A stretch of 64,000 bases of DNA from Chloroflexota bacterium (lineage in GTDB: Bacteria; Chloroflexota; Anaerolineae; Anaerolineales; Villigracilaceae): the NCBI GenBank assembly GCA_016191845.1, contig JACPVF010000013.1, positions 1 through 64,000 on the forward strand. The letters are read 5' to 3'. Made by a program: the position numbers and the translations under genes. The notes under the pieces were generated by a model. The model was not told the DNA's origin. It saw only the letters and a list, made by a program, of their open reading frames with translations, and ran no database searches. This document shows positions 1 to 64,000 of this stretch, piece by piece. The stretch's first letter is position 1. Each line of letters starts with the position of its first letter.

Positions 1-4
1 CTTT

Positions 5-1644
5 GTTTCACTCCACTCTCCCTATGCAGGGAGAGACCATGGATTCGCCGCTCACGATGGTGTCATCTTCGTTTCAATCCACTCTCCCTATGCAGGGAGA
101 GACACAAGCTCTGGCGGCCATCTTCTGACAAGATGGTGTTTCAATCCACTCTCCCTATGCAGGGAGAGACCAGGGCATTCCACAGGTCCTTGACGATACT
201 GACGTTTCAATCCACTCTCCCTATGCAGGGAGAGACCTGGGTGACACGCAGGACGGCGTAGACGTGGACCTGTTTCAATCCACTCTCCCTATGCAGGGAG
301 AGACGCGGAGTTATTCGATTACCTACATTTTAACAAGTTTCAATCCACTCTCCCTATGCAGGGAGAGACAAGAAGCGCTTCCCTGGTCACTGGGTAGGGC
401 TAGTTTCAATCCACTCTCCCTATGCAGGGAGAGACCAAGCGCATCATCGACGGGATCGTGAACGGGCTGTTACAATCCACTCTCCCTATGCAGGGAGAGA
501 CAGAGACCACTGCACCGATCGCGTGGAGCTCCACGTTTCAATCCACTCTCCCTATGCAGGGAGAGACCAGGAGAATTTGTCGCTATCCAGTTCTGGGTTG
601 CGTTTCAATCCACTCTCCCTATGCAGGGAGAGACATGGTTTCATACTGCTGTGCGGTCCCGCCGTGGATGTTTCAATCCACTCTCCCTATGCAGGGAGAG
701 ACAACTCGACCACGTTCGGGCCGGTGCCGCTGTCCTTGTTTCAATCCACTCTCCCTATGCAGGGAGAGACCCAACGCCAGCTTCCAATGGCGCTCGACCT
801 TCTCGTTTCAATCCACTCTCCCTATGCAGGGAGAGACATGGAACGGTCCTCACCGCGGCCGAGTATTTCCTTGTTTCAATCCACTCTCCCTATGCAGGGA
901 GAGACTCGAGGCGATGCGCGCGCCGACAAACATGCGAGGTGTTTCAATCCACTCTCCCTATGCAGGGAGAGACGCGGGTCGTGTCGCCAGTCCATATGCG
1001 TGAGCGCGTTTCAATCCACTCTCCCTATGCAGGGAGAGACTTCCGCCTGCCTTATAGGTGTATTCGACCCGAATGTTTCAATCCACTCTCCCTATGCAGG
1101 GAGAGACAAGGCTTCAAATCCGACGCTGAGCGGGCGACTGAAGTTTCAATCCACTCTCCCTATGCAGGGAGAGACACGATGCAAGCCCAGGCTTGCGACC
1201 CCCTCGTCAATGTTTCAATCCACTCTCCCTATGCAGGGCGAGACTCGCACGCCACATCGCGACCTGCTGGCCCAGATGGTTTCAATCCACTCTCCCTATG
1301 CAGGGAGAGACGTTAGGCGCATGGGCGGCTAGACTTGTCCGTTTTGTTTCAATCCACTCTCCCTATGCAGGGAGAGACAGGACCAGGACAAGGACCCGCG
1401 CTGGAAGGAGCCGTTTCAATCCACTCTCCCTATGCAGGGAGAGACGTGATGACCGAGAGATAGTATTTCTTGTGGCTGTTTCAATCCACTCTCCCTATGC
1501 AGGGAGAGACACACAATCTGCGGCGGTCTGCTTGGACTTGAGCGGTTTCAATCCACTCTCCCTATGCAGGGAGAGACCCAAGGGCCTGGCCATCATCGAC
1601 GACCCGATCAAGTTTCAATCCACTCTCCCTATGCAGGGAGAGAC
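5..1644 (-). CRISPR. Type I-C CRISPR array, 25 repeats and 24 spacers in window
   Basis: A 33-nt repeat recurs 25 times with spacers of 32-36 nt. Read on the minus strand the repeat starts GTCTCTCCCTGC and ends GTGGATTGAAAC, the 3' handle typical of type I-C, and holds the stem CTCTCCCT/AGGGAGAG. Cas genes lie on the same strand to the right, so the leader is on the right and the repeat at 1612-1644 is leader-proximal. Three repeats differ by single bases: 5-37 (A to C), 469-501 (T to A) and 1212-1244 (A to C). The array may continue left of the window. Every long apparent reading frame across it is an artefact of the repeat. Confidence 0.98.
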
Positions 1645-1845
1645 TGCAAAATCTGGCAAAAAAATAAGATGCCCGCCAGATATGGGCATACCGCTTAATC
1701 GTCATCAGTAAAAGGAGGTAAAAATTTGCGTGAAATGATTGATATTCTGTTGTTAAGGTGCCAGATGCCCTGCGAACCTTGCCGTGAATCTGTGGGCGCT
1801 TCGGGTTCGCGGGAATGTTTCGTTTAGGCTCAGTGTGACACAGGC
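1645..1845 (-). promoter_or_regulatory. CRISPR leader between cas2 and the array
   Basis: This gene-free 201-bp stretch lies between the cas2 stop and the first repeat, where a leader is expected. The 60 bp next to the array are A/T-rich, unlike the flanking genes, and contain the inverted pairs ATCTGGC/GCCAGAT (1650-1681) and ATGCCC/GGGCAT. GCGAACC (1772-1778) and GGTTCGC (1804-1810) could form a hairpin just after cas2. The array promoter was not placed with confidence. Confidence 0.7.
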
Positions 1846-2136
1846 CTACGCGATGATGGTCCCTTCCAGGTCGATGCTGGGCTTGGCGCCGATGTGTTCG
1901 ACGCGGGTCTTCCAATTGTCGCCAAGGTAATAGAAGCGCAGCGAATCTACTTCGGGGTCGATGATCTTTAAGAGTTTACTCTGCAACTCTTTGAGCTGCG
2001 CAGGGTCGATCAGGCATTCGAAGACGGAATGTTGCACACGCTGACCGTAGTCCTGGCACTTCTTGGAGACGCGCCGCAGACGGGATTTCCCCGCCTCAGT
2101 TTCGGTCTTGACATCGTACGTGATGAGCACCAGCAT
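1846..2136 (-). CDS. cas2: CRISPR-associated endoribonuclease/integration factor Cas2
   Basis: The 96-residue protein is the normal length for Cas2. It begins MLVLITYDVKTETEAGKSRL, with the beta-strand ending in the conserved Tyr-Asp of the ferredoxin fold, followed by the RLRRVSKKCQDYG helix and QHSVFEC strand typical of type I-C Cas2. Cas2 dimers bridge two Cas1 dimers in the complex that inserts new spacers. It is the last gene of the operon, starts 9 bp after the cas1 stop behind an AGAGGT ribosome site, and faces the leader. Confidence 0.97.
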   Translation of the reverse strand: MLVLITYDVKTETEAGKSRLRRVSKKCQDYGQRVQHSVFECLIDPAQLKELQSKLLKIIDPEVDSLRFYYLGDNWKTRVEHIGAKPSIDLEGTIIA

Positions 2137-2145
2137 GTCAACCTC

Positions 2146-3183
2146 TCAATTCCAAAAGAACGGCGGATAGGCGTCCAGATCGCCGCGCAGGTGACGGGCC
2201 AGCAGCATGGCCTGGATGTGGGGCAGCAGTCCAAAGGGTACCTTCTCTTTGAGGTAAGGGTGTATGAGTTCCTCTTTCTTGCGCTCCTGCCAGGCCACCA
2301 GCACGGCCTTGCGCGTGTCGTCGTCCATCAATACGCCGCCGCTCTCCTTTTGTGTGAATCCCTTCCCGTTGATCTGCTTTCGGTTGACCAGCGACAGCGC
2401 CAGACGATCCACCAGCACGGGTCGCAGTTCCTCCATCAGGTCGAGCGCAAGCGAGGGACGCCCGGGGCGGTCCCGATGCAGGAAGCCGATGTAAGGATCC
2501 AGCCCCACCGTCTCCAATGCCGAGGCGGCTTCATTCGTCAACAGCGTGTAGAGGAACGAGAGCAAAGCGTTCATGTTATCCAGGGGCGGACGGCGGTTTC
2601 GTTCCTTGAAGAAGAAATCCTCGCGCTGGTGCAGGATCAAATGGTCGAACGCGCCAAAGTAAATCTTTGCCGCACTCCCCTCGAAGCCCATCAGGTCGCC
2701 CGTGGACTTACACATCGGGATGGCTTTCAAGGTTTCCTTCATGAAATTGGACGCGCCCGTCAGCGCCTCCACACGCTCTGCGAGCAGCATGGCATGGTCG
2801 CGCACCGCACGGTCGAGCACCTTGCGGCAGTTGGCGATCTTCCCCAGCAGGAAGGATTGGGCGATGGGAATGCTTTGCGCCTCCCGTTCCGACACATCGA
2901 ACTGTTTCCTCCTCAACAGGACGTTTCCCCTCACCCGCCCCGTGACCCGCGCCTGGAACCGCCCATTGGGAGTGAGAAAGGTCAGCCCGATGTTTCGTTC
3001 TGCGCATGCGCCCATCAAGGCAGGACTGGCTCCCTGCCAGGTGAAGCAGACGATGTGCTCGAGGTTGTGCAGCGGCAGGCGCGTCGAAGCGCCCTCCTCC
3101 TTCTTGACGACGACATTTTCGCCGTCCAGGGACAGAAAGGCCTCGGGTGTGGTGATATAGAGGACGTTCCCAAGATGTTTCAT
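2146..3183 (-). CDS. cas1: CRISPR-associated integrase Cas1 (type I-C)
   Basis: This 345-residue protein catalyses spacer integration at the leader end of the array. Expected metal ligands are visible: Glu168 in the GFEGSAAK segment, His236 in GFLHRDRPGR, and acidic residues Asp248/Glu251 in LALDLMEELRP. The beta-rich N-terminal domain and helical C-terminal lobe are in normal order and length. The Shine-Dalgarno is weak (GTGAAACG before ATG), and a palindromic repeat separates this gene from cas4, so coupling to upstream translation looks broken. Confidence 0.97.
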   Translation of the reverse strand: MKHLGNVLYITTPEAFLSLDGENVVVKKEEGASTRLPLHNLEHIVCFTWQGASPALMGACAERNIGLTFLTPNGRFQARVTGRVRGNVLLRRKQFDVSEREAQSIPIAQSFLLGKIANCRKVLDRAVRDHAMLLAERVEALTGASNFMKETLKAIPMCKSTGDLMGFEGSAAKIYFGAFDHLILHQREDFFFKERNRRPPLDNMNALLSFLYTLLTNEAASALETVGLDPYIGFLHRDRPGRPSLALDLMEELRPVLVDRLALSLVNRKQINGKGFTQKESGGVLMDDDTRKAVLVAWQERKKEELIHPYLKEKVPFGLLPHIQAMLLARHLRGDLDAYPPFFWN

Positions 3184-3195
3184 CGTTTCACTTTC

Positions 3196-3322
3196 ATGTC
3201 GTTACGAGGAGGGCGTTCTTCCCGACGAAGCAACCTCCCGTTTGTAGCATGTCATTGCGAGGGTGTTCTTCCCGAAGCAATCTTCTGGAATTAGAAGACT
3301 GCTTCGTTCCTAGCAGCGACAT
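3196..3322. repeat. Palindromic dispersed repeat (family A) between cas4 and cas1
   Basis: Two adjoining copies of the ATGTCRTTGCGAGG...GAAGCAACCTC element recur in this window between genes. The block ends in AGCAGCGACAT at the stop codon of cas4. It can fold into long hairpins and carries no gene. Confidence 0.8.
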
Positions 3323-4041
3323 CATTCTTCGATATTCTCTTGAATATACTTCGACGCCGCTACAACCTTTCCCTGCAGCACGGGCAGGCAAATATCCGCC
3401 AGGGAGCAGGAGCGGCAGCCTTTATGGGTCTTGACCCTGGGGGTGTAGCCGCGGCTGAAATAGTTGTGCATCTCCGCGGACATATCCTGCACGAGCGTCC
3501 GCAGCTCGGGCGTGAATTCGACCTCCGCGCGGTGGCGGGTTTCACCGTAATACAAATACCCGCGCATAATTTCGGTCGAGAGCATTTCTTCGAGGCACAT
3601 CGCCTGGGCGCAGAGTTGCACCTCGTCGCTATGGTCGTGCTTTTCCCTGCCGCGCTTGTACTCGACAGGCACAGGCAGATACAACCCTTCGCGGTTTGGA
3701 AGTTTTACGCCCTCACCGCCCTCTCGTCCCCCCATTTCTGAACTGTGAAATGGGGGGATTGAGGGGGGTAGGGGTGAGGTCCTAAACTCCACCACGTCAC
3801 ACACACCCGACAATCCCAGCCGATAGGATGCCACAGGCACGGAACGCGCGGTGATGACCCCGTTCCTCGTCTCGGTGAAGAAGGGGTCATCGACGCGCTT
3901 GTGCAGGATCCTGCCCTCGGCGGTCAGCGCGTTTTCCTTCCACTGCTGCTCGACGTGGATCAACGCCCACTGCCTGCGGCAGAACAGGAAGTGCTGAATG
4001 CCAGAAAGGGGCAGCAGGTCGTCCTGGGTGTATTCGGTCAT
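3322..4041 (-). CDS. cas4: Cas4 exonuclease with an in-frame repeat-derived insert
   Basis: This Fe-S, RecB-type nuclease trims prespacers and selects PAM-proximal ends with Cas1-Cas2. The 239 residues show Cys21 in FCRRQW, Asp82, Glu127-x-Lys129 of the nuclease core, Gln142, and the C-terminal cysteines 209, 212 and 218 that complete the cluster. Residues about 89-112 (Pro/Ser/Gly-rich) interrupt the fold between Asp82 and the Glu-x-Lys motif. They are encoded by a perfect 11-bp-arm palindrome and flanking low-complexity bases, so a repetitive element appears to have inserted in frame. All catalytic residues survive, so activity is plausible. A repeat fragment sits directly upstream, and the ribosome site is weak. 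Confidence 0.93.
   Translation of the reverse strand: MTEYTQDDLLPLSGIQHFLFCRRQWALIHVEQQWKENALTAEGRILHKRVDDPFFTETRNGVITARSVPVASYRLGLSGVCDVVEFRTSPLPPSIPPFHSSEMGGREGGEGVKLPNREGLYLPVPVEYKRGREKHDHSDEVQLCAQAMCLEEMLSTEIMRGYLYYGETRHRAEVEFTPELRTLVQDMSAEMHNYFSRGYTPRVKTHKGCRSCSLADICLPVLQGKVVAASKYIQENIEE
3728..3757. repeat. Palindrome embedded in the cas4 coding sequence
   Basis: CCCCCCATTTC (3728-3738) and GAAATGGGGGG (3747-3757) are perfect inverted arms around an 8-nt loop. They are flanked by outer CCTCACC/GGTGAGG arms. The element is translated as part of Cas4. Confidence 0.85.
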
Positions 4042-4049
4042 GATCTTTT

Positions 4050-4087
4050 ATGTCGTTGCGAGGCCTGCACAGCGGGCCGAAGCAACC
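4050..4087. repeat. Family A repeat fragment between the GIY-YIG gene and cas4
   Basis: The ATGTCGTTGCGAGG start and GAAGCAACCT core match the other family A copies, but the second half is missing. It abuts the stop of the GIY-YIG gene and fills the leader of cas4. Confidence 0.7.
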
Positions 4088-4369
4088 TTATGGTACATAT
4101 CTGGGCCATCGGTTATAACCAACCGTGGGGTTATTTGATGAGAACATCCTGATAAGTTCAACCTCCTTCTGGTTGACCTCACGGTCTGTCGCCATTTCTG
4201 ACTCCCAAAGGATTTGCTTTCGGATGGTGAAGTCATGTCTTTCTTCAAGTGTGAAATCTTTTGCTACCAATTCTCTGCTCACACTACCAAAATATAACAA
4301 TGTTCCTGTGTGGTCTTTTCCAATATAGATCTTTCCATTTGGGTAGGTAATTTTGTAAATCACCTTCAT
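4088..4369 (-). CDS. Small GIY-YIG nuclease-domain protein inside the cas operon
   Basis: The 93-residue protein opens MKVIYKITYPNGKIYIGKDH, which carries both halves of the GIY-YIG signature (IYK...KIYIGK), and ends with ELIRMFSSNNPTVGYN, like the end of the core domain in homing-type GIY-YIG nucleases. It is essentially a bare catalytic domain without a DNA-binding tail. A GTCAAAGGAG ribosome site precedes the ATG. It lies between cas7 and cas4, where type I-C operons normally have nothing, and is bounded by a 16-bp hairpin upstream and a repeat fragment downstream. It could be a captured selfish nuclease or an accessory nuclease for interference or adaptation. The domain call is solid and the role unknown. 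Confidence 0.8.
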   Translation of the reverse strand: MKVIYKITYPNGKIYIGKDHTGTLLYFGSVSRELVAKDFTLEERHDFTIRKQILWESEMATDREVNQKEVELIRMFSSNNPTVGYNRWPRYVP

Positions 4370-4390
4370 GTGTAAGGCACTCCTTTGACA

Positions 4391-4425
4391 GAGTTGACAG
4401 TCACCTCGAAGGTGACTGTCAACTC
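4391..4425 (-). terminator. 16-bp perfect hairpin between cas7 and the GIY-YIG gene
   Basis: The arms GAGTTGACAGTCACCT (4391-4406) and AGGTGACTGTCAACTC (4410-4425) enclose a 3-nt loop. No clear U-run follows on the minus strand, so it may attenuate, pause or act as a processing site rather than fully terminate. It separates the interference genes from the nuclease and adaptation genes. Confidence 0.6.
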
Positions 4426-4437
4426 TTGGTTGAATAT

Positions 4438-5304
4438 TTATAGTCTCTCGATCAACTCCACGCCTTCAGGAGCTTTGCCTTCGACCTTCACAGTGTAATC
4501 ATCGAACTTGCGCGGAATAATCACACCGTCTTTCTTTTCCACTTTCACCATGTCGAAGAGTTTGTGCGAAGGCGCGTTGCCGAGTTCATCCTTGTGCTTG
4601 AAGACAAAGAGCTTGCGCGAAGCCATCTTGCCGCGCGCAGCGGAATGGTCATGTTCGAACATTTCCTCCAGGGCCTTCCAGAACAATTCGAGGTCTTCTT
4701 CCGAAAAGCCCGTGCCCTTGCTTTCGTCATTGGCCAGCTTAGCGGAGACATAACCCTCGACTTTGTATAAAGCATAGGGCACGACGTGCTTACGCCCCAT
4801 CGTACGCTCTTTCTCCGCATCCTCGATTTTGGTCACGGTCTGGCGTGTGATGGTCACTTCCTGTTGGACGATGGGGTCGATGCTGCGCGAGAAGTTGATC
4901 TGGATCGGGCCGCGGACCTGTCCGCAGTTGTCGCCTGTGCTCATGACCGCGCCAAAGGTGCGGACATCGAAGAATTGCTCACACATCCAATTGCGGGCTT
5001 TGCCAACGCCAGCCGAGTCTGCTTTCTTGCCAGGTTCAAGCCCATCAACAGATTTATAGGCTTCCACATGATTCTGATTCAAGGGCGTTCCTTCTTTGAC
5101 GTAAATACGGTAACCCTTTTTGTCGCCTTTAACCAGTTCCACGTAGTTGCGGACTTTGCGTTTGAGCGCCACATCGGTCACGATGCCATAGCCTGTTTCG
5201 GGGTCGATGCGCGGCATGTTGCCCGCGTCGGGGTCGCCGTTGGGGTTGCCGTTCTCCACGTCGTAGAGCAGGACAAATTCATAGCGGTTGGAAATAGCGG
5301 TCAT
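4438..5304 (-). CDS. cas7: Cas7 (Csd2 family) Cascade backbone subunit
   Basis: This 288-residue protein coats the crRNA in the type I-C effector. It begins MTAISNRYEFVLLYDVENGN, followed by PNGDPDAGNMPRIDPETGYG, the family signature of type I-C Cas7, and keeps the GLEPGKKADSAGVGKARNW and FGAVMSTGDN segments. Length is normal. It follows cas8c after 18 bp with a good purine-rich ribosome site. Confidence 0.97.
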   Translation of the reverse strand: MTAISNRYEFVLLYDVENGNPNGDPDAGNMPRIDPETGYGIVTDVALKRKVRNYVELVKGDKKGYRIYVKEGTPLNQNHVEAYKSVDGLEPGKKADSAGVGKARNWMCEQFFDVRTFGAVMSTGDNCGQVRGPIQINFSRSIDPIVQQEVTITRQTVTKIEDAEKERTMGRKHVVPYALYKVEGYVSAKLANDESKGTGFSEEDLELFWKALEEMFEHDHSAARGKMASRKLFVFKHKDELGNAPSHKLFDMVKVEKKDGVIIPRKFDDYTVKVEGKAPEGVELIERL

Positions 5305-5322
5305 GGTTTAGTCTCCTTGGAA

Positions 5323-7164
5323 TTAGTGGGTTTCGGTGGTTTTGTTGGAATTGTCATTTTTGACGAAGAACGCCGCGCGCTGGTGATAATACCCAAGCAC
5401 GAAGACGCCCTGTTCATCCAGCGATAAACGCGCGGGAATGGGATTCTTCTCCACGTCAAGCAGGTTCAAAATATCCTGAATGCGGCGGTCGCTGGCGTAG
5501 CCATATTCCGCTTTGGAGATCCAATGCTGGGAAAGCCGCAAGAGGGTGGGGAAAACCGTTCGCGGCGCGGCGCAGGCGGACGTAAAGTAACGGTCTTTGA
5601 CGCTGGCATTTATATCGCCGATGGCCTCCTGCTGGACCTTTTCCAAGACGGCGAACAGGCGTCCCAGCAGATAGGCGGGGACAGTGGATTGCTCATTGAG
5701 CGACATGACGAGTACCTCCTGAATGGGGTGGTGGGGTTGGTGACGATACTTGCGGAGTAGATATGCCTTGAGGATTGCCGCCCGCGCATAATTGACCTTC
5801 TTTGTGAATTTTTCGTCCTGGTCGGCGCGGACGCGGTTGATGATGGAGTTGAACAGCGCGGCAGGGTAGGGCGTGTTTTCGAGGATCGCGCGAAAGACCG
5901 CGCCAGCCAGCAGGGGCGAAGCGTCTTTATCCGAAGACTTTGGAGAAACGGTTTCCTTCAAAATATCTTGAATGGTTAGATAGGTGTGCTGGTCTTCAAA
6001 TTCCTTGATGATTTCAAGGTCTTTATAGTGCCGCATGATTTTTTCCACTGTCTTGTCGAATAGGTCGCTGTGGAAGAAGCGCACCGAAACCCGCGCCGCA
6101 TTGGGGGCCAGCCCCAGCACATAGAAGCGTGGGTTACCATCCAGGCCATCGAGCAACTTCTTGGTATCCAATGCCTGGACACGCCTGACCTTTTCTGCTA
6201 TTTTCTTTGCTCTTTTCTCGGCCTTCTTATCTCGCGCAGGCTTTTCTTCCTCGGCAGGAATCTCAATTTCTTCGGGTTCGCACAGCCCTAAAAAGGCCCT
6301 GGCGTATTCCTTTTGCTCGCTCTCTGCCCAATAGACGACGGTGGTATCGCCGATAACAAATTTACGGTTTTCGTTGCTTGAAGAAAGTAGATAGTTCAAT
6401 GCTGTGGTGTAGGCAAAGGCTGCCTTCTCACTAACGGGAGAATTCATACCCTGTTCACGGTTATATGATTCGTACGCACGCGCATTGAACCCCACCAATG
6501 TAGCGCCTGTGGGGTTGGCGTCGCGAATACCCTTCAAGCTTGGATGCAAACGGGCAAGCGGCGCAATTTCGCCCGTTACAAGGCATTGGATTAATTCAGA
6601 GTCGCTGACACCTTTATGCTTTTCCCATGCCTGTTTGACTGCGGCGTCTTCGTGAACAAACTTTCCATCACACATGAATACCAAGTTGCCGCCCTTCAAG
6701 ATGGTTTCAAGGTGAGGCATAATTTTGGGGTGTTTCCTACCCTGTTCTGGCTCGTAATTCTCTAAAAAGGCAATTACGGCTTTGGCGGCAGGGTTCCTAA
6801 TTTCTTTGAGCATGTAAATATTTAGTTGGCGAAATGCCTCAAGTCGCTTGATATTGTATCCAGGGTCCTTTGCCTCTTTGTCCGATATGCCTAAGACATA
6901 AACACAGTTATCCCACAAGTAATTTGCGGAAATATTGACTGCACGTTTTACCTGCTCTGGCACGATCATACGACGCGGTTTATCTTCTATTTTTTTTCCA
7001 CGCTGTACCTGCTCGAAAAGCGGGAGGACATCCAATAAGTCTCCCGTTGCCGATAGGTTCAACGCGTAGCTGATCCCGATGGCACTATATCCAGGCGGCG
7101 CAATGTCACTGTCAGGGTCATTGGACAAAATATCATAGTAGCGTGCCAATGCTTGAAGGATCAT
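5323..7164 (-). CDS. cas8c: Cas8c (Csd1) Cascade large subunit
   Basis: At 613 residues this is the usual size of the type I-C large subunit, which reads the PAM and recruits Cas3. It begins [16 protein letters not shown] and contains the [20 protein letters not shown] and [19 protein letters not shown] segments typical of the family. A Lys/Arg/Glu-rich stretch around residues 300-330 precedes the latter. The ORF can also yield a C-terminal Cas11-like protein by internal initiation, as known for type I-C, but I did not identify the start. Its ATG overlaps the cas5 stop as ATGA, so the two are translationally coupled. Confidence 0.96.
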
Positions 7165-7787
7165 CCTCGCACCTCCAGATGGGTCAAGTCCAGTACTCCA
7201 CTTTTGAGAGCGGCCTTGAAGAATTGCGGCTTGATGTCTTCCGAGTCGGAGAAATCCAGGTCGTGTAGCATCCAGCCTAATTCCACGTCTCCCAGCGGGC
7301 TTTGTGGAATGGGGTCACCGTCCTCGATCAACTCCACCTTTGCGCCGAACTCGCGTGTTCCCAGGCAGGGTGCGTGGAAGTGCTGGCCTTTTCGCAGGCG
7401 GCGCAGAATAATGTTATAGTGTTTTTCTTTCGTATCTTCCTCGCCTGCCTTGTCGGTCAGGTCGAAATGCGCTTCGATAACGTAGTCCACATTTTTCAGT
7501 ACCAGCGCGGCGCGTTGCTGTCGAATTTCAGGGGCTACCAGAAAGGGCTTTCTTTCTGAAGCCTTCTCGCTGACCTCATTGCGCCGAATATTGGTGAACT
7601 CGATCGGCTTCAACACATGGATTCTGTCGATCACCCAGCGGATGGCGGGCTTCCAGTAGACCGCCTCGATGATGCCGCGCGCCGCCGATGGGGTGATGAC
7701 GTCGTAACTGACGCGCTCCACCTTCATCTCGGGGCGGGTGAACAGGGCGTAGTCGCCGCTTACCCGAATCTTGATTCCGTATCCCAT
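7161..7787 (-). CDS. cas5: Cas5c crRNA endonuclease/Cascade subunit
   Basis: In type I-C systems, which lack Cas6, Cas5c cuts the pre-crRNA and caps its 5' handle. The 208 residues begin [20 protein letters not shown], followed by [20 protein letters not shown], the canonical start of the family. The start at 7787 is preferred because AGGAGG lies 8 nt upstream. The reading frame remains open to 7898 only because it runs through a palindromic repeat. Normal catalytic-region residues such as the Tyr of VSYDV are present. Confidence 0.96.
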
Positions 7788-7813
7788 GGAATGAACCTCC
7801 TTTATGTTTATGT

Positions 7814-7898
7814 ATGTCGCTGCGAGCCCGAAGAGCGAAGCAGCCTCCCAATGACAGAGGGTTGCTTCGTCGGGAAGAGCGCCCTCTCGCAAAGACAT
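7814..7898. repeat. Family A repeat between cas3 and cas5
   Basis: ATGTCGCTGCGAGC at one end and CTCTCGCAAAGACAT at the other form the terminal arms. The centre holds a second imperfect palindrome, GAAGCAGCCTCCC/GGGTTGCTTC. It interrupts the operon and artificially extends the cas5 frame. Confidence 0.85.
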
Positions 7899-7900
7899 TG

Positions 7901-10900
7901 TTATCCATCATAGAACAATGCGTCTCCGCCCGCATCCGCAGGCAGGGCGAGACCCGTCTTCTCGCTGTAAAAATCCTTCATCTGGCTTTCACTCAAGGCT
8001 TCATAGGTATCGTTTATTGTTTCGATGACTCCTTTGCTCTGTAATTTGACAAATTCATTCTCGTAGATATTGACCGTGTATACCTGCAAGGCTCGGGCCA
8101 GTGAATAAGGGTATGGATGGTGCCTTGCCTGTTCAAGCAACTCCCTGGCCTCCTCATTGTAAGGAATGACAATGCTGACGGTGTTGTTGTCGATCATCTT
8201 GAAATCTTCCGCGGCTGTTCTGAACTCAAATTCCAATCCATTTTCAAAACGTGACAGGATTTTTTTTACGTCAAATGCGTCCTTGCCCTGGAGACCATAT
8301 AGGAAATCGAAATAATGCCTGATTGCCTGTGTCGAATCGGGGCGGTTTGCATACTCTCGTAGAACGCTCTCTGTAACTCTGGCCCCTTGTTCCACAAATG
8401 CAGGCGTCTTTTTGATGAAGGGCGTCTCGGGGTCGAAAACATACATCTCGCTGAGGCCGCGTTTCATCTCTCGATTCACACGCCCTGCCGCCTGGATGAT
8501 GGAATCCAAACCCGCCAGCGCCCGAAAGCCGATGGGGAAGTCCACGTCAATGCCCGCCTCCATGACCTGGGTCGAAACCACGCGGCACGGCCGATCCGTC
8601 TTCAACCTTTCTCGAATTTCCGTCAAAGTTTCCTTGCGATGTACAGGGCACATCAACGTGGAAAGGTGATAGCTACCCTCGTAATCTTTCAATTCGTTGA
8701 ATAAACCTTTGGCATGCCTGCGTGTATTGACGATGCACAAGGCTTGCGGATGTTCTTTTAATTTTCCCAGCAAATCCGCATCGGGGGTTTTTCCAAGATT
8801 GGTCACTTGCACCCGCTTGTAAAAATCAAACAAGGCTTGCGGGTCGGGTGCGAGTTCGGTAAAGGTCACTTTGCGAAGCCGCTGATTCAACGCGGGTTGG
8901 GTTGCCGTGCAAAACACCGCACTTGCACCGTAATTGACGACCAGTTCTTTGACCGCCAGCAGGCAGGGATCCAGGTATTCGCGCGGCAGCATCTGGGCCT
9001 CGTCGAAGATAATCACGCTTTTGGCGATGTTATGCAGTTTGCGACAGCGCGAAGACTTGTTGGCAAATAGCGACTCAAAAAACTGCACATTGGTCGTGAC
9101 CACGATGGGAATATCCCAATTCTCCGAGGCGAGTTTAAGTTTATCCAGTACGTCTTTGGTTTGGTCATCAGCCTCCTCAGATTCCTGTCTCACGCTTTTT
9201 TTCCAATCGAAATTGGAGTGATGTTCCAGCACGTTGTCCTCGCCCAGGTATTCCTTGAAGACGCCCGCGTTTTGCTCGATGATGCTGGTAAAAGGGATGA
9301 CGTAAATGACACGTTTTAGTCCGTGTCGCTTGGCGTGGTTCAACGCAAATGCCATCGAAGCCAGCGTCTTCCCGCCGCCTGTGGGAATGGTGAGCGTGAA
9401 GAAGCCTTGCTCCAGATTCGCTTTATCTTTGCAGGCTTTCAGGGTCTCAGTTCGTTTCCTGTTGATTTCTCCTTGTGGATTGTCAAATTTTTGGATGGCG
9501 GTATTGAACGTTTCGCAGAGTTCTTCGATGCTGCTATATTCACCGCGCGCCTTCTCGCCCTGCATGAATGCTTCTGTTTCTTGGAAATCTGCATCTACAA
9601 GGGCGGAATATAACATGCGCGTCATAAACGCCAGAGAAAAACTTTGGTTGGATGTTTTTACAGGGCGGGGCTTAAGTGCTAGTGACGCAGTGTTAATCTC
9701 CATTTTGTAGACGCTAAAATCCTCCAATTTCTTTTTGGCAGGATCGAGCCTTGCAGTCAATGTCCCGTCGCCATCCACATCGATTGAACTTCCATAATCT
9801 GGCAGCCCTGTGTGATGACCTGCAATGCAATAGGCCAGCATGGTGGCAAGCGACCTGTCGAGTTCGGTCTTGTTAAAAACCTCCATCACTGTCCTTGCAC
9901 CAGCAGTGGCGTGGTCCACTTTACGTCCCGAACCTTCAAGACGTTTTTGAAATGCTTTTGAATATTTTCCCAGGTCGTGCATTAACGCCGCCACTCGTGC
10001 CAGTTCTGAAATACCCGCGTCAGCACCAAATCCTGCGGCTAAATTTGCCGTGTTGGTTAAGTGGTCTTTGAGCAATTGCCAGTTGGATTTATCCTCCCCT
10101 TTGCGGGAATGAGCATAATATTTTATAGTTTCGTTCATTACCCGATACAACCCCGCCAATTTCCGTGCCTCATGGATCAGCGCCTCTCGCAATTCCCTTG
10201 GCTCCAGCACCTCGCAATCCGCCCCCCAGCCGCGCACCCAGGGCAGCATCTCGCGCCATTCGGCGATCTCCACGCTCCAAATACAGCCGCCATCCTCGGT
10301 GTCCTCCACAGTTTCCAACGGGTGCCAGATGCTTTCCCTTACTCGGCGGGTCACTGCGGGGGAGAAGCGCAGTTTGACAGTGATGGGGTCTTTATCTCCA
10401 TACCAAATCCCCCAGGCGTGTTTGAGCAATTGCTCGTCATCGAACGTCTCTGGGATCTCGAAGGTCTCCCCTGAAAGGAAGGCCGAAAGGATGCGTTCCA
10501 TCTTGAAGGCGAAGATCCTGTCGTTGAAATCGCTGCGTGCGATCACATACACGCCGTCGTTCCAGATGGAGGGCTCGATGATGTACGGACTGATGGTATG
10601 GCGGGTCAGTCCGTCACTTCCAAGGGCTTGATATTCGATCCGCGCTTTTTGTTGTTCCACCCAAGCTTGCGCAATGGTTTCAATGATCTTGACCTTGTCT
10701 GGATTCTTTTCCTGTGCAGTAACCAGTTGAGCCGATTTGAGCAGACGTTCTGTCATCGGCTGGCGCAAGGTGGCAGCCAGTTTCTCCACAGCATTCACGG
10801 TGTGTGGCTGGTGAAAGCGAGTCTGCCGCGAGGTTCTACGCCCAGCTAAATAGAGGGTTAGTGCTTCATGAAGATTGAGTTTGATTTCTGAGATCAACTT

Positions 10901-11101
10901 TGTTTTTGGAATGTAATAGCGTCCCTCATCATCTTTTTCAAAAGGATAGTTATTATCACCTGTTGCTAATTCCCGACGGTCACGAAACACAATGGTTCTA
11001 TCCACACCTAAACGTTCCGCCATCTCGATGTCCGAAAAGGCGCGTTGGATATATAACCGTTTCATTTCTTCCAGTCGTTCCGCTTTGGTTCTTCCGCTCA
11101 T
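7901..11101 (-). CDS. cas3: Cas3 nuclease-helicase fused to an N-terminal HTH-WYL regulator
   Basis: The 1066-residue protein joins two modules. Residues about 22-45 form an HTH ([20 protein letters not shown]), about 150-220 a WYL fold, and 220-315 a WCX-like extension, the layout of stand-alone WYL regulators. Cas3 follows: YYAHS with His331, MHDLGK with His375-Asp376, His397 and HH429/430 of the HD nuclease; PTGGGKT at 573-579, DEAQ at 700-703, FCTATQP, and QAAGRVNR at 870-877 of the helicase. Cas3 unwinds and degrades Cascade-bound DNA. The ATG at 11101 follows GGGAG. An internal Met at 10138 would give a normal-sized 744-aa Cas3, and its ATG sits in TAATG, as in an overlapping gene junction, so a secondary fusion is possible. 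No stop or frameshift separates the halves. Confidence 0.95.
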
Positions 11102-11146
11102 CTCTACTCCCTGCAACCCGTTCTCACAAATTCATCCATCGAGGAT

Positions 11147-11183
11147 GTCCCGCAGGTTCCCCTGGGTTGATAACCTGCGGGAC
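11147..11183. promoter_or_regulatory. 12-bp-arm inverted repeat upstream of cas3
   Basis: GTCCCGCAGGTT (11147-11158) and AACCTGCGGGAC (11172-11183) are perfect arms around a 13-bp spacer. It begins 46 bp before the cas3 start. There is no U-run on either strand, which favours an operator or mRNA structure over a terminator. Confidence 0.55.
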
Positions 11184-11195
11184 GGGGGGATGGGC

Positions 11196-11220
11196 GCTGG
11201 TTGCATCGGTCTGCAACAGC
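11196..11220. promoter_or_regulatory. GTTGCA...TGCAAC palindrome, candidate operator for cas3
   Basis: GTTGCA and TGCAAC arms are separated by 6 bp and lie about 100 bp upstream of cas3. The right arm with flank, TGCAACAGCA, is identical to the right arm of the palindrome upstream of the neighbouring winged-helix gene. A third half-site TGCAACA is at 11245-11251. Confidence 0.5.
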
Positions 11221-11257
11221 ATAGCATGCCGCCCCGTCGAATTCTGCAACATTTTTT

Positions 11258-11271
11258 CGCTTCATGAAGCG
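11258..11271. promoter_or_regulatory. CGCTTCATGAAGCG palindrome after the winged-helix gene
   Basis: This perfect 14-bp palindrome is next to a run of six T on the plus strand, 12 bp beyond the winged-helix stop. It could act as an operator or weak terminator; the sequence alone does not decide. Confidence 0.35.
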
Positions 11272-11283
11272 TTGTGTTTGGGG

Positions 11284-11637
<354 letters not shown>

Positions 11638-12189
11638 CTACCGCTGCAGCACCTTCTGGCCCGTGTGACCAGGCAGGTCCCTGGCTACGACCTGCACCTG
11701 TATGGCGTTGCTGCCGTCGGCGGTCGTGGTGTAGGTCCACCAGGCGCCTTCCGCGGCGGCGGCAGGACCGTGCTCCAGCGCCTCGCCGCGCGCATCCAGG
11801 ATGGACACCTCCACCTGCGTCACCTGCACGTCGTCCACGGCCAGCACACGGATGGTCTTGCCCGCCGTGCCGTCCCAGTCGCTCAGGTCCACTTCCTTCA
11901 CCTCGGGCGGGTTGAGCCAGTCGCCCACGGCCACGTTATAGGAATTCAGCGGCGTCCCTGCCGCCTTCTTGACGTAGACCTCCAGGCCCTTCGCGCCCTT
12001 GGCATAGGTGGTGGCGTCGCGGAAGGCCTCGTGGTGGGAGACCTGGGCGGGGGTGAAGGCCTGGCCCTCGTTGAAGGTCGGCCGTGCGCCCACGATGGTG
12101 CGCCCTGCCTTGTCGGTACGGATCAACAGCTGGTCGCCCAGCAGTCCAGTCAGTCCTTGCATGGCCATATTCTTGCGAACTCTTGCCAT
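11638..12189 (-). CDS. Conserved-looking protein of unknown function, 183 aa
   Basis: It starts MARVRKNMAMQGLTGLLGDQ after AAGGAATATCAAA. The first 60 residues (GRTIVGARPTFNEGQAFTPA, HHEAFRDATTYAK) read like a short DNA- or polymer-associated domain, and the C-terminal half is beta-rich (LSDWDGTAGKTIRVLAVDDV). No signal peptide or membrane span is visible. It is alone between terminator-like structures and is not part of the cas operon. I recognise no catalytic motif, so the function is left open. Confidence 0.75.
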   Translation of the reverse strand: MARVRKNMAMQGLTGLLGDQLLIRTDKAGRTIVGARPTFNEGQAFTPAQVSHHEAFRDATTYAKGAKGLEVYVKKAAGTPLNSYNVAVGDWLNPPEVKEVDLSDWDGTAGKTIRVLAVDDVQVTQVEVSILDARGEALEHGPAAAAEGAWWTYTTTADGSNAIQVQVVARDLPGHTGQKVLQR

Positions 12190-12292
12190 TTTGATATTCC
12201 TTTCGGTAGGTAGATTGTGACGATCGAATCCAGCCCTGTCACTGTGCGCTGGCGGATGCCCCTCCTCAGGGCTTGCGCGTCCCTGCGGCCAT

Positions 12293-12347
12293 CCTCTATC
12301 GAACCTCTATCGAACCTCTATCGATCCTCTATCGGTCCTGTATCGCG
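12293..12347. repeat. Five tandem 11-bp repeats (CCTCTATCGAA type)
   Basis: Units at 12293, 12304, 12315, 12326 and 12337 share CTNTATC; the first two are identical and the last two drift. The period equals about one helical turn. A second array with the same period and core is at 55085-55139. It lies in the 12190-12783 gene-free stretch, where I see only repeats. Confidence 0.85.
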
Positions 12348-12518
12348 CTGTTCCCCAATAGGTTTTGTCCTTTCTGGAGGGCGATGTGCGCATCATGGCC
12401 CTCCTGCCGTTTGAACCTGCGACTCATTCTAACGAGCTTGTTGGAATCCATGTTTTGCAGATTTGAAAATTCGATAGAGCCCCCACCTGACATTTTTGTC
12501 AGAACAGGCCTGAATCCG

Positions 12519-12683
12519 CCCTGATTCGCCCTGAGCGGATTCTTCGCCCTGAGTAACCTCCGCCCTGAGCGGAGGCCCTGAAAGGGCCGTAGTCGAAGGG
12601 CAACGTTAACCAAGATATATGCCCTTACCCTTTCGGGTACGATGTCGACTACGGCCCTTCGGCAAGCTCAGGGCCTCCGCTCA
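12519..12683. repeat. Family B dispersed repeats left of the acetyltransferase pair
   Basis: This cluster of CGCCCTGAGCGGA...GTAGTCGAAGGGC elements holds no gene. Its last part (12621-12650 and 12652-12683) is an exact inverted copy of two blocks on the other side of the acetyltransferase genes (14686-14715 and 14614-14645). Confidence 0.85.
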
Positions 12684-12740
12684 CGTGTGCCTGCGTGCCT
12701 TGGCACAGTGCAGGCAGGGCGGAAATCTCCCCCCCCAAAA

Positions 12741-12777
12741 AAAACACAGGCCATGCGCTCGGCATGACCTGTGTTTT
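12741..12777 (-). terminator. Intrinsic terminator after the acetyltransferase genes
   Basis: AAAACACAGG/CCTGTGTTTT plus an inner CATGC/GCATG stem is followed on the minus strand by eight U residues, 7 bp past the stop codon. Confidence 0.85.
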
Positions 12778-12783
12778 CTTTTC

Positions 12784-13779
12784 TCATCCCCTCGTCCAGG
12801 CGATCTGCGGGTCGACCCGCTTCGCCAGGCGATAGGCTACGTCCTGGAAACCGTACCTCGGCCAGTGGCGCGCGGCCAGCAGGTTGGGGCTGATCCAGTT
12901 GGTATAGCAGACCTCGTATCCACTCTCACGCGCCTGCCGCAAGCCATGTCCACTCAACAGCGTGCTCAGGCCGCGTCCGCGCGCCTCGGGCTTCGTGGCG
13001 GCCACGTTCAGATAGACGGTGCGGGGCGCGGCCAACAGGTCGGTGTCCGATTCGGCTTGGGCGGTGAAGCCCACTATTCCCAGCGCCGTCGCGCCTTCCA
13101 GCGCCAGCCAGATCGTCCACTCGGGGTCATCCGCCAGTTCCGACCAGCCCTCGTGCAGTTCCTCCCAATCCTCGGGCGGGGTCGGGTGCCAGTAGGGGGC
13201 ATTCGCCAGCGCGCGGAAGATGATGTCGTGGAAGCCCCCCGTCTGGGCGTTGTCGCCTGGGCCTGCCTTGCGGACCGTGATCCCCTGCGGGGTCTTCTCC
13301 TCGAGGAGGTCCAGCGTCCGCAGGTCGAGCAGTGCGTCCACGCGTTCCTTGCCGAAGCCGACGTTGAACAGGGCCTCGACCATCTGCGGCTCGGCCGCCG
13401 AAACGTACAGCCCGTGGCTGAAGACGCCGTGCCGCACCCAGTCCTCGCCCAGGCGGGCGTACAGGTCTTGCAGCAGGGCAGGGTCCTCGCCCTCGGCCAA
13501 TGCGTAGCCTGGCAAATAGACGTATCCGCAGCGCCCCCACGACTGGACCACGGTCTCGCCCAGCAGGTAGCCCCGCATGCGCCCGTCACGGAAGGCTGCG
13601 TAGCCGCCCTTGAACTTCTTCCCCCACAGGGCCTTCACGGCCTGGGTCGCGACGGCGGGTTCCTCGAAGCGTGCGGGCAGCAGCGGCAGGCGGGCGCGGT
13701 CTGCGCGATGGCGCGCGGCCAGCAATTTCCCCGCCTCGGGCAGGTGTTCTTCTGTAAATGGGATGATTTGAGTTTTCAT
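12784..13779 (-). CDS. Tandem GNAT N-acetyltransferase
   Basis: The 331 residues contain two GNAT-like halves. The C-terminal one has the acetyl-CoA pyrophosphate loop EARGRGLSTLLSGHGLRQAR and the late NLLAARHWPRYGF segment. The N-terminal half (residues 1-150) keeps the fold pattern but a degenerate CoA loop. The frame is open further upstream, but ATG at 13779 (MKTQIIPFTEEHLPEA) gives the usual GNAT start and lies 14 bp after the preceding gene. Substrate unknown. It forms a two-gene unit with the next acetyltransferase, flanked by inverted repeat copies. Confidence 0.88.
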   Translation of the reverse strand: MKTQIIPFTEEHLPEAGKLLAARHRADRARLPLLPARFEEPAVATQAVKALWGKKFKGGYAAFRDGRMRGYLLGETVVQSWGRCGYVYLPGYALAEGEDPALLQDLYARLGEDWVRHGVFSHGLYVSAAEPQMVEALFNVGFGKERVDALLDLRTLDLLEEKTPQGITVRKAGPGDNAQTGGFHDIIFRALANAPYWHPTPPEDWEELHEGWSELADDPEWTIWLALEGATALGIVGFTAQAESDTDLLAAPRTVYLNVAATKPEARGRGLSTLLSGHGLRQARESGYEVCYTNWISPNLLAARHWPRYGFQDVAYRLAKRVDPQIAWTRG

Positions 13780-13793
13780 GATATTCCTTGTTG

Positions 13794-14585
13794 TCATCCC
13801 TTCCACTCGTAATCGTATTGGGTGGTCAGGTGTTGAAAGCCGTGCCTGCTCACGATGGGCTTGCTCATCGCGCCCGCCTCCACGATGGCATACGGGCGCC
13901 CGCGCTCGCGGATCTCCTGCAGGCGCAGGGCCAGCAGGCTGGTGTACAGTCCCTGCTTGCGGTGGGTCTCGAGGGTCGAACCCGCGAACAGGGTGGCGAA
14001 CTGCCCCTCGGGGAAGTAGGTCCACGCCACGGAGGCGGGCTGGTCCTGCACGTAGGCGACGTACACGCTTAAATAACCAGGGATCTCGAGGTGCCCGCCC
14101 AGGCGGTCGTAGACCCAGGTGTTCTGGTTGCCGTACACCCCGTCCAGCACCTGGACCACGTCGCGCAGGCCCGCTCGGTCTGGGATGCGGCGGATGTCCG
14201 CACGCACGGGTTCAGCCAGGTGCGGCGGCAGCTCGCGCACGTCCAGGATCATCATGTCGCCAGGGTCTTCGTCGTCGAGTACGAATCCGTGCGCCTCCAG
14301 CTTCTCCTTCAAGCCAGGCAGGCGGTCGTGTTCGTAGAGCTTCCATGTAAACGGCTGGCCCAGCGGCAGGAAGTGCTTCAGTTGCGCCTGGATGGCGCGT
14401 TCGTAGTCGGCTTCTCCCGCCAGGGTATAGGTCACGAAGTTCATGGCGGGCGCCTGGCGCGTGAAGCGCACCACGTCCCGCGTCACTTCCTTGCGCGCAT
14501 CGGGATATTCGATTTGTACGCGCAATTGCTCATCGTACTTTGCCAGTAAGACTGTGTCTTGAGATGGGGTAGGTTTTGCATCCAT
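13794..14585 (-). CDS. GNAT-family N-acetyltransferase
   Basis: This 263-residue protein begins MDAKPTPSQDTVLLAKYDEQ. Its C-terminal half has the GNAT motif A TLETHRKQGLYTSLLALRLQ and the IVSRHGFQHLTTQYDY end common to this group. The N-terminal 110 residues form a divergent extra GNAT-like or substrate domain. It is the first gene of the two-gene unit and probably arose with its neighbour by duplication of a general acetyltransferase. Substrate not inferable. Confidence 0.86.
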   Translation of the reverse strand: MDAKPTPSQDTVLLAKYDEQLRVQIEYPDARKEVTRDVVRFTRQAPAMNFVTYTLAGEADYERAIQAQLKHFLPLGQPFTWKLYEHDRLPGLKEKLEAHGFVLDDEDPGDMMILDVRELPPHLAEPVRADIRRIPDRAGLRDVVQVLDGVYGNQNTWVYDRLGGHLEIPGYLSVYVAYVQDQPASVAWTYFPEGQFATLFAGSTLETHRKQGLYTSLLALRLQEIRERGRPYAIVEAGAMSKPIVSRHGFQHLTTQYDYEWKG

Positions 14586-14606
14586 AATAAATTCTCCAGT
14601 AAGAGA

Positions 14607-14715
14607 TTCGCCCTGAGCGGAGGCCCTGAGCTTGCCGAAGGGCCGCAGTCGAAGGGCGATTAAGTGCTTACCCTGTAAGGGCCAAAGTCGACATCGTACC
14701 CGAAAGGGTAAGGGC
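14607..14715. repeat. Family B repeat, inverted relative to the copy at 12621-12683
   Basis: Blocks 14614-14645 and 14686-14715 are exact reverse complements of 12652-12683 and 12621-12650. About 40 extra bases separate the blocks here. Together the copies bracket the two acetyltransferase genes. Confidence 0.88.
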
Positions 14716-14727
14716 GTATTATCTGTA

Positions 14728-15435
14728 TTATCCGATCGAGCCTTGCTCTTCTTCCTCGTCCGAGGCCATCAGTTTGCGCACCAGCCACACCGCGCCCAGG
14801 AAGGCCAGCCCCAGCACCCCCGTGATGCCAGGCAGGATCCACATCAGCACGTCGCTGCTCGGGGATTGGATGCGCGCGTCGATCGGCTTCTGCGGGTTGT
14901 ACCGCACCACCACGTCCTCGCCCGTCTCGTAGGAGGGCGGGTTGCTGCCCTCGCTCATCTGCACGCTGCGCGTGCGGCCGTCGGCGGCGGTGAACTCGAC
15001 CACGGGATAGTAGTAATCCTGGTAGACGTGGTCCTGCTCGTTGACGTACTGGCGCTGCGAGACCACCTCCACCACGCGCCCTGGGGCGCTGGCTTCCTGC
15101 CCGAGCTTCTGCAGGTTGAAGAACGAGGCGATGCCCGCGATGGCCAGCATCAGCAGCGCCACCCCCGTGAAGATGCCCATCACGATGCGGCTGCCCTGGG
15201 CGGCGTCCTTGCGCGCCTTCTGCATGTCCTTCTCGAACTCGCGGTCGAACTCCTCGAATTCCTTGTCGAACTGCTCGGCGGTCTCGTCCATCTCCTCGGC
15301 CGTGTCCAGCATGGCCGCCAGCTTCTTGCGGTCCTTCGCGTTCGGGACTTCGTCCAGCGTGCGATAGGTCACCCCGTCGATCTCGAAGGAGACGGGCTCG
15401 TCGTTTTCCCAGTTGATTGAATATTTGGTTGCCAC
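14728..15435 (-). CDS. DUF3592-type membrane protein
   Basis: The 235 residues start with an acidic, coiled-coil-prone region (EEMDETAEQFDKEFEEFDRE). A first transmembrane helix (IVMGIFTGVALLMLAIAGIA) precedes an extracytoplasmic beta domain with the DUF3592 pattern (GRVVEVVSQRQYV...YYYPVVEFTAADG...VVRYNPQKP). A second helix (MWILPGITGVLGLAFLGAVW) and an acidic tail follow. Function is unknown across the family. It is a single gene between repeat elements, so operon membership is unlikely. Confidence 0.85.
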   Translation of the reverse strand: MATKYSINWENDEPVSFEIDGVTYRTLDEVPNAKDRKKLAAMLDTAEEMDETAEQFDKEFEEFDREFEKDMQKARKDAAQGSRIVMGIFTGVALLMLAIAGIASFFNLQKLGQEASAPGRVVEVVSQRQYVNEQDHVYQDYYYPVVEFTAADGRTRSVQMSEGSNPPSYETGEDVVVRYNPQKPIDARIQSPSSDVLMWILPGITGVLGLAFLGAVWLVRKLMASDEEEEQGSIG

Positions 15436-15462
15436 GGCAAGGTTCCTTTACAAATAATAAAT

Positions 15463-15663
15463 ATGTCATTGCTAGGGCGCGAAGCGCCCGACCCTGGCAC
15501 CGCCCGCCAGGGCAGGTGAGCAATCTCATCCTTTGGCCTTGCGGGTGGTCGAGTAGCCCGAAGCGTTAGCGAGGGCGTACCGAGACCACGATGCTGTACA
15601 GGTTTCCAACTTGAGATTGCTTCGAGCCTTGACGCTCTCGCGTCTCGGCCCTCGCAATGACAT
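15463..15663. repeat. Long compound family A repeat (about 200 bp)
   Basis: It starts ATGTCATTGCTAGGGCGCGA and ends CCTCGCAATGACAT, with nested palindromes inside. The middle resembles two or more elements inserted into each other. It ends 8 bp before the stop of the ABC exporter gene. Confidence 0.85.
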
Positions 15664-15671
15664 CGTTTTCT

Positions 15672-17537
15672 TTAATCAGCCGCCACAGCCTCGTTCAGGA
15701 TCTCCGAGGTCTCCGAGATTTCGGAGGCCTGTCCATCGGCCACGCCGTACTGCACTTCCATCTCGTGACGGAACTGCTGCGTGTACAGGCGGTAGTAATG
15801 TCCGCGCAGTTTGAGCAGCTCGGCGTGCGTGCCCTGCTCGGCGATGTGTCCGTTCTCGATCACCAGGATACGGTTCGCGCGGCGGATGGTGCTCAGGCGG
15901 TGGGCGATGACGAAGGACGTGCGGCCCTTCATGAGGGCCTCCATACCGCGTTGGATCAGGGCTTCCGTCAGCGTGTCGACCGACGAGGTGGCTTCGTCCA
16001 TGATGAACAGCTCGGGGCGGGCCAGCACGGCGCGCGCCAGGCTGATCAGCTGCTTCTGTCCGACCGAGAGCAGGTTGCCGCCTTCGCCCACGTTCTGGTC
16101 GTAGCCCTTTTCGAGGGTGACGATGAAGTCGTGTGCGCCTGCGATCTTGGCCGCCTCGATGATCTCCTCTTCGCTGGCTTCCAGCCGTCCGTAGCGGATG
16201 TTGTCGCGCACGGTGCCCGAGAACAGGTGCGGCGTCTGCAGCACGATGCCGATGCGGCTGTGGATCGAGGCCAGAGTGTAGTCGGTGTAGTCGCGGCCGT
16301 TGATGCGGATCTGGCCCTCGGTGGGCTCGTAGAAGCGGCACAGCAGGTTCACGATGGTGGACTTTCCTCCGCCCGTCGGGCCGACCAGCGCGATCATCTC
16401 GCCTGGCTGCACCTGGAGCGTGAAGTCCGTCAGCACGGGCTTGCGGTCCTCGTAGTAGAAGTTGACGTGCTCGAACTCGATCCTGCCCAGCAGGGTCTGG
16501 GCCTCGACCGCGTCGGGTTTGTCGTGGACGTCGGGCGGGGTGTCCACCAGCTTGAAGATGCGCTCGGCCGAGGCGATGGAGTGCTGCATTTCGGCGTACA
16601 CGCGCGCCAGGTCCTGGATCGGCCACATCATGAAGGTCAGGTACGAGACGAAGGCCTGGATGCCGCCAATGGTCATCAAGCCGGCCTCGATCTGTTTTCC
16701 GCCATAGCCGACGATCAGCCCGAGCGCCACCGCGGCGATGATCTGCACGGTGGGCAGGAACAGCGCCGAGAGCCAGGCCGCGCGATAGGCGGCGTTGTAC
16801 ATGGTGCCCGTCAACTGGCCGAACTCGTGCGTGTTCTCGTCCTCACGGCCCAGCGCCTTGACCACGCGTACGCCCTGGATGTTCTCGTTGTAGGCGCCCG
16901 TGATCTTCGAGTTAGTGCGGCGCGTGATGCGGAACTGCGCCAGGATGCGCTTGCGGAACTGCACGGCGATGAACAGCATGAGCGGGATGATCGCGAATAC
17001 GATCAATGCCAGCCGCCAGTTGATGATGGCCATGAAGGTCACCGAGGTGATGATGTTCATCACCGCCCAGGTCGTGTCCACCACGCCCCAGGTCATCAGG
17101 TCGGCCACGCGGCCCGTGTCCGAGGTGACGCGCGCGATCAGGCGTCCCACCGCGTTCTGGGCGTAGTACGAGAGCGATAGCTCCTGCAGGTGGTTGAACA
17201 GCATCTTGCGCAGGTCGTATTGGATGCGTTCGCCCAGCACGCCCGCCAGGTAGATGAACGTGAACACCATGCCCGATTGCAGGATGATGAAGCCGCCGTA
17301 GAGCGTGGCGAGCTGCATCACACGCGCGGGGTCGCCGCCGTTGATGCCCTGGTCCACGATCTGCTTGTTGATATACGTGAAGTACGCGTCCAGGCCCGAG
17401 GTGCCCGCGATGGTGATCAGGAAGCCGACCACCCATTTCCAGTGCGGCTTGAGCAGTCCCAGGATGCGCTGGAACACGGGCGCGGTCAGGTTCGAGGTAT
17501 GTTCTTCTTCTTCGAGTTCGATAAGTTCTTCAGCCAT
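15672..17537 (-). CDS. ABC exporter half-transporter, second subunit of a heterodimer
   Basis: This 621-residue half-transporter has an N-terminal six-helix exporter domain and a C-terminal ATPase domain with Walker A GPTGGGKST, signature LSVGQKQ and Walker B LFIMDEATSSVD with the catalytic Glu. The altered signature LSVGQ matches the asymmetric site of heterodimeric exporters such as BmrCD, whose partner has a degenerate Walker B; the upstream gene shows exactly that. The pair probably exports drugs or lipids across the inner membrane. A family A repeat separates the two genes, but they are co-oriented and probably share the attenuated transcript. Confidence 0.93.
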   Translation of the reverse strand: MAEELIELEEEEHTSNLTAPVFQRILGLLKPHWKWVVGFLITIAGTSGLDAYFTYINKQIVDQGINGGDPARVMQLATLYGGFIILQSGMVFTFIYLAGVLGERIQYDLRKMLFNHLQELSLSYYAQNAVGRLIARVTSDTGRVADLMTWGVVDTTWAVMNIITSVTFMAIINWRLALIVFAIIPLMLFIAVQFRKRILAQFRITRRTNSKITGAYNENIQGVRVVKALGREDENTHEFGQLTGTMYNAAYRAAWLSALFLPTVQIIAAVALGLIVGYGGKQIEAGLMTIGGIQAFVSYLTFMMWPIQDLARVYAEMQHSIASAERIFKLVDTPPDVHDKPDAVEAQTLLGRIEFEHVNFYYEDRKPVLTDFTLQVQPGEMIALVGPTGGGKSTIVNLLCRFYEPTEGQIRINGRDYTDYTLASIHSRIGIVLQTPHLFSGTVRDNIRYGRLEASEEEIIEAAKIAGAHDFIVTLEKGYDQNVGEGGNLLSVGQKQLISLARAVLARPELFIMDEATSSVDTLTEALIQRGMEALMKGRTSFVIAHRLSTIRRANRILVIENGHIAEQGTHAELLKLRGHYYRLYTQQFRHEMEVQYGVADGQASEISETSEILNEAVAAD

Positions 17538-17556
17538 TTTTTATTCTCCATCATCC

Positions 17557-17655
17557 ATGTCGTTGCGAGGGTGGGGTTCTTCCACCCGAAGCAACCTCCT
17601 CGGAAGGGGGCGGTTGCTTCGTCGCAAAGAGAAAAGACGCTCCTCGCAACGACAT
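17557..17655. repeat. Family A repeat between the two ABC transporter genes
   Basis: ATGTCGTTGCGAGGGTGGGG at one end and CCTCGCAACGACAT at the other form the arms, with an inner GAAGCAACCTCC/GGCGGTTGCTTC palindrome. Confidence 0.88.
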
Positions 17656-17661
17656 GAGATA

Positions 17662-19503
17662 TCAGTTCACGCTTGCGATCTCGTTCTCCAGTTCCTCGTC
17701 GATGCGGGTCTGGATGTCGTAGATGCGGCGGTACATGCCATCCTTCTGGACCAGCAGGTCTTCGTGCGTGCCCATCTGGATGACCTCGCCCTTGTCCAGC
17801 ACCAGGATCAGGTCCGCGATCATCACGGACTGGATGCGGTGGGCGATGATGAACGTGGTGCGGTCCTTCATCAGGCTGTTCAGCGCCTCGCGGATCTCGG
17901 CCTCCGTCTCCAGGTCCACCGAAGAGGTGGAGTCGTCCAGGATCAGGATGCGCGGATTCTTGAGCAGGGTGCGGGCGATCGTCACGCGCTGTTTCTGCCC
18001 GCCCGAGAGGGTCACGCCCTTCTCGCCCACGATGGTGTTGTAGCCGTCGGGGAAGCCGACGATCACGTCGTGCACGGCGGCGGCCTTGGCGGCGCGCTCC
18101 ACTTCCTCCTGCGGCACCTGGCGGCCTACGCCGTAGGTGATGTTCTCGCGGATCGAGCGGCTGAACAGGAAGGGTTCCTGTTCCACGATGCCGATCTGCT
18201 GGCGCAGGGTCGAGCGCGAATAGTCCTTGATGTCCACGCCGTCCAGCAGGATGCGCCCGCCCGTGTACTCGTGGAAGCGCGGCAGCAGGTTGACCAGCGA
18301 GGTCTTGCCCGAGCCCGTCGAGCCGAGCAGGGCCACGGCCTGTCCAGGTCGGACGTGGAAGGAGACGTTCTTCAGCACCTGATGCTCGCCGTCGGAGTAG
18401 ACGAACGAGACGTTCTCGAACTGGATGTCGCCGCGCACGGGACCTGTCGGCTGGTGCACCCCGTCGAAGAGTGGCTCGCGCTGCTGCTTGACGATCTCCA
18501 TGATGCGTCCGTACGAGACCATGCCCGTCGAGGTCTGCACGATCATGCGGCCCAGGTTGCGGATCGGCCAGATCAGCCACACCACCAGTCCCACGTAGGC
18601 CAGGTAGGTGCCGACCGTGATCTCGCCGCGGATGGCCATCAGCGCTGCGAAGACGAATCCGAACAGCATCTGGAAGCCCAGCACGATGTCCGAGAGCGGC
18701 CAGAACATCGAGTGCATGAAGAGCAGGATCTTGCCCTTCAGGTACTTGCCCCAGTTGTCCTTCTCGAACTTGCCCTTCTCGTAGTCCTGGCGCGCGAAGG
18801 CCTTGACCACGCGCACGCCCGTCAGGTTCTCCTGCAGGGTGGTGGAGAGCAGGGCCTCCTGCGCCTGGTAGTCCTCGTAGGCCTTGGTGACCTTCTTGAA
18901 GAACCACAGCGAGACCAGCAGGATGATGGGGATGACCACCACCGACACCAGGCCCAGGGTCACGTTCAACTGCAGGATCGCGACCCAGTTGATCACGAAC
19001 AGCAGGATGATGCGTCCCATGCCGATGGCCTGCTCGCTGAAGAAGCGCCGTAGGGCATCCAGGTCCGAGGTCACGCGCTCGATGATGTCACCCGTGGGGG
19101 TGGTCGAGTGGTACGAGAAGCTCAACCGCTGGATGTGGTCGAAGAGGAAGTCTCGCAGGCGGCGGGTGATGCCCTCGGCGGTGTAGGCCGCCAGGCGTCC
19201 AGAGATGAACGAGAAGCCGCCTTCGAAGGCCGCCAGGGTCACGAAGCCCGCCGCGATCCACAGCAGGGTGATGGTCAGGCTGTCGGCAATGTATTTGCCC
19301 TGGGTCAGCACGTCGTCGGCAAAGTAGCGCAGCAGCAGGTAGGTGAAGGTCTTGGCCAGGGCCGAGACCGCCAGCGCGGCCGTCGCGCCTGCGTAGGACA
19401 GGTGATAATCGGTCATCATCTGCCACAGGCCCACAAGACGGTTCTTGTTCAGGGTGGTGCGGAAATCGAAGGTGAGGGGGGCGGGTTCGGTAAGGGTGGT
19501 CAT
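17662..19503 (-). CDS. ABC exporter half-transporter, degenerate-site subunit
   Basis: This 613-residue exporter half has six membrane helices, then Walker A GSTGSGKTS, signature LSGGQKQRVTIARTLL and Walker B LILDDSTSSVD, where Asp replaces the catalytic Glu. That substitution marks the degenerate site of heterodimeric multidrug exporters. The start at ATG 19503 (MTTLTEPAPLTFDF) follows GAAAGG at good spacing. The longer frame to 19560 would begin inside a terminator hairpin. A leader ORF and terminator lie upstream, so expression is probably controlled by attenuation. Confidence 0.93.
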   Translation of the reverse strand: MTTLTEPAPLTFDFRTTLNKNRLVGLWQMMTDYHLSYAGATAALAVSALAKTFTYLLLRYFADDVLTQGKYIADSLTITLLWIAAGFVTLAAFEGGFSFISGRLAAYTAEGITRRLRDFLFDHIQRLSFSYHSTTPTGDIIERVTSDLDALRRFFSEQAIGMGRIILLFVINWVAILQLNVTLGLVSVVVIPIILLVSLWFFKKVTKAYEDYQAQEALLSTTLQENLTGVRVVKAFARQDYEKGKFEKDNWGKYLKGKILLFMHSMFWPLSDIVLGFQMLFGFVFAALMAIRGEITVGTYLAYVGLVVWLIWPIRNLGRMIVQTSTGMVSYGRIMEIVKQQREPLFDGVHQPTGPVRGDIQFENVSFVYSDGEHQVLKNVSFHVRPGQAVALLGSTGSGKTSLVNLLPRFHEYTGGRILLDGVDIKDYSRSTLRQQIGIVEQEPFLFSRSIRENITYGVGRQVPQEEVERAAKAAAVHDVIVGFPDGYNTIVGEKGVTLSGGQKQRVTIARTLLKNPRILILDDSTSSVDLETEAEIREALNSLMKDRTTFIIAHRIQSVMIADLILVLDKGEVIQMGTHEDLLVQKDGMYRRIYDIQTRIDEELENEIASVN

Positions 19504-19534
19504 GGTGAAGCCTTTCGTGATAAAGCGGAACGAC

Positions 19535-19567
19535 AAAAAAAGCCACGGTGCTGGGTGCACCGTGGCT
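19535..19567 (-). terminator. Attenuator terminator ahead of the ABC exporter genes
   Basis: On the minus strand, AGCCACGGTGC (19567-19557) pairs perfectly with GCACCGTGGCT (19551-19541) over a 5-nt loop and is followed by a run of U. It stands between the leader ORF stop and the exporter start, so full-length transcripts require antitermination. The segment just 5' of it, CGCCTCC (19575-19569), can pair with the leader Shine-Dalgarno GGAGGCG. Confidence 0.88.
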
Positions 19568-19590
19568 TGGAGGCGTAAGGTCGTTAAGAA

Positions 19591-19674
19591 CTAACGCGGG
19601 CGGGCAACAGGCGCACTACGAGAAGGAATGGATCCAGCGGGAACGAACGTGTTGATACGGGCGATGGTGCTCAT
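19591..19674 (-). CDS. 27-aa leader peptide of the ABC exporter operon
   Basis: ATG at 19674 follows AAAGGAGG at 8-nt spacing, the strongest ribosome site in this part of the window. The peptide starts MSTIARINTFVPAG and ends with an Arg/Pro/Ala-rich tail, ARPR, before TAG. It is too short and too close to the terminator to be a conventional gene. The ribosome site AGGCGCACTAC (19685-19675) is exactly complementary to codons 19-22 (19619-19609), so translation state would reshape the RNA. By analogy with bmrB upstream of bmrCD and with erm leaders, a ribosome stalled by an antibiotic is expected to prevent terminator formation. The ORF and pairings are seen; the drug response is inferred. Confidence 0.82.
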   Translation of the reverse strand: MSTIARINTFVPAGSIPSRSAPVARPR

Positions 19675-19713
19675 GTAGTGCGCCTCCTTTCTTAGAATTT
19701 GATTAACGCTCCG

Positions 19714-19743
19714 AGTTTACCTCGTAGCCCGCGGATGTGTCAA
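19714..19743 (-). promoter_or_regulatory. Promoter of the leader peptide/ABC exporter transcript
   Basis: Perfect -35 TTGACA (19743-19738), 18-bp spacer, -10 TAAACT (19719-19714). Transcription would start near 19707, about 32 nt before the leader ATG. Confidence 0.7.
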
Positions 19744-19779
19744 GACTTATACAGCAATTTCCATCCCCCATGAGTGTTA

Positions 19780-19785
19780 TATAAT
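19780..19785 (+). promoter_or_regulatory. TATAAT box 7 nt before the aminotransferase ATG (leaderless)
   Basis: A consensus -10 ends 7 nt before the start codon at 19793, so transcription would begin at or next to the A of ATG. No Shine-Dalgarno is present. Confidence 0.75.
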
Positions 19786-19792
19786 CGTCTTT

Positions 19793-20623
19793 ATGGTGAC
19801 ACTTTGGAAAATCACGGGGCAGGGGAGCGAGGAAGTCCGCCTGCCCGACCTCTCTTCACTGGATGCGGCCACGAACGGGTTGCCCGATGGCCTTTACAGC
19901 ACCTTTCGGACCTTCCGCCAGCGTACGCACGCCCTCGACCTGAAGACCCACCTCGACCGCCTCTACCTGCCCGCCGCCAAAAAGGGTCTCCGCCCCTCGG
20001 CGGATTCCGTCTCCCTGCGCCGCACGATGGCCGACCGCCTGGAGGCCTACTCCGCCGACGAGGCGCGCGTGCGCATCAGCCTGACCCATCACGGGCAGGT
20101 CTACCTGGCGCTCGAGCCGTTGAAACTCCTGCCGCGTTCGGTCTATGAGCAGGGTGTGCGCGTGGTCGAGACGCGCGCTCACCGCGAGAACCCCACGCTC
20201 AAGTCCACGGCCTTCATCGCCGCCAGTCAGGCGGAACGGGCGCAACTGGCCGAGCAGAACGCCTTCGAAGGCCTGATCGTCCATCACGGGCAGATCCTCG
20301 AATGCCTGACCAGTAACTTCTTCTACGTGCACACAGGGAAGCTCGGCACGGCCCCGCGCGGCGTCCTCAACGGGGTGACGCGTCACGAGGTACTGTCCAT
20401 CGCCCGCGCCGAGGGGATCGAGATCCTGTACGAACCGTTGCCCCTCAGCGAGGCGGGGAAGATCGACGAGGCCTTCCTCACCAGCAGTTCACGCGGCATC
20501 GTCCCTATTGTGGACATGGATGGGACGCAAGTCGGTGACGGCAGGGTCGGTGCATTGACCCTGCGCCTGATGCGCCTGTACGAAGCCGACATCGAGAAGC
20601 GCGTCGAACCGATCCGCCCGTAG
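19793..20623 (+). CDS. Class IV PLP-dependent aminotransferase / aminodeoxychorismate-lyase-like
   Basis: This 276-residue protein has the fold-type IV layout. RTFRQRTHALDLKTHLDRLY corresponds to the N-terminal substrate-arm motif, the Lys in NPTLKSTAFIAA is the expected Schiff-base lysine, and LECLTSNFFYVHTGKLGTAP and GVLNGVTRHEV are the cofactor phosphate-binding and late motifs. Members include branched-chain aminotransferases, D-amino-acid aminotransferase and PabC lyase; nothing visible separates these. The message appears leaderless. It is cytoplasmic and is followed after 54 bp by a gene with its own ribosome site. Confidence 0.87.
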   Translation: MVTLWKITGQGSEEVRLPDLSSLDAATNGLPDGLYSTFRTFRQRTHALDLKTHLDRLYLPAAKKGLRPSADSVSLRRTMADRLEAYSADEARVRISLTHHGQVYLALEPLKLLPRSVYEQGVRVVETRAHRENPTLKSTAFIAASQAERAQLAEQNAFEGLIVHHGQILECLTSNFFYVHTGKLGTAPRGVLNGVTRHEVLSIARAEGIEILYEPLPLSEAGKIDEAFLTSSSRGIVPIVDMDGTQVGDGRVGALTLRLMRLYEADIEKRVEPIRP

Positions 20624-20677
20624 CGATCTGCTGGTCGAACGTTCGCCCAGCCAGTAAATTGATTAGGAGTATCGATC

Positions 20678-21364
20678 GTGAAGAAAACCCTTATTGTGTT
20701 CCTGACCCTGATCCTTTCGGCCTGCAGCTTGCCTGCCGCCTCGTCCCCTGAGCCCAGCCCTACGCCTGTCCCGCCGACCGCTACTTCACTTCCCACCTCC
20801 GCGCCGACGGCGACCCTTCCTTCGGCCACGCTCCCGCCGACCTCCCAGCCTGACGATCTGTTTGCCGCAAACTTCATCAACCTGCCTGCGCCCGTCTGCA
20901 ATGGCCCGACGCCCGAACAGACCGAGGGTCCGTATTACACGCCCAATACCCCTGAGCGCAACATCCTGTTCGAGCCAGGCATGGCAGGCGAACGGCTGAT
21001 CGTGGTCGGCTACGTGCTGGACCCAAACTGTCAGCCCATCCCAAACGCTTGGCTGGATTTCTGGCAGGCCGACGCGAACGGCGTGTACGACAACGCTGGC
21101 TACACCCTGCGCGGACATCAATTCAGCGACAGCCAGGGACGCTACTTCCTCGAAACGGTCCTGCCTGGCGAGTACCCCGGCCGCACGGAGCATATCCACG
21201 TCAAGCTGCAGGCTCTCAATGGGGTGATCCACACCAGTCAACTGTATTTCCCGAACGTGGCAGCGAACACCACGGACGGTATTTTCGATCCCGCACTGAT
21301 CGTCACCCTGGAGGAGCGCGAAGGGTATTACGTGGCGTATTTCAACTTCGTGATCGCCCCCTGA
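20678..21364 (+). CDS. Secreted lipoprotein with intradiol ring-cleavage dioxygenase domain
   Basis: A lipoprotein signal (LIVFLTLILSAC, lipobox Cys) is followed by a Pro/Ser/Thr-rich linker (about residues 20-60) and an intradiol dioxygenase fold. Candidate Fe(III) ligands are Tyr in EGPYYTP, Tyr in GRYFLETVLPG, and the two His of EHIHVKLQ. Typical enzymes open catechols, but secreted single-domain members like this one have few known substrates. The start is GTG at 20678 behind TTAGGAG. A strong terminator follows, so it ends the rightward unit. Activity on aromatic debris outside the membrane is a reasonable inference. Confidence 0.88.
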   Translation: MKKTLIVFLTLILSACSLPAASSPEPSPTPVPPTATSLPTSAPTATLPSATLPPTSQPDDLFAANFINLPAPVCNGPTPEQTEGPYYTPNTPERNILFEPGMAGERLIVVGYVLDPNCQPIPNAWLDFWQADANGVYDNAGYTLRGHQFSDSQGRYFLETVLPGEYPGRTEHIHVKLQALNGVIHTSQLYFPNVAANTTDGIFDPALIVTLEEREGYYVAYFNFVIAP

Positions 21365-21380
21365 TTGTTGGAGAATCAAA

Positions 21381-21409
21381 GACGCCGCTGTTCCCAGCGG
21401 CGTCTTTTT
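21381..21409. terminator. Bidirectional intrinsic terminator
   Basis: GACGCCGCTG/CAGCGGCGTC stem, 4-nt loop, then five T on the plus strand and an A-run on the other side. It lies between convergent genes. Confidence 0.92.
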
Positions 21410-21411
21410 GT

Positions 21412-23235
21412 TTACGGAATATACACTTCACAACTGCCTGCATCCACTGCGCAGCGGGCCAATTCCTCATCCTTCCACAACACGCGGAACTGGTGACTGT
21501 TCTCTTGGGCCGTCCAAAAGATCTGGTTGTCGGTGGCCTGGCGGAACTGGATGACGTTCAGGTAACCGCGCTTGCATTCGCGCGGATCGAGGTACGGGAC
21601 GGTGTTGCCATAGATCTTGAGCATCACGCAGTAGCCGTTGCGGATCTCGTCGAATTGTCCCTGCCAGTTCCAGCCGCCGAAGTAGTTCGGCAGGGTCTTT
21701 CCGTCGTCCCCCAGGCGCTCGAAGGCGAAGCCCGACATGGTGCGCGGCAGGGTCCCCTGGCTCAAGAGTACAAAGCTGCTTTCATTGTAGAACAGGGTAA
21801 AGCGCTGACCATCGGGATACATCACGGTCGCCTGGGGTGCAGGCGTCGAACTGGGTAGCGGCGTCGGCGTGGCAGCCTCCGTCGGCTCGGCGGTTGGGGT
21901 GGGCGTCTCACTGGGCAGGGGAGTGGGGCTCGCTTCAACCTGCGTGGGGGCGGGCGTGAAAGTCAATGTGGCCGAAGGGCTGGTCATCGTTGGCGCGGGG
22001 GTGGAGGACGGCTCGTTCGTCGGGACCAGGCTCGGGGTCGGGGACAGGGGGGTGGGGGAGGCTGTTGCCGCCAGGATGGGCAATGGTAAAGAGGCGAAGA
22101 GTCCAGGGTTCGTGTACCACAGTCCGCCTGCGCCTGCCAGCAACAGGAACAACACGAGCCACCACGGAAACCCGCGGCGTTTCTTCTGCGCAGGCTCCGC
22201 AGGGACGGCAACCGCCTCTTGCGGAGGGGTGGCGCGGACGGTGGGCGGTGGAGTTTTCGGGAGCACGGCCGCCATGCGTGTGGCGGGTGCAGGGCGCTTG
22301 GGGACACCGCGTCGTGTGAGCTCGTCGATGGAGGTCTCACTGCGATGGATGGTTGGCACGTTGACGGGCAGCGGCGGCATCGGCAGCTTGGAGGGGATCT
22401 TCGTCACCGCCAGCGCCTTTTCGAGCGCATCCATCAGTTTTGTGGCCGACTGGAAGCGATCCTTGGGGTCTTTCTCCAGCGCCTTGAGCAGCACGGCCTC
22501 GACCTCCATCGGCAGGTCGGGATTGATGCTGCGCGGGGCGGGCGGCTTGTTGGTGATGTGTTGCAGGGCCACGCTGGCGGGCGAGGGATCATTGAACGGG
22601 ACGATGCCCGTCAGGATCTCATACAGAATCACGCCGAAGGAATACAGGTCCGATTGCGGCACGGCGTCGGCGGAGCGGCGGGCCTGCTCGGGCGAGATGT
22701 AATGCGGCGTGCCGAAGACGTCGCCCATTGAGCCGTCGCGGACTTCGAGAGCCATGCCGAAGTCACCGAGCACCACGCGGCCATCGCGGGCCACCAGCAC
22801 ATTGGACGGCTTCACGTCGCGGTGGATCACGCCCTGGGCATGGGCGTAGTCGAGCGCGCCCGCGATGGCGCGGCCGATGCGCAGGATGTCGGCGATGGGC
22901 ATCAATTCACCCGCCTCGGCATAATAGGACATGAGCGAGGCCAGGTCCTGGCCGTCGATGTATTCCATGGCATAGTAATACAGGCCCGCCTGATCGTCGG
23001 CATAGTAGATCTGCAGGATGTTCTCGTGCCGCCACTGGGCCATCACGCGCGCTTCCTTGACGAAGCGCTGGGCATAGTCGGGGTCCTTGCGGTAACGGGA
23101 ATCGATGACCTTGATGGCCACGGGACGCTGCAACTTGACGTCCTGTCCGCGATAGACCTGCGCCATGCCGCCGCTGCCGATCAGCGATTCGACGCGGAAG
23201 TTGCCGAGCAGTTTTCCGATCAGGGGATCATTCAT
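21412..23235 (-). CDS. Membrane-anchored PknB-type Ser/Thr protein kinase
   Basis: The 607 residues comprise an intact kinase domain: glycine loop IGSGGMAQVYRG at 19-30, Lys42, HRDVKPSN with Asp140, and DFG at 158-160, followed by the ALEKDPKDRF tail. Next come a Pro-rich juxtamembrane linker, one membrane helix near residue 360 (WWLVLFLLLAGAGGLWY), a long Thr/Pro/Ser-rich stalk, and an extracellular domain with GGWNWQGQFDEIRNGYCVML and paired cysteines. No PASTA repeats. It overlaps the end of the upstream acyltransferase-like gene by 8 bp, so the two are translationally coupled and may act on the same signal. Confidence 0.93.
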   Translation of the reverse strand: MNDPLIGKLLGNFRVESLIGSGGMAQVYRGQDVKLQRPVAIKVIDSRYRKDPDYAQRFVKEARVMAQWRHENILQIYYADDQAGLYYYAMEYIDGQDLASLMSYYAEAGELMPIADILRIGRAIAGALDYAHAQGVIHRDVKPSNVLVARDGRVVLGDFGMALEVRDGSMGDVFGTPHYISPEQARRSADAVPQSDLYSFGVILYEILTGIVPFNDPSPASVALQHITNKPPAPRSINPDLPMEVEAVLLKALEKDPKDRFQSATKLMDALEKALAVTKIPSKLPMPPLPVNVPTIHRSETSIDELTRRGVPKRPAPATRMAAVLPKTPPPTVRATPPQEAVAVPAEPAQKKRRGFPWWLVLFLLLAGAGGLWYTNPGLFASLPLPILAATASPTPLSPTPSLVPTNEPSSTPAPTMTSPSATLTFTPAPTQVEASPTPLPSETPTPTAEPTEAATPTPLPSSTPAPQATVMYPDGQRFTLFYNESSFVLLSQGTLPRTMSGFAFERLGDDGKTLPNYFGGWNWQGQFDEIRNGYCVMLKIYGNTVPYLDPRECKRGYLNVIQFRQATDNQIFWTAQENSHQFRVLWKDEELARCAVDAGSCEVYIP

Positions 23236-25666
23236 GAGAGGTGTCTTTGAGGCGCGGAGATTTGGCGGGCTGGGTCTCGCGGCTGGCGGTGGTGATGCGG
23301 ATCAAGTCCTGAATGAAAGTGTTCATGCCGAGGGCATACGAGTCGAGATAATCCTGTGTGACGAGGCTGGCCAGGTCCTTGCGGCCCGCAGCCAGCAGGG
23401 CCGCCACGTGTGGGCGGAAGTCGCGCAGACTGACTTGCATTATACCGTTTGCATCGGTCATTACACCCCATACGAGTTGTTTCTTTTCGTTGTCATCCTT
23501 GGCGGTGATGAAGCGCGTCAGTGAACTGGTGTTGGCCACCGCACCAATGTTCGAGAAGACCTCCTGTCCTTTGAGGAGGTTGTTGATCAACTCGAAGCGT
23601 TCGGGGACCTTATCCAGCAGGCGCTGGACAGGGGTGGGCAAGTGCGCCAGCAGCTTGATCGCGCCGACGCTGGCGCTTTGTCCCTGGCCAGCCACTTGCT
23701 TGGCGCGGCTCACATACATGCCGAGGCCTGCCAGCGAAGCCAGGTACAGGCGCTGATATTTGTCGAACTCCTCGTAATTGGCGGTTCGATCTCCGATGGC
23801 GGATTCGTAGCGGTCGAGCGCGTGGATGGTGTACGCGTGCAGGTTTAGCAGGTCCAGTTCGGCCAATGGCACTTCGAGGTTGAGCGGATACAGGCGTTCG
23901 CGCGGATTGCGCTGGCTGGCATCGATGGGGATGAGCAGGGAGGGGTTGAGTCGGTTGGTGTTCTCAAGTCCATGCATGACGACCTGGTAGGTATCGTCGC
24001 GGTTCTGGGCCAGCTTGCCCAGTTCCGCCAGCAGGGCGGGGGAAGGCTGGTAGGTGAAGGCATGGATGGCGCGATACAGCACCAGCAGGTCGTTGATGGT
24101 CAGTTGCAAGAGGTCATTGCGCTGCTTGAACAGCTTGCGCAGGCTCATGCAGGTCTTGACGTTGATGCGCGCATTCTCCGCGCCGACCTCGGCCGAGATG
24201 TGCGGGGCCTGCTGGATCTCGGCCACGTCGGCCTCTTCGAGCGGCAGGGACAGGGGTGTGTACAACCGCTGCGGGTCCGAGGCGGCGGGGCCGAGCAGCT
24301 TGAGATAACCCGCCCAGGAGAGCGCCTCGTTGGTGATGATCTCGGCCAGGGCCGCGCCCCAGGCGCCGTCGAAGAAAATGTGCGACTGGTCGAAGACGAA
24401 GGTCTCTTCGGTGTTGAAGACCGTCAGCGGATGATCGCCAACGCCGCGTTCGGCCTGGCGCAACTCGGAGAGCGGCAGGGCGCGCGTGCGCGTGTCCATG
24501 TTGAGCAGGATCGGCGCGAAGCGCAGTTTCTCGATGTCGCCGATCAAGGTGGCGTTCAGGCGGTGACGCAGACTCGGCAGCGCTTCGCGTCTGACGCGGG
24601 CCAGCGAGATCAGTCGCGCAGGTGACCCCGCCTGAGAGCGCAGCATCCCCGCCACCTGGGCGCGGACACGGTCCACGCGCATGGGTTTGGTCGTGCCAGG
24701 TTCACAGGCAGGCAGCAGGAAATAATTTCCGTGCAGGACGATCGCGACGTGCGCCTGACTCAGATGATACGGGACGCGTGTCTCGCCATAGGGGCCAGGG
24801 TCGAGGTAGGCCAGGATGGACATCTGGCGCTGATAGGCGGGCAGGTCGCTTTGGATGGCGGTATTCAGCTTCAAGGTCCAGGCTGCGTGAAGAGCCTTGG
24901 GCAGGGACTGGAGGTGGGTCCCGATAAACTGGTCGAACTTGAAGCGGCGATAGGCAGGGTAGTCCATTGCCACGGCTTCGGCTTCGCGGCGGTAGGGACG
25001 CTGTCCCTCCCATTCGCGGAAGAGGCCGCGATAATGCGCCGCAGTCGGCGCGTTGCGTGTGACCTCCTCGAGCAGCGAGAGCGAGACGCGCTCGTACCAC
25101 TCGTTGGCCAGCAGAGAGTTGAATTGATGGATGCAGGTGATGGCTGCCATCGCCCAGGCCGTGACGCGGTCCACGTCGCTCAAGCGGATGCGATGCTGAC
25201 GCAACATGCTGTCGAAGCCGTGCGTCTCGTTGGTGTGACGGGCCGTGTCCTCACGCAGGGCGTAGTCCACGTAGAATTGCCAGGTGCCTTCGGGGAAGGA
25301 GGACTCGGGGTCCTTGCCTGCCAGCTTGAGCAGGTTCTGATAGCCCCAGATGATGGCGGCAGGCCCCGCAAACACGGCCCCGAACTGGACCTGGTCGAGG
25401 GCGCGCTTCACTTCCTGAAAGAGTGTGTTGACGTCCTGATGGACCTTCTGCGGCGGCGGTCGCAGCCCAGGCAGGCGTGCCAGTCCGCTCAGGATCATGC
25501 CAGGCACGTTGCCTGCAGGGATGACCTGCGAGACCAGGTCCACCGCCTTGTCCACATCGGGCAGGGACAGGTGCGAGAGCTTCTCCACCGAAAGGGTATG
25601 TGCCACGTCGCGCAGATTCTTGGCGGTGAGGGTGGAGATGCGTTTGAGGTCGGCGGAAGAGTCCAT
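23228..25666 (-). CDS. Divergent choline/carnitine O-acyltransferase-like protein
   Basis: The 812-residue soluble protein has no close match I can name, but residues 300-440 follow the carnitine acyltransferase pattern: HVAIVLHGNYFLLPAC, LARVRREALPSLRHRL, IEKLRFAPILLNMD, then SHIFFDGAWGAALAEI. This gives His429-x3-Asp433-Gly, the HxxxDG motif shared by CoA-dependent acyltransferases. An N-terminal helical region (1-240) is larger than usual. Enzymatic acyl transfer is an inference from that motif. The start at 25666 is chosen because TATAAT lies 7 nt upstream, implying a leaderless mRNA. It is translationally coupled to the kinase gene downstream. Confidence 0.6.
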   Translation of the reverse strand: MDSSADLKRISTLTAKNLRDVAHTLSVEKLSHLSLPDVDKAVDLVSQVIPAGNVPGMILSGLARLPGLRPPPQKVHQDVNTLFQEVKRALDQVQFGAVFAGPAAIIWGYQNLLKLAGKDPESSFPEGTWQFYVDYALREDTARHTNETHGFDSMLRQHRIRLSDVDRVTAWAMAAITCIHQFNSLLANEWYERVSLSLLEEVTRNAPTAAHYRGLFREWEGQRPYRREAEAVAMDYPAYRRFKFDQFIGTHLQSLPKALHAAWTLKLNTAIQSDLPAYQRQMSILAYLDPGPYGETRVPYHLSQAHVAIVLHGNYFLLPACEPGTTKPMRVDRVRAQVAGMLRSQAGSPARLISLARVRREALPSLRHRLNATLIGDIEKLRFAPILLNMDTRTRALPLSELRQAERGVGDHPLTVFNTEETFVFDQSHIFFDGAWGAALAEIITNEALSWAGYLKLLGPAASDPQRLYTPLSLPLEEADVAEIQQAPHISAEVGAENARINVKTCMSLRKLFKQRNDLLQLTINDLLVLYRAIHAFTYQPSPALLAELGKLAQNRDDTYQVVMHGLENTNRLNPSLLIPIDASQRNPRERLYPLNLEVPLAELDLLNLHAYTIHALDRYESAIGDRTANYEEFDKYQRLYLASLAGLGMYVSRAKQVAGQGQSASVGAIKLLAHLPTPVQRLLDKVPERFELINNLLKGQEVFSNIGAVANTSSLTRFITAKDDNEKKQLVWGVMTDANGIMQVSLRDFRPHVAALLAAGRKDLASLVTQDYLDSYALGMNTFIQDLIRITTASRETQPAKSPRLKDTSHE

Positions 25667-25673
25667 TGGGACG

Positions 25674-25679
25674 ATTATA
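25674..25679 (-). promoter_or_regulatory. TATAAT box 7 nt before the acyltransferase-like ATG (leaderless)
   Basis: The consensus -10 on the minus strand is directly ahead of ATG 25666, without room for a ribosome site. Confidence 0.7.
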
Positions 25680-25844
25680 GTGTAAGTCCGCACAAAGGAA
25701 GCAGTATGTTTTTCCTATTGACGCAGGGTAAATCTTGCATGGCACAGCCATGTTATGTACGGCCGTATCTTTTTTGGCAAAACAGCGACTTGTGCTTAAA
25801 CACCCTCGCTCGACCGCGAGCAGGGATCGCCAAAGGAGAACCTC

Positions 25845-26216
25845 ATGACTCACGTAATTACCAGCCTGTGCCTGCGCGACAACGGATGCTCCGAAGTCTG
25901 CCCTGTGGAATGCATCCAGCCTGGAGACCCGAATGCGGGCTGGCCGACCTATTACATCGACCCCGCCACCTGTATCGACTGTGGCGCCTGCGTGCCTGAG
26001 TGCCCGTACCACGCCATCTTCCCGTTGGATGAAGTCCCTGCCGCCTTCCGCGCCCAGGGCGGGGAGGTGCTCAACGCCCCTGGACTCTCGGGCCGCTATG
26101 ACGGAGTCAGCCATCGCGGCGAGGCTGTGATCCTGTCCACGACGCGCGTCCTCGGGGCAGGGGAGGTGGTGGACCTGCGTCCGAGTATTCAGGATAATGC
26201 GGCGTTTTACGGATAG
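25845..26216 (+). CDS. Ferredoxin with two Fe-S cluster motifs
   Basis: This 123-residue protein has a canonical CIDCGACVPECP motif for a [4Fe-4S] cluster. The N-terminal motif CLRDNGCSEVCPVECI places Asp where the second cluster Cys would be, as in 7Fe or [3Fe-4S]/[4Fe-4S] ferredoxins. The remaining C-terminal 60 residues are a family-specific tail. It is a soluble electron carrier. AAAGGAG lies 7 nt before ATG. A strong terminator follows, so it is monocistronic. Confidence 0.92.
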   Translation: MTHVITSLCLRDNGCSEVCPVECIQPGDPNAGWPTYYIDPATCIDCGACVPECPYHAIFPLDEVPAAFRAQGGEVLNAPGLSGRYDGVSHRGEAVILSTTRVLGAGEVVDLRPSIQDNAAFYG

Positions 26217-26225
26217 TGAAAATAG

Positions 26226-26263
26226 AAGTGAGGCGCATCTTGCAGATGCGCCTCACTTGTTTT
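26226..26263. terminator. 15-bp perfect hairpin terminator
   Basis: AAGTGAGGCGCATCT pairs with AGATGCGCCTCACTT over a 3-nt loop, followed by GTTTT. It is shared by convergent genes (ferredoxin and recombinase). Confidence 0.9.
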
Positions 26264-26282
26264 AACAGGCAGGGCAGGGGAG

Positions 26283-27308
26283 TTACTTTTTCTTCCGTTC
26301 GAAGGCCTCATAGTAGGCCTTGTCCAATTCTTCATTCGACAGATGCGTATATCGCTGCGTGACCTGGATATTCTTGTGACGCGCCAGTTCTTGGGCGATG
26401 CGCAGGTTGCCCGTGGTCTGCAGGACCGAGGTGACGAAATAGTGGCGGAAGGAGTGGGGTGTGATCCTGCCGATTAATTCCTGGCCGAGAAATTGTCCGA
26501 CCCGTTCCTTGACGATGTTGCGGCCCGTGGTGGGCGTCATCGGCTTGACCTTTTTGCCCGCGCCCTTATCATGGCGGGCGAAAAGCGGCAGGGCGGAGAG
26601 CTGCCTGCCCGAGTTGCCGTCGAGAGCGGCGCGCTGGGCGAGGTAATCGCGGATGGCCTGGATCGAACGCGAGGTGAAGCGGATCACGGCCTGCTTGTCG
26701 CCCTTGCCGATGATGATGGCGCGCTGTTCGTTCCAGTCGATGTCACCGCGGCGTAGTTTGCAGGCCTCGTGGACGCGCAGGCCCGTATCGGCCAGGGTCA
26801 GCAGGAAGGCGCGGTCGCGGTATGCGCGTAACCGAACGAGAGGAGCCTCTTCGGCGGCCTCAGGCACAGAAATCGTCAGATTTTCGACGTTTTCCACCTG
26901 TTCCAGCAGGTGTTCGATGTCCTCAGCGGGGAACTGCGGGAAGCGCACACCTGGACGGCGCGAACGTTGTCGTATAAGCACGCGCACGCGGGACTGGTTG
27001 AGCGGCACCAGGCGTTCCGAGTCGACGAACTCGAAGAAGCCCTTGACGGCCTGCAGGTACATTTGCTCGGTGGCAGGGGCGTAGACCTTGAGATGTTCCG
27101 CCAGTGGAGAGATCAGGTCTTCTGTGAGGCTCTCAGCAGGGGCGCTCTCGGGGTCGATGGCATTTTTGCGGAGCACCTCGCTGAAGGCACGCAGGGCGTT
27201 CTTATACGCAAGCATGGTGTGCCTGCTGCGAGCTAGCTTCACCATGTCCAAATACCTGCGCATCGCATCTGCGATCGTAACAATCTGCGGGCTGGTGGGA
27301 GTGGACAT
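26283..27308 (-). CDS. Xer-type tyrosine recombinase next to a dif-like site
   Basis: The 341 residues have a SAM-like core-binding domain (about 10-115) and a complete catalytic set: Arg178 in TGLRVHEACKL, Lys205, His285 and Arg288 in HSFRHYF, His311 in LARHKN, and Tyr320 in TQRYTHLS. It is longer than XerC or XerD (about 300 aa) and close to single-recombinase types such as XerS and XerH. A perfect 11-6-11 palindrome lies 35 bp upstream, abutting its -35 box, which fits a one-protein dimer-resolution system with autoregulation. No phage or transposon genes are nearby, arguing against an integrase. The transcript appears leaderless. Confidence 0.93.
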   Translation of the reverse strand: MSTPTSPQIVTIADAMRRYLDMVKLARSRHTMLAYKNALRAFSEVLRKNAIDPESAPAESLTEDLISPLAEHLKVYAPATEQMYLQAVKGFFEFVDSERLVPLNQSRVRVLIRQRSRRPGVRFPQFPAEDIEHLLEQVENVENLTISVPEAAEEAPLVRLRAYRDRAFLLTLADTGLRVHEACKLRRGDIDWNEQRAIIIGKGDKQAVIRFTSRSIQAIRDYLAQRAALDGNSGRQLSALPLFARHDKGAGKKVKPMTPTTGRNIVKERVGQFLGQELIGRITPHSFRHYFVTSVLQTTGNLRIAQELARHKNIQVTQRYTHLSNEELDKAYYEAFERKKK

Positions 27309-27314
27309 GCCTTC

Positions 27315-27342
27315 ATTATAGGGGTTTTCCTGGATTTGTCAA
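27315..27342 (-). promoter_or_regulatory. Promoter of the recombinase gene, leaderless
   Basis: TTGACA (27342-27337), 16-bp spacer, TATAAT (27320-27315), then 6 nt to ATG. The -35 is adjacent to the dif-like palindrome. Confidence 0.85.
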
Positions 27343-27343
27343 T

Positions 27344-27371
27344 GTTTTCGATAATAATACTTATCGAAAAC
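27344..27371. other. Candidate dif site (11-6-11 palindrome)
   Basis: GTTTTCGATAA (27344-27354) and TTATCGAAAAC (27361-27371) are perfect inverted 11-bp arms around TAATAC. Size, spacer and the ATAA/TTAT inner ends match bacterial dif sites, where each arm binds one Xer monomer. Fully symmetric arms suit a single recombinase. It could instead be an operator. Confidence 0.7.
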
Positions 27372-27428
27372 AAAAGGGTAAAAAGAAGAAAAACGGGCGC
27401 AAGGGCGCTCCCCCACTCCACCTCGTTC

Positions 27429-27529
27429 GTCTTTGCGAGGAGGCCGCAGGCCGACGCGGCAATCCCATTCTCTTGGTGTGGGGATTGCTTCCCGCAGGCT
27501 CGCACAGTATCCCCTTTGGGGAATGACAT
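27429..27529. repeat. Family A-like repeat beyond the dif-like site
   Basis: It contains TTTGCGAGGAGGCCGCAGGC, GGGATTGCTTC and a terminal GAATGACAT, related to other family A copies but more diverged. It lies in the 27309-27679 gene-free stretch, which otherwise holds the recombinase promoter, the dif-like site and a GCCAGGC/GCCTGGC hairpin (27614-27634) that may end the microcompartment operon. Confidence 0.6.
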
Positions 27530-27679
27530 GCTGCTCCCCTGCCCTGCTCCAGCGCGCCCCATTTCTTGAGTTTATTCCTGGCCCTTCCTTGATAGGCGAT
27601 TTTAAACACGCAAGCCAGGCAACTTCCGCCTGGCCCGCGCCTCCCCCACCCCACCCGATTTCCGAATCCCGATTCCCGC

Positions 27680-28057
27680 CTATCTCATCCCCGCCAGCAC
27701 CTTCGCGATGACCGCGTCCAGCAGGGCGGGATTCACCTGCCCGTCCAAGCGCGCCAACACCGCCGCGCGGATCTTCGCGACCAGTTCCGCGTCCGTGGCG
27801 GCGGGAGTCACAGGCAGCGACGCGGAGTTCGACGGGCGGTTGGGCCCGTGCGGGTAGGCCGCGATCAGGTTGACCGAGGGGCTGTAGGTGGCCTTGGGCG
27901 GCGGTGAGGATTCCACACGCACCAGTTTGATGCCGTGGCGCATGGCGCGCTCGACCGCCAGGTCGGTCAGCACCAGGTTGTCGGTCACGTCGATGGACGT
28001 GACCCCGCGCGCTTTCATGTCGTCCACGTCCCGTTCGGTGATAAAGGTTTTGGGCAT
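27680..28057 (-). CDS. EutQ-N-like microcompartment-associated protein
   Basis: This 125-residue protein is the last gene of the ethanolamine operon. Residues 1-48 (TERDVDDMKARGVTSIDVTD then LVLTDLAVERAMRHGIKLVR) repeat the pattern at the start of EutQ and EutT in the same operon. A Pro/Ser linker (50-85) follows, then an amphipathic C-terminal helix (DAELVAKIRAAVLARL) resembling encapsulation peptides. There is no cupin or enzymatic domain. It may be an adaptor that links cargo to the shell. GAAGG precedes ATG. The resemblance is visible; the adaptor role is inference. Confidence 0.7.
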   Translation of the reverse strand: MPKTFITERDVDDMKARGVTSIDVTDNLVLTDLAVERAMRHGIKLVRVESSPPPKATYSPSVNLIAAYPHGPNRPSNSASLPVTPAATDAELVAKIRAAVLARLDGQVNPALLDAVIAKVLAGMR

Positions 28058-28068
28058 GCTGCCTTCTT

Positions 28069-28138
28069 TCTTCGCGCTGAACGTAGTCGAAGCGCCCCTC
28101 GACTACCGCTTCGCACGCTCAGCGTCCGCTCGGGGCGG
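28069..28138. repeat. Family B repeat between operon genes
   Basis: GCGCTGAACGTAGTCGAAGC and a reverse partner CGACTACCGCTTCG followed by CGCTCAGCGTCCGCTCGGGG, related to the GTAGTCGAAGGGC family. Noncoding. Confidence 0.7.
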
Positions 28139-28140
28139 AG

Positions 28141-28779
28141 TTACTTCTCAGGGCGTCCGTCGAGTTCTTCCAAGGCCTTGACGGCGGCGTTGCGGGCGGT
28201 CAAGATCTCAGCCTCTGAGCCAGACAGCCACATGCGGCCGAAGCGTCCCACCGAGGAGACGTGCAGGATCTTGATATTGGCGCCCTTCTCGGCTTCGTTG
28301 ACCGCGTAGTTGATGTACGCGGCGGGAGCGCACTCCAGCACAAGCATGGTCTCGCCTGGCACGAGCATCGAGCCGCGGCGGAAGCGGTTGAGCAGCTGCG
28401 CCTGGTACGGGTCCACGTTGGTGATGATCTGCACCGAGGCGATGAACGGCTTGATGCGGTCGGCGGGGTCCAGGCCCAGGCGTTCGAGCACGATGCGACC
28501 CGCTTCCAGCACCTCGGACTGCGAGTGCGAATGGACCTCGAACATGCCAAATTCGCGTTCGACGATCTGCGCGCCAGGCTTGGCCTCGGTCGACTTGACA
28601 GCGATGTCCACCAGACGGAAGACTTCGTTGCCAGGCGCCACTTCCACGTATAGCGAGGCCATGCCTTCGGTCGGCAGGTCACCCTGGGTGATGGTGCCCA
28701 CGAAGGCCGCGTACTGCGGCTGCATGCGGTCGAGATAGGAGTACACGCGTAATGAAAATTGTTGATTCTTGTCTGCCAT
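28141..28779 (-). CDS. Tandem-domain bacterial microcompartment shell protein (BMC-T)
   Basis: The 212 residues hold two BMC-fold halves: one around MASLYVEVAPGNEVFRLVDI to VLEAGRIVLERLG, and a second around GETMLVLECAPAAYINYAVN to ILTARNAAVKALEEL. Such pseudohexameric trimers tile shell facets and often gate metabolites. This is a second BMC-T besides EutL in the operon. The ATG at 28779 (MADKNQQFSLRVYS) is chosen because residues upstream read into the preceding gene. A subtype such as PduB or PduT cannot be assigned from inspection. Confidence 0.8.
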   Translation of the reverse strand: MADKNQQFSLRVYSYLDRMQPQYAAFVGTITQGDLPTEGMASLYVEVAPGNEVFRLVDIAVKSTEAKPGAQIVEREFGMFEVHSHSQSEVLEAGRIVLERLGLDPADRIKPFIASVQIITNVDPYQAQLLNRFRRGSMLVPGETMLVLECAPAAYINYAVNEAEKGANIKILHVSSVGRFGRMWLSGSEAEILTARNAAVKALEELDGRPEK

Positions 28780-28792
28780 TGACAGGCTCCAG

Positions 28793-29641
28793 TTAATTGT
28801 TGTGCATGGCAATGCCGAGCGGCGTAACGAACAACGGATTGCCAGGCAAAATAGTTTCGATGCCAGTCATCTCCTGGATGACTTTATCCATTCCTGGATA
28901 AGCGCAGGTACCGCCCACCAGATAAATATGTTCGACCTTGTGGCCCGCGATGTTGCGGTTGATGATACTGCCGACCTTTTCCATCACAGGGCGGATGACA
29001 GGAAACAGGCGCGTCTGCTCTTTGGGATCGATCTTGAGCGCCTCCGCCTCCTCGAAGCTGGTTCCCGTGGAACCAGCGATCACCAGCGAGAAGTGGGTCC
29101 CGCCTGTCGGCTCGTCGGCGGTGTACACCACCTCCCCATCGCGGAAGATGGCCACGCCCGTCGTGCCGCCGCCCACATCCACCACGGCGCCGTCCCGCAC
29201 TTGCAGGACATTGTTGGCGGCGGTCGGCTCGTCGATCAGGCCCGTGCAGTCCAACCCAGCGCCATATAACACGTTGGCTGTCGCGCGGACCTCCGCCTGC
29301 GGGACGCCTGGCGGATAGGCCGAGGCGGCCGAGGTCAACTCGAAGCCGAGCTTCTGCTCGACCCGTGCTTTCATCCTGCGCAGCAGGTCCACCGCGCCGA
29401 CGAAGTCCACCACCAGGCCGTCGCGCGTCACCTGCGCGAACTGATACTCGCCTGCGATGGGCTGGTAATTCTCATCCAGCACCACCAACACGGTGTAGGC
29501 TGTGCCCAGATCCACGCCTACGTGGACGGTGCCGCGATAGACGCCATTGGGCAGTAGCAGGTCAGGGTCAGGATGCCAGCCATTGGCTCCAGCCATGACC
29601 GCATCCGTGCGGGTGAGAAGGGACGAGAGGTTCGGGTTCAT
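28793..29641 (-). CDS. eutJ: EutJ, Hsp70-like ethanolamine utilisation protein
   Basis: This 282-residue actin/Hsp70-fold ATPase shows the phosphate-1 loop HVGVDLGTAYTVLVVLDENY, IDEPTAANN, phosphate-2 VVDVGGGTTGVAIF and the adenosine-binding VEHIYLVGGTCAYPGMD. Length and motif order match EutJ, a presumed chaperone for microcompartment enzymes. It follows eutT across a family A repeat and precedes the BMC-T gene by 13 bp. Confidence 0.92.
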   Translation of the reverse strand: MNPNLSSLLTRTDAVMAGANGWHPDPDLLLPNGVYRGTVHVGVDLGTAYTVLVVLDENYQPIAGEYQFAQVTRDGLVVDFVGAVDLLRRMKARVEQKLGFELTSAASAYPPGVPQAEVRATANVLYGAGLDCTGLIDEPTAANNVLQVRDGAVVDVGGGTTGVAIFRDGEVVYTADEPTGGTHFSLVIAGSTGTSFEEAEALKIDPKEQTRLFPVIRPVMEKVGSIINRNIAGHKVEHIYLVGGTCAYPGMDKVIQEMTGIETILPGNPLFVTPLGIAMHNN

Positions 29642-29650
29642 AGAGTGATT

Positions 29651-29756
29651 ATGTCATTGCGAGCCTACGGGAAGCAATCTCCTGTTTTATGAGGTTGCTC
29701 ACTTGCACTGCACCAAACGCAGTGCGGTGCAAGTGTCGCTCCGCTCGCAGCGACAT
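29651..29756. repeat. Family A repeat between eutT and eutJ
   Basis: ATGTCATTGCGAGC at one end and GCTCGCAGCGACAT at the other, with GAAGCAATCTCC inside and a second nested hairpin CTTGCACTGCAC/GTGCGGTGCAAG. Confidence 0.88.
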
Positions 29757-29758
29757 GA

Positions 29759-30487
29759 TTACAACTTTCCTGCTTTCCAATACAATTCCAGCACGTACAC
29801 CGCAGACGAAAAGCGGTTGAATGCCTGGGGCAGATTGGCGATCGGCCCCGCCTCCAGTGCGATTACTTCCACTTCACGCGCCTGGGTCCGCAGGACGTTC
29901 AGCCAGTGCAGCATTTCATGATCTTCTGGCCCTGGCACAATGTGCTGGATTCCGAGATGACGGTCGGGCCAGTGCGAGATCTGATGCAACTCTTCCTCGC
30001 TCTTGCCCAGCAAGGTCAACGGCGCGACGGGGCGCATATTGTACTCTGCGCTCATGATCTCGCGGCAATACGCAGCCAGCGTGTCGAGATGACCAGCCAG
30101 AGCGCCCATACCAAATCCGCGCGCCTTGGAGGCCGCCAACATGACGAAGGCATGCAGCGAGTCGACCCGTCCACGCAGGACCAGCCTCGGGGTCGTCTTC
30201 GGGGCGAAAGTCTTCGCATCGAGCTGGGTCATGTGCTCAGGCTTGTGCTTGATCGGCTGTCCGCATTCGGAGCAGACGGGCAAGGGTCCGCTCAGGACCA
30301 CGGGAAAGGTCCCAGGCTTGTCCCAATCCACAGCCGTCACTTCACTGGACGTTTGAAACTCAATCTTATGGTTACGCAAAAACTCGCGCGCCGAATCCGA
30401 AAAGCGCGTATCGGGCGGGAAGGCGGGAAGTCGCCCTCGCCCGTTCTGCCATAGCTCGCGCAGCTCGCTCTCGGTGATGATCGTCAT
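29759..30487 (-). CDS. eutT: EutT-type cob(I)alamin adenosyltransferase
   Basis: The 242 residues make adenosylcobalamin, the cofactor of ethanolamine ammonia-lyase. After an N-terminal EutQ-like segment (ITESELRELWQNGRGRLPAF) comes the metal-binding region PLPVCSECGQPIKHKPEHMT, with a CxxC rather than the longer HX11CCX2C of the Salmonella enzyme. The helical adenosyltransferase domain follows (LRGRVDSLHAFVMLAASKAR, EIMSAEYN). The ATG at 30487 overlaps the eutQ stop as ATGA; a longer frame begins 12 nt earlier. The altered cysteines suggest a different metal site. Confidence 0.86.
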   Translation of the reverse strand: MTIITESELRELWQNGRGRLPAFPPDTRFSDSAREFLRNHKIEFQTSSEVTAVDWDKPGTFPVVLSGPLPVCSECGQPIKHKPEHMTQLDAKTFAPKTTPRLVLRGRVDSLHAFVMLAASKARGFGMGALAGHLDTLAAYCREIMSAEYNMRPVAPLTLLGKSEEELHQISHWPDRHLGIQHIVPGPEDHEMLHWLNVLRTQAREVEVIALEAGPIANLPQAFNRFSSAVYVLELYWKAGKL

Positions 30488-31029
30488 TTCTCGTTCCAAT
30501 TGACGGGAAAGACCACGTACACAAAACGCGTGTGACTGGGCGTCCCGAACGTGATGCTCGAGCCCTTGGGGATGTAGATCGTATCCCCTGGGCCGCCGCG
30601 CACCTGTTCCGTTCCGCGCGTGATGACCAGTTCGCCTTCGAGCACGATGTCGATCTCGTCATAGGTCAGCATCCAGGCCATCTCGCCCTTGTCAAGCGAC
30701 ATGTAGCCTGCGCCCATCGGCGAGCGATCCTGGGTGACCACCACGTCCTTCAGGCGGACGTTCGTGCCTGGGGTGGCTGGCCCTTCGAGGAACGGGTCCA
30801 ACTGGACCCCTGCCCCACGCACGACTTTTAGCGGGGGCAGACTCGGCGGGATGGGCATCGGCTTCGACGTTGAACCTGATTCCGTGCCGCGAATCACCTT
30901 CACGCCCAGAGCGTACGCGACATCGGTCGCCTCGGGCGTGATGATATCGCCCTGGCCGAGCACCAGCGTGTTGGAACGCTCGCGCGCCAGGCGGCGAATA
31001 TCGTCGGCCGTGAACAGTTGACGCGGCAT
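30484..31029 (-). CDS. eutQ: EutQ-like cupin protein
   Basis: The 181 residues have an N-terminal module (FTADDIRRLARERSNTLVLG then DIITPEATDVAYALGVKVIR) and a C-terminal cupin barrel (MGAGYMSLDKGEMAWMLTYD, VLEGELVITRG, PGDTIYIPKGSSITFGT). EutQ of enteric bacteria has acetate-kinase activity and helps shell assembly. In an operon lacking phosphotransacylase and acetate kinase genes that role may matter. Coupled by overlap to eutT downstream. Confidence 0.88.
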   Translation of the reverse strand: MPRQLFTADDIRRLARERSNTLVLGQGDIITPEATDVAYALGVKVIRGTESGSTSKPMPIPPSLPPLKVVRGAGVQLDPFLEGPATPGTNVRLKDVVVTQDRSPMGAGYMSLDKGEMAWMLTYDEIDIVLEGELVITRGTEQVRGGPGDTIYIPKGSSITFGTPSHTRFVYVVFPVNWNEK

Positions 31030-31060
31030 CGAAAACGTATTCCGTTTTACGTGCTACGGA

Positions 31061-31384
31061 CTACTTCTCTTTGTTGCGTCCGCCGAAGGAGCCCTTGGTG
31101 TTCTGGGGCAGGATCATCTCGACGTCGGCGTGCGGGCGCGGGATCACATGGACCGAGGCCAGTTCACCAACACGTTTGGCAGCGGCAGCGCCAGCATCCG
31201 TGGCAGCCTTGACGGCGCCCACGTCACCGCGCACCATCACGGTCACGTACCCACCACCGACATACTCACTGCCGATCAGGGTCACGTTCGCGGCCTTGAC
31301 CATGGCATCGGCAGCTTCGATCGCGCCGACGAGACCCTTGGTCTCAACCATACCTAAAGCAATCATGGAAACATCTACGGGCAT
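31061..31384 (-). CDS. eutM: BMC-H microcompartment shell protein (EutM/PduA type)
   Basis: The 107 residues form one BMC domain: [60 protein letters not shown]. These hexamers make the bulk of the shell facet, with the pore loop in the KxxxxGSG-equivalent region GSEYVGGG. The start at 31384 follows AAAGGAG; residues further upstream look untranslated. It is the only single-BMC hexamer gene in the operon. Confidence 0.95.
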
Positions 31385-31475
31385 TGTCGTAATCTCCTTT
31401 TGAGAGTTTGAATTCCGATTAGACATCGGATGTCAGGGTTGAAACGAGTTCAGGCCCTGAAATCTGAGGTCTAAT

Positions 31476-31590
31476 CCACCCTGAGCGGAGCCGCGTTTTC
31501 TGCGGCGTAGTCGAAGGGCAAGTTTCTTGGAATACAGCCGCTTCGACTGCGGGACGGAAGATCACCGTCCCTCCGCTCAGCGAGGATTGT
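31476..31590. repeat. Family B repeat between eutE and eutM
   Basis: CCCTGAGCGGAGCCGCG, GCGTAGTCGAAGGGC and CAGCCGCTTCGACTGCGGGA with a terminal CCGCTCAGCGAGG form an extended hairpin. Noncoding. Confidence 0.8.
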
Positions 31591-31593
31591 TTC

Positions 31594-33108
31594 TTATTTT
31601 TTCAATTCCAGCAACACCCTGCGCACGATCTCCTCGACCTGCGCATCTGTGGAAGGCGCGGCAGGCATCGGCGCGGGAGCAGAATAGCCGCCGCCCGAGA
31701 AGGCGCGCCGCTGGGCGGGATCATCCGTCGAACCCGGGGCGAAGGCCGCAGGCGGTGGAGCTTGGATCTCGTAAGCCAGACGCTTGACGTTGTACAGGTG
31801 ATGCACGGAGATATTGTCACCTGTGATCGCGCCGCCCACGCCGCCCGAACCGAGCGTCATGGACGGGCTGACGCCCGTGGTGAATCCTGTCGCACCCAGC
31901 GTGCCAAAGGTGTTGACCAGGATGCGGAAGACAGGCTTTTCCAGACCGAACTGCATGATGACGTTATTGTCGCGTGCGTGGATGACCTGCGAATGTCCGC
32001 GTCCGCCGTAATTGATCAACTCCATCGAGCGTTCGCAGCCCTCTTCCCAACCGTCGACGTCGTACCAGCCGAGGACGGTAGTCAGCTTCTCGCCCGAGAG
32101 AGGTTCTTCCGTCCCAACCTTGGTAAGCTTGCAAACGATGATGCGTGCCCAATCAGGGACGCTAAATCCGTACATCTGCGCCAGTTGCTGCGGACTCTTC
32201 CCAACCGATTTGGGATTCGGAAGATGTCCGACAAACAAATTCTTCGCGAGAACTTTCGACATGGCCTCATCGGCGAAGTATGCACCTTCAGCCTTCATCA
32301 ACTCTTCGAGTTGAGCTGCAATCGGACGGTCTGCTACCACAGCCTGTTCTGTGGCACAGATGACCGAGTGGTCAAAAGCCTTGGAGGCCACGATGTACTT
32401 GGCCGCGCGCTGGATATCCGCGGAGCGGTCCACGTAGACGGGCACATTGCCAGGGCCGACGCCGTAGGCGGGCTTGCCCACCGAATGTGCCGCGCGGACC
32501 ATGTCCGAGCCGCCCGTGGCCAGGATCAGCGCCACGTATTTGTGCTTCATCAATTCCTGCGTGCCAGGCAGGGAAATGCGTGTCATGGCCGAGACCAGAC
32601 CCTTGGGCATGCCCGCGCGCTCACCCGCTTCCGCCATGATGCGGACCGCTTCGGCGGTGCATTTGGCCGCTGAAGGATGCGGCGCCACCACGATGCCATT
32701 ACGCGCCTTGATCGCGATCAGGGTCTTGAAGATGGCGGTCGAGGTCGGGTTGGTGGATGGGGTCAAGGCGGCGATGACGCCCATCGGCCAGGCGATATCG
32801 TAGGTCCCTTTTTGCGGGTCGTTGCGGATGATGCCCACCGTGGGAACATCCTTGATCGCATTCCACAGGATCTGCGAAGACAGCAGATTCTTCAGCACCT
32901 TGTGTTCGGGCACGCCGTAGCCCGTCTCTTCGTTGGCCATGCGCGCCAGCGACTGGGCATTGTCTGTGGCGGCCTGGGCCATCGCGGCGCACACGCGGTC
33001 CACCTCGGCTTGCGAGGCGTGCAGGAACTTACGCTGGGCGTCGCGCGCCTGGGTGGCCAGGGTGCGGGCTTCCTGAATGGAAAGCAGATCACTATCGAGT
33101 TCGGTCAT
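31594..33108 (-). CDS. eutE: CoA-acylating acetaldehyde dehydrogenase EutE
   Basis: This 504-residue enzyme converts acetaldehyde, CoA and NAD+ to acetyl-CoA and NADH inside the compartment. The catalytic Cys is in DHSVICATEQAVV, with the ALTPSTNPTSTAIFK and TGGSDMVRAAHSVGKPAYGV segments typical of EutE/PduP. After residue 450 a Pro/Ala/Ser linker leads to an amphipathic C-terminal helix (DAQVEEIVRRVLLELKK), a likely encapsulation peptide placed at the C-terminus instead of the N-terminus used by PduP and enteric EutE. A family A repeat separates it from eutL. Confidence 0.95.
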   Translation of the reverse strand: MTELDSDLLSIQEARTLATQARDAQRKFLHASQAEVDRVCAAMAQAATDNAQSLARMANEETGYGVPEHKVLKNLLSSQILWNAIKDVPTVGIIRNDPQKGTYDIAWPMGVIAALTPSTNPTSTAIFKTLIAIKARNGIVVAPHPSAAKCTAEAVRIMAEAGERAGMPKGLVSAMTRISLPGTQELMKHKYVALILATGGSDMVRAAHSVGKPAYGVGPGNVPVYVDRSADIQRAAKYIVASKAFDHSVICATEQAVVADRPIAAQLEELMKAEGAYFADEAMSKVLAKNLFVGHLPNPKSVGKSPQQLAQMYGFSVPDWARIIVCKLTKVGTEEPLSGEKLTTVLGWYDVDGWEEGCERSMELINYGGRGHSQVIHARDNNVIMQFGLEKPVFRILVNTFGTLGATGFTTGVSPSMTLGSGGVGGAITGDNISVHHLYNVKRLAYEIQAPPPAAFAPGSTDDPAQRRAFSGGGYSAPAPMPAAPSTDAQVEEIVRRVLLELKK

Positions 33109-33119
33109 AATTTTGTCCT

Positions 33120-33203
33120 ATGTCATTGCGAGGAGGCCGCAGGCCGACGAATCAATCTCCTGTTATTGGGAGGTTGCTTCGGGCTACGCCCTCGCAACGA
33201 CAT
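33120..33203. repeat. Family A repeat between eutL and eutE
   Basis: A clean copy: ATGTCATTGCGAGGAGGC at one end, CCTCGCAACGACAT at the other, and inner arms AATCTCCTGTTATTGGGAGGTT. It ends exactly at the eutL stop codon. Confidence 0.9.
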
Positions 33204-33860
33204 TTAGAAATTAAACGGTTGGTTCGCAACCTCAAGCACTTTGTTTTGGAACGCCAATGTGGCGGCGCGACAGGCAGGTTGGTCACCCGTCAGCATGACG
33301 CCCATGTAGTTGGTCTCAGACGGCGGCATGGTCAACGCGCAGATTTCCACCGCAGCAGCCTTGAGCGCGGCATCCAGCGCCACCAGGCCTTCCATTGGTG
33401 GCGCAACCAGATACGCGATTGGCGAGCCGACAGGGATGTTACAAACCTTGGAAAGATACGTGCCCGTGCGCGAGATCAAGTGCGGGAAGAACGCAATGGA
33501 CGCATCCTCGTTGGCCGAATACCAGATGGCCTTGGTCTGGATGTAATCCACCGCGGCGTTCAGCCCCGCACGGACCTCGGCGGGGTCGGGTCCCGCCAAA
33601 ATGGCCATGATCTCGCCTGAGATCAATCCAGAGGAATGCTTTGCGCCTGCATAGAACGAGTGCGCATACACCACTTCCACATCGGCCATTTTGGTGGCTT
33701 CGTCGATGGCAGTGTAGGTGGCATCATCGTTGTCGACAGTCAGCAGGCCGATGGAGCGCTGCTCAGGTCGGAGCTTAAGCTGCTCGGCAAAGTTCCGCTC
33801 CACCTGGGGAATCAACTGGACGGACAGGGGCGTTCCATAGATCGGGTCGAGGATGGCCAT
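33204..33860 (-). CDS. eutL: EutL tandem-BMC shell protein
   Basis: The 218 residues match EutL in length and order: LSVQLIPQVERNFAEQLKLR, SIGLLTVDNDDATYTAIDEA, VVYAHSFYAGAKHSSGLISG, then a second half starting SIAFFPHLISRTGTYLSKV. EutL trimers gate a central pore and bind ethanolamine in Clostridium and E. coli. It follows eutC by 9 bp. Confidence 0.94.
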   Translation of the reverse strand: MAILDPIYGTPLSVQLIPQVERNFAEQLKLRPEQRSIGLLTVDNDDATYTAIDEATKMADVEVVYAHSFYAGAKHSSGLISGEIMAILAGPDPAEVRAGLNAAVDYIQTKAIWYSANEDASIAFFPHLISRTGTYLSKVCNIPVGSPIAYLVAPPMEGLVALDAALKAAAVEICALTMPPSETNYMGVMLTGDQPACRAATLAFQNKVLEVANQPFNF

Positions 33861-33869
33861 ATTATGTCC

Positions 33870-34805
33870 TTACTTCGCCATTTTCAACTTGACACCAGAA
33901 GCCTGATGTTGACGCATCTTCTGGGCAATTTGTACCACAAATGCGCCCGCTTCGAGCGGATTGGTACCACCGTTCTCGAAGATGTTACACACCACGTCGC
34001 GATCGGCGTCCGTGTCTCCGTATTTGGGCTTATAACCCATGTAGGCGCTCATCGACTCGGCGCGGCCCAGGCCAGGGCGTTCACCGATCAGCAGGATGAC
34101 CACGTCTGGCTTGATTGCCTCGCCGATGTCGTTCATCACGCCCACGCGCGCATACTTGACGAAGAAAGGCGTGCCGAAGGTCAGGCCAGCAGACTGCACA
34201 CCCTGACGGACGACGGGGAACATCTGCCGCAGGTTGGCTTCAACCGCCGCCGCCGACAACCCATCCCCCACCACCACCTGCACGTTGACGTTCTTCTGGC
34301 ACTTTTCGTTGAGGGTACGCTTGGCCTCGTCATTGAGCAGGCGGCCCAGGTCGGGGCGTAGCAAATACTCCTGCTTATTGCTGACCTTGGTCTGAACCGT
34401 GAACAGGTTGAATTCATCCAGCAGGCGTTGGTCGACGTCACGATAGAGAGCGTCCTGGGTAACGGCATGGTCGCCCTGGAAGAGCAGCAGCGAGACCGTA
34501 CGATAACGCGGACCCGCACGTCCCACACCGATGCGGGCCGAGGTGGAAGCCATCAATGCGCGCACGCCGTTGGGGTCTTTGGCGTTCGTCACACGCGGGG
34601 TCATGCGGGCCTCGGGCGTCGTCGGGTCGGGAAGATCAATGGTCAGGGAACCGCCGAAGCCTGTGGGTTTGGCAGAGAAAGGTTGAGGGGCGGGCGGAGT
34701 CCATGTAGCGGAACCAGCCGTCGGCGCGGACGGTTGGACGGCTCCCGAGGCTTTCAGCTCACGGACGATGGCTTCCACGATCGCATTCAGTTTGGCATCA
34801 TCCAT
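33870..34805 (-). CDS. eutC: Ethanolamine ammonia-lyase small subunit EutC
   Basis: The 311 residues begin with a short amphipathic helix (MDDAKLNAIVEAIVRELKAS) and a Pro/Ala linker to about residue 45, the known type of EutC encapsulation signal. The catalytic core follows: ARIGVGRAGPRYRTVSLLLF, QGDHAVTQDALYRDVD, VVVGDGLSAAAVEANL, and IGERPGLGRAESMSAYMGYK, which contacts B12. With EutB it converts ethanolamine to acetaldehyde and ammonia. Two bases separate it from eutB. Confidence 0.97.
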   Translation of the reverse strand: MDDAKLNAIVEAIVRELKASGAVQPSAPTAGSATWTPPAPQPFSAKPTGFGGSLTIDLPDPTTPEARMTPRVTNAKDPNGVRALMASTSARIGVGRAGPRYRTVSLLLFQGDHAVTQDALYRDVDQRLLDEFNLFTVQTKVSNKQEYLLRPDLGRLLNDEAKRTLNEKCQKNVNVQVVVGDGLSAAAVEANLRQMFPVVRQGVQSAGLTFGTPFFVKYARVGVMNDIGEAIKPDVVILLIGERPGLGRAESMSAYMGYKPKYGDTDADRDVVCNIFENGGTNPLEAGAFVVQIAQKMRQHQASGVKLKMAK

Positions 34806-34807
34806 GA

Positions 34808-36175
34808 TTACCTCTTGAGGAAGAAGGATGGGTCGCCCGCTTTTTCGGTCAACACACCGTTACGGATCAAGCCGAGGTCTTCCATCCATTTTTCGAACTC
34901 GGCGGCGGGTCGCAGCTTGAAGAGCTGGCGCAGGGTCGGCGCATCGTGATAGGAGGTGCATTGATAGGAGAGCATCGAGTCATCCCCCATCGGCACGCCC
35001 ATGAAGTAATTGCAGCCCGCAGCCGTGAGCATGACCGCCAGGTTCTCGATGGCGTTCTGGTCGGCGCGGGCATGATTGGTGTAACAGGCGTCCACGCCCA
35101 TCGGGATGCCCGTCAGCTTGCCCATGAAGTGGTCTTCCAGGCCCGCGCGCTGGATTTGACGGGCGTCGTACAGATATTCAGGGCCGATGAAGCCAACCAC
35201 GGTGTTGACCTGGAAGGGATGATAGCGTTTGGCCAACCCATAGTTACGGGCCTCGAGCGTGAGCTGGTCCCAGCCGTTATGGGCCTCGGCCGAAAGCGCG
35301 GACCCCTGACCTGTCTCGAAATACATGAAGTTCGGCCCCTTGGGGAAGCAGTGCTTCTTGGCAAGTTCGTAGGCTTCGTCCAACATGCCGACCGAGATGC
35401 CAAAGGATTCGTTGCCCTTCTGCGATCCCGAGATGGACTGGAAGACCAGCCCAACGGGCGAGCCTGATTGCATACATTTCATCTGCGTGGTGACATGGGC
35501 CAGCACGCAGTTTTGGGTGGGGATATTCCAGGTCTTGATGACATCGTAGGTCATGTCGAGCAGGCGCGAGACAGAGCCATACGAGTCGTCCACGGGATTG
35601 ATGCCGATGACCGAGTCGCCCGAACCGTAGGACAGGCCTTCGTAAATCTCGGCGCGGATTCCTTCAGGGGCATCGGTGGGATGGTTGGGTTGCAGGCGGC
35701 TGGAGAGAGTCCCTGGTGCGCCGATGGTGTTGTTGCAGTGTGCCGTGACGGGGATCTTCTTGGCGGCGTACATCAAGTCCATATTGGACATGAGCTTGGT
35801 CACCCCCGCGACCATCTCGGCGGTCAGGCCGTTGGAGATGCGGCGGATCATGTCGGGCGTGGTGGTGTCGGCCAGGATCCACTCGCGGAAATCGCCGACG
35901 GTCATGTTCTTGATCTCGGCGTAGATCGACTCGTCCACAGCATCCTGGATCACACGCGTGACCTCGTCCTGATCGTAGGGCACGGCAGGAGTCTCGCGCA
36001 GCACACTCAAAGGGACTTCTGCCAGTACGAGTCGCGCGGCCACGCGCTCGGCGGCCGTTTCCGCGCCGACGCCCGCGAGGTGGTCACCCGACTTCTCCTC
36101 GTTGGCTTTGCCCATCAGGAGGCGAATGTCAGGAAATTCGTAGGTCTTGCCGTGTAGTTTCGTGCGGAGAAGCAT
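34808..36175 (-). CDS. eutB: Ethanolamine ammonia-lyase large subunit EutB
   Basis: The 455 residues start MLLRTKLHGKTYEFPDIRLL, as EutB does, so ATG 36175 is preferred over the upstream in-frame ATG. Family blocks include LMGKANEEKSGDHLAGVGAE, GLSYGSGDSVIGINPVDDSY, FQSISGSQKGNESFGISVGM, FYFETGQGSALSA-like FMYFETGQGSALSAEAHNGW, and MGVDACYTNHARADQNAIEN. EutB forms the TIM barrel that binds ethanolamine and adenosylcobalamin. Everything expected is present. Confidence 0.97.
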   Translation of the reverse strand: MLLRTKLHGKTYEFPDIRLLMGKANEEKSGDHLAGVGAETAAERVAARLVLAEVPLSVLRETPAVPYDQDEVTRVIQDAVDESIYAEIKNMTVGDFREWILADTTTPDMIRRISNGLTAEMVAGVTKLMSNMDLMYAAKKIPVTAHCNNTIGAPGTLSSRLQPNHPTDAPEGIRAEIYEGLSYGSGDSVIGINPVDDSYGSVSRLLDMTYDVIKTWNIPTQNCVLAHVTTQMKCMQSGSPVGLVFQSISGSQKGNESFGISVGMLDEAYELAKKHCFPKGPNFMYFETGQGSALSAEAHNGWDQLTLEARNYGLAKRYHPFQVNTVVGFIGPEYLYDARQIQRAGLEDHFMGKLTGIPMGVDACYTNHARADQNAIENLAVMLTAAGCNYFMGVPMGDDSMLSYQCTSYHDAPTLRQLFKLRPAAEFEKWMEDLGLIRNGVLTEKAGDPSFFLKR

Positions 36176-36191
36176 GAGGTTTACCTTCTGC

Positions 36192-36608
36192 TTATACAGG
36201 TATTGCTTCCACTTCAAGCAATTTTACAGACATTCCAAGTCTCAATGTATTTTGTATCTCAGCCACACTATCGGTAAAGATCATCAACTCGCGGATCTGT
36301 TCTTCGCTGGCCTTGGCAACGACTCTGGCACGATAAGCGATATTCCTTGCAGGTTCACCTTCACTGCCAAAGTCACCATCCACTTCGACTTCCACGCGTT
36401 CGACCTGAATGTTGCGTTTGGTCGCCTCGCGGTAGATGTCGTTGCAGTAACAGGAGGCCAGTGCCAGGAAGAGCAACTCGCCGCCGTTTGCGCTGGAGCC
36501 AAAGCCTGTCGGCCTGGGTAGGATGTCGAGCGCATGCTCGTTGTCATTCGTTCGCAGCGTGACCTTGTGGCTGCCCTGACTGTTCTGGACTTGCGCGCTA
36601 ATTTTCAT
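36192..36608 (-). CDS. OsmC-family protein inside the eut operon
   Basis: The 138 residues have the OsmC fold pattern: HKVTLRTNDNEHALDILPRP, then GELLFLALASCYCNDIYREA carrying the conserved helix Cys, and VEVEVDGDFGSEGEPARNIA. OsmC/Ohr proteins reduce organic hydroperoxides with two Cys, but the first redox Cys is not obvious here, so it may belong to a non-peroxidase branch such as YhfA. It sits between eutA and eutB, an unusual place that suggests protection against reactive products of the pathway. That role is inferred. Confidence 0.85.
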   Translation of the reverse strand: MKISAQVQNSQGSHKVTLRTNDNEHALDILPRPTGFGSSANGGELLFLALASCYCNDIYREATKRNIQVERVEVEVDGDFGSEGEPARNIAYRARVVAKASEEQIRELMIFTDSVAEIQNTLRLGMSVKLLEVEAIPV

Positions 36609-36648
36609 GCGATAAATCCTAAAATTTGGGAAACATACCAGTAAATCT

Positions 36649-36690
36649 GAGATTGCTTCGGGCGGAAGAACGCCGCCCTCGCAATGACAT
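36649..36690. repeat. Half copy of family A repeat before eutA end
   Basis: Only the right half is present: GAGATTGCTTCGGGCGGAAG to CCTCGCAATGACAT. Confidence 0.75.
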
Positions 36691-36693
36691 TGG

Positions 36694-38133
36694 CTAGTGA
36701 TAAAAAATCAACGTCTTGACGCTCAAGGGGACCACGCGGCCGTCCATGAGCGGGGTGCCTACGTCGATGTAGTCGCCTTCCGATAAACCGACCTGGTCGA
36801 TCACGAGCAGGGAGCGCTGCGGCGCGAGTCCTTTGACGGTCTGGCCCAACGCCTGGGCGTAGTCTCTTTCGATAATAATGACGAGCGGCCTATCGGTGGG
36901 CAGGTTGCCCGAGAACTCCCGCAGGCCGTTCGCCAGTTGTGTTAACGAAGTATAGTCCAAAGGACGGTTGAGTTCAAGCGCAATCGCGAACAGGTCGGTG
37001 GCGAGATTCACATCCCAGCGGCGTACGGCGGCGGAAATGGCCGAGGCAACGGAAGCAGGCTCCAGGTCCGCGGGGAGCATGGGGCGGATGACGGGCACGT
37101 TCTTCATCGGCAGGATCTGCCGCTCGGCCCAGATCGTCGACCCTGAGAGCGTCACCGTTTGTGTGCTGGCTCCCAGCACCGTGGCGCGCAGCGTTTCTGC
37201 AGGTTGGACCACTTCGTAGGCACTCAAAGCAGGATGTTTGCGCAATGATTCGGCCAGCAACGGACCCACGTCATCGTGACGGGTCGCATCGGCCACCGAG
37301 TTAATTTGAATGGGATTGAAATAATAATGCCCAATGCCGCCCGAGAACATCAGCACCGTACCCCGCCCCGAGACGTTCGTCGGCGGGGTGAGATAGAGTT
37401 TCTGTGCCAGCGGCGAGGACGTGCCTTCGACCAGTTCAAGGGTCATGTCGGCCATGCGGTCGGTAAAACGGCGTAGCTGTTCGAGCGTGGGCACCGACCC
37501 AACCTCAAGCTGGATGCCGACATCCGCCAGGATGTGCTTGGCGGGGTCGGCAATATGGCGCACTCGTCCACTGCTGTGCTCGACCTCGAGGATGCGCCCG
37601 CCATAATTCATGGCTGCCGCGCTGACGAAGGTCCCGCTTTGGAAGGTGGCGCTGTTAGCACTCCCGCCGCCGATATCCACGTTGGTGACGGAAGTATAGT
37701 GGGCCTGTGAATACTGGGCCGCCCCTGCCCCTTTGCCTGCAATGAGACTCTCCACGTTCGGCCCCGCCACGCTGACCACGAACTCGCCCGCCAGCCCCGA
37801 AAGCGCGCGCAGGATCTCGTCGGCGTTCTTCTTCTTGGCCGTCTCGCCCGTAATGATGACCGCACCCGTTTCGACCTGCTTCGGATCGACGTTGGCGGCG
37901 GCGTACTCATGGCGCACAATCTCGTGGAGCCTGTCGGCGTCTACAGTTTCGTAATCCTTGAGCGGTGTGAAGACAATAGGGCTTTGATACAGCACTTCAC
38001 GGCTGGAAATGTTGATGCGCGGAATCTGTCCAGGTCGCGCTACATCGGTCAGGCCGAGGCGCGAAAAGATGATTTGCGTGGTCGTGGTCCCCACATCCAC
38101 GCCGACAGAGAGAAGGGCGCGAGAGTCGCTCAT
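36694..38133 (-). CDS. eutA: Ethanolamine ammonia-lyase reactivating factor EutA
   Basis: This 479-residue ATP-dependent chaperone swaps damaged cobalamin out of ammonia-lyase. It has the actin-like ATPase signature LLSVGVDVGTTTTQIIFSRL, the VETGAVIITGETAKKKNADE block, NVDIGGGSANSATF and the C-terminal ERDYAQALGQTVKGL. Length and motifs match EutA. It is flanked by family A repeats on both sides. Confidence 0.95.
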   Translation of the reverse strand: MSDSRALLSVGVDVGTTTTQIIFSRLGLTDVARPGQIPRINISSREVLYQSPIVFTPLKDYETVDADRLHEIVRHEYAAANVDPKQVETGAVIITGETAKKKNADEILRALSGLAGEFVVSVAGPNVESLIAGKGAGAAQYSQAHYTSVTNVDIGGGSANSATFQSGTFVSAAAMNYGGRILEVEHSSGRVRHIADPAKHILADVGIQLEVGSVPTLEQLRRFTDRMADMTLELVEGTSSPLAQKLYLTPPTNVSGRGTVLMFSGGIGHYYFNPIQINSVADATRHDDVGPLLAESLRKHPALSAYEVVQPAETLRATVLGASTQTVTLSGSTIWAERQILPMKNVPVIRPMLPADLEPASVASAISAAVRRWDVNLATDLFAIALELNRPLDYTSLTQLANGLREFSGNLPTDRPLVIIIERDYAQALGQTVKGLAPQRSLLVIDQVGLSEGDYIDVGTPLMDGRVVPLSVKTLIFYH

Positions 38134-38140
38134 AAGATAT

Positions 38141-38228
38141 ATGTCGCTGCGAGGACGAAGTCCGAAGCGGCCTCCTGCTCATTCGAGGAGCTTGCTTCGG
38201 GCGAAAAATACCGCCCTCGCAATGACAT
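38141..38228. repeat. Family A repeat between eutN and eutA
   Basis: ATGTCGCTGCGAGGACG at one end and CCCTCGCAATGACAT at the other, ending at the eutN stop codon. Confidence 0.88.
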
Positions 38229-38519
38229 CTACTCTTTCCTGTATGTGACCTTGCCGCTCAACTCAAGCGAGTCGATTACGCCCACGATGACGGCGTCCAC
38301 AGGGGCATTATTGGTCTGATTGGTGTAACGAGCCGAGGACCCATCGGTGACAAGTACCAGGTCGCCCGTTCCCGCACTGACCGTATCCACTGCCACATAC
38401 GGTTCGCCCGTCACCTTGCCTGCTGTGTCCGTATTTCGCACAATCAACAGTTTGCGTCCGCTGATGGAGGCGTCCTTGATGGTCGAGATGGTCGAGCCGA
38501 TCACGAGTGCAATTCGCAT
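38229..38519 (-). CDS. eutN: EutN/CcmL microcompartment vertex protein
   Basis: This 96-residue pentamer former closes the shell vertices. It starts MRIALVIGSTISTIKDASIS and continues GRKLLIVRN, VAVDTVSAGTGDLVLVTDGS and PVDAVIVGVIDSLEL, the EutN/CcmL pattern at normal length. It is the only vertex gene in the operon. Confidence 0.96.
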   Translation of the reverse strand: MRIALVIGSTISTIKDASISGRKLLIVRNTDTAGKVTGEPYVAVDTVSAGTGDLVLVTDGSSARYTNQTNNAPVDAVIVGVIDSLELSGKVTYRKE

Positions 38520-38536
38520 GATTGCCTCAGGAAATG

Positions 38537-38575
38537 CCAGGATGAGTGAATTTTATCTCAATTCACTCATCCTGG
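38537..38575 (-). terminator. 16-bp hairpin between the permease gene and eutN
   Basis: CCAGGATGAGTGAATT (38537-38552) and AATTCACTCATCCTGG (38560-38575) are perfect arms with a 7-nt loop. The U-run on the minus strand is weak, so partial readthrough or RNA processing that lowers distal gene expression is plausible. Confidence 0.6.
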
Positions 38576-38594
38576 TGATGTTCATTTTAGGACG

Positions 38595-40271
38595 CTAATC
38601 GTTGCCTTTGGCGGCAGCGGCCATTTCCGCTTCGATACGGCGCAGCTCCGCTTCATCGGCGGCCTTCGGGCCCTTGAAGTGGGCCTTGGAATAGCCGAAC
38701 CAGGCGATGGTCAGGATGATGACGAACAGCAGCATCGTCCACAACACCAGTTCGTTTGGGGGCAAAACGAACAGGATGCAGATGAAGACAGTGTAGATCA
38801 CCGCGATGACGTTCAACAGCGGACCCCAGGCACCAAGGTTCCAGGGAGCGTTCTCTGGCGTGGTGAAATTCCCCTTCTTTGCCAGTTTGTTGCGCACGTT
38901 CAAGAAAACAGGGATGTTGTATGCCACGTACAGAGCGATGGTGGAGATGGAAGTCACCACGAAATAGGCAGCCGAGTACATGCATACCAGGACCGCCAGG
39001 GTGCTGGTGATCAGAATCGACTTGACGGGAGTGCGCAGCTTCGGATGGATCTCACGGAAGGCAGATGAGAAGGGCATACCATCATCGCGTGCAAAGGCGA
39101 AAAACATGCGACTCATGCTCGTCACAGTGGATAGGCCGCACAGCCACATGCCACCGAAGACAATGATTGCCACCGTGTCGGCGAAGTAGCTCGCCAAGCC
39201 CTGATAGGCGATGTATAGCACGGGATATGGGTCACTGGCAGTGGCGGCAATGTCTGGAATATTGAGGGTGAAGGCCATCAACACAATGTAGCCAACCACA
39301 GCTGAAACCGCCACGGAGAGGAACACGCCCCAGGCGCTGTTCAAACGTGCCATGACGGTCTCTTCCGCGACGTGGGCAGAGGCATCATAGCCCGTGTAGG
39401 TCCACTGGCCCTGCAGGAAAGCCAACACGAATACAAAGCCAAAGGGAGCCAGTTTGTACAGGTCGGCTATGGCAGGGAACATGGCAAAGAACGGAGACTT
39501 CAACACAAGGTTGCCCACCACCAACGCCGGTCCTGTGGTTCCGTCAGCGAAAGTGGCCGAGGAGGCGTCCAGTGGATTGACCGTGTTGACCGCCTGCATG
39601 GCAAACGAGAAGGGCTGGTGATTCTTGCCGAAGAAGGCCAGCAGCAAGGCAATGATGATTACGCCGCCGATGTGCCAGTACACGCTGAAATCGTTCAGCA
39701 TGGCCGTCAATTTGATGCCGAAGACGTTGATGAGTACCTGCGGGATCATGATCAGGACCATGATGAAGATGTAGAAGCCCCAGCTGCTCAGGGTCCAGCC
39801 AAAAAGGCCGCCCAAGGCAGGCGCGTTCGGATCCAGGTCGAACATGCGGGTTACCAGACCCACACCGTAGATGGCAGCGCCGATGTTAATGCCTGCCGTG
39901 ATGGTGATCTGCCCGATCATGTTCATCCAGGCTGTCCACCAGCCCCAACCAACTCCGCCCAGTTTGGAGGCCCAGAAGTATAACCCGCCTGCTGTTGGGT
40001 AGGAGGAGGCAATCTCTGCCATCGAAGCGGCAATGATCAGGGTGAAAACACTGATGAGGGGCCAACCCACCGTGTTGATGATCGGCCCCGCAAATTTGAG
40101 GCCGTAGCCGAACAACAACATCGCCCCAGTGAGGATGGAAATAATAGAAAACGAGATGGCAAAGTTCGAAAACCCGCCCATCTCGCGGAATAGCTGCTGG
40201 GCATATCCCAGCTTATGCAGGTCGCGCACATCCTGCTGAATGAGTTCTTCGCGCGTCTTTTTGTTTGCCAT
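38595..40271 (-). CDS. APC-superfamily permease, probable ethanolamine importer
   Basis: The 558-residue protein has about 12 membrane helices. The GGFSNFAISFSIISILTGAM and MAEIASSYPTAGGLYFWASK signatures belong to the amino acid-choline transporter group, which includes choline/ethanolamine carriers such as yeast Hnm1. As first gene of the eut operon it takes the place of the EutH transporter of enteric operons. GGAGG lies 11 nt before ATG. The substrate is inferred from subfamily and operon position. Confidence 0.88.
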   Translation of the reverse strand: MANKKTREELIQQDVRDLHKLGYAQQLFREMGGFSNFAISFSIISILTGAMLLFGYGLKFAGPIINTVGWPLISVFTLIIAASMAEIASSYPTAGGLYFWASKLGGVGWGWWTAWMNMIGQITITAGINIGAAIYGVGLVTRMFDLDPNAPALGGLFGWTLSSWGFYIFIMVLIMIPQVLINVFGIKLTAMLNDFSVYWHIGGVIIIALLLAFFGKNHQPFSFAMQAVNTVNPLDASSATFADGTTGPALVVGNLVLKSPFFAMFPAIADLYKLAPFGFVFVLAFLQGQWTYTGYDASAHVAEETVMARLNSAWGVFLSVAVSAVVGYIVLMAFTLNIPDIAATASDPYPVLYIAYQGLASYFADTVAIIVFGGMWLCGLSTVTSMSRMFFAFARDDGMPFSSAFREIHPKLRTPVKSILITSTLAVLVCMYSAAYFVVTSISTIALYVAYNIPVFLNVRNKLAKKGNFTTPENAPWNLGAWGPLLNVIAVIYTVFICILFVLPPNELVLWTMLLFVIILTIAWFGYSKAHFKGPKAADEAELRRIEAEMAAAAKGND

Positions 40272-40392
40272 ACAGGGAAATCCTCCAAAACAAGAGTGAT
40301 TCGCACAACAGTCTGGCTTGCGAGGTGGAACGGATACGCAACTCGGGGATGTCGACCTCCTGTTTTGGTTGGATGCAGGGCAGATATAAAAA

Positions 40393-40459
40393 TTCTCACA
40401 ACCTTAATTTCTTGTGAGAAATATAGGAATATTGTAGAGGAAACGGTTCCGTGATTCAA
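40393..40459 (-). promoter_or_regulatory. Promoter and operator-like palindrome of the eut operon
   Basis: -35 TTGAAT (40459-40454), 17-bp spacer, -10 TACAAT (40436-40431). Just downstream of the expected start are perfect inverted arms TTCTCACAA (40393-40401) and TTGTGAGAA (40412-40420) with a 10-bp spacer, well placed for a repressor or mRNA hairpin. No eutR or eutV/W gene is in the window. Confidence 0.7.
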
Positions 40460-40489
40460 GAGGCAATTTGAGCAATTGTGCACAAAACG

Positions 40490-40517
40490 GGCAGGCCGTC
40501 CATTTGGACGGCCTGCC
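40490..40517 (-). terminator. Intrinsic terminator after the phosphodiesterase/nucleotidase gene
   Basis: GGCAGGCCGTCC pairs with GGACGGCCTGCC over a 4-nt loop, followed on the minus strand by CGTTTTG. It insulates the eut promoter from upstream transcription. Confidence 0.88.
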
Positions 40518-40543
40518 GCTCAATCATGATTCGGAATTTTATG

Positions 40544-43500
40544 TTATGGGCCCGTGATGCGTCCATCCACGACGGGTGCGACGGGTGAGTTGGCAGCGAC
40601 GTAGTCGATTGCGATTTGCAGCAGGTCGTCGCCAGGTTGCAGCACGTTCGTGCCCTGAGTGAAGATGGTATATCCGTCGCCGCCGGTGAACATGAAGTCA
40701 TTGGTGACGATGCGAATCGTATCGGAGGGGCCGATGGGTGTCAGCGTGCCGCCTACCCCATCAGGAGCCTTCCACATACCGGTAACGACAGGCGTGGTTC
40801 CATTGCAGGTGAAAGTGACCACCAGGCCCGAGATCTGCGGGAACCGACCGGTAGCGATGGCCGGGTTGCATTTGGGCGAGAAGCCGTTCAGGAAGGCTTG
40901 CTCCAGTTGCGCCCCGGTCAGGGTCTCGATGACCGTGCGGTTGCCGAAGGGCAACACTGCGAACATCTCGCCCCAGGTGATCTCGCAGTTCTGTTCGCCC
41001 GCGCTGGGTGGAGCGCACAGCAGGTCTGCACGCAGGCCGCCGGAGTTGGTATAGGCCGCATCCACGCCAGGATATTTCAGGCGCATGGCATCTGCCACCA
41101 TGTTGCCCATGGCGGACTCGAACAAACGGGTCGGGGCACGTTTAATGTCGAAAGCCTGGGTGCCGATCACCTGGTTACGCAGGATGGCGGTTTGGGCGTT
41201 GGCATCGTCGACGATGGCTTGCACATCTGCGCGCTTCGGGACGCCGATGTTCTTGGCCACGCGCGTCGATGCGCCAGCCCATTCGACATCGCCTTCCCTG
41301 GTGTTGACGACCATCTGCACGACCGAGTAACTGCCGCCGGCGTTCAAACCTTCCGCCACCAGAATATCTCCGACCATCATATTGGAGATGCGGTGTGTAT
41401 GGCCCGCCAGGATCACATCCACGCTGGTGTTCTGGATGCTCTGTGCGATGGTGATGATGGGACCATCCCACGGGACGGCAGGGGTGCCATCCACGGCGTT
41501 GCTGCCGACAGCACTGCCTTCATGGATCAGGACGATCTGGATGTTGACGTCCTGCTCGCTCAGCTTTTCGGATTCGGCCTGGATGGTCTCGATGGCGGGC
41601 AGGAATTTGAGCCCGGCCGTGGCTCCCGCACTGACCAGCTCGGGCGTGGTCTCCAGCTCGATACCGATCACGCCGACCTTCCATCCGTTGTAATCGAAGA
41701 CGTGCATTCCCTGGACCCAGTCCGGGTTCTGCATCGTGAGTTCATCCACGATGTTGGCGCCGAGGAAGGGGAAGTTGGCGCGCGCCTGATGTTGTTGCAG
41801 GCGGGCAATGCCATAATCGAATTCGTGGTTGCCGTAGGAAGTGGCGTGCAGACCCCAGGCATTTTCCACGTCGATGGCGGGGCGATCCTCGAGCAGGCCC
41901 GAGTTGGCCGGGCTGGCCCCAACGTTATCCCCAGAGGCGAAGAGGAAGGATGGGCTGTTGAATTGCGCGGCTTCCTGATCGAACATGGTGGCCAGTTGGG
42001 ACGCGCCACCCACCGAGATGTTGCGTCCGTCCAAGGTGTAGGAGGTCTGTTCGAGCTGGCCGTGGAAGTCGGTCAGGCCGATGACCGGGATCAGCGTAGT
42101 CTTGTTGCTGTCCTTGAAGAGGTCGAGGCGCACCACGCCTTGTGAATGCTGTGGTTCAGGGACGCCGAGCAGGTAGGCGATGGTCGGCGCAAGGTCGATG
42201 GTGCGCAGTCCAGTCACGGACTTGTTGCGCTTGATGTTATCGCCGCCCGCGATGAACGTGGCGCGCACGTTGACGTTGGCCGCCAGGTTCTGCACATCGG
42301 GCACGTACCCATGCTGACCAAAGAAAGCCGAACGTGCCACCAGCGTGCCGGGTGTGGCCGCGTCGAACTGGTAGGGTGGATATGCAAACACGACCAGGTC
42401 GCCCGTGCGGGTGGGATGTGCCATATCGGCGGTGCTGTCCGGGCCGTTCGGGATGTAGCGGGCCTCGGCGCGGGAATAGGCGCGGTCGATCATCATCCAG
42501 CCCTCGGGCTGGCCGTCATTGGTCCAGTCGTTCGGATCGCTCAAGGCCAGGAAGGCGTTGCGGATCATCTCCACCGTGGCGTCTTCCTGGTTGGCGGGGA
42601 TCTGGGTGAACCCGCCGTCCGCGGGGTCGCGCCCCGCCAGGTTCAAGTAGATTTGCACCGTACCGCCTGCCCAACAAGCCTTGGCCTTGCCGATGGTCTC
42701 ACCCGTGGCGGGTCGACAGTTGGAGGTCTGCGGCTTGGATAACAGGCCGAGGTCCACCAGCACCTTGCTGGCATCGATGGCCAGGAACTGCGGCGCAAAG
42801 CCGTGGTCAGATGCGACGAAGGTGGTGGTATCTCCGTCCATCAAAGATTGGACCAAAGCCAGGGTCGAGTCTGCGCCCTTGTAGGCCCGCTGGATGAAGG
42901 AGGTGCGTTGAGCCACCCGTCCATCGGGTGTGCCATTGACCTGCACATCGTCGTAGGCGGGATTGGGTGCACCGTTTGGCAGCGTGGGCGTGATCAAACC
43001 AAGGAATTGGTGCTGGAACTCGTCCGTGGTCGGGTAGCCGACCATTGCCAGATCGGGCTTGTATTTTTCCAGCACGTATTTAATGATCGGTCGATAGGAG
43101 GTTTCCCAGTACAGACCCTGCTCGACGTAGGTCTCTTCGCTGACAATGCCCGCCTCCAGGATAGCAAAATCTGCCGACATGGAAGTGGGGAAGCGCTGCG
43201 CCACGAACTCTTCGAAGCTGCCGCCGAAACCGTTGGGAGGAGTCCAGGTGGGCCAGGTGGCGTTCGCGCGGCTGACCGAGGTGTGATACAGGCGCACCTG
43301 CGAGAGGTCCTTGCTCAATTCCTCGACCTTGACCAGCATGCCAGCCGTCTGACCATCCAGCGCGCCGCCAGAGATCGTGACCTTGATGTCGGCCCATTCG
43401 CCGCGCTTTAGTTTGGCCACCGCTGCGCCTGCATCCTTGCTGAAGGAGAACCAGACGCGGTCATAGTTGACCTTCTTGTCGTTGGTGGAGTCGAAGATGT

Positions 43501-44299
43501 AGGCGTTCAAGCCATACTTATCCACGCCGCCATCAAGCACGCGCAGGCGCATTTCCTTGGCAGGGCTGAAGGACTTGGGAGTATTGGTCCAGCCCGTGGC
43601 GTCAGCGGGAGCCGCGCCTGGGAACGGAGCCTGCCCCGCGAATCCTGCTGGGTGGTCGAATTGCAGGCCAAAGGAGGCCGTAAAATTGGCGTCATCCGTT
43701 GGGGAGATGTAGTTGGTCGCCACACCGCGCCCGGAGAAGAAGGAATGGAAATCCAGGGTCGGCCCGTTGATCAGGCCGTTGCGCCCCCCTGCCCACTCGA
43801 TCTGGACCACTTTCTTGCCACCGCGCTCAGCCGCCTGGGCCAGGGACTCAGCCTGCAGCACGCCAGAATCAAAGGAGCCGGTTCGATTGCCAAACGCGGC
43901 TCCATTGATGGCAAATGTATTGTTGGTGGACCCATGCACCCCCGACCAGGCGCCCGTGGAAAGGCTGTACCAGCCCGCGCCGGTGTTGGTGGGCGCCTGG
44001 GTCAGCAGACCACCGTCTGCCGCGCGCGCGCCCGAGTTGAGCAGCTTCTTCATGGCAGGCATCATGCCCTGGCCGGCGAAGGATTCCACCAGGTCCTGAC
44101 GCATGCCGTCAGAGGCGAAGAAGATGACGGAAGTTTCATCGTCACGTTCGTGCCTGTCCTGCCTTGGCCCCGTTGTAGACGAGGCAAAAGCTTCCATCGG
44201 CGCAACCAGTAAGGTCAGTGCAAGGATCGCCGAAATGAAACGGAGCAGAAACGCCCTGGGGTGTACTCTGCTCCGTTGGAGAAACGGGTCATTCTTCAT
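40544..44299 (-). CDS. Secreted phosphodiesterase fused to 5'-nucleotidase
   Basis: The 1251 residues have a signal peptide ([20 protein letters not shown]). Residues about 55-700 form a type I phosphodiesterase/nucleotide pyrophosphatase domain: [11 protein letters not shown], likely nucleophile Thr in [33 protein letters not shown]. Residues about 720-1250 form a UshA-like 5'-nucleotidase: [30 protein letters not shown], then the substrate domain [12 protein letters not shown] and [10 protein letters not shown]. Each half has all metal ligands. The first could release nucleoside monophosphates or phosphoalcohols outside the cell and the second dephosphorylate them. The eut operon lies directly downstream, but a terminator separates them. 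Confidence 0.92.
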
Positions 44300-44481
44300 G
44301 CTAATGCTCCTTACCCATAAGAATCTTCATGTCTGCCAGCATGGGCGAATGCGCAGCCACGCGACGGTAAATAGGGTGGAAAAGAAAGACGCCCATTGTC
44401 ACCTTTCAAGAGGATATAAATTCGGACTATTTAGATTTTATTCATACTATTACCAAAAGTCAACTGGTACTTTGGGATGGG

Positions 44482-44487
44482 TATAAT
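44482..44487 (+). promoter_or_regulatory. TATAAT box 6 nt before the FAD oxidoreductase ATG (leaderless)
   Basis: The consensus -10 leaves only CGCCCC before ATG 44494, so the transcript should begin at the start codon. Confidence 0.72.
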
Positions 44488-44493
44488 CGCCCC

Positions 44494-45702
44494 ATGTCCA
44501 ACACATTCGACGTCATCATCATCGGCGGCGGCGTGCACGGCGCCAGCCTGGCCTTCCATCTGGCGGAGCGCGGGGTCAAGCCCGTCGTCCTCGAAAAACG
44601 TTTCATCGCAGCAGGTGCCACGGGCCGTTCGAGCGGACTGGTGCGGATGCACTACGACCTGCTGGTCGAGTCACAACTGGCCTGGGTCTCATTTGGATAT
44701 TTTCGCGACTGGGAGGATCGTGTCGGCCGCCCTTCGACTGGCCTCCGCCCTGAGCGTAATCGAAGGGCGGAGTGTGGATTCACCAAAACGGGATTCTTGC
44801 AACTCGTCCGCCCCGAGCAGACTCCCGCGCTACAGGCCAACGTCGCCGCCCAGCGTGGACTCGGCATCGCCACCGAAGTGGTTTCCGTGGACGAGGTGCG
44901 TCGTCTCGCCCCAGGCTTTTTCCTCGATGACGTCGAAGCGGCGGCCTATGAGCCCGAGTCGGGCTATGCCGACCCCACCTCTACAGCCAATTCCTTGATG
45001 AACGCCGCCAAGGCGCATGGCGCGGTCTTCATGCAAAATTGCGCCGTGACCACCATCCACACCACGGGCGGAAAGGTCACAGGCGTCAGCACCACGCAGG
45101 GAGAATTCTCCGCGCCGATCGTGGTCAATGCCGCAGGCGCCTGGGCCAAAGGGATTTGCGACCTGGCAGACGTCGACCTGCCGCTCAGCACCTGGCGGCA
45201 CGACACCATGCTGGTCAAACGTCCGCCCGCGCTGCGCGACCCGCACCTGACCGTGATCGACTTCCCCAAGCTGATGTACTTCCGCCCCGATGTCGCTGAC
45301 CTGACCCTGGTCGGCCTGGAGGACGGCAACCCGCTCGGCCAGTCCGCGGATGGCGACGCCGACCATGCCAGCCCTGGCTTCGTGGAAGCGGCCATCGAAC
45401 GCATCTGCGAACGCATTCCACAAATGGAATCCGCCCACTTCCACAGCGCGCACAGCGGCTACGACGCCATCACCCCCGACCAGCATCCCGCCCTTGGCCC
45501 CATCGGCCCCGACGGCTTCTGGCTGGACACAGGCTTCAGTGGCACAGGCTTCAAGATCTCGCCCGCTGTGGGACTGTGCATGTCCGAGTGGATTTTGGAT
45601 GGGAAACCGTCTACAATGGATATTTCGCTTTTCACCCCCACGCGCTTTGCCGAAGGACGACATATCGTCGGTGAGAATCCGTACGATAGTATTTGGACGT
45701 AA
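44494..45702 (+). CDS. FAD-dependent D-amino-acid/sarcosine oxidase-type oxidoreductase
   Basis: This 402-residue DAAO-superfamily enzyme has the FAD dinucleotide motif VIIIGGGVHGASLAFHLAER with Glu nearby (VVLEKRF), VVNAAGAWAKGI, and the C-terminal GPDGFWLDTGFSGTGFKISP that binds the flavin. It likely oxidises a secondary or primary amine. Residues about 79-92 (RPSTGLRPERNRRA region) are encoded by an in-frame palindrome of the family B repeat (44727-44770) and look like an insertion in a surface segment. The rest of the fold is intact. Monocistronic; leaderless start. Confidence 0.9.
   Translation: MSNTFDVIIIGGGVHGASLAFHLAERGVKPVVLEKRFIAAGATGRSSGLVRMHYDLLVESQLAWVSFGYFRDWEDRVGRPSTGLRPERNRRAECGFTKTGFLQLVRPEQTPALQANVAAQRGLGIATEVVSVDEVRRLAPGFFLDDVEAAAYEPESGYADPTSTANSLMNAAKAHGAVFMQNCAVTTIHTTGGKVTGVSTTQGEFSAPIVVNAAGAWAKGICDLADVDLPLSTWRHDTMLVKRPPALRDPHLTVIDFPKLMYFRPDVADLTLVGLEDGNPLGQSADGDADHASPGFVEAAIERICERIPQMESAHFHSAHSGYDAITPDQHPALGPIGPDGFWLDTGFSGTGFKISPAVGLCMSEWILDGKPSTMDISLFTPTRFAEGRHIVGENPYDSIWT
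44727..44770. repeat. Family B palindrome inside a coding sequence
   Basis: CCGCCCTTCGA (44727-44737) and TCGAAGGGCGG (44760-44770) are perfect arms; the centre GGCCTCCGCCCTGAGCGTAA matches intergenic family B copies. The frame stays open through it. Confidence 0.85.
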
Positions 45703-45747
45703 TGGCGTGGCAATACCATATTATGCTATTTTTAATAAGCAGGGAAT

Positions 45748-46242
45748 ATGCGACACAACAAAAAGAAAGTGATAACTTACTTAATATTGTTTGCAATATT
45801 TATGTTGACGGTTTGTGTCTACGGTCTTCCGTTTTTTATTGAAATTTACAATGATATAAAAGCATACGAAACCAGAGCTTCTTATCGGGATAATTACAAA
45901 TTACACACTACGCCGCTGGCACAAGACACGATCCTGGATATATGCACAAAACTCAAAATCTCGAACAAAAGTAAAAGTTGTGTAGCTGGTGCTACTGTGT
46001 ATGCTCCCGAGTTATTCGACGAAATCAAAGAGTATTTCAAGGGCCTTCCAAAACAAAATAAAACTTTTGATACAGTCCGTGAATATTTGGGGAACTATCT
46101 AGTCGAATGTGAAAAGCCAGACCCCGATGGATACTACAGATGTAAATACGATCTTCGCGGAGATAAGATGTATCCAATATTTTTCTTGTTTGATAAAAAT
46201 AATTCCTATTATGAAATAATTGCAAACATCGGCGGTTCTTAA
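45748..46242 (+). CDS. AT-rich membrane-anchored protein of unknown function
   Basis: The 164 residues start MRHNKKKVITYLILFAIFML, a positive N-terminus and one membrane helix (to about residue 30), then a Lys/Tyr/Asn-rich extracytoplasmic domain with cysteines near SKSCVAG, LVECEKPDPDGYYRCKYD. The domain layout is pilin- or lipoprotein-like, but I recognise no family. Base and codon use (AAA, AAT, TAT) differ sharply from the GC-rich neighbours, a sign of recent transfer. It has weak GGGAAT upstream and ends exactly where the convergent nadE ends. Confidence 0.7.
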   Translation: MRHNKKKVITYLILFAIFMLTVCVYGLPFFIEIYNDIKAYETRASYRDNYKLHTTPLAQDTILDICTKLKISNKSKSCVAGATVYAPELFDEIKEYFKGLPKQNKTFDTVREYLGNYLVECEKPDPDGYYRCKYDLRGDKMYPIFFLFDKNNSYYEIIANIGGS

Positions 46243-47805
46243 TTATTTCCTCGTGATCGGCATCATCCGCCCCGAACCAAAAGCCTTCTTGCTGACCTTC
46301 AATACCACGCCCATCTGTCCGCGCTTGTGCTCACTGCCGCGCATGGCCGCGTTGCTCTCATTGGCTAGTACCATTTCCTCCAGCGCAGGCGCGAGCGTCT
46401 CATAATCGAACGGATCGACCTGCTCAGGTCTCAGTTCAGCGGAAGGTTTCCGTTCGATTGCAAACGTGGGAATGGGCGCTACCCTCCATTTTCCACTTTC
46501 CACCCCCCACTCATTGATCCATCTCGCCAACTCATACACCTCAGGCTTCGTCACATCCCCCAACGGACTGATCGCGCCTGCCATGTCGCCGTACAGCGTG
46601 GAATAACCCAGCGTCAGTTCGGTCTTGTTGCTGGTATTGACCAGGAATCCACCGCGCTGGTTCACGTAGCTCATCAGGATCATCATCCGCAGCCGCGCCT
46701 GAAGGTTCTCTCCGCCCACACCTTCGGCCCGCGCCCCAAGTGTGGATTCCGCTGCCTGGTGCAGCGGCTCCAACTCTACGACCTCGAAGCTGATCCCCAG
46801 CCTGGATGCCAGCTCCCGCGCCGCTTCGGTCGAGCGCGGATCCGTGTAGCGCGACGGAATAGCCACACCCGTGACATTCTCCGCACACAGCGCCTCTGTC
46901 GCAATGATCGCTGCTACCGACGAGTCGATTCCGCCTGAAAGACCGAGGAAGGCATGTTGCATTCCGTTCTTGCGAGCAAAGTCGCGCAAGCCAAGGACCA
47001 GCGCATGAAAGATGTCCTCTGCGGTTTCGCGTTCCGCTTTCCATTCACCGCATTCCAGATTCCAATCGAATACTTGGACCTGTTCCTCGAAGCGCTTCAA
47101 TTTTCCACGCCCTAAAACAAAGCTTCCGCCATCGAAGACCAGTTCGTCGTTTCCGCCCACCAGATCGACAAAAGCAATCGGCAGTCCCTGATGGGAGGCG
47201 TGATACACCCGATCTTGCAGGCTGCCTTTGTGGAACGGCGCAGCGGACATGCACACCAGCGCGTCCGCGCCCTGGGCCTTCAACTCCGCGCCCGGGTGGA
47301 CGGGATATTCCTCGTCCCACATGTCCTCGCAGATCAACACGCCGATTTTTTTGCCCGCGATCTCGAGTGGTGGCAGGGTCTTTTCGCCAGGGACGAACCA
47401 GCGTGATTCATAGAACACATCGTAGACAGGCAACAATTGTTTGATCTGCGCGATCTGCATCTCTCCATCGCGGATCAAATACGCAATATTATGCAAAGCA
47501 GGATGCAGGAACAATTTCTTCCCCGATGGCGCAAATGACCCAACCAGCATGGGTGGCAGCCCTTTGGACTGTTGCGCCAGGTCTTCAGTCGCTGCAACAA
47601 CTGCTTCTACAAAGGAAACATCATACAGGATGTCTCGCGGCGGATATCCAGGCACGACCAGTTCAGGGAAGACGATTAGGTCGGCGTCATGCACTTTGCG
47701 CGCTGCATCCAGAATGCGCGCAAGGTTTCCTGTCAGGTCGCCGACAGTGGTGTTGATTTGAGCCAGTGCGATGTGCAGGGGCACGGCGGGACGGTCCTTT
47801 GACAT
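46243..47805 (-). CDS. nadE: Glutamine-dependent NAD+ synthetase
   Basis: This 520-residue two-domain enzyme makes NAD+ from nicotinate adenine dinucleotide, ATP and glutamine. The N-terminal nitrilase-like glutaminase (1-270) has DLIVFPELVVPGYPPRDILY, the Lys region near KQLLPVYDVF and LICEDMWDE with catalytic Cys. The synthetase domain has the PP-loop FLGLSGGIDSSVAA, GVAIPSRYTDPRST and NKTELTLGYSTLYGDMAGAI. The ATG at 47805 is preferred since GGAG lies upstream; another in-frame ATG is at 47817. Last gene of a nadM-VWA-PK-like-nadE group. Confidence 0.95.
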   Translation of the reverse strand: MSKDRPAVPLHIALAQINTTVGDLTGNLARILDAARKVHDADLIVFPELVVPGYPPRDILYDVSFVEAVVAATEDLAQQSKGLPPMLVGSFAPSGKKLFLHPALHNIAYLIRDGEMQIAQIKQLLPVYDVFYESRWFVPGEKTLPPLEIAGKKIGVLICEDMWDEEYPVHPGAELKAQGADALVCMSAAPFHKGSLQDRVYHASHQGLPIAFVDLVGGNDELVFDGGSFVLGRGKLKRFEEQVQVFDWNLECGEWKAERETAEDIFHALVLGLRDFARKNGMQHAFLGLSGGIDSSVAAIIATEALCAENVTGVAIPSRYTDPRSTEAARELASRLGISFEVVELEPLHQAAESTLGARAEGVGGENLQARLRMMILMSYVNQRGGFLVNTSNKTELTLGYSTLYGDMAGAISPLGDVTKPEVYELARWINEWGVESGKWRVAPIPTFAIERKPSAELRPEQVDPFDYETLAPALEEMVLANESNAAMRGSEHKRGQMGVVLKVSKKAFGSGRMMPITRK

Positions 47806-47830
47806 TGCGGTCTCCATGACAGCCGTGCCC

Positions 47831-48730
47831 CTACTCCATTTCCTGCGCGATGGCTTCCAGCAGATTCAAGGCCGCGATGACCGAGTCACGTTTCATGCAG
47901 ACCTGGTCGCCGAGCAGGAAGGTGCGGTAGCCGAGTTCCAGCAGGTAGGCCGCGTCGGTGATGTCGGCGCTGACAGGGACAGGTTGCCATGTTAAGCTTT
48001 CAAAGAGACGACTGGCAAGTATGGTATCTTTGTTGTCTTTAATGGCTACGCGAATTGTAGAAATAATCTTGTGAGGATGGAGGACTTCGACGTAAAGATC
48101 GCCACGCGCGACCATCAACTGTCCAAATTGATTGCCATAGCGTTTAGCAAACTCCAGCCCTCGCTGGGTCTCGATCTTGAGCACCACCTCTGCCCCAGGC
48201 AGCAGGTCACGCACTTCCTGCGCATCTTCAGGTGATTCGGCGTAGGAAAGCATCACTTTGGTCAAACCAAGGTCCTTCATCGCCGCCAGATAGGTCTTGT
48301 CGGTCTCGGTCAGCGTGCCTTCGATCTGTAGCGACGGGTCGATGATGTTAACCGACTCGCCAGGCCCGACCATGCGACGTGGACCATCCTCCATGATCAG
48401 GCGGTCACCATCCACGGCGGCCACACGGGCACGCTCGTTACCGTCCGAGAAGTAGGCATCCACTGGCGTGTTAACTTTGATCTTGTGGCTGAGCTTGATC
48501 TCGGTAAAGGGTGGAATGGCGGGAGTGACTACGCGCAGCTGACGTCCTTTGAGATCTACCCAGAGCGGCTGACCCAGCTTCGAGAGGCGGGCCAGCACTT
48601 CGCGCGGAGTCTCTTTCAGCGGCATGACCGTGTTCAAACGGAATCCGCTCACGAGGCGGTGGCGGGCCACTTCCTCCAGAAAAGTCGCATAGGGCGGGAC
48701 GGTGACGATGGCGTCAACAGGGATAGGCAC
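47831..48730 (-). CDS. Pyruvate-kinase-like barrel protein in a NAD biosynthesis group
   Basis: The 299 residues keep the pyruvate kinase order: FRLNTVMP, WVDLKGRQLRV (for LDTKGPEIR), VVLKIETQRGLEF with the catalytic-type Lys-Ile-Glu, LMVARGDLYVEV (for VARGDLGVE), and ILASRLFESL (for ATQMLESM). The C-terminal regulatory domain is absent. Several substrate residues differ, so genuine pyruvate kinase activity is doubtful; a related phospho-enol or oxaloacetate reaction or a scaffold role is possible. Starts at GTG 48730 behind GAGGA. Lies 25 bp upstream of nadE. Confidence 0.75.
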   Translation of the reverse strand: MPIPVDAIVTVPPYATFLEEVARHRLVSGFRLNTVMPLKETPREVLARLSKLGQPLWVDLKGRQLRVVTPAIPPFTEIKLSHKIKVNTPVDAYFSDGNERARVAAVDGDRLIMEDGPRRMVGPGESVNIIDPSLQIEGTLTETDKTYLAAMKDLGLTKVMLSYAESPEDAQEVRDLLPGAEVVLKIETQRGLEFAKRYGNQFGQLMVARGDLYVEVLHPHKIISTIRVAIKDNKDTILASRLFESLTWQPVPVSADITDAAYLLELGYRTFLLGDQVCMKRDSVIAALNLLEAIAQEME

Positions 48731-48775
48731 GGCAAGTCCTCGATTAGCTAGTGGCGTGAATGTCGCGCCGCGCTC

Positions 48776-49738
48776 TTACAATTTCAGGGTCGTGCCGCAA
48801 AAGCCGCACTTGAACATGCCGCCTGCGGAGACGGGGATGGGCGCGCCACAACGCGGACAAATCATCTCGATTGGCTTGCTGATTTGCTCCACCTTCTTCT
48901 CGTCTTGACGGGCACGCATGTTCTCCTGGAAGTCGCCGAAGTAGCCCCACGAGCGGGCGATCATGCCCATGGCGTAGTCGACGGCGCGCTGCTCATCCTC
49001 GATGTGGAAGATCTTCTGCTCACCGATGGCCTTACCCCATTGCACATCCACCTGGTCGCCGCGCTTGCCCGTCGGGCGACGCATGAACCAGGTATTCCAC
49101 TTCTGCGAGAGTTGTTGCCAGGTCTTGATCGCATCGATGTCGCCATTGACGCGATCCCCGAGGTAATGCTCGATCTGTCCACGCGCGATGACGGGATGCA
49201 TGGTCACGTCACCGAAGACGATCAGGAAGGGCGGCTCTTCGGCATTAGGGACCTGCACATGGGTATTGACCCAATGTGCAAACAGGCCGTAGCTTTCAGG
49301 CGCGTCGCCGCCACCGCCTTCGCCGTAGAGGGAGCCGAGCAACTGCTCCAGATCGAAACCACTGGCGAAGGTCGTGACCTGCAGCGGCCAGCGGTCCACG
49401 CCCGCGTCGCCGATGGCAGCGAAACAGATCTCCACGTCGGGACGATATTGCGAGAGCGTGTTGTACAGCAGCGGCAGACGGTCGAAGATCTCGAACGGCC
49501 AGCGCGCCATGGAACCCGTCACGTCGATGGCGACAATGATCGGGTTCTTCGACTCGCTGCGAATGATCTTCTTCGGGTCAATGATCTTCTCGTTCGGGCC
49601 GCTTTTGCCCTGATAGGTGCGCGGGCCTGCCGCTTTGGCACGCTCAGCCGAGTCGACGCGGGCGGGCGCCGCGGCGGGCGCATACGCATACTTGCCCGAG
49701 CCGTACCACTTGCTGGTATCTTCATCCCATGAATACAT
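48776..49738 (-). CDS. VWA-domain protein with C-terminal zinc ribbon
   Basis: The 320 residues contain a von Willebrand A fold with an N-terminal MIDAS half-motif VAIDVTGSMARWPFEIFDRL, ICFAAIGDAGVDRWPLQVT, and ESYGLFAHWV, then a C-terminal ribbon with CPRCGAP and CGFCGTT. The N-terminal 60 residues are Ala/Lys-rich linker. A cytosolic metal-ion adhesion or assembly factor is likely. AGGAGG is 5 nt before ATG. It falls between a nadM-like gene and the pyruvate-kinase-like gene; its link to NAD metabolism is only by position. Confidence 0.88.
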   Translation of the reverse strand: MYSWDEDTSKWYGSGKYAYAPAAAPARVDSAERAKAAGPRTYQGKSGPNEKIIDPKKIIRSESKNPIIVAIDVTGSMARWPFEIFDRLPLLYNTLSQYRPDVEICFAAIGDAGVDRWPLQVTTFASGFDLEQLLGSLYGEGGGGDAPESYGLFAHWVNTHVQVPNAEEPPFLIVFGDVTMHPVIARGQIEHYLGDRVNGDIDAIKTWQQLSQKWNTWFMRRPTGKRGDQVDVQWGKAIGEQKIFHIEDEQRAVDYAMGMIARSWGYFGDFQENMRARQDEKKVEQISKPIEMICPRCGAPIPVSAGGMFKCGFCGTTLKL

Positions 49739-49774
49739 GATGCCTCCTAAAATTTGTGCAAGAGCTATCTCGCA

Positions 49775-50326
49775 TTAAGAAATCACCGTTGCCATTGCCA
49801 ACGTTTCAAGACCGAACTCTTTGCGGAAGCGGACGTCCAACCCGTTCGACTGGATGTATTCCGCCACCTGCTCTGGGACCCAGGCCTGCCACCGTTCCCC
49901 ACGCGCCATCGCCGCCCGAACCATGCTCCCGTCGACACGCACCCGCTCATTTAACGGGACCAGCTCGACGGGTCGGCACAGCGGATAATCGTCCTTGAGC
50001 AGGTTCGCCACGTAGGGATTATCCGTCACAAACAGATCAAGCGGACCGAGCAGGTCGAGCAGCATCAGCCGCCAGCGCGGACCATCATCCAGGTCAGGGA
50101 CAGGGATGATGGTCACATTGTCATGCCCATCGAGGACGAGGCGCAGCATGTCTTCAGCTTCGGTCAGGGTAAAGGGGTTGCGGGCGTTGTAACGGTTGGA
50201 CGACCCGATGCCGATCAGCACCTCATGCGCGTTGGCGGTCAGCGCGCGCAAGGCGGCCGCCTGTCCGTTATGGACGGGACGCCAGCGGGCCACCATGCCA
50301 ATGCGCGCGAATTGAGGTTCGGGCAT
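49775..50326 (-). CDS. nadM: NadM-type nucleotidyltransferase (probable NMN/NaMN adenylyltransferase)
   Basis: The 183 residues have the nucleotidyltransferase signature MVARWRPVHNGQAAALRAL (HxGH variant His-Asn-Gly-Gln), IGIGSSNRYNARNPFTLTEA, and VDGSMVRAAMARGERW (the ISxTxxR equivalent). This matches archaeal-type NMNAT, which joins ATP to nicotinamide or nicotinate mononucleotide. The final His of HxGH is Gln here, a change from the classic motif. The transcript appears leaderless (TATAAT at 50338-50333, 6 nt before ATG). It is the first gene of the group ending with nadE. Confidence 0.82.
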   Translation of the reverse strand: MPEPQFARIGMVARWRPVHNGQAAALRALTANAHEVLIGIGSSNRYNARNPFTLTEAEDMLRLVLDGHDNVTIIPVPDLDDGPRWRLMLLDLLGPLDLFVTDNPYVANLLKDDYPLCRPVELVPLNERVRVDGSMVRAAMARGERWQAWVPEQVAEYIQSNGLDVRFRKEFGLETLAMATVIS

Positions 50327-50332
50327 GCGCCG

Positions 50333-50338
50333 ATTATA
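50333..50338 (-). promoter_or_regulatory. TATAAT box 6 nt before the nadM-like ATG (leaderless)
   Basis: The minus-strand consensus -10 is directly ahead of ATG 50326. Confidence 0.72.
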
Positions 50339-50407
50339 CAGGGAAATGAAAATGAAAAGGCCGAACGATGGTCCTATCGTTCGGTTTGTATCGTAAAAAT
50401 ATGGATT

Positions 50408-51178
50408 TCAGGAGTGGATGCGGCTGATGGTCTGATGCTGTGGGGTTTTGCCGCGGCGTTTTTGCTGTGCCAGTTTACGAGCCTGTGCCTTCTCTTCCAC
50501 CTTGCGCGCCCAGAGGAGATACAACCAATAGGTGCACAGGAAGATGATGGAAAGGAACGTCACCAGGTACATGAAGCCTACAGCCATGAGCGGAGAGTCG
50601 GTGCCCGAGAACAGGCCATGTAGGGTTGCACCGAGGTAGGCAGCCAGACTCAAATAGTGAATAGTGCGGAAGGTTTTCTGCGAGATGCGCGAGCGCATAT
50701 AGAAGGTGACCGTCACCAGCAGGGATAGGTAGAAGGTGATGACGCCAATTCCCACCCAGAATGGGCGGTAGGCTGAGAGGAATGGGATCAGTACTTGCAA
50801 GAGCGAGAACGGCTGGAATTTGTCGAGCAGAAGTACCACGACATGCAGGGTCACAAAACCCAGGCCAAGCAGGGAGAGGTGCTCGTGAAAGTCAAAGGTG
50901 AACAGGCGCTCCAGCCACGGATCGAAGATCTTGCTGCTGACAGCCAGTCCCCACAGGGTGGAGAGCCAGATCATCAGGTAACCAAGCAAGCCCGCCGCGC
51001 GGGTGACGTACCACCAGGTCTGCACGCTGTCGAGCGCGAAGAGCGCGCGAATGCTGCCCAACTGAACGTAGGACAAGCCAAAGGTCAGCGCGGCAAGGAC
51101 AACGGCCAGGATCAATACAGTGGTCAGCGCTTGCGGCATGGGTTTCTTGACTGCGGGTCGAACAACAGACTCAGGCAT
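50408..51178 (-). CDS. Ferric-reductase-like transmembrane heme protein
   Basis: The 256 residues have about six membrane helices and two His pairs on neighbouring helices: FDFHEHLSLLGLGFVTLHVV and FRTIHYLSLAAYLGATLHGL, the pattern of the ferric-reductase/MsrQ transmembrane domain binding two b hemes. There is no C-terminal flavin or NAD domain. ATG 51178 overlaps the apbE stop by 8 bp. It probably passes electrons across the membrane to or from a flavinylated partner made by the coupled ApbE. Confidence 0.87.
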   Translation of the reverse strand: MPESVVRPAVKKPMPQALTTVLILAVVLAALTFGLSYVQLGSIRALFALDSVQTWWYVTRAAGLLGYLMIWLSTLWGLAVSSKIFDPWLERLFTFDFHEHLSLLGLGFVTLHVVVLLLDKFQPFSLLQVLIPFLSAYRPFWVGIGVITFYLSLLVTVTFYMRSRISQKTFRTIHYLSLAAYLGATLHGLFSGTDSPLMAVGFMYLVTFLSIIFLCTYWLYLLWARKVEEKAQARKLAQQKRRGKTPQHQTISRIHS

Positions 51179-52094
51179 AGACAGGTTCCTTATGATGGGC
51201 AGAATTCCAGAGCTGCCCATCGGCGTCCACGGCCAGGAATTTGATGGCGGTATTTTCACGGGTCAGGCGGTCGGCAGCACGCGGACCGCCGATCAGGAGG
51301 GCCTTGGCAAAGGCTTCGGCCAGGGCGGCGTGTGGAGCGAGAATGGTGACGCTCAACCAGGGCGTCTGGGCGGGTTGGCCGCTGCGCGGGTCGATCAGAT
51401 GATGGCGGAGTTGGTCGCCCTGCCGCCAGGTGCGCTTGGCGACCGAGGAGGTCACCACCGCGCCCTGGTCGATCCACAGGGTGATCAGGTCCTTCGTCGG
51501 ATCGCGCGGATCTTCGAGGGCCACGTCCCAGCCCGCCTGTCCCTGCGGGTGACCGACCATGAACATGTCACCACCTGCACTGATAGCACAAGCCGTGGAA
51601 TACTCAGAGAGAACTTCGGCCGCGTGTTCAGCGATCCAGCCCTTGGCGATGCCGCCCAGGTCGATCAGCATTCCCTGCGGGAGGAAGACGCGGCTACGGG
51701 CGCGGTCGAGGCGGAGGGAGTCGAAGGCGGGAGCGCGGCCCGGGGAACGGTCAGCGGGTGCGGGGTCCGCGCCATCAACGCGAAGTTCATCCATGCTGCG
51801 GGTATAGCCTGCCCGCTGCAAGTCAGGCAGGATGGACGGGTCGAACAATCCGCCTGTGGCGCGGTAGTATGTCAACGAAAGGTCGAGCACCTCGAACAGG
51901 TCGGGCGAGACGGAAGTCCACTGCCCTGCCGAGCGGTTGAGGTGAGACAGTTCGCTTGTCTCGCGGAAGCGGCTGAAGCGTTCTTCCGCAGCTTCGATGA
52001 AAGAGCGCGCCGCCTCGAACCCAGCCGCTGCGCCCTGCCCCTCCGCGCCCATCAGGATGGCGGAGTTCATGGCGCGGAATTCGTAGTAGTCCAT
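51171..52094 (-). CDS. apbE: ApbE family FAD:protein FMN transferase
   Basis: The 307 residues attach FMN to Ser/Thr of extracytoplasmic redox proteins. Motifs include IDLGGIAKGWIAEHAAEVL, AISAGGDMFMVGHPQGQAGW, and VTSSVAKRTWRQGDQLRHHL leading to the Mg site LIDPRSGQPAQT. No clear signal peptide: MDYYEFRAMNSAILMGAEG; the longer frame upstream overlaps another gene. No FMN-binding acceptor domain is recognised in the operon. Confidence 0.94.
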   Translation of the reverse strand: MDYYEFRAMNSAILMGAEGQGAAAGFEAARSFIEAAEERFSRFRETSELSHLNRSAGQWTSVSPDLFEVLDLSLTYYRATGGLFDPSILPDLQRAGYTRSMDELRVDGADPAPADRSPGRAPAFDSLRLDRARSRVFLPQGMLIDLGGIAKGWIAEHAAEVLSEYSTACAISAGGDMFMVGHPQGQAGWDVALEDPRDPTKDLITLWIDQGAVVTSSVAKRTWRQGDQLRHHLIDPRSGQPAQTPWLSVTILAPHAALAEAFAKALLIGGPRAADRLTRENTAIKFLAVDADGQLWNSAHHKEPVYA

Positions 52095-52095
52095 C

Positions 52096-52347
52096 TTAAG
52101 AACCTGCCGTGCGGAAACGTGGTGCGAAAGCACGCACGGTCCTTGTGATGCGCGGTCCGCCCAGGCCATCGCTGCCGCCGATCAGATCGGAGAATTGCGG
52201 CACAGGGTCGAGGCCGAGTGTGGCGCGGCTGGGGTCCATGTAAGGCTGGGGCTTGGGAGAATGCGCCAGCACGGCCCAACCCGTCAGAAAACCGAACAGG
52301 CTGATGATGGTGATCCAGAAACGCAGGGCGGATTTGAAGAATTTCAT
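52096..52347 (-). CDS. Small single-span membrane protein in the apbE operon
   Basis: The 83 residues begin MKFFKSALRFWITIISLFGF, a positively charged start and one helix ending near AVLAHS, then a Pro/Gly-rich periplasmic tail (PYMDPSRATLGLDPVPQFSD, IGGSDGLGGPRITRT). The tail has no FMN-attachment Ser/Thr-Gly-Ala-Thr motif. It ends 1 bp before apbE and is probably part of the membrane redox complex. Confidence 0.75.
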   Translation of the reverse strand: MKFFKSALRFWITIISLFGFLTGWAVLAHSPKPQPYMDPSRATLGLDPVPQFSDLIGGSDGLGGPRITRTVRAFAPRFRTAGS

Positions 52348-52359
52348 GGCGGGACCTCG

Positions 52360-52737
52360 TTATTGGTTCAGGAAGATGCGCCCATCACTGCTGACAGTGA
52401 TGATGCCGCGGCGTTGCAGCGCGTCGAGCAGGGCCTGGAACTGCTGGATGGTGGCCTTGGCCTGGGTGATCTGCTGGGCGGCCTCGTTTAGTTGGGTCTG
52501 GTATTGCTGCTCACGCGACTGGTATTCCGCCACCTGGGCTTGGAGTTCCTTGATCTGCGCGGCCTGGCTGGCGTAATCGATCTGCGCAGCGGCAGCATCC
52601 TTGGTGGTGGCGCTTGGGAAGGCAATGCCGTTTCCGTTGAACAGGGCGTTTCCGCCGACGGCGAAGATGGCCATGCCCACGCACAGCGTGATGAGCAGGG
52701 AAGCGGCCAGGGCGGGGATCATCTTTTGTAAGTTCAT
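52360..52737 (-). CDS. Membrane-anchored coiled-coil protein
   Basis: The 125 residues have an N-terminal helix (ALAASLLITLCVGMAIFAVG), a short linker and a long Gln/Ala/Glu-rich coiled coil (QAAQIKELQAQVAEYQSREQ and on), ending DGRIFLNQ. It is the first gene of the operon with small membrane protein, apbE and ferric-reductase-like genes, and may organise the complex. AGGTTGAAC before ATG serves as ribosome site. Confidence 0.78.
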   Translation of the reverse strand: MNLQKMIPALAASLLITLCVGMAIFAVGGNALFNGNGIAFPSATTKDAAAAQIDYASQAAQIKELQAQVAEYQSREQQYQTQLNEAAQQITQAKATIQQFQALLDALQRRGIITVSSDGRIFLNQ

Positions 52738-52768
52738 GGTTCAACCTCGTGTCAGTTTCAATGCCCAC

Positions 52769-52800
52769 AGTATAGACCGCGAAAATGACAGGTAGATGAC
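52769..52800 (-). promoter_or_regulatory. Promoter of the redox operon with 11-bp-spaced direct repeats
   Basis: -10 TATACT (52774-52769). GTCAT occurs at 52800-52796 and again at 52789-52785, flanking the -35 position. An 11-bp repeat pitch is typical of OmpR-family binding sites. Confidence 0.6.
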
Positions 52801-52866
52801 GGACCCGTGAGGAAATTTCAGCGATGGACGGCTCCACGCCTGGCCAAATCCGCGTCTTCAGCCGTT

Positions 52867-52897
52867 TCATCGTTTCGTCATCTGCCCGTGCTACAAT
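52867..52897 (+). promoter_or_regulatory. Promoter of the response-regulator gene with 11-bp-spaced repeats
   Basis: TCATC at 52867-52871 and 52878-52882 lie upstream of -10 TACAAT (52892-52897). They match the repeats in the divergent promoter, suggesting one regulator controls both. Confidence 0.6.
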
Positions 52898-52914
52898 CAA
52901 CGGTGGAGGATTCT

Positions 52915-53586
52915 GTGCGCATTCTGCTTGTGGAAGATAATCAACGCCTGAGCGACTCGCTCCGCCGTAACCTGACCGACGACGGCTACGCCGTGGACGC
53001 CGCCTATGATGGTGACGAAGGCGAGGAAATGGCCGAGTTCACCCCCTACGACCTGATCATCCTGGATGTAATGCTGCCCCGCAAAGACGGGCTGGAGGTC
53101 TGCCGCTCGCTGCGAAACAAGCGCGTCCGCACCCCCGTCCTGATGCTGACCGCCCGCGACACCCTCACCGACCGTGTGACGGGGCTCGACAGCGGCGCGG
53201 ACGATTACCTGATCAAGCCGTTCGAGATGGACGAGTTGCGCGCACGCCTGCGTGCCCTGCTGCGGCGCGATGCCGAAGACAAGAGCAGCGTGCTGGTCAT
53301 TGCCGACCTGCGGCTGGATCCCGCCACCCATTTCGTCGAGCGCGGCGGACAGCCGCTCGAGTTGACTGCCCGCGAATATTCCCTGCTCGAATATCTCATG
53401 CGCAACCCCAATCGACTCATCACCCGTCAGATGGCGGAGAATAGTCTGTGGAGTTACGATGTCAATGTGGCCTCTAACGTGGTGGACGTATACATCCGCC
53501 GCCTGCGCCGCAAAGTGGACGACCCCTTTGAGCTCAAGCTGATCGAGACCGTGCGCGGCGCGGGCTATCGCATTCGGCGGCCATAA
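52915..53586 (+). CDS. OmpR-family response regulator
   Basis: The 223 residues have a receiver domain with the acidic pair in LLVEDNQ, phosphorylated Asp in DLIILDVMLPRKDG, Thr in MLTARD and Lys in LIKPFEMDEL, then an OmpR/PhoB winged helix (ELTAREYSLLEYLMRNPNRL, VDVYIRRLRRKVD). GTG 52915 is chosen since GGTGGAGGATTCT gives a proper ribosome site; the longer frame lacks one. It partners with the kinase 6 bp downstream and probably controls the divergent redox operon. Confidence 0.95.
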   Translation: MRILLVEDNQRLSDSLRRNLTDDGYAVDAAYDGDEGEEMAEFTPYDLIILDVMLPRKDGLEVCRSLRNKRVRTPVLMLTARDTLTDRVTGLDSGADDYLIKPFEMDELRARLRALLRRDAEDKSSVLVIADLRLDPATHFVERGGQPLELTAREYSLLEYLMRNPNRLITRQMAENSLWSYDVNVASNVVDVYIRRLRRKVDDPFELKLIETVRGAGYRIRRP

Positions 53587-53592
53587 GCGAGG

Positions 53593-55023
53593 ATGAAGCC
53601 TTTGTTCAGTTCTCTTCAAGGATTGATTCACAGCATCCGCGCCCGCCTGGTGTTGTGGTTTGCGTTGATCCTGGCGGTCGTACTGACCCTCTTCAGCGTC
53701 ATCGTGTATTTCAGCCAGGTGCATGACCTGCGCAGTGAGATGGTCGATCGTCTCGAAGGGCGTATGGAAGACCTGGAACACACCCTGCGCTCCTCCGACA
53801 GTGTCTCCATCGATACGGCCGACCTGGCGGAAAGCGACGTGCTGGTCCTGTTCAACGAAAGCGGCCAGATGACCTTCCACTGGGGGCCCCTTTCCGAAAC
53901 GCAGATCACCTCCCTGGTGCAGGCGCGATTATCCGAGCCAACCGAGACAATCCTGTATCGGGACGTTTCATCGGGCGAAAGGCAGACCACGTATGGCTTC
54001 ATGCTCTCACCGCGCATGTCCGAGCAGAAGATTTCTGGCTTCGTGCTGATCGGCGCTCCGCTCGACCCTGGGGAGCGGCTGGAGAAACTGCTGATCACTC
54101 TCTTCCTCGGCAGCCTGGTCACGCTGACCGTGGCCCTGCTGGGTGGGTTCTGGCTGGCCGACCGAGCCATGCGTCCCGTGGCAGATATCACCCGCACCGC
54201 TCGCGCCATCAGCGAAACCGACCTCAGTCACCGACTCAACCTGAATCAGCGCGACGAGATCGGTCAGCTGGCCGACACCTTCGACGCCATGTTATCCCGT
54301 CTTGAAGCGGCCTTTGCCCGCCAACGGCAGTTCACCGCCGATGCCAGCCATGAGTTGCGCACCCCGCTGACCATTGTCAACCTCGAGGTCAATCACGCGC
54401 TGGCGGCTCCGCGCAAATCTGCCGAATATCAACGCGCGTTGCGCGTCATCCAGGCCGAGAACGAGTTCATGTCCGAACTGGTCAACGACCTGTTACTGCT
54501 GGCTCGCATGGATGCAGGCCAGGGCGCGCCTACGCGCGAGCGCCACGACCTGGGCGATCTGTCGCTCGAGGTGCTGGAACGTCTGTCGCCGCTGGCAGCC
54601 CGCCGCCAGGTCCAGTTGGAGGCGGGAGACCTGCCCGAGACGCCTGTCCTCGGTGACCGCCAATACCTCATCCAGATGCTGACCAATCTGGTCGAGAACG
54701 CCATCAAGTATTCCACCCGCGCCGACCGCGCTGCCGTAGTGCAAATCGAGACGGGAACCTCTGAAGACGGCACCCAGGCCTGGGTCCGCGTGAGCGACAA
54801 CGGGCCAGGCATCCCAGCAGAACATCTGCCACATCTCTTCGAGCGTTTTTATCGCGCCGACGCCGCCCGCACCGCCCACGACAGCGATGCATCCACCTCG
54901 GGCAGCGGTCTGGGGTTGGCCATCGTGCAGTGGATCGCAAATATCCACGGCGGCGACGTGCGTGCGAAAAGCCGTCTGGGGGAAGGCAGCACATTTATGG
55001 TCCACCTGCCACTGGCAAAGTAA
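53593..55023 (+). CDS. Membrane sensor histidine kinase
   Basis: The 476 residues have two membrane helices (ARLVLWFALILAVVLTLFSV and FLGSLVTLTVALLGGFWLAD) around a periplasmic sensor of about 130 residues. A HAMP domain, HisKA with SHELRTPLTIVNLEVNHALA, and a HATPase domain with NLVENAIKYSTR, DNGPGIP and GSGLGLAIVQWI follow. It phosphorylates the preceding regulator. The signal sensed is unknown; the neighbouring membrane redox genes point to envelope redox state. Confidence 0.95.
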   Translation: MKPLFSSLQGLIHSIRARLVLWFALILAVVLTLFSVIVYFSQVHDLRSEMVDRLEGRMEDLEHTLRSSDSVSIDTADLAESDVLVLFNESGQMTFHWGPLSETQITSLVQARLSEPTETILYRDVSSGERQTTYGFMLSPRMSEQKISGFVLIGAPLDPGERLEKLLITLFLGSLVTLTVALLGGFWLADRAMRPVADITRTARAISETDLSHRLNLNQRDEIGQLADTFDAMLSRLEAAFARQRQFTADASHELRTPLTIVNLEVNHALAAPRKSAEYQRALRVIQAENEFMSELVNDLLLLARMDAGQGAPTRERHDLGDLSLEVLERLSPLAARRQVQLEAGDLPETPVLGDRQYLIQMLTNLVENAIKYSTRADRAAVVQIETGTSEDGTQAWVRVSDNGPGIPAEHLPHLFERFYRADAARTAHDSDASTSGSGLGLAIVQWIANIHGGDVRAKSRLGEGSTFMVHLPLAK

Positions 55024-55084
55024 GGCCAAATTCCCAAAAAAGCCAGTCGAACGACCCGCGCAGTGATTGCCAGGTGCTATCCAA

Positions 55085-55139
55085 GCTGTATCCTAGCTGT
55101 ATCCTAGCTGTATGGTAGCTGTATCCTGGCTGTATCGAT
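55085..55139. repeat. Five tandem 11-bp repeats (GCTGTATCCTA type)
   Basis: Units start at 55085, 55096, 55107, 55118 and 55129, with a partial unit before. The core CTGTATC resembles the CTCTATC core of the array at 12293-12347. Located between the kinase and the methyltransferase genes. Confidence 0.88.
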
Positions 55140-55218
55140 CCGATATCCATCCGCCACCGATGGAAAAAACGTGAAAACCACCAGCGCCATGTCGCTTTGT
55201 TTCGCGAAATAAAAGCGA

Positions 55219-55224
55219 TACAAT
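55219..55224 (+). promoter_or_regulatory. TACAAT box 6 nt before the methyltransferase ATG (leaderless)
   Basis: The -10-like box is followed by GAAGAT and ATG 55231, with no ribosome site. Confidence 0.65.
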
Positions 55225-55230
55225 GAAGAT

Positions 55231-55950
55231 ATGAGTACCTTCAAAAACATCCTTGGGCATATCCACGGCGGCACAGTTCTCGACGTAGCCACGGGCGGGG
55301 GCGGATTTGCAGCCACGCTTAAAGAGAATCTGGCCTCTTATACTGAGATCGTTGGCGTGGACACCAGCGAGCGCGCCGAAGCGGCTTTCTGGGAGCGCTT
55401 CAAGACCGATCCCACCGTCCGCTTCAAGCGCATGGATGCGGCGCACCTGGAGTTCCCCGACGCCAGTTTCGACACGGTCAGTATTTGCTCCTCGCTGCAC
55501 CACCTGACAGATCCGCTCCTCACCCTGAACGAGATGAAACGCGTAGTGCGGCCTGGCGGTCTGTTGATCGTCAGTGAGATGTATCGCGATCACCAGACCG
55601 ATGCCCAGTTGACGCATGTGCTGCTGCACGATTGGTGGGGACGAGTGGACACCGCTCGCGGTATCTGCCATAACCCTACCTATCGGCGCGACGAGATTGT
55701 GTCCCTGTTGCAAAGTCTCGGGCTGGCCGACCTGGCCCTCGAAGACCTGGTCGACCTCTCCGACGATCCATTGGCGCCCGACACCCTGGCCGAGATCGAC
55801 AGCATCATTGATCAGTACAACCACGAGCGAATCCAAGGCCTGCCTGAAGAAGAGTCGCTCAAGGCGCAGGGCAAATCCCTGCGCGAGCGGGCACATCAAG
55901 TCGGCTTTCATGGCGCCAGCGCGTTGGTGATCGTCGGAAGAAAAAATTAA
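55231..55950 (+). CDS. Class I SAM-dependent methyltransferase
   Basis: The 239 residues have motif I TVLDVATGGGGFAATLKENL, motif II acid in VGVDTSERA, FKRMDAAHLEFPDASFDTVS and the SSLHHLTDPLLTLNEMKRVV plus RPGGLLIVSEMY segments typical of UbiE/methyltransferase-11 proteins. The substrate is not evident. It starts with an apparent leaderless message and ends with its own terminator, so it stands alone. Confidence 0.88.
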   Translation: MSTFKNILGHIHGGTVLDVATGGGGFAATLKENLASYTEIVGVDTSERAEAAFWERFKTDPTVRFKRMDAAHLEFPDASFDTVSICSSLHHLTDPLLTLNEMKRVVRPGGLLIVSEMYRDHQTDAQLTHVLLHDWWGRVDTARGICHNPTYRRDEIVSLLQSLGLADLALEDLVDLSDDPLAPDTLAEIDSIIDQYNHERIQGLPEEESLKAQGKSLRERAHQVGFHGASALVIVGRKN

Positions 55951-55975
55951 TCTCGATACAAAACGTCCAATCCCC

Positions 55976-56005
55976 GCCCTCTGCAAAAGCAGAGGGCCTT
56001 TGTTT
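55976..56005 (+). terminator. Intrinsic terminator after the methyltransferase
   Basis: GCCCTCTGC pairs with GCAGAGGGC over AAAA, followed by CTTTGTTTTT. Confidence 0.9.
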
Positions 56006-56014
56006 TTAATTCAC

Positions 56015-56032
56015 TTCTTGACCTTTTCTTGA
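56015..56032. promoter_or_regulatory. Direct repeat TTCTTGA x2, 11-bp pitch (site 1)
   Basis: TTCTTGA at 56015 and 56026, about 70 bp before the kdp-like remnant. It is the same site type as at 56287, 56554 and 56640. Confidence 0.6.
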
Positions 56033-56102
56033 TACCTTTACCAGCGTCCTTGCCGCATTTTTGATGGGAGACTCAATACACTGGGGGACGAATGGAGGCA
56101 CC

Positions 56103-56293
56103 ATGAATGATCTGATTTATGTGGGTTTAACCGTCCTGTTCTTTGTCCTCGAAGCGCAGAAATGGATCTGCCCTCTCCAGAGAGCCGCCTCCTCCAAAAT
56201 GTAGCTTTACAGATCGGGCTGGCGATCGAACGGGTGCAGATCACCGAGTATGAGGTCGATCATGCCGTGCGGGAAAGTGTTCAGACTTCTTGA
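56103..56293 (+). pseudogene. Fused remnants: kdp-type small membrane protein start and GAF-kinase end
   Basis: GGAGG precedes ATG 56103. The first 16 codons (MNDLIYVGLTVLFFVL) resemble the start of single-span proteins found beside kdpFABC; the frame then degrades and stops at 56204. From 56162 a different frame reads RLLQNVALQIGLAIERVQIT to a TGA at 56293, like the end of a GAF domain of a sensor kinase. Two unrelated gene ends thus meet near 56150, as after a deletion that removed what lay between, perhaps a kdp ATPase operon. That reading is inference from two short matches. Confidence 0.5.
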
Positions 56294-56304
56294 TAAGATC
56301 TTGA
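56287..56304. promoter_or_regulatory. Direct repeat TTCTTGA/ATCTTGA, 11-bp pitch (site 2)
   Basis: Heptamers at 56287 and 56298, upstream of the promoter-like TTGACA (56333-56338) and TATCTG (56356-56361) of the small membrane gene. That promoter is nested in inverted arms TTTTTGACA (56330-56338) and TGTCAAAAA (56360-56368). Confidence 0.55.
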
Positions 56305-56376
56305 TTGGATCGACCTGCATCTTGTCCCCTTTTTGACATGCAAATGAATAGACTGTATCTGTCAAAAAGGTGAACC

Positions 56377-56550
56377 ATGAAGAAAAAGGTGTCCAAAATT
56401 TTCGAGCAGGTCTTTACCTACTCACCCCTGGCAGGCATCATCGGCGCTTCATTCCTGAAACTGAGTAATTTTCAGCACCAACTCCTGATGCTTTTCCTGC
56501 TCGTCTGGGCGAATGCCTTTTTCCTCTATAAATCCTGGGCCAGCCAGTAA
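56377..56550 (+). CDS. 57-aa two-span membrane protein
   Basis: The start MKKKVSKIFEQVFTYSPLAG follows AAAAAGGTGA. Two hydrophobic segments (LAGIIGASFLKLS and LLMLFLLVWANAFFLY) are joined by a polar turn NFQHQ, and the C-terminus is YKSWASQ. The gene has its own promoter-like sequence, upstream direct repeats and a terminator. Presence in a potassium-regulator region suggests a role in K+ response, but the family is unknown to me. Confidence 0.72.
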   Translation: MKKKVSKIFEQVFTYSPLAGIIGASFLKLSNFQHQLLMLFLLVWANAFFLYKSWASQ

Positions 56551-56553
56551 ATC

Positions 56554-56571
56554 TTCTTGACACTTTCTTGA
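56554..56571. promoter_or_regulatory. Direct repeat TTCTTGA x2, 11-bp pitch (site 3)
   Basis: Identical heptamers at 56554 and 56565, upstream of the KdpE-like gene. A fourth, weaker pair is at 56640-56657 (TTCTTGA/GCATTGA), overlapping that gene's start codon. Confidence 0.6.
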
Positions 56572-56604
56572 CGTGTCGGGGGCAATTCTTGCGCCTAAAT
56601 TGAC

Positions 56605-56640
56605 GCGCCCAACAATAGAATGTTGGGCGCTTTGATATTT
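56605..56640 (+). terminator. Hairpin terminator after the 57-aa gene
   Basis: GCGCCCAACA pairs with TGTTGGGCGC over 6 nt, followed by TTTGATATTTT. Confidence 0.8.
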
Positions 56641-56656
56641 TCTTGATGGCGCATTG

Positions 56657-57403
56657 ATGACCCCTGTTCCCAACTCCCTTTTGAAGATCCTCGTGGTTGA
56701 CGACGAGCGTCCCATCCGACGCTTCCTGAGCGCGTCCCTCGGGAACCGCTATCAGGTCCTGGAAGCGGAGAACGGGAATCAGGCCATCCAACTGGCGGCG
56801 CTGCACCATCCCGACGTGATCATCCTCGACCTGGGCCTGCCCGACATGGATGGCGCAGACGTCACCCGCCGTCTGCGCGAGTGGACCGAGGTGCCCATCA
56901 TCGTCATCTCAGCCCGCGACGGCGAACAGGACAAGGTCACTGCCCTGGACGGGGGCGCCGATGATTACCTCACCAAACCCTTTGGCATCAGCGAACTGCT
57001 GGCGCGCATCCGCGTGGCCCTGCGGCATTCCAACAAGACCGAGGAGGAATCCGAAGTTTTTGAAAATGATGACCTGCTGGTCGATCTCATCAAGCGCGAA
57101 GTGCGGGTCCACGAACAGACGGTGATGCTCACGCCCACCGAGTACAGCATCCTGCGCACGTTGGTCAACCATGCGGGCAGGGTGCTCACGCACCAGCAGT
57201 TGATCCGAGAAGTATGGGGCGGCAACTACGAAGCGGATTCCCATCTGTTGCGTGTCAACGTCAGCAACCTGAGAAGAAAGATCGAAAGCGACCCGTTGCG
57301 GCCGCGACACATCATCACCGAGCCAGGCGTAGGCTATCGGCTCAAGGAAATCGAAAAAACTCATGACAAACAACATGGTTCCACATTTACGACAGGAATA
57401 TGA
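56657..57403 (+). CDS. KdpE-like response regulator
   Basis: The 248 residues have a receiver (ILVVDDERPIRRFLSASL, VIILDLGLPDMDGADVTRRL, VISARDGEQDKVTALDGGAD, LTKPFGISEL) and a winged helix (LTPTEYSILRTLVNHAGRVL, LLRVNVSNLRRKIES) close in wording to KdpE, which activates potassium uptake genes. It starts at ATG 56657; the codon before is TTG. No kinase is adjacent, so it may answer to the KdpD encoded further right, alongside the canonical KdpE. Its last 41 bases overlap the next gene. Confidence 0.93.
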   Translation: MTPVPNSLLKILVVDDERPIRRFLSASLGNRYQVLEAENGNQAIQLAALHHPDVIILDLGLPDMDGADVTRRLREWTEVPIIVISARDGEQDKVTALDGGADDYLTKPFGISELLARIRVALRHSNKTEEESEVFENDDLLVDLIKREVRVHEQTVMLTPTEYSILRTLVNHAGRVLTHQQLIREVWGGNYEADSHLLRVNVSNLRRKIESDPLRPRHIITEPGVGYRLKEIEKTHDKQHGSTFTTGI

Positions 57404-58430
57404 AACGCAAAAAACGCTATTCGAAAGCCAGCCCGTCATCGTGCAGCGCTTTCTGGAAGGACAGGCCCAGCCCATCGCCGAGGCGTTGATCACCAAAACG
57501 GCGCGGGTGCGTTTTTCGCTGCCCGATCGTGTGGTCACCACCCTGTCCCAGATCCACCAGTCTGGGACCATCACGCTGCCTGAAGCCGAGCGGCACATTC
57601 AGGTGGGTCGCTTTATGCAACGCGATGTGCGCGATGCGTTACTGCACCGCCTGAGCGAGTTGGAACGGTCAGCGGACCAGGCTGTCGCCGTCAGCGCGGG
57701 ATTGCTGCGCTACGTCACAGCCATGCATATGGTCCACAACATGCTGCCCGCAGGCCGTTCCGTAGTCTATCGCCCCGATGAAGATGAGCAGATCCCCACC
57801 ATCCCTGTGGGTGATGCCGCGCCCGAATCAGCTATCACCCAGGCCACTGACGCCATCGCCGAGGAGGGGGCTGCCGACAACCGCGGCGAAGTGCAGACGC
57901 CCTTCGTGCCTGCCGCCCGCAAATTCTTCCTGCCGCAATGGGTGGCCTTCGATCTGGATGGCAGGCTGTTGGTGGGTTCCGTTCAAGAGGCCGAAGCCCA
58001 CGTCCAGTCGATGCAGCGCTATGTGCTGATCCTGCATCGCGCGCTGGCGCTTGCGCCCTACATGACCGCCGACGAGGAATACCAGCACAAGCGCTACGGC
58101 ATCCTCGGACAGTTGATCCATCAGGGACGCGCCCTGGCCAACTTCAAGACAGATGAGATCATTTCCGCGATCAAGGCGCGGGCCGAGCAGCAAAGCCTGA
58201 ACCGCGGCCTGACCGTCAGCCTGCCCTACTTCGACGACCAGACCCTCGCCCTCGACCACTCCAACCTGGAGATCATCCCAGCAGGGCGCATCATGTTCAT
58301 CCCTGCCTTCGTCGTCCGCGCAGCTCGCGACGAAGAAGCCAAGGTTACACAGGACACGCGCCTGAACGCTTCCACGCGCAGACACCTGCTTGCTCAACTG
58401 AAGAACCTCGAAACAGCGTTCCAGTCCTAG
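57363..58430 (+). CDS. Unknown 355-aa protein between KdpE-like regulator and K+ transporter
   Basis: This is a soluble protein with no motif I recognise. The N-terminal 120 residues are helical (LRQEYETQKTLFESQPVIVQ to LLHRLSELERSADQAVAVSA), residues 120-185 are a variable linker, and 185-310 alternate strand and helix (FFLPQWVAFDLDGRLLVGSV, IIPAGRIMFIPAFVVRA). It overlaps the regulator gene and precedes the transporter by 20 bp, so the three are likely co-expressed. A role in potassium transport control is possible but unproven. Confidence 0.75.
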   Translation: MTNNMVPHLRQEYETQKTLFESQPVIVQRFLEGQAQPIAEALITKTARVRFSLPDRVVTTLSQIHQSGTITLPEAERHIQVGRFMQRDVRDALLHRLSELERSADQAVAVSAGLLRYVTAMHMVHNMLPAGRSVVYRPDEDEQIPTIPVGDAAPESAITQATDAIAEEGAADNRGEVQTPFVPAARKFFLPQWVAFDLDGRLLVGSVQEAEAHVQSMQRYVLILHRALALAPYMTADEEYQHKRYGILGQLIHQGRALANFKTDEIISAIKARAEQQSLNRGLTVSLPYFDDQTLALDHSNLEIIPAGRIMFIPAFVVRAARDEEAKVTQDTRLNASTRRHLLAQLKNLETAFQS

Positions 58431-58450
58431 ATATTCAGAAGGTAGACAAA

Positions 58451-60271
58451 ATGTTTTTTTCCATCGGACTTCTCATCGTAATTGCTTTTCTGGCTTACAA
58501 GGTTTCCCCCGTCGAAAAGGAGGAGGATGCGCACATCCACGGCGCAGGGCAGATCGGTCTGCTGGCCGCGCTGGCCCTGTTCGGCGTGGATTACTTCACC
58601 TCTTACTTCTACGCCACGGGCGAGATGATGCACGCCCTGCATCCCTACGGCATTCAGCAATGGGGCTATGTCGCCGCCGCGATCATTAGCGTTGCCAACA
58701 TCGTATTTGGCGGGCTGTACATGTACTCGCTTGGAATTTTCAATGAAGGCGGCGGTTCGTACACTGCATCCATGCGCTACCTGACCCCTGGCTTGAGTCT
58801 GGTCGTAGCCATCGTTTTGATCCAGGACTACATCTTTACGGTTGTGGTGTCCGCGCTTTCAGGCGGTGACCAGTTGCTCTCGGTGCTTGGACTTTACGGC
58901 ACCAACTGGATCTGGCATTTCCTCATCGGCGGGACGCTGGCAGCCATCACCTGGTATCTCACCATCCGCGGACGCGGAGAATCGGCGCGGGTGGTTTTCA
59001 CTCTGCTGGGCGTTTTCATTATGATGACGCTGGTGATGGTCAGCGGGTTGATCTACGCCAACTTAAACGGCGTCAAGCCTGTGGCCGTCGAAGAAGCCAT
59101 CCAGCAGGTTTCCTTCGGGCAGGCGCTCTTCCACCTGTTGACGGCCTCCATGAAAGGTCTGGTGGCGTTGACAGGTCTGGAAGCCATGTCCAACGGCATC
59201 CAGTTCGTCATCAATGAGGATGCCAGTATTGTCAAATGGGGCAGGAAGCGCCTGCCGAAACTCAAGGGCTTGTGGGATTTCTATAGCGGCAAGGCGGGCA
59301 TCGGGCGTTTCGTTCAGACCTCCTTCCTGTTTTACGGCGGACTGACCACCTACATGTTGACCTTCTTTGCCATCCGCTTTAACGTGTTCGATGGTACGCT
59401 CGGGCGCACCCTGGTCGGCAACCTGGCGTACATCGGCTTCACCCAGCTTCCAGGCGGGACGATCCTGTTCTGGGCTTATCAAATTCTGGCAGTGGCGCTG
59501 CTTGCCGCTGCATCGATGACAGCCTTTCAGGATCTGCAGGCCACGGGCTGGCGCGACGTGGCCATCGGTGAGTTCCCCGAGTTCATCGTCTATCGAAACG
59601 AGCAGGGCACATTCACCCGCTCAGTCACGATTGGCTTCGTCATTACCATCGCGCTCATGCTCCTGGTGCGTGGACAGACATCGGTTGCCGTGCCGTTCTA
59701 CGGTGTGGGCGTGTTCATGCCGATCACCGTCATGGGGCTGGCGGTTCGCAGGCACATCCTCGAACATTACACAGGCAGCAAACGCAAGTGGGGCGCGGTC
59801 GCCGCTGCGGGGGCGGCAGTACTGGCGGCGCTGGTCTTCGTCGGGCAGATCGTCGGCAAGTGGCAGGAGGGCGGCTGGATGGTGTTGATCTCCTTCGCTG
59901 TGCTGGTGCTGGCTGCCAACGCCATGCTCATCTCTCCTGGCGGGCACCGCGACCCGAAACAGATCCACCGCATCGTGCGCGACAAGGCGCGCGTACAGGG
60001 CGCGATGGCGTCCATCGTCGAGTGGCAGTCCCTCAAGATGCAGGAATACCGCTATTCCGTGCTGATGGCTGTCACCAACTTCTTCGGAATGCTCGGCGTT
60101 CGACGCCCCACCCGCTTCGACCCGCCCGTGGCGGCTGGCGACTACGACCACGCCCTGCACGTGGATCATCCCGAAGCGCCCTCGCTGCTGGATCAATACA
60201 TCATCAAGCCACAGCCACAACTCGGCGGCACCCCCAAGCAAACTGAGTCAGGCCGCGAAGAATCCTCATGA
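58451..60271 (+). CDS. APC-type transporter resembling KimA potassium importers
   Basis: The 606 residues have about 12 membrane helices starting near residue 30 (GLLAALALFGVDYFTSYFYA), a GGGSYTASMRYLTPGLSLVV block and KGLVALTGLEAMSNGIQFVI, then a cytosolic C-terminal tail of about 110 residues (RDPKQIHRIVRDKARVQGAM). This matches the APC amino-acid-permease shape of KimA/YdaO proton-potassium symporters. Position between KdpE-like and KdpD/KdpE genes supports potassium uptake; an amino acid substrate remains possible. Confidence 0.83.
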   Translation: MFFSIGLLIVIAFLAYKVSPVEKEEDAHIHGAGQIGLLAALALFGVDYFTSYFYATGEMMHALHPYGIQQWGYVAAAIISVANIVFGGLYMYSLGIFNEGGGSYTASMRYLTPGLSLVVAIVLIQDYIFTVVVSALSGGDQLLSVLGLYGTNWIWHFLIGGTLAAITWYLTIRGRGESARVVFTLLGVFIMMTLVMVSGLIYANLNGVKPVAVEEAIQQVSFGQALFHLLTASMKGLVALTGLEAMSNGIQFVINEDASIVKWGRKRLPKLKGLWDFYSGKAGIGRFVQTSFLFYGGLTTYMLTFFAIRFNVFDGTLGRTLVGNLAYIGFTQLPGGTILFWAYQILAVALLAAASMTAFQDLQATGWRDVAIGEFPEFIVYRNEQGTFTRSVTIGFVITIALMLLVRGQTSVAVPFYGVGVFMPITVMGLAVRRHILEHYTGSKRKWGAVAAAGAAVLAALVFVGQIVGKWQEGGWMVLISFAVLVLAANAMLISPGGHRDPKQIHRIVRDKARVQGAMASIVEWQSLKMQEYRYSVLMAVTNFFGMLGVRRPTRFDPPVAAGDYDHALHVDHPEAPSLLDQYIIKPQPQLGGTPKQTESGREESS

Positions 60272-60274
60272 ACC

Positions 60275-60310
60275 ACAAGGCTGTGCGATTTCTGCACAGC
60301 CTTGTCTTTT
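60275..60310 (+). terminator. Intrinsic terminator after the transporter gene
   Basis: ACAAGGCTGTGC pairs with GCACAGCCTTGT over a 7-nt loop, followed by CTTTT. It separates the transporter unit from kdpDE. Confidence 0.9.
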
Positions 60311-60360
60311 ACAAGTCGTTTGTATCTTGAAAAGATATTTAGAATACAATGGAATAAGCT

Positions 60361-63024
60361 ATGGAAACACGTCCCGACCCCGATGAACTCTTGAAGCACG
60401 TTGAAACCGAAGATGCCACGCGCGGTAAGCTGAAGATCTTCCTCGGCTATGTGGCGGGCGTGGGCAAGACCTACGCCATGCTCGAAGCCGCTCACCAGCG
60501 CAAAGAGCAGGGCTGGGATGTGGCCGTCGGTTACGTGGAGACTCACAAGCGGGCTGAGACCGAAGAACTGGTCGCAGGCCTGGAAGTCCTGCCGTGCAAA
60601 CAGGTTCAATATCACAATGTGACCCTGTCCGAGCTGGATGTGGACGCCGTTCTCGCCCGCCGCCCAAAGCTGGTCTTGATCGATGAGTTCGCTCACACCA
60701 ACGCGCCTGGTTCGCGCCACCCCAAGCGCTTCCAGGACGTGGAAGAGATCCTCGACGCGGGCATCGACGTCTACACCACACTCAACATCCAGCACCTCGA
60801 AAGCCTGAACGACATCGTCGCTCAGGTGACGGGCGTCATTGTGCGTGAGACCATCCCAGACCGCGTCATCGACGAAGCTTCTGAGATCGAGGTGATCGAC
60901 CTGCCGCCCGATGAATTGCTCGTGCGCTTGAAGGAGGGCAAGGTCTACATCCCCGAGCAGGCCAGCCGCGCCATCGACAAATTCTTCCGCAAGGGCAACC
61001 TCACCGCGCTGCGCGAGATGGCGCTGCGCCGTGCTGCCGAACGCGTGGATGACCAGATGCGTTCCTACATGCAGACGCGCGCCATTGCGGGTCCGTGGGC
61101 GGCAGGGGAAAGGCTGCTGGTCTGCATCAGCCCCAGCCCGCTGGCCGAGAAGTTGATCCGCACCACGCGCAGGCTGGCCGACGAACTCAACGCCGAGTGG
61201 GTCGCCGTCTACGTGGAGATCGCCTCCAAACCCGAAAACGACCCCGCCAACCGTGAGCGCATCGGTCAGACTTTGCAACTGGCCGAAGAATTGGGCGCTA
61301 CATCCATCACTCTGGCGGGACGTTCCATCCATGAAGCCGTGCTGGATTACGCACGCAAGCATAATATCACCAAGGTGGTGCTCGGGAAACCGCTCAAACC
61401 GCGCTGGCAGGAGATCATCCAGGGTTCGGTGGTGGACCAACTGATCTACGCCAGCGGGGACATCGACGTGTACGTCATCAGCGCGCGCACCGAACTGACC
61501 AAACCCATCATCCCCGCGGACTGGCAGCCACATCGTCCTGCTGGGCGTTATATGCTCAGCATGGGTCTGGTGGCCCTATCCACCCTGTTGGGCTTTACCG
61601 TCCGAGGGACGCTGGAACCCACCAACCTGGTGATGCTCTACCTGGCCTCGGTGGTGATCTCGGCCATCTTCCTCGGGCGTGGACCGTCCCTGTTGGCGGC
61701 CGTTGCTGGGGTATTGGCTTTCGACTTTTTCCTCGTTCCGCCGTATCACACCCTCGCAGTCGGAGACACGCAATATCTCATCACCTTTGCGGTGCTGCTG
61801 GTTATCAGTCTCATCATTAGTTCGCTCACCGCCCAGAGCCATGAGCAGGCTGAAGCCGCCATTCGACGCGAAGCGCAGACGTCGTCGCTCTACAACCTCG
61901 GCCGCGACCTGACCTCCGCCACGGACCTGGATAACGTGGCCAACATCATCATCTCGCACATCGCACAGGCCTTCGGCCGCGAGGTGGTCATCTTCCTGCC
62001 CGAAAATGGTTCGATCCATCCCTTTGCCAGTTCACCCGATTACCATCCAGACGAGCACGAACTGGCCGTGGCGACCTGGACCTTCGAGCATAACCAGCCC
62101 GCAGGGCGCGGCACCGATACGTTGCCCGCCGCCAGCATCCGCTGCCTGCCCTTGCGTACCTCAAATGGGTTGGTGGGCGTGCTGGGAGTCCGTCCCAAAG
62201 AGGAAGGCAACTTCCTCACCCCTGAGCAACGCCAGACTCTGACCGCCTTCTCAAACCAGGCCGCATTGGCCATCGAACGCGCCAGTCTGGCCGAACAGGC
62301 GCGCCGCGCCGAGTTGTTGCAGGCCGCCGAAAAATTACAGACCGCCTTGCTTAACTCGATCTCCCACGACTTGCGCACGCCGCTGGTCTCGATCACAGGC
62401 GCGCTGACCAGCCTCGACGAACAGGCTGAGACCATCGACGATGAGAATCGTCGCAGCCTGGTGGTCACCGCGCGCGAAGAAGCCGAGCGCCTGAACCGCC
62501 TGGTGGGCAACCTGCTTTCGATGACGCGCATCGAAAGCGGCGCCATCAAATTGCACAGCGAGCCTGGCGATATCGAGGACGTGATTGGCACGGCGCTCGA
62601 ACAACTTGGCAAGCGCCTCGGTCAGCATGACGTGAAGGTGGACATCCCCGCCGATTATCCGCTCGTGTCAATGGACTTTACGCTGATGGTGCAGGTGGTG
62701 GTCAACGTGCTGGAGAACGCCATCAAATATTCAGCAGACGACTCGCTGATCGAGGTCTCCGCCCATCTGGCGGATGACAAGTCCCGCCTCCAGATCGCGG
62801 ACCGTGGGGTGGGCATCCCGCCCGAAGACCTGCTGCGCGTCTTCGACAAGTTCTACCGCGTCCAGCGCCCTGAGAGTGTCAGCGGCACGGGGCTGGGGCT
62901 GTCCATCAGCAAGGGCATCGTCGAAGCACATCATGGGAACATTTACGCCAGCGCCCGCGAAAACGGCGGGACGATCGTGACAGTGGAACTTCCATTAAAC
63001 GGGATCGAGGATCAGGGTCGATGA
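60361..63024 (+). CDS. kdpD: KdpD sensor histidine kinase
   Basis: The 887 residues have the N-terminal KdpD domain with Walker-type loop LGYVAGVGKTYAMLEAAHQR and IDEFAHTNAPGSRHPKRFQD, a Usp domain (about 250-370), four close membrane helices (about 395-490, DUF4118), a GAF domain, HisKA with His669 in ISHDLRTPLVSITGAL, and HATPase (NVLENAIKYSADD, GTGLGLSISKG). It senses K+ limitation or turgor and may bind c-di-AMP through Usp. The message likely has a very short leader (TACAAT ends 10 nt before ATG). It overlaps kdpE by ATGA. Confidence 0.97.
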   Translation: METRPDPDELLKHVETEDATRGKLKIFLGYVAGVGKTYAMLEAAHQRKEQGWDVAVGYVETHKRAETEELVAGLEVLPCKQVQYHNVTLSELDVDAVLARRPKLVLIDEFAHTNAPGSRHPKRFQDVEEILDAGIDVYTTLNIQHLESLNDIVAQVTGVIVRETIPDRVIDEASEIEVIDLPPDELLVRLKEGKVYIPEQASRAIDKFFRKGNLTALREMALRRAAERVDDQMRSYMQTRAIAGPWAAGERLLVCISPSPLAEKLIRTTRRLADELNAEWVAVYVEIASKPENDPANRERIGQTLQLAEELGATSITLAGRSIHEAVLDYARKHNITKVVLGKPLKPRWQEIIQGSVVDQLIYASGDIDVYVISARTELTKPIIPADWQPHRPAGRYMLSMGLVALSTLLGFTVRGTLEPTNLVMLYLASVVISAIFLGRGPSLLAAVAGVLAFDFFLVPPYHTLAVGDTQYLITFAVLLVISLIISSLTAQSHEQAEAAIRREAQTSSLYNLGRDLTSATDLDNVANIIISHIAQAFGREVVIFLPENGSIHPFASSPDYHPDEHELAVATWTFEHNQPAGRGTDTLPAASIRCLPLRTSNGLVGVLGVRPKEEGNFLTPEQRQTLTAFSNQAALAIERASLAEQARRAELLQAAEKLQTALLNSISHDLRTPLVSITGALTSLDEQAETIDDENRRSLVVTAREEAERLNRLVGNLLSMTRIESGAIKLHSEPGDIEDVIGTALEQLGKRLGQHDVKVDIPADYPLVSMDFTLMVQVVVNVLENAIKYSADDSLIEVSAHLADDKSRLQIADRGVGIPPEDLLRVFDKFYRVQRPESVSGTGLGLSISKGIVEAHHGNIYASARENGGTIVTVELPLNGIEDQGR

Positions 63025-63707
63025 GCGAAACGGGACAGCGCATTCTTATCGTGGACGATGAGTCCCCCATCCGCCGCTATCTGCGGGCGGCTCTCAGCGC
63101 GCAGGGCTTTTCCATCTACGAAGCCACCAACGGGGAGGAGGCGCTGAGCGCCGTCATCGCCGACCGCCCCGATATCATCATCCTCGACTTGGGCCTGCCC
63201 GACATCGATGGTATCGAGGTCACGCGCCGACTGCGCGAGTGGTCGCAGACGCCCATCATTATCCTCTCGGTGCGCGAAGCGGAACAGGACAAGATCGCTG
63301 CCCTCGATGCAGGCGCCGACGACTATCTGACCAAGCCCTTCGGCACGGGTGAGCTGATGGCGCGCATGCGTGTGGTCATGCGCAGGCAATCGAATAAACC
63401 CGAAGAACCCATCCTGCAAGTGGACGAGTTGCGCATGGACCTGGCTCGCAGGCTGGTGAGCATTCGCGGAGAAGAGATCTCGCTGACCCCCACGGAATAT
63501 GACATCCTGCGGCTGTTGATGCAGAACGCAGGCAAGGTCATCACGCATCATCATCTGCTCAGACAGGTGTGGGGCAATGCCTACGAAAGCGAGATGCACA
63601 TCCTGCGCGTCAACATCAGCAACCTGCGCCGCAAAATCGAGCTCGACCCGTCCCGCCCGCATTACATCCTGACCGAGCCTGGAGTGGGGTATCGTCTGAG
63701 GGTGTGA
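63021..63707 (+). CDS. kdpE: KdpE response regulator
   Basis: The 228 residues have a receiver (ILIVDDESPIRRYLRAALSA, IIILDLGLPDIDGIEVTRRL, ILSVREAEQDKIAALDAGAD, LTKPFGTGELMARM) and an OmpR-type winged helix (ISLTPTEYDILRLLMQNAGK, LRVNISNLRRKIELD). It is coupled by overlap to kdpD and is its cognate partner. No kdpFABC follows; the only visible K+ transporter is the KimA-like gene upstream. Confidence 0.96.
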   Translation: MSETGQRILIVDDESPIRRYLRAALSAQGFSIYEATNGEEALSAVIADRPDIIILDLGLPDIDGIEVTRRLREWSQTPIIILSVREAEQDKIAALDAGADDYLTKPFGTGELMARMRVVMRRQSNKPEEPILQVDELRMDLARRLVSIRGEEISLTPTEYDILRLLMQNAGKVITHHHLLRQVWGNAYESEMHILRVNISNLRRKIELDPSRPHYILTEPGVGYRLRV

Positions 63708-63767
63708 AAGCACACGCGTCGACTATAATCTGGGGGACGTTTTACCCGATCACACCTAAAGGTATCC

Positions 63768-64000
63768 ATGCCCAATCATCTTGTCGGTTCCACTTCCCCC
63801 TACCTGCTGCAACACGCCCATAACCCCGTGGACTGGTTCCCTTGGGGAGAGGAGGCCCTCGCCAAAGCCAAAGCTGAGGATAAGCCCATCTTCCTCAGCA
63901 TCGGTTACGCGGCCTGTCACTGGTGTCACGTCATGGCGCACGAATCCTTCGAGGACGCCGAGACCGCCGCTTTCATGAACGAGCACTTTGTCAACATCAA
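63768..64000 (+). CDS. DUF255/YyaL-type thioredoxin-domain protein, 5' end only
   Basis: The first 77 codons begin [20 protein letters not shown], followed by [20 protein letters not shown] and [17 protein letters not shown], the CHWCH thioredoxin-like motif that defines this family, usually about 680 residues with a glycosidase-like C-terminal part. A TATAAT at 63724-63729 would give a leader of about 38 nt. The rest lies beyond the window. Confidence 0.93.

Follow-up and report, generated by a model that had tools for sequence, protein, structure and literature searches.

A probable ribosome-mediated transcription attenuator of three competing helices ahead of a predicted heterodimeric ABC exporter and other operons in Anaerolineae

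Introduction

In attenuators of the trp type, a competition among helices 1:2, 2:3 and 3:4 of the leader RNA is read by the translating ribosome. Leader-peptide attenuators of resistance genes are, to our knowledge, mainly single-gene systems. The vmlR leader of Bacillus subtilis drives an ABC-F resistance gene and is described as a 3-codon upstream ORF inside an anti-antiterminator; ribosomes that an antibiotic stalls close to the start release an antiterminator, which in turn prevents an intrinsic terminator (PMC9226507). The bmrB leader of bmrCD in the same species attenuates a heterodimeric multidrug ABC exporter by alternative stem-loops that depend on leader translation, and the coding sequence of its 53-residue ORF holds the terminator (PMC4191407). 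A third system, the rli80/hflXr attenuator of Listeria monocytogenes, controls one gene with a 14-residue ORF carrying an RLR motif, and drug-stalled ribosomes on this small ORF are described as preventing an intrinsic terminator (PMC6310831). The toiL uORF of E. coli senses several classes of ribosome-targeting antibiotics, with tetracycline stalling reported at its start codon, but it acts on a ribosome-binding site with Rho-dependent termination and not on an intrinsic terminator (PMC12121999).

Here we describe a leader element of Anaerolineae whose proposed mechanism resembles that of vmlR most and then that of bmrB. It shares with vmlR a short ORF in a putative anti-antiterminator, a proposed start-proximal stall, an intrinsic terminator and a resistance gene. 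It differs in that its ORF has 21-34 codons, in that the Shine-Dalgarno (SD) sequence itself would be a strand of the anti-antiterminator with the ORF end as partner, and in that one homologous element is found across many operons of another phylum. With bmrB it would share the attenuation of a heterodimeric ABC exporter, alternative stem-loops and a dependence on leader translation; the leader studied here has 27 codons and its terminator follows the stop codon. The element also differs from trp-type attenuators, as no regulatory codon run was seen by reading and its target genes are different. No earlier description of an attenuator of such kind in Chloroflexota was found in Rfam or in the titles and abstract openings of the open-licence PMC literature.

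Results

Leader and exporter genes in the window

The window is the whole 64,000-nucleotide stretch of DNA that was analysed. On its minus strand, reading from 19743 to 19503, a promoter-like site is followed by a strong SD, then by a 27-codon ORF and an intrinsic terminator, and finally by the beginning of exporter A (Table 1). A preliminary description of the locus had proposed such a promoter, ORF and terminator ahead of two ABC half-transporter genes, and all of them were located. Two promoter-like sites, one per strand, were found in a 901-nt region where 0.2 would be expected. The fold of the window leader was 4.8 sd stabler than dinucleotide shuffles and was reached by 0 of 200 shuffles. 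As had been claimed, the SD region is exactly complementary to codons 19-22 of the leader ORF, in an 11-nt match between segment 1 and segment 2. A divergent plus-strand gene (19793-20620) adjoins the attenuator and resembles D-amino-acid or branched-chain aminotransferases, all below the NCBIfam cut-offs.

Table 1. Features of the leader and the exporter genes, in window coordinates
Feature	Position	Strand	Basis
Promoter-like site: TTGACA 19743-19738, 18 nt, TAAACT 19719-19714	19714..19743	-	10/12 matches
Shine-Dalgarno (SD) AAAGGAGG of leader ORF	19683..19690	-	sequence
Segment 1 AGGCGCACTAC, anti-antiterminator helix 5' strand, overlapping SD	19675..19685	-	pair counts, duplex tests
Leader ORF MSTIARINTFVPAGSIPSRSAPVARPR, 27 codons	19591..19674	-	sequence
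Segment 2 GTAGTGCGCCT, codons 19-22; partner of segment 1 or segment 3	19609..19619	-	pair counts, duplex tests
CGCCTCC, exact complement of SD GGAGGCG (19687-19681); real, not conserved	19569..19575	-	sequence, 75-element duplex comparison
Segment 3 AAGCCACGGTGCACCC, terminator 5' arm + loop; GGTGCAC 19561-19555 pairs with segment 2	19553..19568	-	duplex tests
Intrinsic terminator hairpin (segments 3:4) + U run	19535..19568	-	stem 19568-19540, 12 pairs, U run to 19535
Exporter A, ABC half-transporter, degenerate Walker B (D replacing glutamate)	17662..19503	-	motifs, homology; ATG at 19503
Exporter B, ABC half-transporter, consensus Walker B glutamate, degenerate signature LSVGQ	15672..17537	-	motifs, homology

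The asymmetric ATP sites that had been attributed to the exporter pair are present. Exporter A has an LSGGQ signature and a Walker B motif ending in DD (ILILDD), while exporter B has LSVGQ and a Walker B motif ending in DE (LFIMDE). TM287/288 chains were among the matches of exporter A, and TM288 and BmrD (YheH) among those of exporter B. By motifs and homology the two proteins would thus fit the BmrCD or TM287-288-like heterodimeric ABC exporters, which have one degenerate and one consensus ATP site.

Conservation at orthologous exporters

Of 61 genomes searched, 48 have an orthologue of exporter A (own genome counted, E up to 1e-150), and 32 of these belong to the same family. One same-family orthologue lies at a contig end and is not examinable (L038 in genome G010). 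The search upstream of homologous exporters that the preliminary description had suggested found the element before all 31 examinable same-family orthologues, 30 by reading the DNA and one (genome G013) through a match of the covariance model R1. The SD partner is shifted within the ORF in one of these loci (L029), and segment 2 is in another frame in a second (L030). Outside the family but within the order, the element precedes 6 of 16 orthologues (L037, L043, L045, L051, L052 and L054) and was absent from the other 10, both by DNA reading and with the wider covariance model R2 at E up to 0.1. In three of those ten (L044, L046 and L049) a short ORF and a terminator of another kind were seen.

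Among 79 aligned elements, an SD-like motif was observed in all 79 (by a loose pattern) and a promoter-like site upstream in 70, while the leader ORF ranges from 21 to 34 codons. The leader stop codon lies 16-35 nt before the terminator (median 23), and a ribosome on the stop codon should therefore reach segment 2 but not the terminator. The N-terminal codons of the leader differ strongly between the window genome and a congener although their exporter A proteins are 95% identical. Several elements of the smaller alignment A1 (see below), for example L025 and L031, share a small hairpin (GUUGACC...GGUCAA) that lies just 3' of segment 2 and surrounds the leader stop codon. It is not evident in the window.

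Three helices that share strands

Segment 1 is the SD region, segment 2 the ORF end, segment 3 the 5' arm and loop of the terminator and segment 4 its 3' arm. Helix 1:2 thus pairs the SD with the ORF end, helix 2:3 pairs the ORF end with the terminator 5' arm and loop, and helix 3:4 is the terminator. In an alignment of 34 elements (A1), standard pairs formed 87.8% of 1:2, 87.1% of 2:3 and 90.8% of 3:4, and when the partner was slid by 1-3 columns the values for 1:2 and 2:3 fell to 25-54%. Nine of the 11 terminator pairs were changed on both sides. The outer terminator pairs vary with compensation, whereas the inner part, TGCAC/CGCAC, keeps its match with segment 2.

Covariation of the two competing helices was seen in the larger alignment. 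In A1, 2:3 was not clearly above shuffles: its percentage paired was reached by 56 of 500 shuffles, and its pairs and cells changed on both sides by 126 and 76. For 1:2, 282 of 500 shuffles had at least as many doubly changed pairs as were observed. In A3, which has 79 loci chosen to avoid near-duplicates (a weak match, L090, was left out here and from the 75-element duplex comparison), 17 cells of 2:3 were changed on both sides against a shuffled mean of 6.8, and none of 500 shuffles reached 17; 5 of its pairs were changed on both sides, a number reached by 59 of 500. For 1:2 in A3 the corresponding counts were 31 cells (shuffled mean 13.6, reached by 0 of 500) and 7 pairs (reached by 17 of 500), counts that lean towards 1:2 because A3 was fitted to 1:2 and 3:4 and not to 2:3. 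These permutation and shuffle tests ignore shared ancestry. Co-ordinated replacements of segments 2 and 3 were also found in distant members. As an example, L277 has GGAGUUUGCC as segment 2 and GGCAAACUCC as segment 3, and L275 has GGAGUGUGUC with GACAUGCUCC, its near-identical neighbour L276 showing one 2:3 mismatch. The preliminary description had asked for a conserved peptide with covarying stems; the stems do vary together in the larger alignment and the [S/P]RSAP end of the peptide is kept, but its N-terminal codons are not.

Duplex comparisons

RNAduplex was left free to pick any site in the ORF, and 36 exporter elements were compared with shuffled ORFs. The mean energy was -19.3 kcal/mol for 1:2 against -13.1 with shuffled ORFs, and -18.5 kcal/mol for 2:3 against -14.1. 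Taken singly, elements surpassed 95% of their own shuffles in 31 of 36 cases for 1:2 and in only 17 of 36 for 2:3. The best 1:2 and 2:3 sites overlapped by at least 6 nt in 34 of the 36 (mean 18.2 and maximum 23 in 100 shuffles), and they overlapped in all 39 further elements, of which seven precede the same exporter and 32 precede other genes. When segments were exchanged among all 75 elements, none of 5000 permutations matched the mean of the cognate partners, for 1:2 or for 2:3.

The mutually exclusive pairings put forward in the preliminary description included one between GGAGGCG of the SD and CGCCTCC just before the terminator. Two conserved exclusive pairings do exist, but the predicted antiterminator among them is 2:3. 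The SD:CGCCTCC pairing is exact in the window but is not conserved as a switch, and it was rejected as a conserved antiterminator since the SD against the spacer between stop codon and terminator averages only -8.4 kcal/mol over the 75 elements. The value in the window, -14.1, is the third lowest of the 75 (L092 and L031 are lower).

Folding with a masked ribosome footprint

For this simulation, leader RNAs were truncated ahead of the terminator 3' arm and folded with the bases under an assumed ribosome footprint masked, and 2:3 was counted when the terminator 5' arm paired with the last nine codons by at least 5 expected bases. The results describe folding at equilibrium and not kinetics. A ribosome placed on the start codon let 2:3 form in 51 of 75 elements, where shuffled ORFs gave a mean of 14.4 and a maximum of 19. 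When it was placed on the stop codon instead, 2:3 formed in 0 of 75 (mean 0.6, maximum 2). Without a ribosome the count was 26 of 75 (mean 9.2, maximum 13), so the state of no translation may leak. With a ribosome at codon 8, helix 1:2 was kept in 63 of 75 elements, and stalls away from the start would therefore need a queued ribosome.

Spread of the element

R1 matched 204 of 301 genomes of the order, in 89 of 113 genera (E up to 0.01), and many genomes have more than one copy. Three clear copies lie in the window genome: besides the window locus, there are copies ahead of tandem GNAT genes (C5:33975-34128) and of an rsgA-like gene (C10:224574-224714). A further match, which is weak (E 0.004-0.009), stands before an ABC-F gene. 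In a separate draw of the class, R2 at 1e-4 matched 93 of 298 genomes, 74 of them outside the order. Of 400 genomes drawn from the phylum, 38 had a match: 33 belong to the order, 1 to the rest of the class and 4 to the rest of the phylum. One of these 4 (the R2 match L283, genome G656) has no classified downstream gene and was taken as chance. Two loci of the same phylum outside the class (L280 and L281) have the element before an exporter, with the leader stop at the start of segment 2 and with segments 1 and 2 changed.

A pattern scan of named genomes found at least 118 stretches. Among the 80 matches listed with titles, 78 had titles naming Chloroflexi, Anaerolineae or taxa that belong there. 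The other two were titled Clostridia (L131), which is without a classified downstream gene and was taken as chance, and Chthonomonas (L194), where the next gene is 74% identical to exporter A. For the element set 100 loci were extracted; L090, L131 and L189-L245 were left out and two opposite-strand matches were unused. No Rfam family reached its gathering score in window positions 17000-20500 or in 10 loci. Two sub-threshold Rfam matches were dismissed, with 27.8 and 17.9 bits against gathering scores of 41.2 and 90, the weaker of which overlaps the element end of L119.

Genes behind the element

The genes found behind the element encode ABC and ABC-2 exporters, GNAT acetyltransferases, ABC-F, RsgA, RtcB and RIO kinase. 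Of the 118 pattern stretches followed downstream, 112 have a gene of the exporter A type, the second exporter type, GNAT or ABC-2 within 900 nt (76 of 80 and 36 of 38 in two batches); of the rest, 3 are cut off and 3 are without a classified gene (L131, L214 and L218). A further 100 elements were hand-picked, the order and the class each supplying 40 and the phylum draw 20. In 97 of them one of the listed kinds of gene follows within 750 nt, a count that includes two cases of a HAD hydrolase ahead of a GNAT gene, while one is cut off and two have none. Ten of the 100 loci share an identical element core with a named pattern record, and the two sets thus overlap.

The contexts read were 37 of at least 150 order matches, 20 of 71 phylum-draw matches and 40 of 93 class-draw matches outside the order. 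As the list of query proteins was drawn up after these contexts had been read, the downstream-gene test is not blind; without the 13 elements that supplied query proteins, 84 of 86 have a classified gene. Background was measured on the window alone, where the classifier scored 3 out of 306 positions, all of them at the exporter pair. Among representatives, ABC-F and RsgA were above NCBIfam cut-offs, and RtcB, RsgA, GNAT, ABC and ABC-2 domains and RIO were above Pfam cut-offs. Since downstream genes were not used in the element searches, their agreement counts for the attenuator explanation.

Several of these gene neighbourhoods have features of their own. Genes of RIO-domain kinases lie directly behind the element in seven loci of other Anaerolineae (L294, L295, L296, L315, L321, L322 and L266), identified by PF01163 in six and by tblastn in L295. 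A gene of an RtcB-family RNA ligase lies directly behind it in L117 and L120 and is a later gene in L288. Four GNAT matches in a row were observed in L088, L107, L118, L123 and L124. Furthermore, 20 ABC-F orthologues were found in 61 genomes, and 12 have a leaderless leader ORF (a -10-like box, a few nt and ATG) followed by a terminator, namely C10:257153-258778 of the window genome (L326) and L324, L325, L327-L330, L332, L334, L337, L339 and L340. Ten of the 12 leaderless peptides end in ...RIAP plus a few residues, and the remaining eight orthologues lack such a leader or were not assessable. These ABC-F leaders have no SD and hence no segment 1, so that their logic should differ from the switch between SD and ORF end.

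Discussion

The conserved parts, competing pairings and shared downstream genes point to a ribosome-mediated transcription attenuator with three mutually exclusive helices that is turned ON by a stall in the start region, a reading to which we give a probability of roughly 85%. A covarying intrinsic terminator with a U run lies between a conserved short ORF with an SD, presumably translated, and the first gene, and in the computations the antiterminator is predicted to be mutually exclusive with the terminator. Pair counts and duplex comparisons support helix 1:2 as anti-antiterminator, and the masking simulation predicts that a stalled ribosome would block it. The attenuator that the preliminary description had placed before a heterodimeric exporter has gained strong comparative support from the conservation of the ORF, the SD, the terminator and two exclusive pairings.

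We propose the following co-transcriptional timing and ON/OFF logic. During normal translation the ribosome would run to the stop codon and cover segment 2, so that 3:4 would form and the exporter stay OFF. After release, or where no ribosome is present, 1:2 would sequester segment 2 and the terminator would form, leaving the switch mostly but not cleanly OFF. A ribosome that stalls at the start codon or immediately past it, or that waits there in a queue behind another, stalled ribosome, would cover segment 1. Segment 2 would then be free to pair with segment 3, and RNA polymerase would read into the exporter (ON).

The most likely input is a general inhibition of early translation, as ribosome-targeting antibiotics, the presumed inducing compounds, would cause. 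The input is probably general because homologous elements precede genes for exporters, acetyltransferases, ABC-F, RsgA, RtcB and RIO kinase. The preliminary description had seen in the peptide a possible antibiotic sensor of one exporter; the same element stands before many Anaerolineae operons, and since the N-terminal codons lack conservation, a general sensor is more likely than a peptide that recognises a specific drug. We regard as unlikely, in particular, that the nascent peptide, whose [S/P]RSAP end is conserved, arrests the ribosome only with a particular drug and that arrest there sets the switch. Arrest peptides are commonly drug-specific, and a common reading frame runs through segment 2 in 75 of the 79 aligned elements, giving AP in 69, so that the peptide may have a role. 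Against this, the other four (L030, L102, L103 and L116) keep the RNA segment in another frame, the N-terminal codons diverge between the window genome and its congener, and the downstream genes span many resistance types. An arrest at the conserved end would, moreover, be expected to cover segment 2 and to favour termination.

Slow decoding of a scarce amino acid, as in trp or his attenuators, would use the same three-helix logic that is known from trp leaders, but we consider it very improbable as the setting of this switch. No recurring codon run was seen in the leader peptides (by reading, with no statistic), and transporters, acetyltransferases and ribosome factors, not biosynthesis, lie downstream. 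Least probable of all, hardly to be expected, is an RNA bound by a protein or ligand in the manner of a riboswitch, to which the ORF would be incidental. The RNA segment at the ORF end is indeed highly conserved in sequence, as such a reading would have it, but segment 2 does change, together with its partners, and although the ORF body varies, its start codon, its SD and an open frame that closes behind segment 2 are preserved. The Rfam result for the window region and the 10 loci also counts against it.

The attenuator read by early translation probably lets these environmental bacteria switch the downstream genes on when protein synthesis is blocked, as far as sequence comparison can tell. 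As drug-stalled ribosomes on the small ORF of rli80/hflXr are described as doing (PMC6310831), stalled ribosomes on this leader would prevent an intrinsic terminator. At odds slightly better than even, we suggest that the element forms a cis-encoded translation-stress regulon of Anaerolineae with no protein regulator, placed like T-boxes or riboswitches before exporters, acetyltransferases, ABC-F, RsgA, RtcB and RIO kinase. As parts of the same suggestion, the signal would be an arrest of initiation or early elongation from any cause, and the acetyltransferases and RIO kinases would be unrecognised factors of resistance or ribosome repair. The position of the RIO kinase genes suggests that bacterial RIO kinases are linked to translation stress. 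If this holds, a homologous element shared by many operons of a bacterial class would allow translation stress to be read from the sequences of uncultured bacteria. By association it would further point to candidate resistance and ribosome-repair genes, among them the tandem GNAT enzymes, the RIO kinases and an RtcB-family ligase, and its natural leader variants could serve to test which kinds of stall flip a three-helix switch.
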